Positions 1-25,486 of a DNA stretch of 25,486 bases are shown in pieces. The notes under the pieces were generated by a model, which ran no database searches, had not been told where the DNA came from, and saw only the letters and a list, made by a program, of their open reading frames with translations. The stretch comes from a virus. The DNA lies in IMG/VR virus record IMGVR_UViG_3300022848_000671, positions 1-25,486 of that record; one strand, 5' to 3'. Positions within the stretch are counted from its first letter, which is position 1; every line of letters starts with the position of its first letter. The position numbers and the translations under genes were made by a program.

Positions 1-1
1 A

Positions 2-2458
2 ACAGGAGGTAACTTTCTGTCTTCCATCCTCCATGCACAAGGAATTGCTACCCGGAACTCTTATCTTTCCTATCTTGTTCCAAGCCAAATCCCTAACGGA
101 TCTTTCGCCTCTATCGCATGGGGCGGGAGGGAAGTAACGGAAGGAGGACAAACCATACAAGAAGAGCTTGCTCGACTTCAACCGAACATCCTCCTTTGTC
201 TCGGGCCTGCCGCTCTTAACTATGCCAAGTTCGGACAGGCTCAACCTCCACGTATGCGCGGCAAAGCTCTCTCCTGGAAAGCGGATCTTCGTGGCTGGCG
301 TGGAAGCCTTTTTCACTCTCCTGTATTTAACTGTAAATGCATTTCAACCTATGACCCATTCTATGTCCTCCGAGATTATTCCACCTTTCCTCTTCTTCAG
401 TTCGATTTACAAAGAACAGTTACTGAAAGCCGACATCCTTCCTTATCGCTCCCTGTCCGGACAATCCATACATCCGCATCTGCTGACGAGTTGTGCTTCC
501 TTATGGATACCTGGGGTGCCGGGATCTACTGCTCTCTCGACATTGAAGGAGGATTACCTAAGTGGCTGGTCAATGCGAAAGCTCTCGCTAAACCGAAGGA
601 CAAAGATCGTCTCCGCTATGGCTGGCCCTGCGTTAGCCTCTCTCCTGACCCTTCGCGGGCATGGTCAATCGCTTGGGGAAGGTATACGGAAACGGATCAC
701 GTTCGTCTCCTTCGAGCTTTCGCCAAACTTATGTATCGCGATGACGTACCTAAAGTTTTGCAGAACCAATTATACGATAATTTCGTACTGTCCTTTGGAT
801 ACGGAATCCCTATCCGTAATGTAACCCAAGATACCATGATTAAAGGCTGGGCTGTGTATGCCGAGCTTCCCCGTGGACTATCCACTCAAGGCTCCATCTG
901 GACTCGTCAGCCCCACTGGAAAGACGATACCATGTATGGAACAGGGATCGACAACCTGGCTCACGGCTGCGGTATGGACTCCGCTGTTACTTTAGAAATT
1001 TGCCTTGCTCAAGACAACGCGCTTTCGCCGGAGTCGATGAAGCATTACAAGACCATTATCGACTTGCAGAACTGCTTTCTGTTCATGGAACTAAATGGCA
1101 TCAAGTATGACCAACCGGCAGTCACAACAAAACTCCGAGGTGTCCAAAAGAAGCTGGACAAACTGGGAGCATGGTTAGACAAACAAGCAAAAGGACCGCT
1201 CCGAGGACCAAAGGGTTCGCTCTCGTCGAAGAAACTTTGCGATTACCTTTATGCTTCCGGCGGCTACCCGAAACAGTTTGCCAAGGTCAATGGCAGGCTT
1301 ACAACTAAGCTTACTTCCGATAAAGATGCGCTGCTTAAACTAAAAAAACTCCATTCACATGACCCTTTTCTTACCAACATCCTACGCCACCGCCACCTTG
1401 AAGGAGTCCGCGAGACGTTGTCAATCGTCGCGGACTCTGATGGTCGGGTCCGTTGCGGGTATTCACTTGAAGCTGAGACAGGTAGAGTTAAATGTTACTC
1501 TTCTCCTACAGGCTCCGGAGCAAACTTACAAACCATCCAAAAAGACCTGCGCTTTTCCTATACTGCTGAGTCCGCTGGACATGACTTCGCCCAGTGCGAT
1601 CTTGAAGGGGCAGACGGATGGACAGTAGCCTGTCGTTGTAAAGCTCTTGGCGATCCGACTATGTTCGATGATTACAAAGCCGGGATGAAACCAGCGAAGA
1701 TCATTGCGTTATTGTATTACTTTGGTGAAGTCATTAACACGCTTTCTCGACCAGACTTGAAGTGGCTGCACGACAAAGTCTTCCCTCTTGTCCAAAAAGA
1801 AATCGGTAAATGGCTTTACCTTGGATGCAAACGAGTGCAGCACGGAACTAACTACCTAATGGGAATCCCAACAATGCAAATGAACGTCCTGATGGACTCC
1901 TATAAAGAATCCGGTGTGCCAGTATATCTTGCTTTCGGAGACGCTAAACGACTCCAACAACTCTATCTCGCCCGCTACCGTGGCGTAAGCTTTTGGCATA
2001 CATGGTCGTCTGCAATGCTAACTTCCAAAGGAGAACTACGGTCGGCTTCTGGCCACAACCGGGTGTTCTTCGGCCGTCGAACCGGAAAGGAACTTAACAC
2101 TACGCTAAAAGAATTCCTCGCGAATGAACCACAAAACAACACCACGTGGGCTACGTCTTTGGCGATGCTGAAATTGTGGAAAGATCCAGCCAACAGGATT
2201 AGCGGGGTTATCTTAATGAATGCTTATGATACTTGGGTAGCTACAATCCAACGGAAACCCGGCGGTCTTTTCATTGTCCCTGTTCACCAAGTGCATGATG
2301 CGCTCTGCGTAGTCTGGGAAAAACTCCGCCGAACCTGGGCCAAAAACAAGATGAAAGAATATTTTAACAATGAACTAATAATCGCCGGTATACCGGTAAC
2401 AATTCCGTTCGAAGGGAACTACGGTTCGTCTTGGGGGGAGCAGGAGGAAAGTATATGA
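2..2458 (+). CDS. UDG-like domain fused to family A DNA polymerase with 3'-5' exonuclease (5' end cut by window)
   Basis: This is the replicative DNA polymerase of the phage. The frame is open from base 2 with no stop, giving 818 visible residues; the first internal ATG (254) lies inside a domain, so the true start is left of the window. Residues 1-140 look like a family 4/5 uracil-DNA-glycosylase fold: a Gly-rich start, a strand reading LQPNILLCLGPAAL, an RG pair, and TYDPFYVLR where active enzymes have T-x-HP-x3-LR. The catalytic His position is Asp118. Exonuclease residues follow: D180 and E182 (LDIEG), D259 (LYDNF), D326 (MDSAVTLE). The polymerase part has motif A with D533 (CDLEGAD), the O-helix K610-Y618 (KRVQHGTNY), and motif C H765-D766 (QVHDAL). 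All catalytic carboxylates are present. The stop overlaps the next ATG (ATGA). The polymerase assignment is secure; the UDG-like assignment is by motif pattern. Confidence 0.93.
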   Translation, partial: TGGNFLSSILHAQGIATRNSYLSYLVPSQIPNGSFASIAWGGREVTEGGQTIQEELARLQPNILLCLGPAALNYAKFGQAQPPRMRGKALSWKADLRGWRGSLFHSPVFNCKCISTYDPFYVLRDYSTFPLLQFDLQRTVTESRHPSLSLPVRTIHTSASADELCFLMDTWGAGIYCSLDIEGGLPKWLVNAKALAKPKDKDRLRYGWPCVSLSPDPSRAWSIAWGRYTETDHVRLLRAFAKLMYRDDVPKVLQNQLYDNFVLSFGYGIPIRNVTQDTMIKGWAVYAELPRGLSTQGSIWTRQPHWKDDTMYGTGIDNLAHGCGMDSAVTLEICLAQDNALSPESMKHYKTIIDLQNCFLFMELNGIKYDQPAVTTKLRGVQKKLDKLGAWLDKQAKGPLRGPKGSLSSKKLCDYLYASGGYPKQFAKVNGRLTTKLTSDKDALLKLKKLHSHDPFLTNILRHRHLEGVRETLSIVADSDGRVRCGYSLEAETGRVKCYSSPTGSGANLQTIQKDLRFSYTAESAGHDFAQCDLEGADGWTVACRCKALGDPTMFDDYKAGMKPAKIIALLYYFGEVINTLSRPDLKWLHDKVFPLVQKEIGKWLYLGCKRVQHGTNYLMGIPTMQMNVLMDSYKESGVPVYLAFGDAKRLQQLYLARYRGVSFWHTWSSAMLTSKGELRSASGHNRVFFGRRTGKELNTTLKEFLANEPQNNTTWATSLAMLKLWKDPANRISGVILMNAYDTWVATIQRKPGGLFIVPVHQVHDALCVVWEKLRRTWAKNKMKEYFNNELIIAGIPVTIPFEGNYGSSWGEQEESI
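2441..2450 (+). promoter_or_regulatory. Shine-Dalgarno site for the 118-aa gene
   Basis: The purine run caggaggaaa ends four bases before the ATG at 2455. It is the clearest ribosome-binding site in the + strand operon, and it selects 2455 over the in-frame upstream codon at 2431, which would extend the protein backward across this site with a Gly-rich, non-protein-like leader. Confidence 0.75.
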
Positions 2459-2811
2459 ACAACGGAGAAATAAAACAGGAAAACAAAACACCCTTACTAG
2501 GACTCGTCTTTGACGAAGCCCCAGTTGCACAGTCCCTAATAAACAAAGTCCTACTTATGAACACACCACAACAAGTAACAGAACGCTACACTAACAACCT
2601 AATCCGCAATGGACAGAATGACCAGTTTGTTCTATCTTACAGCCGTTCACAACGTAACTATGCACCAGACGGGAGTTTTCTTGGCTACATGTTTGAAGCC
2701 AGAGTACTACCACAAGATTCAAATGTTTCGTCTGAAGATCCGTCATTCGGTGCAACACCTAGTCAAGCAGTCAAGAATGCACTGGAAAAATACGGAGTAA
2801 CTTTTCGATGA
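2455..2811 (+). CDS. Hypothetical 118-aa replication-operon protein
   Basis: I do not recognise the family. The start at 2455 is set by an ATGA overlap with the polymerase stop and a strong GGAGG site just upstream. The protein is soluble-looking, with no membrane segment or signal peptide. The N-terminal third is mixed. The middle (about residues 50-85) is rich in Tyr, Ser and Arg and looks like beta strands. The C-terminus (SQAVKNALEKYGVTF) is a predicted amphipathic helix of the kind that ends small nucleic-acid or nucleotide-binding proteins. It is translationally coupled to the polymerase and the ligase, so a role in replication or repair is plausible but is inferred only from position. 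Confidence 0.75.
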   Translation: MNNGEIKQENKTPLLGLVFDEAPVAQSLINKVLLMNTPQQVTERYTNNLIRNGQNDQFVLSYSRSQRNYAPDGSFLGYMFEARVLPQDSNVSSEDPSFGATPSQAVKNALEKYGVTFR

Positions 2812-3680
2812 AACCCCTACTTGCCCACACATACGAACCCCATCGCCTCTCGTTCCCCTGTTATGTCCAGCCAAAACTTAACGGAATCCGCGCACTCTCC
2901 GGGACGATTTCCGGTCAGCGACATTTCCAATCCCGAGACGAAATTCCCTGGAACCGTAACGTGCTCTTGCACATCGCAACCGCGTTGGAAAACCTCCTAC
3001 CAGATAATGTCCTAACAGACGGGGAGCTGTATGTCCACGGTTGGCCATTGCAACGCATTAACGGAGCAGTAACTCCTGTCCGTCAGGAAGCTAACGAGGA
3101 CACAGTGCAAGTCCAATACCACATCTTCGATGTTATCGACTCGACGGAAGCATTCTCCCAACGGTATAAACGCAAGTTCGACCTCGTTGTTGTTTCCGAT
3201 TGTCCTATTCAACCAGTTCCTACATTACGTGTTCATGATGAAGACGAAGCGAATGCGCTATACGCAAATTTCGTAGCCCAAGGGTATGAAGGCATGATGT
3301 ATCGGTTAGGAGATTGCCCATACACGGCCCCGAAACAACCTCGTGCTGGCTCCCTCCACGTCCCTAACAATACCCGCTCTCCTTTCCTGTCCGACCAAGA
3401 CAACCGTTGCTGGCATTTGCTCAAACGCAAAGACTGGCACGACGCAGAGTTTACTTGCATCGGAATACAAGAAGGAAGAGAAGGCAAGTATGAAAGCATG
3501 GTCGGAGCACTCGTTTGCGCTGTCGGCAACGGAGATACATTCACCGTAAGCGGTGGCCTTACCGACCATCAACGCATACTTTACTGGGAGCAACCTTCCC
3601 TTATTGTTGGCACTTCCGTCAAAGTTAAGTTCCTCCTTTACTCTACCGCAGGCATTCCACTTAACCCAACACTACTATGA
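2808..3680 (+). CDS. ATP-dependent DNA ligase
   Basis: This protein seals nicks in phage DNA through an enzyme-AMP intermediate. At 290 residues it is a compact nucleotidyltransferase plus OB-fold ligase. The motifs appear in order: motif I KLNGIR with the adenylated Lys23; motif III DGELY at 71-75; motif IIIa FD at 107-108; motif IV EGMM at 161-164; motif V LLKRKDW with Lys206 and Lys208. Residues from about 212 onward form the OB-fold part. Motif I has Asn25 where most DNA ligases have Asp (K-x-D-G-x-R). The start is fixed by an ATGA overlap with the upstream gene, and the stop overlaps the next ATG in the same way. RNA ligase is a less likely alternative, because the K-x-K motif V and the C-terminal domain fit DNA ligases better. 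Confidence 0.9.
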   Translation: MKPLLAHTYEPHRLSFPCYVQPKLNGIRALSGTISGQRHFQSRDEIPWNRNVLLHIATALENLLPDNVLTDGELYVHGWPLQRINGAVTPVRQEANEDTVQVQYHIFDVIDSTEAFSQRYKRKFDLVVVSDCPIQPVPTLRVHDEDEANALYANFVAQGYEGMMYRLGDCPYTAPKQPRAGSLHVPNNTRSPFLSDQDNRCWHLLKRKDWHDAEFTCIGIQEGREGKYESMVGALVCAVGNGDTFTVSGGLTDHQRILYWEQPSLIVGTSVKVKFLLYSTAGIPLNPTLL

Positions 3681-3988
3681 CAACTGAACAATTCGACAAA
3701 CTATGCGACTCCCTCTCAACTTCCCGCCGGACAATCGTCATGGCCAAACGGCCTGAATATACTGAAGGACATTCCGATGTCCTGAATAACTTCAAAGTCG
3801 TAGCGACTGAACTTGGCCTGACTCCGATTCAAGTCTGGTATGTTTACTTCCGCAAACACGTAGCTTCCATCGGCCAATACGCAAAAAAGCCAGATGCCGG
3901 TATGTCCGAGCCAATCCAAGGTCGAATCATGGACGCCCTAAACTACCTCGAACTCCTTAACGCACTGATTGAAGATGAAGCCAGGTGA
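3677..3988 (+). CDS. Small helical phage protein, possibly DUF1599/Nmad1-like
   Basis: This 103-aa, mainly helical protein has an ATGA-coupled start. The pattern resembles the DUF1599 or nucleotide-modification-associated domain 1 group: an N-terminal segment with KRPEYTEGHSDVLNNFK, then a KHVASIGQY segment, then SEPIQGRIMDALNYLELL. In that group conserved Tyr, Asn-Phe, Lys-His and Arg-x2-Asp-x3-Tyr residues line an all-alpha core. Known family context links such domains to thymidylate-type and base-modification enzymes in phages; the exact reaction is not established. No membrane segment or signal is present. It sits between ligase and the replication ATPase, which agrees with a role in nucleotide or DNA metabolism. 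The family call is from memory of residue pattern and moderate at best. Confidence 0.8.
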   Translation: MTTEQFDKLCDSLSTSRRTIVMAKRPEYTEGHSDVLNNFKVVATELGLTPIQVWYVYFRKHVASIGQYAKKPDAGMSEPIQGRIMDALNYLELLNALIEDEAR

Positions 3989-4172
3989 CCCTGTCCTCTA
4001 CCCTAAGTTCTGGGATGGCAGCCAGCCTGACCAAAACTACACCGCTGTCTTAAAAGAAATCCGAGACAACAATGCGGTGATCGAAGTTTACCACAATGGC
4101 CTTCTTCGCACCGCAACCGTAACCCTATCTGACCTAAAGCCCAACCCAACTCCTAATGTCCTTTCTCCGTAA
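3975..4172 (+). CDS. Hypothetical 65-aa beta-rich protein
   Basis: This small protein of 65 residues starts MKPGDPVLYPKFW and reads like a single small beta barrel: VLYPKF, YTAVLKEIRD, NAVIEVYHNG, LRTATVTLSDL. That pattern is common in SH3-like or KOW-like phage proteins that bind nucleic acid or partners, but no specific family is recognised. The ATG at 3975 is preferred over a TTG six bases upstream. The gene overlaps its upstream neighbour by 14 bases and the ATPase gene by 17, so it is embedded in the coupled operon. Function unknown. Confidence 0.65.
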   Translation: MKPGDPVLYPKFWDGSQPDQNYTAVLKEIRDNNAVIEVYHNGLLRTATVTLSDLKPNPTPNVLSP

Positions 4173-5577
4173 CTATCTTTCCTACTCTACCGGAAACGAA
4201 TGCCCTGAAATGTTCCATGTTTGGGCTGGCTACGTCTGCCTGTCTGCAGCAGTTTCTAGACGTGTGTGGCTATCCTTCGGAGACGAAGTCATTTACCCTA
4301 ACATCTATGTCATGCTCGTCGGAGACGCAGGCAACGGCAAATCCATTGCGTTGCGTAAAGCCAAACGCGTTATCGCAGAACTTAACGATATTCCTATTTC
4401 CCGTTCTGTAGAAACACCAGAAGGTCTCTGGCGATTCATGGCCGGGGACTCTAGCAAGAATCCTCCTGTTCCTTCGCCAGTAGCGTTCCCTACAAAGTGG
4501 CCTGACGGCGAGATACGCGAAGTCCATCCAATGACAATCATCGCTAACGAATTCATTAACTTTATTAACCTTAACCAAGCAGGTTGGATCAACGCACTTA
4601 ATGACATTTACGACGAAGACTTTTATGAATACCGGACAAAAAATATGGGAGAAGATAACCTTATTGGACCCTACATTGTCCTCCTGTCCGCACTCACAAC
4701 GGAAGTTTCTTCTGATCTACAAAAAGCACGAATCATTGCGTCGGGTTTTGCCCGCAGAACTATCTGCCAGTTTGGAGAACGTCAGTGGAACAATCCCCAC
4801 AGCCAACCCGGCTTCGACGATGATCAGAAAGTCCAACGAGCTGCTGCAGTAGAATACGCTAAAGGTTTGCAGAAGTTGCACGGAGAAATTGCCGTTAGTG
4901 CCGAAGTCTGGGCATTCTGGAAAATTTGGTATGACGAACATTCCCACAACGTCCCCAAGCAAACTCCGCAGTTACGGTCCTGGTATACGAGCAAACCCCA
5001 TCAAGTCTTAAAGATTGCCATACTGACAATGCTTTCCGAATCCTACGACCTTGTGCTTCGCATTCCACATATTCAAATTGCTCTTGACTATTTAGAAATC
5101 ATGGAACAAGATCTTGCTAAAGTATTTGGCGGATTTGGACGGAACGAACTAGCCGCAGTAGCATCGAAGATTCTCGACTATCTACAAGGCCAATCCGAAC
5201 CATTGTCCAAAAAACGTGTGAAGACTCTCTTCTGGTCATCGTGCAAACCGCCCAATGACTTTGAAGAATGCTACCAGTTCTTGCTCCAATCTAAACAGAT
5301 TTCCTCTGCTTACTTGACGAACAGGACCAGCGGTATGCAGGACGAAATCACTGGTACGCCGGCAACGATGGTTGCGTTTGCCGCTTCCGTAGAGACTGCT
5401 CCGCAAGCTGACGTAGCTCCGACCGAGTTGCGTTCGGAAGCTCCGCCCGTAGCTGATCCATTAACACAGCAACCTGTGCCGACCTCCCCTGTGAGCGAGT
5501 TACCAATCCCAACTGAGCCTCAATCTGTCGTCGGAATTCCAGCCTTGCAGCTTCCGAAGCGTCTGACGGAAGGTTGA
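4156..5577 (+). CDS. P-loop ATPase, DUF3987-like replication helicase/primase-associated protein
   Basis: This is a 473-aa ATPase that probably acts with the polymerase at the replication fork. It has a clear Walker A (GDAGNGKS, residues 56-63), a Walker B-type strand TIIANEF with Glu132, and an arginine-rich segment FARRTICQFGER further on that could supply an arginine finger. The arrangement resembles DUF3987-type RecA/AAA-like proteins common in phage replication regions. A role in loading or unwinding is inferred from family and context, not shown. From about residue 398 the sequence becomes a Pro/Ala/Thr-rich tail with no domain character. That tail is encoded antisense to the end of the giant - strand gene, so its authenticity is uncertain. 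The start overlaps the upstream gene by 17 bases and has no good ribosome-binding site. Confidence 0.85.
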   Translation: MSFLRNYLSYSTGNECPEMFHVWAGYVCLSAAVSRRVWLSFGDEVIYPNIYVMLVGDAGNGKSIALRKAKRVIAELNDIPISRSVETPEGLWRFMAGDSSKNPPVPSPVAFPTKWPDGEIREVHPMTIIANEFINFINLNQAGWINALNDIYDEDFYEYRTKNMGEDNLIGPYIVLLSALTTEVSSDLQKARIIASGFARRTICQFGERQWNNPHSQPGFDDDQKVQRAAAVEYAKGLQKLHGEIAVSAEVWAFWKIWYDEHSHNVPKQTPQLRSWYTSKPHQVLKIAILTMLSESYDLVLRIPHIQIALDYLEIMEQDLAKVFGGFGRNELAAVASKILDYLQGQSEPLSKKRVKTLFWSSCKPPNDFEECYQFLLQSKQISSAYLTNRTSGMQDEITGTPATMVAFAASVETAPQADVAPTELRSEAPPVADPLTQQPVPTSPVSELPIPTEPQSVVGIPALQLPKRLTEG

Positions 5578-8500
5578 ACTTAGACAGGATGTCCTTACGG
5601 GCAGACGATCCTGAACGCCTCAAGTCCCGGAAGAACGCAAGCGACTCTGCTTGGCGTGCTATTGCTTGGATCTCACCTCTGACATCCAGTTCTGGATTCT
5701 CCTGTAACTGTGCTCGCAATGTCGCCTGCACATTTCCGAACTTGCCTTCAATAGCCAGTTGTGCTTGGTCCTGTCTAAACGTCGCCACCTTCTGATTCGC
5801 GACCTTGTCCGCTCTAACCGCAATTCTTTGCGCTGCGTTGAAGTCAGCCTTCCTCTTTGGTTGGAATCCTGCCAACATACCAAGTTGCTCACCCGGTGTC
5901 GGCTGAATCGTAGGATTGCCACGGCTGTCCATTAACGGTCCACCACCACTCTGCGTAAGTTCAAAAATCTTCTTAAACGCAGGAGGCATCAAATCCCGGA
6001 CACCAGAAGCATCCCCTTGTGCAAGTTTCGTCGCCCCTTTGAACAAGCCTGTGGCTACCGATAACGGCGCACCAATAAGCTGGTCTACTTGGAACCCGTT
6101 ATACTCGCTCACGCCGGGCAGTGTTCCCATGGACAGTCTGCTCTGCCAATCCCAACCAAGGAGTGAAGGCAAACCCGTAGTTGCTGCATCCGAGAACGTG
6201 TGTCCACTCTCTTCGTCTTCGCCAAAGAACTGTGCGAGAAGCTCCCGCAAGTTCTTGTTAAGTTGCAAGTTTGGAAAGAGCTTCTCCAGCAACGCAATCC
6301 CTCCTGCCATAAAGGGCATTCCGAGTGTGCCTGCCATAGCGAACTGGACTGCAAGCATTTGAACTGCAGCAACCTTAGCTGCGTATTTCTCATGCGGAGT
6401 AAATCCAGGAGGATTAAAGAACCCTTTGCCGATTAAGTGCGTTAGCTGGCCAATACTCCCGATAACGTAAGATTGCATACTATTCGCGATCATCGCTGTC
6501 GACTTGGAAAACGTATCCTGACCGGAGAATGCTCCAACCGACCGGTTCACCTTTCCTCCGACGTCATTCACTGCATGGTTAAACCTTTTGGCTTCTATAT
6601 ACGCTTGCTCTTTTGACATTCCCTGGTTACGGTGATGATCGAAAGCAACCAAAAGTGCAACACTATTGTTGAAATGCTCCACCTGCCGGAACATCCACAT
6701 ACTTCCAGTCTGCAATCCTCCAAGCAACGTGCTTGCATGATCTCCTGCGGTTTTCTTTCCCTGACCTGCAATATGTCGTTTAATGTTATTTGACAGAACC
6801 TCATTCGTCGCTTCTTCGACATCATAAATAGTCAGGCCGATTTCACCGTCGTGAGTCGCTTGCTGTCTTAACCATTCATGCTCTGCGGTGTTCCACTTGC
6901 CTGACATAACTTCCTTGCCTGCCGACGCTATCATCTTATACGACCGCAACGGGTTCGCTGTCAACGCTGTAAGCTGCCCGGCTCCACGAAGAAACATCTG
7001 CGTTCCGTTCGCCATGGCAGAAGCCACGTTTGCACCGAGAAGCCAATGCGTTGTAAAGCGCGTCGCCATCCGTGCAACTTTTGGATCTGGAGACAAGATG
7101 TTTTCCGCGTGTTGTTTAAGGTAGCTTTTGAGGTCAGGTCTGCTTTGCAACTCTGGGTCCATCAACACCAACCGCATTTCCGCCTGGTAAATTTGCCGCG
7201 CCCAGTAGGTAGAAGTCTTTCCAATCCACGAGAAGTGGTTCTTCAAGTAAGAAAGATCCTCCGCTCCTTTACGTAATGTTCTCGCTTTCGTAGGAACATC
7301 TACGATACCAGCTTGTTTTGCCACGACTGCAAACTGTTCCACGGCGGAAGTCTTTTGCATTGTCTCCAGAATCTCCGGTCCAAACTTGGCCACCATCATG
7401 TCCTGCATATTCTTATCATAGACCCGCATCTGTGCAATCCAACTCTCAGTCCCCGAACCGAAATGCGGAGCGAAGTCCATATTCGCCGTGACTTTTGTAA
7501 ACGACTGTAAGGTCGTGCCTGTCTGTTTCGCCCGCAACTCTGCTTCTGCTTTGCTGTCAAACTTGTCCATTTTGCCGTTTGCAAACGTGGCAGTATAATC
7601 TCCCATACGTTGTGCACTCGCCCATCCAGGATTGTCTCTCATGAACGTATCCCAATTCCTCCACTTAGCGGATTCGTTCGTAAGAACCTTGATAAGCGTC
7701 TGCAAGATTTCGGGCTTGACCTCCAATGAAAGTTGTTGCATTTTCTGGTTTGCCATCGCAGCCTTCTGTGGGTCGGAGAAATCTGTTAGCGCATACTCCA
7801 TTACCGCATCGGCAATTTCTACGTTTCGATTCAATTTGAATCCAGACGTATCCGCAATCAGTGCAGCGGCGTTGGAGACAGAGACTTTGCGCATACCGTC
7901 CAGAGTCACAAGGTTCATCTTCTGTTGAGAAAGCTCTTTCTGCACAGTAAGTTGCTGCACCGACTCCCGATCCCCTTTCGACAACCCTTTAAGTAACTCC
8001 TGTACTTGCGGACTTGTAATAGGCAGCGTGACAATCTTCCCTGTCTTCTGTCCCTCTTGTTGATTAGCGAAGATCCATCCGTCCACGGCGCGAACAACCC
8101 TCGGACTTCCTATGGTCTTAAACATCGTGTCTACGGCTTTGTCCGTTGGAACTCCTGCATCCAGGTCAATAGCAAAAGCGGCGTGACCAGCAAGTTGCAT
8201 ATGTCGGGAGTTAGTCATCAACTGATATCCCTTGTCCACACCTTCTGCAAGCAACGGATGGTTAAGAATCGCTTGTGCAGGTTTCATAATAAACTTCGCA
8301 AGCGATCCCATCTCTTCCTTGGTCCAGAACAAACTTGGTTTCGTCGAGTAAATCTCCGCCGCACCGACAGGATCCAAACCGGCAAGTCCTTGCATTTGTT
8401 CGTAAGCGATCTTCCCGTAAGCATTCGCCTGCATGATAGTATGCGTAGCATCCAACGCTTCAGCAATGCCAGACTTGAGTCCGTCCATACTTTCTACGTT

Positions 8501-11500
8501 AAGCCACTGCATCACCCCTTTGTCGTCGAAGGCATTCAACGCTTTGAGCATAACCGCAGCGTCATTAGCGCGTTCATACAACAACGGTTTCATCGCATCA
8601 GGCATGACATCCATCCAGTCTTTAATGTTCTTGCCGTCGCCTAGCAACATATCCTTAATAAATGTCTCGAAACCGGCAGGACTTTGTTCATATCCCGCTT
8701 CCTCCAAGGACCAATTAAAGAACTCTTTGTCCGGACCATTCTCCTCGTAAGCTTTCGTAACAAACTCTTGTGCCACGCGCATACCGGGAGTTACCTCTTT
8801 ATGTTCGAAAATGGTATTCAGAATGTCAGCCTTGCTTGCATCTTTGGCCGCGAGTAATCCAACTAATCTATCCGAATACCCTCTGGCAGAACCTGCATCC
8901 AAACCTTGTTTGCTAAAATAGTCCAGGCCAAAAGCTCGAACAGATGCTACGCTCTTAGTCGTATTCAAAACATTCGATGTGATGTTCATGACTTCGTCAA
9001 AAGCAGAGCCTTCTGTATTTTTGAATCCGAGAATGAACCCGACCCAGTTCTTAAACGCCTGCAAGCCGTTGTTTTTATCGACTTTGATTTTGGTCAGGAT
9101 ATCCCGAAACTCTTTAGAAGAGAACGTCTGCGAAACAAATTCATCCCCGTTCAACAAAGCATAAGCAGAATCAACCAAGTCCGTGTTGGTCGTCAACTCT
9201 GCCATGCCCGCTTCTTCTTTGGCGTAGCGTTCATACCAATTTGACTTCTCCGCTGCTTCGACAATGGCCCGGAGTTCAGGAGAAACTTTCCCTATAACCT
9301 CTTTGCGCAACATCTCCAACGCATTCCGATGCTCCGCTTTCGCAGGATTTGCCAGCTCGTGCAAGGTTAGCCCATGGAACAATTCGTGCACCATAATCGA
9401 CTGCCGCGAAAGCTCCGACATTTTGGAAAGGTTCTCCGCAAGGTTGATAATAACTCTCTTTCCGTCTGCCTGCACTGCAAACGACATTCCCGATTCCTCG
9501 TTCTTAGACCATTTGATTTCAATCAGGTCCAATGCTCCGTCCAGTTTCATGGCGTGCAAGTCGGCTGCCAGTTCCTGAATGACAGGATGTTCGGATTGTA
9601 GGAGATGCTCTAGTTGACTTTTGCCAGAATTGCCGACAGAGGATACCAACTTGACATCCTTTGGCGCAGTCGGAGTCCAGGGTTTTTCCGGCGAACGCGC
9701 TGCGACTGGACTCGGATTTTTAACTACATTATAAATTTCCTTTTGTAGGATTTCTATAGACGATTCACCTTGTGCTTTCTCATACCCTGCAACTTCATCA
9801 AACACTTTAGGACGCGAATCCAAACTTTCAAAATCAAGATTAGTTCGACTGAACCATTCACGAGTAGTTTCATTCGGTAACGGTTCAACATTCACCCTTT
9901 GACCAGAACCGTCATCCAAGTCGTCTGCTACAAGTTCACGTATTTTAGGCCAGTCCAAACCATGGGCTTTTAACAACTCCAAGACTTCGGTCGCTGGTTC
10001 AGTTTTTAGAAGTATTGTTACGCCTTCCGCTTCTACATCAATGCGCTGCAATCCGTACGGAGCTGATTCTTTTCCCCGTTTAATAAGCCGCCCAGTTATA
10101 CCAGCAGTAACCCGGCCCGGACTAGGACGAACCTGGCCATCTCCATACGCTCGGCCTTCGCTATCGTCTTGCCCGTCCTGCCAGCCGTACGTTTCGCCCT
10201 CTTCTTGTTTTTTGTTCATTTTCCGAACAACATCTTGCACAGCCTTCAACGTCCCTCCAGCTAAAGCCGCATCCAGTTCTTCGCGCATTCCTACTTGATC
10301 CGCGAGCATACGCAACTCCTCGAAATTTTCTTCTGTAGTTTGCTTGACGATCTCGTCCTTAGGCAGCGTAAATGTAATGTCACCTTTCTTACTTAACCCT
10401 TCTCCTTGCAGGATCGCAGAAACAAAGCTCGCTTTGAACGCCTCTCTTCCTTCATTAGTCGCGAGTTCACCATTCCTTAACGCAAAGTCCGCTTTCCGAT
10501 GGAACATACCTGAGTTAATAATCTTTTGGTAATTCGAGTTCCCATCTCCGCCAAGTTCGAGGAATGTATTCTGCAAGTCAAGAAGAAACTTGTGTTCCTC
10601 CTGCTGTAAATGAGTGGGGTCTCGACTATTGACTTCATTCTCTCCCATGAACTGCATTGCATCTTCGAACGTACTTTGTTCCTGCTCTGCTTTGGTTACT
10701 TCCTTTCGTGTTTCATTGATCAAACTCTGTACGGCTTCCTTATCCGTCGGAGCTTCCAGGCTTGCAGACTCGGCATCTAGCCACTTCCGTCTTTCAGCAA
10801 CGGCCGCATTATCCAAAGGTGCCATTCCATAATGTTCACGTAGCGCATTTATCTTGAAGATGCCAGCCTCAAACTGTTCTGGAGTCATCGCCGTAGCAAT
10901 TTCCTTTTCCACTCCGTCGAGGATTTCCTTGCCCGATTTGATTTGCTCTGTCCGCTGTGCGTCTTTCGACTGCACAGGTAACTCTTGGAAGTTATCCGGA
11001 CTTTTTTCTTTCTTTACTTTATACAGCGGGTTATCCGACATTCTTACCGCAGCATCACGAGGGACAAAGAAATTCGTCTGTCCAGCTTCCCGATTTGACC
11101 CTGGCTCGCTCCCCGTAGGAAAGCCGACTAAGTCTCCAACTTCAATCTTTGTCCCGTCGGAATACCGCAAATCCTGTCCGCGAAGGTCTTTTACTTCGAC
11201 AATACGGAACGTCCCGTTTTTGTTTGTTCCGTGTTCTGTTCCGAAAACATCGAACTGTTTGCTATTCTTATGCACGAATGCTCCGCCGACAACATTTTTG
11301 CCTCCAGTCGCAACATTTAAGTCTTGCATCCGTTGATATTCTTCATCCGCTTGGCGATTGGCTTCTTCTAACGAAACGCCTTCGCCCTTAGACTCCGTGC
11401 GAGTTCTCCGCTGACCACGAAGCTCTTCCAAACTAGATGCAAGATCCACTGTTATTGTTTCCAAAGGCACTGTGCCGGGAGTGTTCTCCGCAACCTTACG

Positions 11501-12391
11501 CTTCTCTGCGCCGAGTTTGAGAGCTAGTTCTGTCTTAGCAATAATTGCCTTTGTATCCAAGAACTCCTTTTTCGACGTCCGTCCTCCAAACTCAGCCCGA
11601 CCAGTTTTCGTCAGCATTAGTCCCGCGAACGGAAGCTGGCCAAGAGTCATGTCTAACGCGGCTGTAATTGGATCGAAGTGATACTCCGAGTTCGGGTCCA
11701 CCGCAGACTGTGCCATTGCTCCAACTTCACCAAAGATACTTGCTCCAACTTCACCAGCACCCAGAGACACGGCACCTTGTGTTCTAGTAAGCGGCATAAT
11801 CCGATTAGCGATAGCGGGATTGACGGCTTCGCCCATGACTGCACTAAGTCTGCCCGCAGGGTTCAGCATTGGACCAGCTAACTTGCCCGCGCTGTCTCCA
11901 AACATTCCCAACGCTGTTCTCAGGCTCTTTTGGTAAACCGCGGGCATGGCAGCGTTCGTTGCACCGGCAACTACACCTACAGCAGGGGAGCCAGTTTCCG
12001 TATATGCTCCTGCACCACTAAGTGCGGCTGTGCCTGCAAGTCTGGCAGCAGTAAATCCTGCACCAGCACCAGGAATAAACAACGGAGCAAAATCCACAAA
12101 CATCCGCGGCAAGCTCCGACCGATGTTTGCTCCTTCCTCCGGTCGACCAACGGCCGTTCCTACCGATCGTCCAAAGCCCTCTCCTATGTCCGGAAGTCCG
12201 GTCCATTCCAACGCGCGATCTATTCCCGTCGACGCCTGTTTAATCCAGTTGTCGTTAACACCCGCATCAAACGAGTTGTTCCCGCGTTTCCGGTTTTGCA
12301 TTGTCGACCAGTCAGACAGGGATTCCTGCACAACGCCAGCGCTTTTCAGCGTGTCGTATAGATCGGAGACTTGACGATAAGAGAGGGCCAT
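5348..12391 (-). CDS. Giant 2347-aa polyvalent/ejected virion protein with HExxH metallopeptidase motif
   Basis: This uninterrupted gene takes over a quarter of the window. Residues 98-152 are Gly/Ala-rich and hydrophobic. H1002-E1003-x2-H1006 (VHELFHG) is a zincin motif, with a plausible third ligand at E1084 (GDEFVSQTF), about 80 residues later as in many gluzincin-like phage domains. Another hydrophobic stretch lies near 2003-2035. It is followed by a region with LPSLLGWDW and TPGEQLGMLAGF signatures typical of large polyvalent protein-associated C-terminal domains (LPD38-like). The last 200 residues are charged and helical. It closes the virion operon after two Gln-rich proteins, the position where podoviruses keep internal proteins ejected into the host. 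The role is inferred: membrane transit plus a protease acting in the host or on virion parts. The start ATG lacks a Shine-Dalgarno site. Its 3' end overlaps the converging ATPase gene by 230 bases. Confidence 0.88.
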   Translation of the reverse strand: MALSYRQVSDLYDTLKSAGVVQESLSDWSTMQNRKRGNNSFDAGVNDNWIKQASTGIDRALEWTGLPDIGEGFGRSVGTAVGRPEEGANIGRSLPRMFVDFAPLFIPGAGAGFTAARLAGTAALSGAGAYTETGSPAVGVVAGATNAAMPAVYQKSLRTALGMFGDSAGKLAGPMLNPAGRLSAVMGEAVNPAIANRIMPLTRTQGAVSLGAGEVGASIFGEVGAMAQSAVDPNSEYHFDPITAALDMTLGQLPFAGLMLTKTGRAEFGGRTSKKEFLDTKAIIAKTELALKLGAEKRKVAENTPGTVPLETITVDLASSLEELRGQRRTRTESKGEGVSLEEANRQADEEYQRMQDLNVATGGKNVVGGAFVHKNSKQFDVFGTEHGTNKNGTFRIVEVKDLRGQDLRYSDGTKIEVGDLVGFPTGSEPGSNREAGQTNFFVPRDAAVRMSDNPLYKVKKEKSPDNFQELPVQSKDAQRTEQIKSGKEILDGVEKEIATAMTPEQFEAGIFKINALREHYGMAPLDNAAVAERRKWLDAESASLEAPTDKEAVQSLINETRKEVTKAEQEQSTFEDAMQFMGENEVNSRDPTHLQQEEHKFLLDLQNTFLELGGDGNSNYQKIINSGMFHRKADFALRNGELATNEGREAFKASFVSAILQGEGLSKKGDITFTLPKDEIVKQTTEENFEELRMLADQVGMREELDAALAGGTLKAVQDVVRKMNKKQEEGETYGWQDGQDDSEGRAYGDGQVRPSPGRVTAGITGRLIKRGKESAPYGLQRIDVEAEGVTILLKTEPATEVLELLKAHGLDWPKIRELVADDLDDGSGQRVNVEPLPNETTREWFSRTNLDFESLDSRPKVFDEVAGYEKAQGESSIEILQKEIYNVVKNPSPVAARSPEKPWTPTAPKDVKLVSSVGNSGKSQLEHLLQSEHPVIQELAADLHAMKLDGALDLIEIKWSKNEESGMSFAVQADGKRVIINLAENLSKMSELSRQSIMVHELFHGLTLHELANPAKAEHRNALEMLRKEVIGKVSPELRAIVEAAEKSNWYERYAKEEAGMAELTTNTDLVDSAYALLNGDEFVSQTFSSKEFRDILTKIKVDKNNGLQAFKNWVGFILGFKNTEGSAFDEVMNITSNVLNTTKSVASVRAFGLDYFSKQGLDAGSARGYSDRLVGLLAAKDASKADILNTIFEHKEVTPGMRVAQEFVTKAYEENGPDKEFFNWSLEEAGYEQSPAGFETFIKDMLLGDGKNIKDWMDVMPDAMKPLLYERANDAAVMLKALNAFDDKGVMQWLNVESMDGLKSGIAEALDATHTIMQANAYGKIAYEQMQGLAGLDPVGAAEIYSTKPSLFWTKEEMGSLAKFIMKPAQAILNHPLLAEGVDKGYQLMTNSRHMQLAGHAAFAIDLDAGVPTDKAVDTMFKTIGSPRVVRAVDGWIFANQQEGQKTGKIVTLPITSPQVQELLKGLSKGDRESVQQLTVQKELSQQKMNLVTLDGMRKVSVSNAAALIADTSGFKLNRNVEIADAVMEYALTDFSDPQKAAMANQKMQQLSLEVKPEILQTLIKVLTNESAKWRNWDTFMRDNPGWASAQRMGDYTATFANGKMDKFDSKAEAELRAKQTGTTLQSFTKVTANMDFAPHFGSGTESWIAQMRVYDKNMQDMMVAKFGPEILETMQKTSAVEQFAVVAKQAGIVDVPTKARTLRKGAEDLSYLKNHFSWIGKTSTYWARQIYQAEMRLVLMDPELQSRPDLKSYLKQHAENILSPDPKVARMATRFTTHWLLGANVASAMANGTQMFLRGAGQLTALTANPLRSYKMIASAGKEVMSGKWNTAEHEWLRQQATHDGEIGLTIYDVEEATNEVLSNNIKRHIAGQGKKTAGDHASTLLGGLQTGSMWMFRQVEHFNNSVALLVAFDHHRNQGMSKEQAYIEAKRFNHAVNDVGGKVNRSVGAFSGQDTFSKSTAMIANSMQSYVIGSIGQLTHLIGKGFFNPPGFTPHEKYAAKVAAVQMLAVQFAMAGTLGMPFMAGGIALLEKLFPNLQLNKNLRELLAQFFGEDEESGHTFSDAATTGLPSLLGWDWQSRLSMGTLPGVSEYNGFQVDQLIGAPLSVATGLFKGATKLAQGDASGVRDLMPPAFKKIFELTQSGGGPLMDSRGNPTIQPTPGEQLGMLAGFQPKRKADFNAAQRIAVRADKVANQKVATFRQDQAQLAIEGKFGNVQATLRAQLQENPELDVRGEIQAIARQAESLAFFRDLRRSGSSARKDILSKFNLPSDASEAARLEFRRQIEAQLGLVTRSQGRSAQVAVLMDQLRAELPNATRSELRQLAEQSLRKRQTQPSLPAYQ

Positions 12392-12403
12392 ATAAGGTAG
12401 TGG

Positions 12404-13237
12404 TTAGGGACGAGGTGCAAACATACCAGTGCCGAATAATCCGCCCTTGCCGGGTTTTTTCTGTGGACCGGACTTGGCAGTACCTTCCGCAACAAGACGG
12501 GCATATTCTGCCTGGTCTTGTGGAGACAGCTGCGCGACCGCGGCTGCGTTTTGTTCTCCTGCGCTTTGAATTGTTTGCTGTGGAATAAACGCCTGGGACG
12601 CAGGCATTCCGTTGATCTTCCCTTCAACAGGAGGTCCGATAAGATTCGGGTCTGCTTGATAGGACGAACCAACTTGATCGCCATCTTGCGAATAGATTTT
12701 ATTCTGTCCGTTCGGTCCTTTCTCAACTACGCCGTGGGACTGGAGTGGAACCTTTTGGTCTCGTTGCATAACAGCGGCCTGGCCTTGCAATTTTTTCATT
12801 TTATCAATCTCGTCTTGGTCCATCCCTGTTGCACCAGCTTCCTGTTGCGATTGAGTCAGTATATCTCCACCGCCGAGTTTTGCCCATTGGTTTTCTGCGG
12901 TGTTTCCTTGACTAGCGCGGTTAGCTGGGTTGGTATTTTTAAACGCAAAGAACTTGTCAGTCTTTGCTTGTTGTGCAGCCGCTTGATCGTCAGAACGAGT
13001 AGTCCGCATTTGTTTCATTACGTCTCCCATGTTCTGTTGATTCTGTTGTCCTCCTAACAGTTGCAGTAAGGCCTGTTGGAATGGGTTTATTTGCTGAGTT
13101 GGAGCTTGGCCTTGCCTCGGTCCGGCTTGGCCTTGCCTCGGTCCGGGTTGGCCACCTGCTGCACCTGTGTAGCCCTGAGGTAAAAAGGGTTGATTTGGGT
13201 TCGTGTTGACTAGGTCGATTGGGGCTTGGTCTGCCAT
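12404..13237 (-). CDS. Gln/Gly-rich virion-associated protein, 277 aa
   Basis: No family is recognised. The protein is low in hydrophobics and rich in Gln, Asn, Gly and Pro. Residues about 27-45 carry a direct repeat of GPRQGQA, encoded by two perfect 21-base units. The middle (about 85-170) is polar and helical with QQEAGATGMDQDEIDKMKKL. The C-terminus is basic and glycine-rich, ending with GKGGLFGTGMF. No signal peptide or membrane segment is seen. It lies twelve bases before the giant protein gene and twelve after another Gln-rich gene, so it is probably a small internal core or ejection protein, by analogy with the gene order of podovirus internal virion proteins. That role is inference from position and composition. 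Confidence 0.8.
   Translation of the reverse strand: MADQAPIDLVNTNPNQPFLPQGYTGAAGGQPGPRQGQAGPRQGQAPTQQINPFQQALLQLLGGQQNQQNMGDVMKQMRTTRSDDQAAAQQAKTDKFFAFKNTNPANRASQGNTAENQWAKLGGGDILTQSQQEAGATGMDQDEIDKMKKLQGQAAVMQRDQKVPLQSHGVVEKGPNGQNKIYSQDGDQVGSSYQADPNLIGPPVEGKINGMPASQAFIPQQTIQSAGEQNAAAVAQLSPQDQAEYARLVAEGTAKSGPQKKPGKGGLFGTGMFAPRP
13105..13146 (-). repeat. Perfect 21-bp tandem repeat, two copies
   Basis: Two adjacent identical 21-base units (13105-13125 and 13126-13146) lie in frame within the Gln-rich 277-aa gene and add one GPRQGQA heptapeptide. They look like a recent slippage or duplication event in a disordered linker. Confidence 0.9.
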
Positions 13238-13241
13238 AATA

Positions 13242-13252
13242 TTAGTTAGTTA
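13242..13252 (-). other. Three-frame stop cassette between two virion genes
   Basis: On the - strand the end of the 316-aa gene reads taactaactaa. TAA occurs three times at four-base spacing, so it stops all three frames before the next ATG at 13237. The spacer that follows is AT-rich and has no ribosome-binding site. Confidence 0.7.
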
Positions 13253-14200
13253 GGGTTGTGGTTGTGGTGTTGTCAGAAGATAATCTTCCGGTTGAATTTT
13301 CCCTAGTGTTGGAAATTGATTTAACGCTCGTGCTCGTAGAATGTCTTCGGGCGAAAGTGCTCTTGTCGGCGGAGTAAGTTGTTGATCTACCAAATCCAAC
13401 CAAGCATTTCCCGTATCCGTTGCAGTTGCCATTTGTGTTGGCTCCATACCGAATAATCCCCTAACAGCATTTCCACCTCGACGAGCAAGTCGCGGAGCAA
13501 AGTCTAATATACTTGTAGCAAGTTCTTTTCCAGAAGTATTCCACCAGGAACCTAGGTTCTCACCTGAAGCGTAACCGGGTGCATCTGGATGCGCAGATGG
13601 TCCGCCAGGACCACCCGGAGACGGAACCATTCTTTGATTCTGTTCTCCCCAAGGATACATTCTTGCGGCTTCTTGCTGGTAAGGATCTTCTAGCGTTCCG
13701 TATAATCTTGCGATAGCCTCTTGTTGTTTTGCAATGGAAATGTTATTCGGATTATCATACACCGGATCAAATTGACTTTTCACAAAAGCATTAGCAGCCG
13801 ACTGGTTGTTCGTCTGCATGTTAGTTCCAACCGCCTGCAACTCTGGGCCCATCGCCTGTAAAATTGCAGGGTCAATCTTACCAGTGCGCACCATTTCAGT
13901 GAGCAAATTAATATCAGTTGCGCGGTTATCCGCTGCAGTCCGATCTCGTTGTATAAGATTTGCCTGCTCCATCTGTTGCCTTTCCAATGCCAACTTCTTT
14001 TGCTGAAATTCTCGTTGTGATTCAGCTTGAATCGAGTCAGTCTCATTCTGCTGCATACCGAGCATTGCCTGCATTAGCATTTGCGGTTGGTTATTATTTT
14101 GGTTCCCCTGTATCGCTTGCATAAGCTGCAAAGCCATACCAAGTTCAGCCATCTTCCGACTTTGTGGGGTTTCTCTTTGTTGTTGTCTGTATCTTCCCAT
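13250..14200 (-). CDS. Gln-rich coiled-coil virion/internal core-type protein, 316 aa
   Basis: No family is recognised. Residues about 20-60 are rich in Gln, Met and Asn. Residues 58-100 (with QREFQQKKLALERQQMEQAN) form a likely coiled coil. A Pro/Gly linker sits near 190-205 (PSPGGPGGPS). It is followed by an amphipathic helix with basic residues (ILDFAPRLARRGGNAVRGLFG), which could contact a membrane or DNA. The C-terminal region contains Pro-Gln repeats. It is four bases from the upstream structural gene and precedes the other Gln-rich gene and the giant gene. I infer an internal head or ejection-complex component. No signal peptide or classical membrane span is present. Confidence 0.8.
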   Translation of the reverse strand: MGRYRQQQRETPQSRKMAELGMALQLMQAIQGNQNNNQPQMLMQAMLGMQQNETDSIQAESQREFQQKKLALERQQMEQANLIQRDRTAADNRATDINLLTEMVRTGKIDPAILQAMGPELQAVGTNMQTNNQSAANAFVKSQFDPVYDNPNNISIAKQQEAIARLYGTLEDPYQQEAARMYPWGEQNQRMVPSPGGPGGPSAHPDAPGYASGENLGSWWNTSGKELATSILDFAPRLARRGGNAVRGLFGMEPTQMATATDTGNAWLDLVDQQLTPPTRALSPEDILRARALNQFPTLGKIQPEDYLLTTPQPQP

Positions 14201-14204
14201 AGTA

Positions 14205-14819
14205 TTAGCCCCGGAGGGCGGTTATAAGTTCGACTGCAGCGATAACGCCAAAGTGCGAACTAGCGGTTGCGGAGTTAAGAATCAGTGCAATGCGGATGTC
14301 AAAAACATCGCCAGGCGCAAATCCCGTTGGAGTGATAACGAAATCTTTGTCCGCGAGTGTTATCGAGTTAATAGTTGTTGCCGCGGTTGTGACGAGGTCT
14401 GCACCAACGGTTAAGTCCCGTGCAACTTTGTGGATTTCAACATCAACCGTAGCGGACGTTGCAGCAACACTTGTAAGCATCCCGGCGGCAAAGCGGAGGC
14501 TAACAGCAGCTCCAGCTTCATACTCGATTGGAAGCTGCACTGTAGTCCGGGCATACTGCGTAACAGCGCCGGCAGCATTCATGTCCGAGCTGCGAATACT
14601 CGGTCCAGAGGTTCCAAATGTTCCGTCATTGATGCCCAGGTCATCTGCACTGGCGGTTCCTAGAAGCGTCCCGAACGCGTTCCAGATACGGAAGTTTGCC
14701 AGCGGTAACGGAATACTTGCTCCCGTATTCGCAATGATTTGATCCCGGCCAACTGGGCCATAAAAGCCTCGTCGAGCGGTGATTGTTTCTTTACATGTAA
14801 TTTGTTCGTCGATTGTCAT
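14205..14819 (-). CDS. Beta-rich structural protein, 204 aa
   Basis: This is a likely virion surface or tail protein. The sequence is Ala/Thr/Ser-rich with many short strands (VQLPIEYEAGAAVSLRFAAG, ATVDVEIHKV, DVFDIRIALI) and no charged coiled coil, which is typical of jelly-roll or Ig-like phage decoration, fibre or head-associated proteins. No specific family is recognised. The start overlaps the stop of the upstream 62-aa Cys-rich gene (ATGA) and there is no ribosome-binding site, so translation is probably coupled. It lies between the collagen-like/Cys-rich cluster and the internal core genes. A receptor-side or capsid-fibre role is possible but is inferred only from fold character and position. 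Confidence 0.8.
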   Translation of the reverse strand: MTIDEQITCKETITARRGFYGPVGRDQIIANTGASIPLPLANFRIWNAFGTLLGTASADDLGINDGTFGTSGPSIRSSDMNAAGAVTQYARTTVQLPIEYEAGAAVSLRFAAGMLTSVAATSATVDVEIHKVARDLTVGADLVTTAATTINSITLADKDFVITPTGFAPGDVFDIRIALILNSATASSHFGVIAAVELITALRG

Positions 14820-15004
14820 TGGTAGTTAATAGTTTGTGGTTTGCATGGTGCACAGCCTTTCTTGCGAAAGACTACGCGAAATTGTTTTTTATCCTCGTAA
14901 GGACAAACGTCAGGTGCGCCCACAGCTTTTCTCCAGTCAACATTGCTTCGACATGTCGCACAATGAGTTCGAGACAGGCAATGATTTGAGTCCGTGAATT
15001 TCAT
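14816..15004 (-). CDS. Small Cys-rich (zinc-ribbon-like) protein, 62 aa
   Basis: This 62-residue protein has six cysteines: C9, C15 and C18 (HCATC), C34 (VCPY), and C51 and C54 (GCAPC). Two C-x2-C pairs separated by about 33 residues are a classic layout for a small zinc ribbon or rubredoxin-like knuckle, so metal binding is likely; the partner or function is unknown. It is coupled on both sides by ATGA overlaps and sits directly after a second Cys-rich gene within the virion operon. There is no signal peptide, so disulfides in an exported protein are less likely than a metal site. The gene is convincing because of the exact overlaps and the conserved-looking cysteine spacing. Confidence 0.7.
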   Translation of the reverse strand: MKFTDSNHCLSRTHCATCRSNVDWRKAVGAPDVCPYEDKKQFRVVFRKKGCAPCKPQTINYQ

Positions 15005-15483
15005 GGAGCTTCTGAAATTGTGACGGTGTAGGCACTTGGCCCGACCCCGTATGGGCTGAAGTCCATCGTTGCGGAAATGAATGCAAGGGTTTCACAGTTG
15101 AAAACAAAATAACCGTTTCGATTTATATAAATGCTTGTGATTGTGACAGTGATCGTTCCGGCGTTTCTATCGCAAACCGCACTTGCAGTCATTGTTGGAT
15201 TTCCCTCGCTCCTTGCTCCTGCTCCGCCACAGGAGCCGTCATTAGTGCTGTACGCATACCACTGCATGTTGCCTATGGCGTCACCACTGCCGCCGAACGT
15301 CACATTTGCAGAGCCTCCGGTCGCGGTGTGCTTGATATCGTATGAGCCAACCTCGTGCACACACTCCGCCGATGGCCCTCCGCTTAGGACAATGCTGACT
15401 CCGTTCCCGAGAACATCGCAACAGTTACAGCAGTTGCACCGCCGAGAGCCATCGGCTCCAAGAAAAACAAGTGAGAATGACAT
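15001..15483 (-). CDS. Beta-rich structural-type protein with N-terminal CxCCxCC cluster, 160 aa
   Basis: No family is recognised. Five cysteines are packed into seven residues near the N-terminus (C16, C18, C19, C21, C22 in RRCNCCNCC), with about four more spread through the rest. The remainder is Gly/Ser/Thr-rich with beta-strand patterns (TATGGSANVTFGG, GTITVTITSIYINRNGYFVF) like a small tail or fibre domain of Ig-like or jelly-roll type. The cluster suggests metal binding or interchain disulfides in a trimer. The gene follows the collagen-like gene by three bases and overlaps the next Cys-rich gene (ATGA). There is no ribosome-binding site, only an AT-rich leader. Confidence 0.75.
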   Translation of the reverse strand: MSFSLVFLGADGSRRCNCCNCCDVLGNGVSIVLSGGPSAECVHEVGSYDIKHTATGGSANVTFGGSGDAIGNMQWYAYSTNDGSCGGAGARSEGNPTMTASAVCDRNAGTITVTITSIYINRNGYFVFNCETLAFISATMDFSPYGVGPSAYTVTISEAP

Positions 15484-15486
15484 AAT

Positions 15487-15975
15487 TTATGTAAAAGTAA
15501 TTTCAATCGCTCCATCCACGCAAGTTGCGGTTGCAGAAGTTGGTGTTGTGCCATCGGTCCCGTTTGATCCATTGGTCCCGTTTGTGCCATCGGTCCCGTC
15601 GATTCCGGCAGTACCAGCTTCCCCGTCTTCCCCGGTCTCTCCTTTAGGCAAACCTAAATCTAAATACCATTTGTTATTTTCAAACCGAAGCTCCGCGGTT
15701 GCAGGTTCTTCAGCATCTAATGTAGTCACATCACCGACTTCAAACTCAGGTGGTTGCGACGTAAGCAAGGGACCTGCTTTCTGCGCAGCGGCTTTAGGCT
15801 CACTCATCAACAAACTCGGCTCAGTCTTCCGAACAATTTTCGTTGCCCTTTCTCTCCGTGCGATGGTCGCCGTGACTTTCCTTGGCTCTGGTGGTTTTTC
15901 CCGATCCCACCCCCATGAGTCTTTAATGCTTGTCGCAGTATCTCTGCTCGCACTTGGTAATCCTTTCTCACCCAT
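15487..15975 (-). CDS. Collagen-like tail/fibre-associated protein, 162 aa
   Basis: Residues 112-144 are eleven consecutive Gly-X-Y triplets (GET GED GEA GTA GID GTD and so on), a collagen-like triple-helix segment. They are preceded by NNKWYLDLGLPKG, a short strand plus LPxG entry that often introduces collagen segments in phage tail proteins. The N-terminal 75 residues are basic and Pro-rich. The C-terminus (ATCVDGAIEITF) is a short beta segment with one cysteine. A trimeric fibre, spike or bridging role is the likely function, from the family habit of phage collagen-like repeats. The start overlaps the upstream structural gene by eight bases. It is unusually short for a complete fibre, so it may pair with the following Cys-rich protein. 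Confidence 0.8.
   Translation of the reverse strand: MGEKGLPSASRDTATSIKDSWGWDREKPPEPRKVTATIARRERATKIVRKTEPSLLMSEPKAAAQKAGPLLTSQPPEFEVGDVTTLDAEEPATAELRFENNKWYLDLGLPKGETGEDGEAGTAGIDGTDGTNGTNGSNGTDGTTPTSATATCVDGAIEITFT
15548..15601 (-). repeat. Three imperfect 18-bp tandem repeats in collagen-like segment
   Basis: Units at 15548-15565, 15566-15583 and 15584-15601 share the core ggtcccgt on the + strand. They encode Gly-Thr-Asn/Asp-Gly-Ser/Thr-Asn type triplets. They are the DNA counterpart of the Gly-X-Y repeat and a likely place for copy-number change. Confidence 0.8.
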
Positions 15976-17005
15976 GAATATCCTCCACGTTCAAAACTTC
16001 AACCCGATATTTCGTTCTGCTCCAACCAACTGCTTGTGAGTCCACCTTATACGCATAGTATCCAGTCAACGGAACTTGTGCCGGACTTGTAGCACCTATC
16101 ACACTCGGACTCACACTTCCTTGAACCTCAACATTTAACTCTTTATTCACGATAACGGTTGGAAAATCGTCTCCAATCCAACCAACCGCTGCATCTACAC
16201 TAGCACTTGCATTTTCCGTCGCATTATTCAAAAACCTCGTACTCATTAACATAGGCGGCAAGTTCTGCACACGCACATCCAAGTTTATATCCTTACTTTT
16301 CCCCCAGCCTTTGGTCGCATCCCACATCTTATTCTCAGTATCATCACTGTTCAAACTATAAGACTGGCCAGCACTAGCACTGACGTCAACCCTGCCACTA
16401 ACCTTTCCGCCACTCAAAACAAAAGTCAATGCAACAGGACGAAAACTAGGCCAAGCCAAAACACTCACTCCCTTTAGCGTGCTAACCTTTGCCAACACGT
16501 CAGCTTTAACAGCCGTTGTTGGTAAGTAAAACTCCCATACATCAACCCAAACTCCTGCTGTATAAAACTCTTTTCGGTTCCATAGTAGCTCCGGCAATAC
16601 TCCCACGCTTGCGTGTCCACTAGCACTCTCGCTTCCACTTAGGCTATAACTATATCCACTCGCCTTTCCATTCCAGTCACTTTGTGTTTCTCCGTCTGCT
16701 TCGTCCTTAGTCCAGATAATTTCCAATGCCGCTAACTCGTCTGGCACTTCGATCTGGTCTTTTGTAATTGCACTACGTTCGCTTGTTGCATCCAACGCTG
16801 CCTGAATTGCAACTATGTCCCAGGTCTTTCTCAGGTTCAGATCTTTGCTAACAACATCCAGATCCGTCGCCGCTTCACCCATGTTAACTCCCATGGTAGT
16901 CTTCTGCCATTCAAACGGCATAACAATCCCCATACGAGGGTCATACTGTTGCCCATGCAACTCTTCCCCTTGGGAATGGTTCGTTGTTGGAGGAGTATAA
17001 GGCAT
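15968..17005 (-). CDS. Structural (tail or head-tail) protein, 345 aa
   Basis: No family is recognised. The N-terminal 40 residues are polar and Pro-rich. From about 110 onward it is Ser/Ala/Val-rich with long alternating patterns that look like beta sheet (GYSYSLSGSESASGHASVGV, ALTFVLSGGKVSGRVDVSAS, KDINLDVRVQNLPPMLMS, LNVEVQGSVSPSVIG). A tail, collar or fibre-base component immediately downstream of the adaptor is the best reading. A strong GGAGG lies inside the end of the adaptor gene, eleven bases before the ATG, and the stop/start junction is TAATG. There are no membrane segments. It does not resemble a T7 gp12-type nozzle in length (about half), so equivalence to a tail nozzle is not claimed. 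Confidence 0.8.
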   Translation of the reverse strand: MPYTPPTTNHSQGEELHGQQYDPRMGIVMPFEWQKTTMGVNMGEAATDLDVVSKDLNLRKTWDIVAIQAALDATSERSAITKDQIEVPDELAALEIIWTKDEADGETQSDWNGKASGYSYSLSGSESASGHASVGVLPELLWNRKEFYTAGVWVDVWEFYLPTTAVKADVLAKVSTLKGVSVLAWPSFRPVALTFVLSGGKVSGRVDVSASAGQSYSLNSDDTENKMWDATKGWGKSKDINLDVRVQNLPPMLMSTRFLNNATENASASVDAAVGWIGDDFPTVIVNKELNVEVQGSVSPSVIGATSPAQVPLTGYYAYKVDSQAVGWSRTKYRVEVLNVEDIHG

Positions 17006-17727
17006 TACCGTCCGTGCCTCCGAAATTGTTCAAAACGAAAAACATCCCATTCACGGAAAGACGCCAGCGCACGGTCAGCAAGCTCCTGTGGCGGAGGCAA
17101 GTTTCCTTCTTGACGAGAAATAAATTGCTTGTTAAAATAATTCATATGAATAATGCTTCGCCATTGTAAATACGACGAGCCTTTGCTTAGCCACGGGTCT
17201 GTTGCCGTAGTTTCCGCCAGCGTATCCGCGTCCCAATCCGTAGTCATAGCGTAGATTTCCATTCCCAACAGGAAAGTTTCCCCTGCTGTTTTGGGAAAAA
17301 ACAACACCCGGTCGCCTGCGAAAGTAAACCTTCCGCGTCCAGGAGGTTCAAGAGTATTTCCATCCGTTACATTCCTCCGCCGATAATGCGGATTGACTCT
17401 TTGTCTTTCCAGACTTTCCGCGATCGTAGTCCATTCCACGGGAAGCAGATTTCCATATGTATCGAAAATCCCTACTTCAACAATAGACTTAACCTCCACT
17501 GCTGTTGCCGTTCCATAAAGAACCGTGTTCACAAGACTTCCTCCCGTGCTTCCATCAACGGATAACTCCGCTAATGTTCGAGTAAACTCGAAATCGTACA
17601 GTAATTCTGCCTCAGCACGAGCCTGATTAACTGCGACGAGGAATAGATCGAGACCGTTTTGGGTCAGATCCGCCACGTCAAGTTGCAGGTATGACGCCGT
17701 AGCTTTTTTAATGTCAGATAATAACAC
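17005..17727 (-). CDS. Head-tail adaptor (connector) protein
   Basis: At 240 residues with a helical N-terminus (LSDIKKATASYLQLDVADLTQNGLDLFLVAVNQARAEAELLYDFEF), then a beta region and a C-terminal helix, this fits the podovirus adaptor group (T7 gp11 and SU10-type). That group forms the ring below the portal and joins the head to the tail. The segment around residues 115-160 (RGRFTFAGDRVLFFPKTAGETFLLGMEIYAM) and the aromatic strand after it also fit. The family call rests on pattern and on position after the capsid genes. The start is a GTG at 17727, chosen because the helix begins immediately and no ATG is available nearby; no Shine-Dalgarno site is visible. The stop overlaps the next ATG (TAATG). 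Confidence 0.82.
   Translation of the reverse strand: MLLSDIKKATASYLQLDVADLTQNGLDLFLVAVNQARAEAELLYDFEFTRTLAELSVDGSTGGSLVNTVLYGTATAVEVKSIVEVGIFDTYGNLLPVEWTTIAESLERQRVNPHYRRRNVTDGNTLEPPGRGRFTFAGDRVLFFPKTAGETFLLGMEIYAMTTDWDADTLAETTATDPWLSKGSSYLQWRSIIHMNYFNKQFISRQEGNLPPPQELADRALASFREWDVFRFEQFRRHGR
17017..17021 (-). promoter_or_regulatory. Shine-Dalgarno GGAGG for the 345-aa structural gene
   Basis: On the - strand GGAGG lies eleven bases before the ATG at 17005, inside the last codons of the adaptor gene. It supports this start and gives the 345-aa gene its own initiation signal besides stop-start coupling. Confidence 0.65.
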
Positions 17728-17753
17728 AGGAAGAAGATAGTTGTAAACAGGAT

Positions 17754-17945
17754 TTAGAACTCTCGACCTTTAAGTCCAAATGGACCTGAAGGAGTGCCTT
17801 TTTTTCCTGTGAATTGTTTTTGGTCGTTGGTTCCGCCGAACGTATCAGGGTGATCCTTTGCCGTTGTGCTGAGCCGTTTCTCCTTATTTCCCTTGCCGGG
17901 AGTATAAGTTTTGCCTGCGAGTGAACCCATAGAGGTCGTATTCAT
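17754..17945 (-). CDS. Small basic Gly-rich protein, 63 aa
   Basis: No family is recognised. The protein is short, Gly/Lys/Thr-rich and disordered-looking (LAGKTYTPGKGNKEKRLSTT, GKKGTPSGPFGLKGREF), with no membrane segment. A good AAAAGGA ribosome-binding site and an independent start are reasons to call it real. It sits between the capsid-associated 118-aa gene and the adaptor, where many phages place small head-completion or capsid-decorating peptides. A nucleic-acid-binding or head-stabilising role is possible only by position and charge. The gap to the adaptor is about 26 bases and holds no obvious signal. Confidence 0.7.
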   Translation of the reverse strand: MNTTSMGSLAGKTYTPGKGNKEKRLSTTAKDHPDTFGGTNDQKQFTGKKGTPSGPFGLKGREF

Positions 17946-17954
17946 AGTTTATTT

Positions 17955-17961
17955 TCCTTTT
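17955..17961 (-). promoter_or_regulatory. Shine-Dalgarno AAAAGGA for the 63-aa gene
   Basis: On the - strand aaaagga is centred about twelve bases before the ATG at 17945 in an AT-rich spacer. It supports a separately initiated small gene. Confidence 0.6.
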
Positions 17962-17967
17962 GTTGGA

Positions 17968-18324
17968 TTAGCGCAGTTTTGGTGCGCCAACCACAGTGAT
18001 GTAACCAGAGACCGCCGAAACGTCTCCAGCCGCTGCTCCACCAGAGAACGACCCCGCACCGAACACAATCGTGTCCGTTACAGGATCGACCACCGCTGGA
18101 ACAACTACGTTATTGGTATCGTCGAAGAAGTTGCCACAAGCAACAAGCTGCGAAAATCCCAAAGCGTCCGCGCTGAGAACGTTGGTTTGACCACCAACGC
18201 TAACAGCGGTTAGCTTCAGGCGTTTCAACACCACTTTCTTGTCAACCGGACCACCGAACGCGAATTCCCCCGCGTCCAGTGAATCCGGCAACAAGCTGAC
18301 TTGCGATGCAGTCAACGCAGACAT
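17968..18324 (-). CDS. Capsid-associated (decoration-like) protein, 118 aa
   Basis: This small Ala/Val/Gly-rich beta protein lies three bases after the major capsid gene. The strands are short (KKVVLKRLKLTAVSVGG, NVVVPAVVDPVTDTIVFGAGSFSGG, SGYITVVGAPKL), typical of head decoration or cement proteins and of the small structural proteins that follow phage capsid genes. No exact family is recognised. There is no Shine-Dalgarno site at normal distance; a GGAGG lies 16 bases upstream inside the end of the capsid gene, so translation is probably coupled to the capsid gene. A decoration role is inference from adjacency and fold character; a short tail-tube-like or head-completion subunit is an alternative. 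Confidence 0.8.
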   Translation of the reverse strand: MSALTASQVSLLPDSLDAGEFAFGGPVDKKVVLKRLKLTAVSVGGQTNVLSADALGFSQLVACGNFFDDTNNVVVPAVVDPVTDTIVFGAGSFSGGAAAGDVSAVSGYITVVGAPKLR

Positions 18325-18327
18325 AAC

Positions 18328-19737
18328 TTAGAGGGTAATTCCTCCGAGGTCGCCGACGAACTGGAACGCTTCTGGATAAGGGAACTCGAAGCCACCTTCG
18401 GTCAACCATTGATCCTTCCGCTTGTCAGCATCGTTTTCCTGAATCATGGCTTCGATGTCCGTGTCGCTGTCAGTCAGCGGACGGAAGTTCATGTAACCCA
18501 GGTCGATATAGAACGCGGAGTTCCGGAACGCAGGGTCATTGAACAACGGGTGAGTCTTGTAAAAGACCGTGCCCGCATTCGAGTTATGTTTAATCATCTC
18601 GAAGTCGAATCCTTTGAATCCGTTCTCGCGAAGGCTAGTGAACTGGATCTGGCGCTCAAACATGTCAGCGACACGATTCAAGTAACCAGGACCGCACAAG
18701 CAGAGCTTGCTCCAGTCGGTAGCGTTCGTCCGTTCGAATACACGGGAGTTCAGTTCATTGAACTCAGCCTTCGTAATAGTCGCACCGGCCAACTTGATGA
18801 TGCGCTTGTTCGTGTAAGTCACCCAGTCGGTTTCCGCAGAAACGTCGGCCTGACCGTACTCGATTGCACCACCAGCAGCAACGCTGCCCTTTTCCCACTG
18901 TTGCAAGAACCACATCAACCCACCGGTGAACCGGCGAGAGACAGTGTCTCCTGTGGACGGATCCACCGCAGTGGTCTTTCCTCGTTCACCAAAGAACGCA
19001 GCAAGTTCCAACTGAGACATGTGATCAATACCATTGTCGAAACAAGCTTCCTTGTACGCGCCAGTTTTGTCATAGACAGTTGGGGCTTTCAACGCCGTGC
19101 GGGTGAGCTCAAACGCAGTCTTGAAGATTTGCGTATAGTTAACCGCTTCGTTCGGGAATTTAATCCGGCCGGAGCGAGAACGCGCACCTTCAGAGAACGC
19201 CGAACCCATCGCGTAGATATGCTTGCCAACAGCAGCCGCAGCCACGTTGAGAAGGTCAGCCTGTGCGGTGACGAGTTCCAGTTCCACATAACCACTGCCG
19301 ACCACAGTCACACGACCAGCGATATCGGTATACGACGTTGCCGTCGGACCAGTAGCGCTGACACCCATGTTGAACAGTTTTACAACCGTATCAACTTGGA
19401 AGTCAGAAGCGTCAGTGACATACAGCCGAATAGCACCCATAGCAGCAACATCAAAGTTACCATTACTGTCGCCACTTGCTGTGGTTACACCGGCCGTAGT
19501 AAACGGACCAGTCTTGTTCCCCGAAGTTGCGGGTCCAGCTACCGTAGTAGTCTTGATCGCAGCCCAGCGTTTTTCCTGCCAGCCGAACTCAGGGATCGGC
19601 GTTTCATCGTTGTCCATCATTGACAGCAAACCGACCAAAGGAGCAGTGCCGTTCGGGAAATTGTGAAAAATCCTCCGACGGGTGTTCTTGGACCAGTAGT
19701 TGTCAATTGTTTCACTGGATGTAAGTCCTAGTGCCAT
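18328..19737 (-). CDS. Major capsid protein
   Basis: This 469-aa protein forms the head shell. It has features of the phage HK97-fold/SU10-like capsid group: an N-terminal helix-rich arm (SSETIDNYWSKNTRRRIF), a long middle with TYDKT-type turns and an insertion of small strands, a helical segment with LELAAFFGERGK, and a conserved-looking C-terminal part (FYKTHPLFND, AFYIDLGYMNFRPLTDSD, DQWLTEGGFEFPYPEAF). Its position directly after the scaffold gene and its own AAAGGA ribosome-binding site fit. There is no delta-domain-like charged N-terminus, which agrees with a separate scaffold protein. Base composition is noticeably richer in G and C at third positions than in the flanking genes by eye, as expected for a highly expressed gene. 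Confidence 0.93.
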   Translation of the reverse strand: MALGLTSSETIDNYWSKNTRRRIFHNFPNGTAPLVGLLSMMDNDETPIPEFGWQEKRWAAIKTTTVAGPATSGNKTGPFTTAGVTTASGDSNGNFDVAAMGAIRLYVTDASDFQVDTVVKLFNMGVSATGPTATSYTDIAGRVTVVGSGYVELELVTAQADLLNVAAAAVGKHIYAMGSAFSEGARSRSGRIKFPNEAVNYTQIFKTAFELTRTALKAPTVYDKTGAYKEACFDNGIDHMSQLELAAFFGERGKTTAVDPSTGDTVSRRFTGGLMWFLQQWEKGSVAAGGAIEYGQADVSAETDWVTYTNKRIIKLAGATITKAEFNELNSRVFERTNATDWSKLCLCGPGYLNRVADMFERQIQFTSLRENGFKGFDFEMIKHNSNAGTVFYKTHPLFNDPAFRNSAFYIDLGYMNFRPLTDSDTDIEAMIQENDADKRKDQWLTEGGFEFPYPEAFQFVGDLGGITL

Positions 19738-19746
19738 TGTGTTATT

Positions 19747-19752
19747 TCCTTT
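19747..19752 (-). promoter_or_regulatory. Shine-Dalgarno site for the major capsid gene
   Basis: On the - strand aaagga precedes the ATG at 19737 by nine bases. It lies in the 47-base gap after the scaffold gene, one of the largest spacers in the window. I saw no clear -10/-35 promoter or hairpin terminator in that gap. Confidence 0.65.
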
Positions 19753-19784
19753 GTGTTGTTGTATCTAGCTGACAGGAAGGACCG

Positions 19785-20582
19785 TTAGACCTTACCGAGG
19801 ATGCCCATTGCTTTGGACTGTCCTTGGACAGAATCACCCGCTCCGCCTCCGCCACCACCCCCACCCGGTGTAGTTACCGGAAGGGTTGGCTGCTTAGACA
19901 CAGGTTTGCCGGCAACAGCGGAAGCTGCGGCCAGTTTGAATTCGGGGTTGGTTTGTTGAATTACTGCTTCGACCCCGGAGGCGATGGCAGTAAATAAAGA
20001 CTTTTCGTCCTTAAATTGGGATGTATCAAGAGAGTTACCTACGGCGGCAAGAATTGGCCGTAGAGCGGGATTGTTAAGTTGCTCGTGAGTTTTGAAAAAA
20101 CGGGATTCTTGTGCCTCCACTTGTTGTTGCTGATGCGCGGTAAGTAAGGGAGCATATTGCGAGTCCACGTTAGACTGCGCTTGTTGTAAGCGAGCTTGCA
20201 TGACAGTATCAACGTGCTTAGTAATTCCGTCACGCATACGCTCTAGTGCAGTCTTCTGCGTGTCCAAATTTCCAAACTGGGTCATGAAGTCCTCGTCGAT
20301 ATCGAAAAAGTTCAACATCTTCTTGGCTTCTTCCGCAGTCATCGGAGCTTTCGCCTGTTCGGCAGGGGCCTTTGGCATATACCCTTTGAGATGCTCGCCG
20401 AACTCAGCGGCCATCGCCTTAGCGTCGAAAGGCGCAACTTCAGGAGTAGCCTCCTTTGGGTCAGGAGTTACTTCCGACGTTGGCTCAGGGGTAATCTCCC
20501 CCAAGACCTCTTTCGCGCTTCCGCCGTGATTATCGTCTGCTTCCTCGTAAAAAGGAAGGAATTTATACTTTAATGGATTCAT
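19785..20582 (-). CDS. Capsid scaffold protein
   Basis: This 265-aa protein is acidic and helical and fits the scaffold group by position (portal, 101-aa gene, this gene, then capsid) and composition. The N-terminal 60 residues are Pro/Glu/Thr-rich and disordered. Residues about 80-210 are charged helices (EEAKKMLNFFDIDEDFMTQF, RMRDGITKHVDTVMQARLQQ, HQQQQVEAQESRFFKTHEQL). The tail carries eight consecutive glycines (residues about 241-248) and ends with a basic helix SKAMGILGKV, a typical capsid-contact end. It is expected to act inside the procapsid and leave before or during packaging. No ribosome-binding site is evident; it starts two bases after the stop of the upstream gene. Confidence 0.85.
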   Translation of the reverse strand: MNPLKYKFLPFYEEADDNHGGSAKEVLGEITPEPTSEVTPDPKEATPEVAPFDAKAMAAEFGEHLKGYMPKAPAEQAKAPMTAEEAKKMLNFFDIDEDFMTQFGNLDTQKTALERMRDGITKHVDTVMQARLQQAQSNVDSQYAPLLTAHQQQQVEAQESRFFKTHEQLNNPALRPILAAVGNSLDTSQFKDEKSLFTAIASGVEAVIQQTNPEFKLAAASAVAGKPVSKQPTLPVTTPGGGGGGGGAGDSVQGQSKAMGILGKV

Positions 20583-20583
20583 G

Positions 20584-20889
20584 TTATTGTTTGGATTTCG
20601 TCAATTCGTGTGCGGTCTCAGCGATATTGCTAAGATTCGATTTGAGAGTTTGACGGGACTCTTCAAAAAATGTAAGAAATGAGGACGTTGTATCCCGGTT
20701 TCCATGGAGTTCTGAAAGTGCTGCAATCGCCTCGGGCGTGCTCGGACGGAGTTCTAGCAACTGTTGCTCCAGGATTTTCACGTCTTGATTCAAAGTGAAT
20801 AAAAACGATTGGTAATACCCCGAGGACAAGAACGTGTCCAACTCTACGAGCTGGTCTTCTAGTTGCTTTTTGCTTTTCTCTTCACTCAT
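20584..20889 (-). CDS. Coiled-coil protein between portal and scaffold, 101 aa
   Basis: This highly helical small protein has heptad-like Leu spacing (KKQLEDQLVELDTF, LNQDVKILEQQLLELRPS, RQTLKSNLSNIAETAHELTK). No family is recognised. The start is certain: an ATGA overlap with the portal stop and an AGGAG seven bases upstream. By position it may be a portal-associated, scaffold-assisting or head-assembly factor. The length and charge also match small DNA-binding packaging proteins (small terminase-like), but I see no DNA-binding helix-turn-helix, so that is only an alternative. Confidence 0.8.
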   Translation of the reverse strand: MSEEKSKKQLEDQLVELDTFLSSGYYQSFLFTLNQDVKILEQQLLELRPSTPEAIAALSELHGNRDTTSSFLTFFEESRQTLKSNLSNIAETAHELTKSKQ

Positions 20890-22772
20890 ACTGGAACTCC
20901 TGGTTGAGGCGGAACCCCCGGTTGCTCCGGCATGACCATCGGCGGCGGCATCGTTCCGGGATCGTAATTAAACCGCGAAATATCCACCCCGCCGCGAAGG
21001 TATTGCACCTGACCAACGAGCTTCACAGGGTCCATTGTTTGCGTAACCTGTTGCGCTGCCATAGGATTTGCCTGGAAGAGCAAGCCTAACAACTCCTGAA
21101 TACTCTGTGCCATGAAACCTTTTTCCGACGCCAAGGTCGAATCGAAAGTAAAGAAATCATCTCCACAAATAACCTCTTCCGGCGTACCCTTAAACGCAGC
21201 ATACCGTGCTTCCAGGTCTTCCACTTGACCAACAATGCGCTGAAATTGTTCAATAGAAAGTGCCTGCCTATGGTTCGTTAGCATCTGCTGTCCGAGTGGC
21301 GCATACGAACCTTCCCAAATCAAATGCCCGTGCATTTTCATTCGTCCAGCGGCACCCGCATTTACATTACGGCTTTCCGTAGCAGACCGGCGACCAGGGG
21401 CATACTGGCCCATCGCATTCCCGTTTACTCCCGTCACCACTTCCATTAACCGGGACAAGCTCTCAACGTCGGCAATGTGTCCCGCTGTTACGTCTTGCAC
21501 TTTCAACTGCGAAACAGCCTTCTCTCCAATCAGAGGGTTCGTTCCCGAACGCAAGTAAATATCCCCTTCACCATCAAGGCTTTTCGTATCAACCACAGAC
21601 GGATTGATAATCAAGCGGTTGCCGATGACTCTGCGGACGGAAGAAATACGTGCGTTAATGAACCAGGACATAATATCCTGCAACCTGTAAATTAGATCTG
21701 CCAAGCCGTCCGCGATAGTCTGCTCCATGTCAGGAGTGAACAAGCCTACGGTAAAGGAAAACTGTCCGTGCCAAGTGCCTGCTGGTTCCAGTCGGATGAT
21801 CCTTTGGTCATTCGCAATCCAAAGATGATACATAACAGGAAACGTCTCCGGACCAAGAGGCTCATCCCCGTCGACCATGAACTTACTCGGAACAAGCTTA
21901 ATCTGAACTTTGGTAACAACGCATAACGCTTTCGTATTCGTCGCAGAAAAGTTTTGTCTCCAGTCGTTGTCGATCCTATTGTTAGAGCGTAAAGTTCCAC
22001 CACGGGAAGACATCCAGTTAACAGAAGCAGCAGGAATATGTTCCACACCAGCAACTTCCCCGTTAGTTTGAAGCTGATACAGCTCTTCCATCGAGTACTC
22101 TTCTTCGCTCGCACAGAACCGACCTTTCTGGAAATCCACAAGCGGGTATGCTGTGTCAGGAAAGAAGCGATACGGAGAAACGTTCCGAACATAATTACCC
22201 TCGAACCGAACGAACTCTTGCCAACTAGGTTCCCCTTGGAGACTTGCAGTAACGCCGAGGATATTCACCTCAACTGGCGGAGGAGTCACGAACACATTCG
22301 CTATTTCCTTTGTCCATCCAGTTTCAAAAATGCCTACGCCAAAGCGAGCAATGTTTAGCAAGTGCTGGAATGTTCGGAGATTGAACTGATTCCGTTTGCA
22401 ATCCCGATTCACAATCTTTTCCGCATCCTGCTGTTTGGTCCCGTGATCTTCGTTTCCACTCGGATCGAACTCGAAGAACATTGCATTTTGATTATACAAA
22501 AGGAACAAAAACGAAACAAAAGTTTGAACCTGTGCGTAGGTGTGAGGCACGACTAGCTTTTCCGGCTGGCCACGATCCGCTGCTTTCTTGTCAGCTTCGT
22601 CCTGTGCACGTTCGCCACGATAAACCTGGTCCTGCAAATCCCAATCCAAATACTTGGACGACATTTTCAACCGCGATTGCTTCATCAACGCTAAAGCATG
22701 AGTTAACAATGCCTGGTGTTCTTTCGTCGGCTCGCCTTCTTGTTCGAGTAATTTTTTGATGTCGTCGGTCAT
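20886..22772 (-). CDS. Portal protein
   Basis: This 628-aa protein forms the dodecameric ring through which DNA enters and leaves the head. It fits the T7/SU10-type portal group: an N-terminal helical part, a wing-like beta section (residues about 110-330) with an aromatic FARFGVGIFETGW-type segment, a long crown helix with RLMEVVTGVNGNAMGQYAPG, the clip/stem helices after it, and a Pro/Gln-rich flexible end (PPMVMPEQPGVPPQPG). Length is in the usual range for podovirus portals. It lies between terminase and scaffold genes. The start overlaps the terminase stop (ATGA) and lacks a Shine-Dalgarno site, so translation should be coupled to terminase. Confidence 0.92.
   Translation of the reverse strand: MTDDIKKLLEQEGEPTKEHQALLTHALALMKQSRLKMSSKYLDWDLQDQVYRGERAQDEADKKAADRGQPEKLVVPHTYAQVQTFVSFLFLLYNQNAMFFEFDPSGNEDHGTKQQDAEKIVNRDCKRNQFNLRTFQHLLNIARFGVGIFETGWTKEIANVFVTPPPVEVNILGVTASLQGEPSWQEFVRFEGNYVRNVSPYRFFPDTAYPLVDFQKGRFCASEEEYSMEELYQLQTNGEVAGVEHIPAASVNWMSSRGGTLRSNNRIDNDWRQNFSATNTKALCVVTKVQIKLVPSKFMVDGDEPLGPETFPVMYHLWIANDQRIIRLEPAGTWHGQFSFTVGLFTPDMEQTIADGLADLIYRLQDIMSWFINARISSVRRVIGNRLIINPSVVDTKSLDGEGDIYLRSGTNPLIGEKAVSQLKVQDVTAGHIADVESLSRLMEVVTGVNGNAMGQYAPGRRSATESRNVNAGAAGRMKMHGHLIWEGSYAPLGQQMLTNHRQALSIEQFQRIVGQVEDLEARYAAFKGTPEEVICGDDFFTFDSTLASEKGFMAQSIQELLGLLFQANPMAAQQVTQTMDPVKLVGQVQYLRGGVDISRFNYDPGTMPPPMVMPEQPGVPPQPGVPV
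20897..20901 (-). promoter_or_regulatory. Shine-Dalgarno AGGAG for the 101-aa gene
   Basis: On the - strand aggag ends seven bases before the ATG at 20889, within the portal gene's last codons. It confirms the chosen start. Confidence 0.7.
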
Positions 22773-24382
22773 AGCTTTAACAAAGTCTTGGCATTAAAAA
22801 ACCTGCGCTGATCTTCTCCGTAAGAGATATTCGTTGTCCGTTTTGGCCGCATATCCTCGTCTTCAGGACGAGTTATATACGCACAGCCGTGAACAATCGC
22901 ACGATAGAGATTTTCCATCATATGGTCTTTTTCGTCTTTTGGTTTATTCTTGTCCCCGTCATAGACGTAATAAGAAAATTCTGAAATGGTCTCGCGCAAG
23001 TTAGGAGAGAACATAATCGTAGGTTTACCGTCAGCCCCACGCTCTTTCAATCGTTCTCTAACCATGTTGATCCCCAACCGCAAATCTTTACTTGCTGGCA
23101 TGAAATAAATTCCATACTTACAAAGCTCATCCACAATGGATTCTCTTGTAACCGGATTTGGAATAACTGCCAACGGGTCAATGTAGTATTCCGGGACGAA
23201 ATATCCACCAACACGATCTTTCAAGTCCGTAATGCACGGATGGATTAAGTTCTCCGAAAACATTTCATCATAAACATAAAGTCTTCCCTGTGGGTCTGTG
23301 GCAAAATACAGGATTGCTTGCGGCAACCGAATATGATAATCCCACCAAATCCGAATGGTATAGTTTTTTGGCGGAAGATGGTAAGCTTTCCAGCCAAGAG
23401 GAACTTCCTGGAGAACGTGATCGTCATGAATAAATTCTTTGTAAATTCTGCCCGACATTCCTAGTGGATGGCCAAAAAGGCGACAGTCCTTTTCATCTTG
23501 CGTAAGAGAAGATTCAAATTCCGCAACTCCAGCTTCCTCCCGGTAAGGGTTATCATAAATAGACCCGGTAATGATATATTTTGTTTCAAACTCTAACCCT
23601 TCTTCCGCATCCTTAATCGGAGCGTCTGGATTCGGCGTGAACTTAGTATTCATCCACATCTGATCTAACGGAGTGCAAGTAAACCAATACGAACCGTTAC
23701 GATCCATCAACCCGCGGGCATGAGCCTTAAACATTTTTTCGATACAAGGTTCATCGACATGGATAAAGTCCCAATCAGCGGACTCCGCAGAGAGCTTGTT
23801 TCGTTTGTAAGCTTCAATAGTATCAATAGTCAAAGTCGAACTACCTCCGCCGAACTCATCCGGACGAAGGATTTCAACCTGCTCGACGTAACCGCCTTGC
23901 GTAGTTGTAATTCTTCCAATCGACAACGCAGGCAAGAACCGAAAAAGTTTTCCAAGCTGTTCGTGAGACCCATCCCTATTCGTAAAGATCCGCTGGCTAA
24001 CACCCCAGTCGGCAACAATCAAAAGACCTTTGACAGGTCTGTTTGGAATTCCCGCACGAATAAACGGATGATCCGCACCGCCTTCGTGCCGCACAGCAAC
24101 ATTCCGCTCGCCATCATAAATATCGAATGCGTCTTTATACCAGACACGTCCCCCCATGCACCAAGCAATGTCCTCACAGATACCGCTTTCGCTCTTGCCG
24201 AAACGGTTGCCTGTTCGCAAATACCGACCAATAGCTTTTGCAGTATGGAACTTGTGCTGCTTTAAATGCGGGCGATAAAAGTAAACGCCATACTTTTCTT
24301 TCAGTTCCTGGATACGACGAAGCCTTGCATTCTCCTGACGGAGTTCTTGCAATTTTACGAATGCTTCGACTTTAGAACTCAT
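22769..24382 (-). CDS. Terminase large subunit (packaging ATPase/nuclease)
   Basis: This protein drives DNA into the head and cuts it. It is 537 residues from the chosen start. Walker A GNRFGKS is at 58-64, Walker B FIHVDEP at 206-212 with D210-E211, and the coupling motif FTCTPL is near 234-239. The C-terminal RNase H-like nuclease has D348 (IWWDYH), D402 (YYIDPLA) and a late acidic stretch KDHMMENLYRAI for the third metal ligand. The start at 24382 is set by a TAATG overlap with the peptidase stop; an upstream start at 24409 would overlap the neighbour by 28 bases and adds a hydrophobic leader without a site. There is no separate small terminase gene in the window. Confidence 0.93.
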   Translation of the reverse strand: MSSKVEAFVKLQELRQENARLRRIQELKEKYGVYFYRPHLKQHKFHTAKAIGRYLRTGNRFGKSESGICEDIAWCMGGRVWYKDAFDIYDGERNVAVRHEGGADHPFIRAGIPNRPVKGLLIVADWGVSQRIFTNRDGSHEQLGKLFRFLPALSIGRITTTQGGYVEQVEILRPDEFGGGSSTLTIDTIEAYKRNKLSAESADWDFIHVDEPCIEKMFKAHARGLMDRNGSYWFTCTPLDQMWMNTKFTPNPDAPIKDAEEGLEFETKYIITGSIYDNPYREEAGVAEFESSLTQDEKDCRLFGHPLGMSGRIYKEFIHDDHVLQEVPLGWKAYHLPPKNYTIRIWWDYHIRLPQAILYFATDPQGRLYVYDEMFSENLIHPCITDLKDRVGGYFVPEYYIDPLAVIPNPVTRESIVDELCKYGIYFMPASKDLRLGINMVRERLKERGADGKPTIMFSPNLRETISEFSYYVYDGDKNKPKDEKDHMMENLYRAIVHGCAYITRPEDEDMRPKRTTNISYGEDQRRFFNAKTLLKL

Positions 24383-24831
24383 TAGATAGAAACTCCAGAA
24401 CCGGACCAAGTTGCATTGGACCCACGGGTGTCAATGTGAACAAAGCCGCTGTAATGGCCAAGACCGCCTTCAAACAGACCTTCTTTCCGGTATTTTTTCA
24501 AAAGCGAATAGACAGTGATCGGACTTGTCAACTTAACTGTAATATCACACGCGGTGAATTCGATATGTTGCGAATAGCACACACCGCCAATAGCTTTGTT
24601 GTAAGCAGGTGAGCGATAAATAGACAGAAGACGAACGGGCCGGTGCAAGTCTCGACGCAAACGGTCAAGAACAGTAAGCGTGGGGATGATGTTATCCCAA
24701 ATAAGTTTTGGCGGTTCTGTGTTTAATCGCAATGTGCTATCCCGCCCACCACGGAAGAAAACCTCCAACGCAGAAAAGTGCCGGATGTCATGCTTGTCCA
24801 GAAATTTTTGGAATTGTTCGATGTTAGTCAT
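24382..24831 (-). CDS. M15-family peptidase, endolysin candidate
   Basis: This 149-aa zinc peptidase probably cleaves peptidoglycan crosslinks during lysis. The M15A/M15_3 signature is clear: SIYRSPAYNKAIGGVCYSQH, then S87-x-H89-x4-A94-x-D96, then GFVHIDTRG with H132. Zinc ligands are therefore H89, D96 and H132. In the usual S-x-H-x2-G-x-A-x-D pattern the Gly is replaced by Phe92, which is odd. There is no signal peptide, so release would need the holin-like protein upstream. The start is 24831 (TAATG overlap with the upstream 71-aa gene); longer starts toward 24909 lack a site and overlap that gene. A virion-associated role is an alternative. Confidence 0.85.
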   Translation of the reverse strand: MTNIEQFQKFLDKHDIRHFSALEVFFRGGRDSTLRLNTEPPKLIWDNIIPTLTVLDRLRRDLHRPVRLLSIYRSPAYNKAIGGVCYSQHIEFTACDITVKLTSPITVYSLLKKYRKEGLFEGGLGHYSGFVHIDTRGSNATWSGSGVSI

Positions 24832-25046
24832 TAGAAAGTGCCTTTGGTGCTGAACTCGAAAGTTGGAGGAAAGACTGGGACGGGCCAGCCGGATTCTGTT
24901 TGTGTCCATTTAACTGCAATACGGCCTTGTGCATTCGCGATAAATTCGCGGCAAAACGTAGTCTGCTTTTCTCTGGGAACAAGTCGCAAAATGTCATCTG
25001 GTATGGAGCCTTGGAAATCATTATAGCGATTTACTTTGAAGACCAT
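24831..25046 (-). CDS. Hypothetical 71-aa protein between holin-like and peptidase genes
   Basis: No family is recognised. It is a soluble-looking mixed alpha/beta protein (KVNRYNDFQGSIPDDILRLV, FIANAQGRIAVKWTQT, PVPVFPPTFEF), with one cysteine and no membrane span. An AAAAGG-like site lies about eight bases before its ATG. It overlaps the holin-like gene by 16 bases and the peptidase by a TAATG junction, which puts it in the lysis cassette. It is not a spanin: there is no lipobox or transmembrane helix. An accessory lysis, regulatory or unrelated role cannot be told apart. Confidence 0.7.
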   Translation of the reverse strand: MVFKVNRYNDFQGSIPDDILRLVPREKQTTFCREFIANAQGRIAVKWTQTESGWPVPVFPPTFEFSTKGTF

Positions 25047-25297
25047 CGTTTGCCTTTTACAACCTTAGCGTTAGGATTAAACGGTCCGCCAGGATTGCTT
25101 CTAGTCTTGATTTCTTCCTTCGCATTGAAACGACCTTTGATTGTTCGATAGGTGGTGTAAACTATACTAAGAGCTAACAGCGCATCAGTTACTGGCCCTG
25201 CTAATTCACTCAGGTCTTGTTTGAAAAAAATCGTAGCAAGAGCCATGAGTCCTGTGACCAAGGCGAATAGAATTGTGCGTGAAGCGAACCAACTCAT
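25031..25297 (-). CDS. Holin-like small membrane protein, 88 aa
   Basis: Two hydrophobic segments (about residues 6-25 and 35-52) are separated by a short charged loop (KQDLSELAGP) and followed by a basic polar tail (RFNAKEEIKTRSNPGG, KVVKGKRWSSK). This class II holin-like layout is common next to phage endolysins, and an M15 peptidase lies two genes downstream. Function as a lysis-timing pore is inferred from layout and neighbours; no specific holin family is recognised. The start is at a TAATG junction with a truncated upstream gene. Confidence 0.75.
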   Translation of the reverse strand: MSWFASRTILFALVTGLMALATIFFKQDLSELAGPVTDALLALSIVYTTYRTIKGRFNAKEEIKTRSNPGGPFNPNAKVVKGKRWSSK

Positions 25298-25485
25298 TAG
25301 ATTTTGTTTCTTGCTTTGAGATTTTGAAGGGCAAGTTCCACAGTGGCATTGACGACCGACGTGGACGCCTGAATTCCGGTAGCAATGGCCCGAGCTTGGA
25401 TCTCGTCAACGGCCTGCTTGCGCTTGATTTCCCCGGTGGCCTTGCTGTCTGCAAGAGATAGGACAACATCAAGAGCGATGGGCGC
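25297..25485 (-). CDS. C-terminal end of an unknown helical protein, cut by the window edge
   Basis: Reading the - strand from the right edge gives 62 open codons ending in TAA at 25297-25299. The peptide begins APIALDVVLSLADSKATGEI and ends ALQNLKARNKI. It is rich in Ala, Val, Ile and Lys with an even helical pattern, and it has no membrane segment. It is joined to the holin-like start by a TAATG overlap, so it is the preceding gene of the - strand operon. No family is recognised from this fragment. Confidence 0.6.
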   Translation of the reverse strand, partial: APIALDVVLSLADSKATGEIKRKQAVDEIQARAIATGIQASTSVVNATVELALQNLKARNKI

Positions 25486-25486
25486 G

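Follow-up and report, generated by a model that had tools for sequence, protein, structure and literature searches.

The fusion of a uracil-DNA glycosylase (UDG) domain to a family A DNA polymerase (PolA) is a known arrangement, and it has so far been read as built-in repair. In Bacillus phage SPO1, gp31 carries a UDG-like domain directly ahead of the exonuclease of a family A polymerase, with the His-Pro pair of motif II retained (IHPN) and Ser in place of the uracil-reading Asn, and there are PDB entries of stand-alone UDGs that are titled 'Phage SPO1 DNA polymerase-related protein'. The Pseudomonas jumbo phage PaBG has an unusual DNA polymerase I with a UDG domain; this protein, gp205, and its counterparts in the 'Lupandier' phages, which are large myophages, combine an N-terminal UDG, a 3'-5' exonuclease and a polymerase, and the available part of the report on them presents the UDG as a repair domain and makes no mention of its inactivation (PMC7412058). 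The polymerase of Thermus phage phiLo (PDB 9qhs; 1175 aa) is a UDG-PolA fusion of solved structure, to which the match is full-length, and it has E, N, S and H at the four pocket positions, so that the catalytic His is kept. Further examples are found in relatives of SPO1, Mel-JY34, a Vibrio phage, a Desulfofustis phage and Serbin, among others; in Kuura the UDG-exonuclease is a separate protein.

Among UDGs of solved structure, family 4, represented by Tth UDGa (1ui0), is the closest to the fused domains. In this enzyme, N80 reads the uracil, N89 positions the water and H155 stabilizes the leaving base; replacement H155S lowers k2 from 2.3e-1 to 7.2e-5 per s with Km barely altered, and N80A lowers k2/Km about 40-fold (PMC5387724). 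As H155S kills the chemistry and spares binding, the first step of a conversion to a non-cutting domain is biochemically easy. A UDG fold in the service of a viral replicase is known from vaccinia virus, in which D4 is needed for processive synthesis and its glycosylase activity is dispensable (PMC3946371); D4 binds undamaged DNA as well as damaged DNA and slides for about 4200 steps (PMC10253040).

The window analysed here is a linear virus fragment of 25,486 bp (IMG/VR record) from a podophage-like virus. Besides the polymerase, it encodes SU10-type major capsid and portal proteins, a terminase, an ATP-dependent DNA ligase and a DUF3987 primase-like protein.

Methods

Related polymerases were sought by a scan of IMG/VR with a two-sequence alignment, which gave 80 loci, and the comparison set comprised 83 distinct fused UDG domains, mostly from IMG/VR. 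Tth UDGa (1ui0) served as the reference enzyme and its numbering is used for the pocket. No relative turned up in IMG/VR when single proteins (the window polymerase, its UDG domain or the DUF3987 protein) were used as queries; the nearest kin (loci L111-L115) were reached through a DNA pattern that encodes HGTNYLMG-I, a motif of the polymerase.

Results

The polymerase frame (positions 2-2458) is open over 818 codons and has lost its 5' end at the left edge of the contig. Its product is a UDG fold, an exonuclease and PolA in one chain, and thus a fusion of the SPO1/PaBG/phiLo type (Table 1). That a UDG-like domain heads a phage polymerase, as the original prediction held, was confirmed by the kind of profile search that it had itself proposed as a check of the fold: residues 1-149 match the Pfam UDG family PF03167 at 29.1 bits (E 1.2e-6; curated cut-off 24.3), near relatives scoring 49.6-87.1 bits, and a profile made from the 83 other fused domains, with the window excluded, gives the window 55.7 bits and the best scored shuffle (n=1073) 2.8. 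With the window included, the fused-domain profile matches the solved family 4 UDG 1ui0 at 3e-51. It is on this profile evidence that a UDG fold is assigned to residues 1 to ~143. The motifs expected ahead of the exonuclease, namely LQPNILLCLGPAAL, RG and T-x-DP-x3-LR, were all located in the frame, the last of these as T-Y-D-P-F-Y-V-L-R (residues 116-124). UDG motif I and the first strand, both carried by near relatives, are missing because the contig starts there.

The remainder of the chain is, by motifs A, B and C and by its PolA fold, a family A DNA polymerase with exonuclease, and in this respect too the proposed fusion is upheld by the exonuclease and PolA domains, their catalytic residues and the fold matches. 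An AlphaFold2 model, built on an alignment of 37 relatives, superposes from residue 151 onwards on Klenow and Pol theta (Z 28-30); the matches listed in structure searches with the models of the window and of an intact relative (L091) cover the exonuclease-polymerase part only. D533, K610 and D766 align with the polymerase catalytic columns of relatives, and the match to PHROG 17 reaches 98 bits; the single-sequence score for Pfam DNA_pol_A (26.2) falls below the cut-off of 34.3 because the window sequence is very divergent.

Table 1. Features of the polymerase gene and of its downstream neighbours in the window
Feature	Position (nt)	Strand	Basis
UDG-fold domain, residues 1 to ~143, 5'-truncated	2..430	+	PF03167 residues 3-128; relatives' profile; alignments; AlphaFold2 models (window, intact relative L091)
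Y24, replaces uracil-reading Asn (Tth UDGa N80)	71..73	+	Ungapped between anchors G14-I15 and W40 in comparison with L111 and L114
G33, replaces water-positioning Asn (N89)	98..100	+	Alignment; same ungapped stretch between conserved anchors
LQPNILLCLGPAAL, core strand and helix motif, residues 59-72, conserved scaffold	176..217	+	G68 in 98-100% of relatives
R100-G101, RG motif	299..304	+	Sequence and relatives' alignment
D118-P119, motif II, Asp replaces catalytic His (H155)	353..358	+	Codons gac cca
3'-5' exonuclease domain, D180/E182/D259/D326 kept	452..901	+	Invariant or near-invariant alignment columns; Klenow/Pol theta fold matches from residue ~151
Family A polymerase domain	947..2455	+	Profile, alignment and fold matches; model pLDDT 84.5, pTM 0.83
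Polymerase motif A, D533	1598-1600	+	Aligned with relatives
Polymerase motif B, K610-HGTNY	1829-1855	+	Aligned with relatives
Polymerase motif C, H765-D766	2294-2299	+	Aligned with relatives
ATP-dependent DNA ligase, kept downstream in L111-L115	2808..3680	+	Pfam PF01068, 45.1 bits; tblastn 49-54%
DUF3987 primase/helicase-like protein, a replication neighbour conserved throughout the clade	4156..5577	+	Pfam PF13148, PHROG 14296

The window domain shares the fold and motif order of Tth UDGa but lacks its catalytic His, N80 and N89, and likewise its iron-sulphur cysteines at the positions tested. The change of the catalytic HP pair to DP, read in the original prediction, stands, and to it are added the replacements of both pocket Asn residues (Table 1). 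The third and fourth 4Fe-4S cysteine positions are occupied by S28 and G48; the first two lie beyond the contig, and in L111 and L114 no CxxC was seen. Despite the changed uracil pocket, exonuclease residues D180, E182, D259 and D326 and polymerase residues D533 and D766 are retained. It is well supported that excision has been lost from this UDG domain, whose activity would, on the residues present, be absent or reduced by orders of magnitude.

The five kin polymerases are about 46-57% identical to that of the window, and both states of the pocket are found among them. In L111 and L114 it is intact (GEAPG, GN, PP-x-N and HP), with motif I of the form GE-x-PG (E41, G42), and in L112, L113 and L115 it reads GDSPD, GH and LP, the His having become Leu. 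The tree joins the window polymerase, which sits on a long branch, with L114 (97/94); since this partner is intact, the loss of His in the window would be separate from that in L112, L113 and L115, if the intact state is ancestral. Identity between the window and L114 is 40% in the UDG domain and 53% in the rest of the protein, compared with 56 and 58% for the two intact relatives L111 and L114, and 46 and 57% for L113 and L114. For the pair L113 and L115, dN/dS is 0.14 in the UDG domain and 0.07 in the rest. The decayed UDG domain is thus constrained, yet looser than the polymerase. Synonymous sites of the window are saturated in comparison with every relative found, and all dN/dS figures come from relatives.

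The loss of the catalytic His extends well beyond this group. Among the 83 fused domains it is present in 51 and lost from 32, where it is replaced by S (16/32, reading SP), N, T, A, G, P or D; in a control set of free-standing family 4 UDGs (n=80), which is taxonomically narrow, it is kept in 79. On the exonuclease-polymerase tree, strongly supported branches force at least seven changes at this position, and parsimony gives 11. The two Asn residues follow a similar course, with N80 retained in 40/51 His-bearing and 7/32 His-less fused domains and N89 in 42/51 and 8/32, respectively. An independent-pair test (n=7) for coupled loss of N80 and His gave 4.0 pairs changing in the same direction versus 0.1 in opposite directions (sign test, median p 0.125), which is suggestive only. 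By contrast with these pocket residues, the scaffold residues G68, P61, R100 and D135 are as conserved in His-less as in His-bearing domains, and E41 (or D) and F54 of the pocket are mostly retained in His-less relatives; three of these (L017, L020 and L085) have an ENNS pocket, in which both N80 and N89 are kept. In the UDG domain, closely related His-less pairs give dN/dS of 0.03-0.11; the His-less domains are thus under purifying selection, which indicates that the fold has a use independent of excision.

The ligase and DUF3987 genes come after the polymerase gene in all five kin loci. In the three of these whose upstream genes were scanned (L111, L114 and L115), a PD-(D/E)XK nuclease, an AAA ATPase and a DNA methylase are encoded ahead of it, the methylase of L114 and L115 carrying a ParB_N domain. 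Neither among these upstream genes nor in the scanned polymerase neighbourhoods of 61 relatives was a gene found for thymidylate synthase, hydroxymethylase, dUTPase or dCMP deaminase, and a hydroxymethyluracil link for the window's clade was rejected for this reason. As the original prediction stated, the polymerase of SPO1, a hydroxymethyluracil phage, has a UDG-like front domain; the HP pair is still present in gp31. SPO1 differs from the window in that a dUMP hydroxymethylase gene adjoins the polymerase gene, whereas none was found near the polymerases of the window's clade; the window has also lost all three of His, N80 and N89. A base-excision cassette, with UDG, polymerase and ligase in one operon, was likewise set aside, as the window UDG is degenerate and no AP endonuclease was found among the proteins scanned.

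Discussion

We lean towards the view that the UDG module of this replicative polymerase no longer excises bases and has been retained, probably, to hold or scan DNA in the manner of vaccinia D4; on the same reading, the protein is taken to be a phage replicative polymerase with the UDG-exonuclease-PolA arrangement. A family-4-like UDG placed directly before the proofreading exonuclease has lost N80 (to Y), N89 (to G) and H155 (to D) from its pocket, and it would now grip or scan DNA without cutting it, so that the polymerase stays on its template, much as with D4 in the vaccinia holoenzyme. Loss of excision would also remove a hazard, since the polymerase itself would be blocked by any abasic sites that excision left at the fork. 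The comparison with D4 is one of working and not of descent: in both cases a UDG fold would serve a viral replicase with excision dispensable, but D4, a family 1 UNG that is still catalytically active, is a protein apart from its family B polymerase, to which A20 connects it. That the window domain may hold DNA, a role that the original prediction had also offered, is plausible. The net charge of the fused domains is only weakly positive (median +1 in His-less and +2 in His-bearing domains) and so lends no special support to DNA holding. That the pocket has decayed many times in related viruses with the domain kept suggests a service to replication rather than to repair. Whether this amounts, over a broad group of small phages, to repeated conversion of the PolA-fused UDG into a DNA-scanning grip, a counterpart of D4 that would have been reached independently, is a wider proposal that we make tentatively and with distinctly less confidence.

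The main rival to a DNA grip, which we regard as unlikely, is that the dead UDG is a structural remnant that only packs on the exonuclease and keeps the protein folded, doing nothing to DNA. The direct fusion of the UDG to the exonuclease is in keeping with this, as are the retention of scaffold residues with loss of pocket residues and the higher rate at which the UDG domain evolves after its active site has gone; that the domain outpaces the rest of the protein in the window and in L113 and L115 also fits slow decay. However, the dN/dS of 0.03-0.11 in His-less lineages is strict for a packing remnant, the pocket residues E41 (or D) and F54 are mostly retained in His-less relatives, and phages of other groups, e.g. 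T7, replicate with a PolA that has no UDG domain.

Archaeal family B polymerases have a uracil read-ahead pocket, and a UDG pocket that takes in uracil or a modified base uncut, and then stalls or reports, would make the domain a template sensor. We consider this improbable. Although the unaltered Km of Tth UDGa H155S for uracil-DNA, with k2 lost (PMC5387724), and the ENNS pockets of L017, L020 and L085 are compatible with such a sensor, N80 is gone from the window and from most His-less domains, which makes base sensing less likely for the window in particular. The original prediction had entertained sensing of uracil or modified bases; for uracil and hydroxymethyluracil this is therefore not supported, the more so as no genes for hydroxymethyluracil or uracil-DNA were found near the polymerases of the clade.

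More improbable again is a domain that is still a glycosylase, in which Asp118 or another residue does the chemistry or the target is a different base. Asp is an acid, motif I lies beyond the window's contig, and family 2 UDG enzymes work with Asn or Met at the position of the motif II His. Against this, many different residues have taken the place of His (S, N, T, A, G, P, L and D) rather than a single new one, N80 and N89 tend to go with the His, and H155S costs more than three orders of magnitude in k2 (PMC5387724). Finally, the original prediction had allowed that an active HP in close relatives would point to a misread residue, and although L114, the closest by tree, does have an intact HP and gac is one base from a His codon, a sequencing or assembly error hiding an ordinary active UDG is very improbable, because Y24 and G33 are also changed, the whole domain has diverged faster, the 818-codon frame is intact and His has been lost independently in many relatives.

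The UDG-PolA fusion itself is already known; the novelty lies in the pattern of repeated His loss, which is undescribed as far as the open-access literature shows, where no account was found of a phage polymerase whose UDG domain is inactive. If excision has been lost repeatedly, in about a third of the fusions and under selection, then repair is not the general reason for the fusion, and these polymerases would be a natural set in which to ask what use the UDG fold is to a replicase. Natural pairs that differ in the state of the pocket, L114 and the window on the one hand and L111 and L113 or L115 on the other, allow direct testing.

Additional observations

In nine SPO1-like and Serbin/Almagne-like loci (L010, L093, L095, L097, L098 and L100-L103), the N80 position holds S, G, A or P in 9/9 and His is kept in 8/9, and in most of them genes for thymidylate synthase or dUMP hydroxymethylase adjoin the polymerase gene; L009 has such genes yet keeps Asn at N80. 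Replacement of N80 in these fusions may be another way of sparing the phage's own modified DNA.

In exonuclease motif III (YxxxD, at about residues 318-326, nt 953-979), the Tyr has apparently given way to Gly or Cys, both in the window and in its close kin, and it is likewise apparently replaced in L106; the Asp stays in each case. The polymerase is a single frame in the window, L111 and L114, and comes as two frames, with an overlap of about 40 nt, in L112 (4421-7055), L113 (7932-10566) and L115 (7875-10545), the split falling just before motif A and the second frame having its own ATG. Split polymerases also occur in Kuura (L002), the Vibrio phage (L005), MW202554 (L008) and Goe26 (L100).

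On the reverse strand of the window, a giant gene (5348-12391) encodes a protein of 2347 aa that matched nothing in Pfam or PHROG and has a HELFH metallopeptidase-like motif; it overlaps the forward-strand DUF3987 gene tail-to-tail by 230 nt (5348-5577), and several relatives also have a giant reverse-strand gene behind the replication genes. A further reverse-strand frame (15487-15975) contains collagen-like G-x-y repeats (GEDGEAGTAGIDGTDGTNGTNG) and probably encodes a fibre-type protein.
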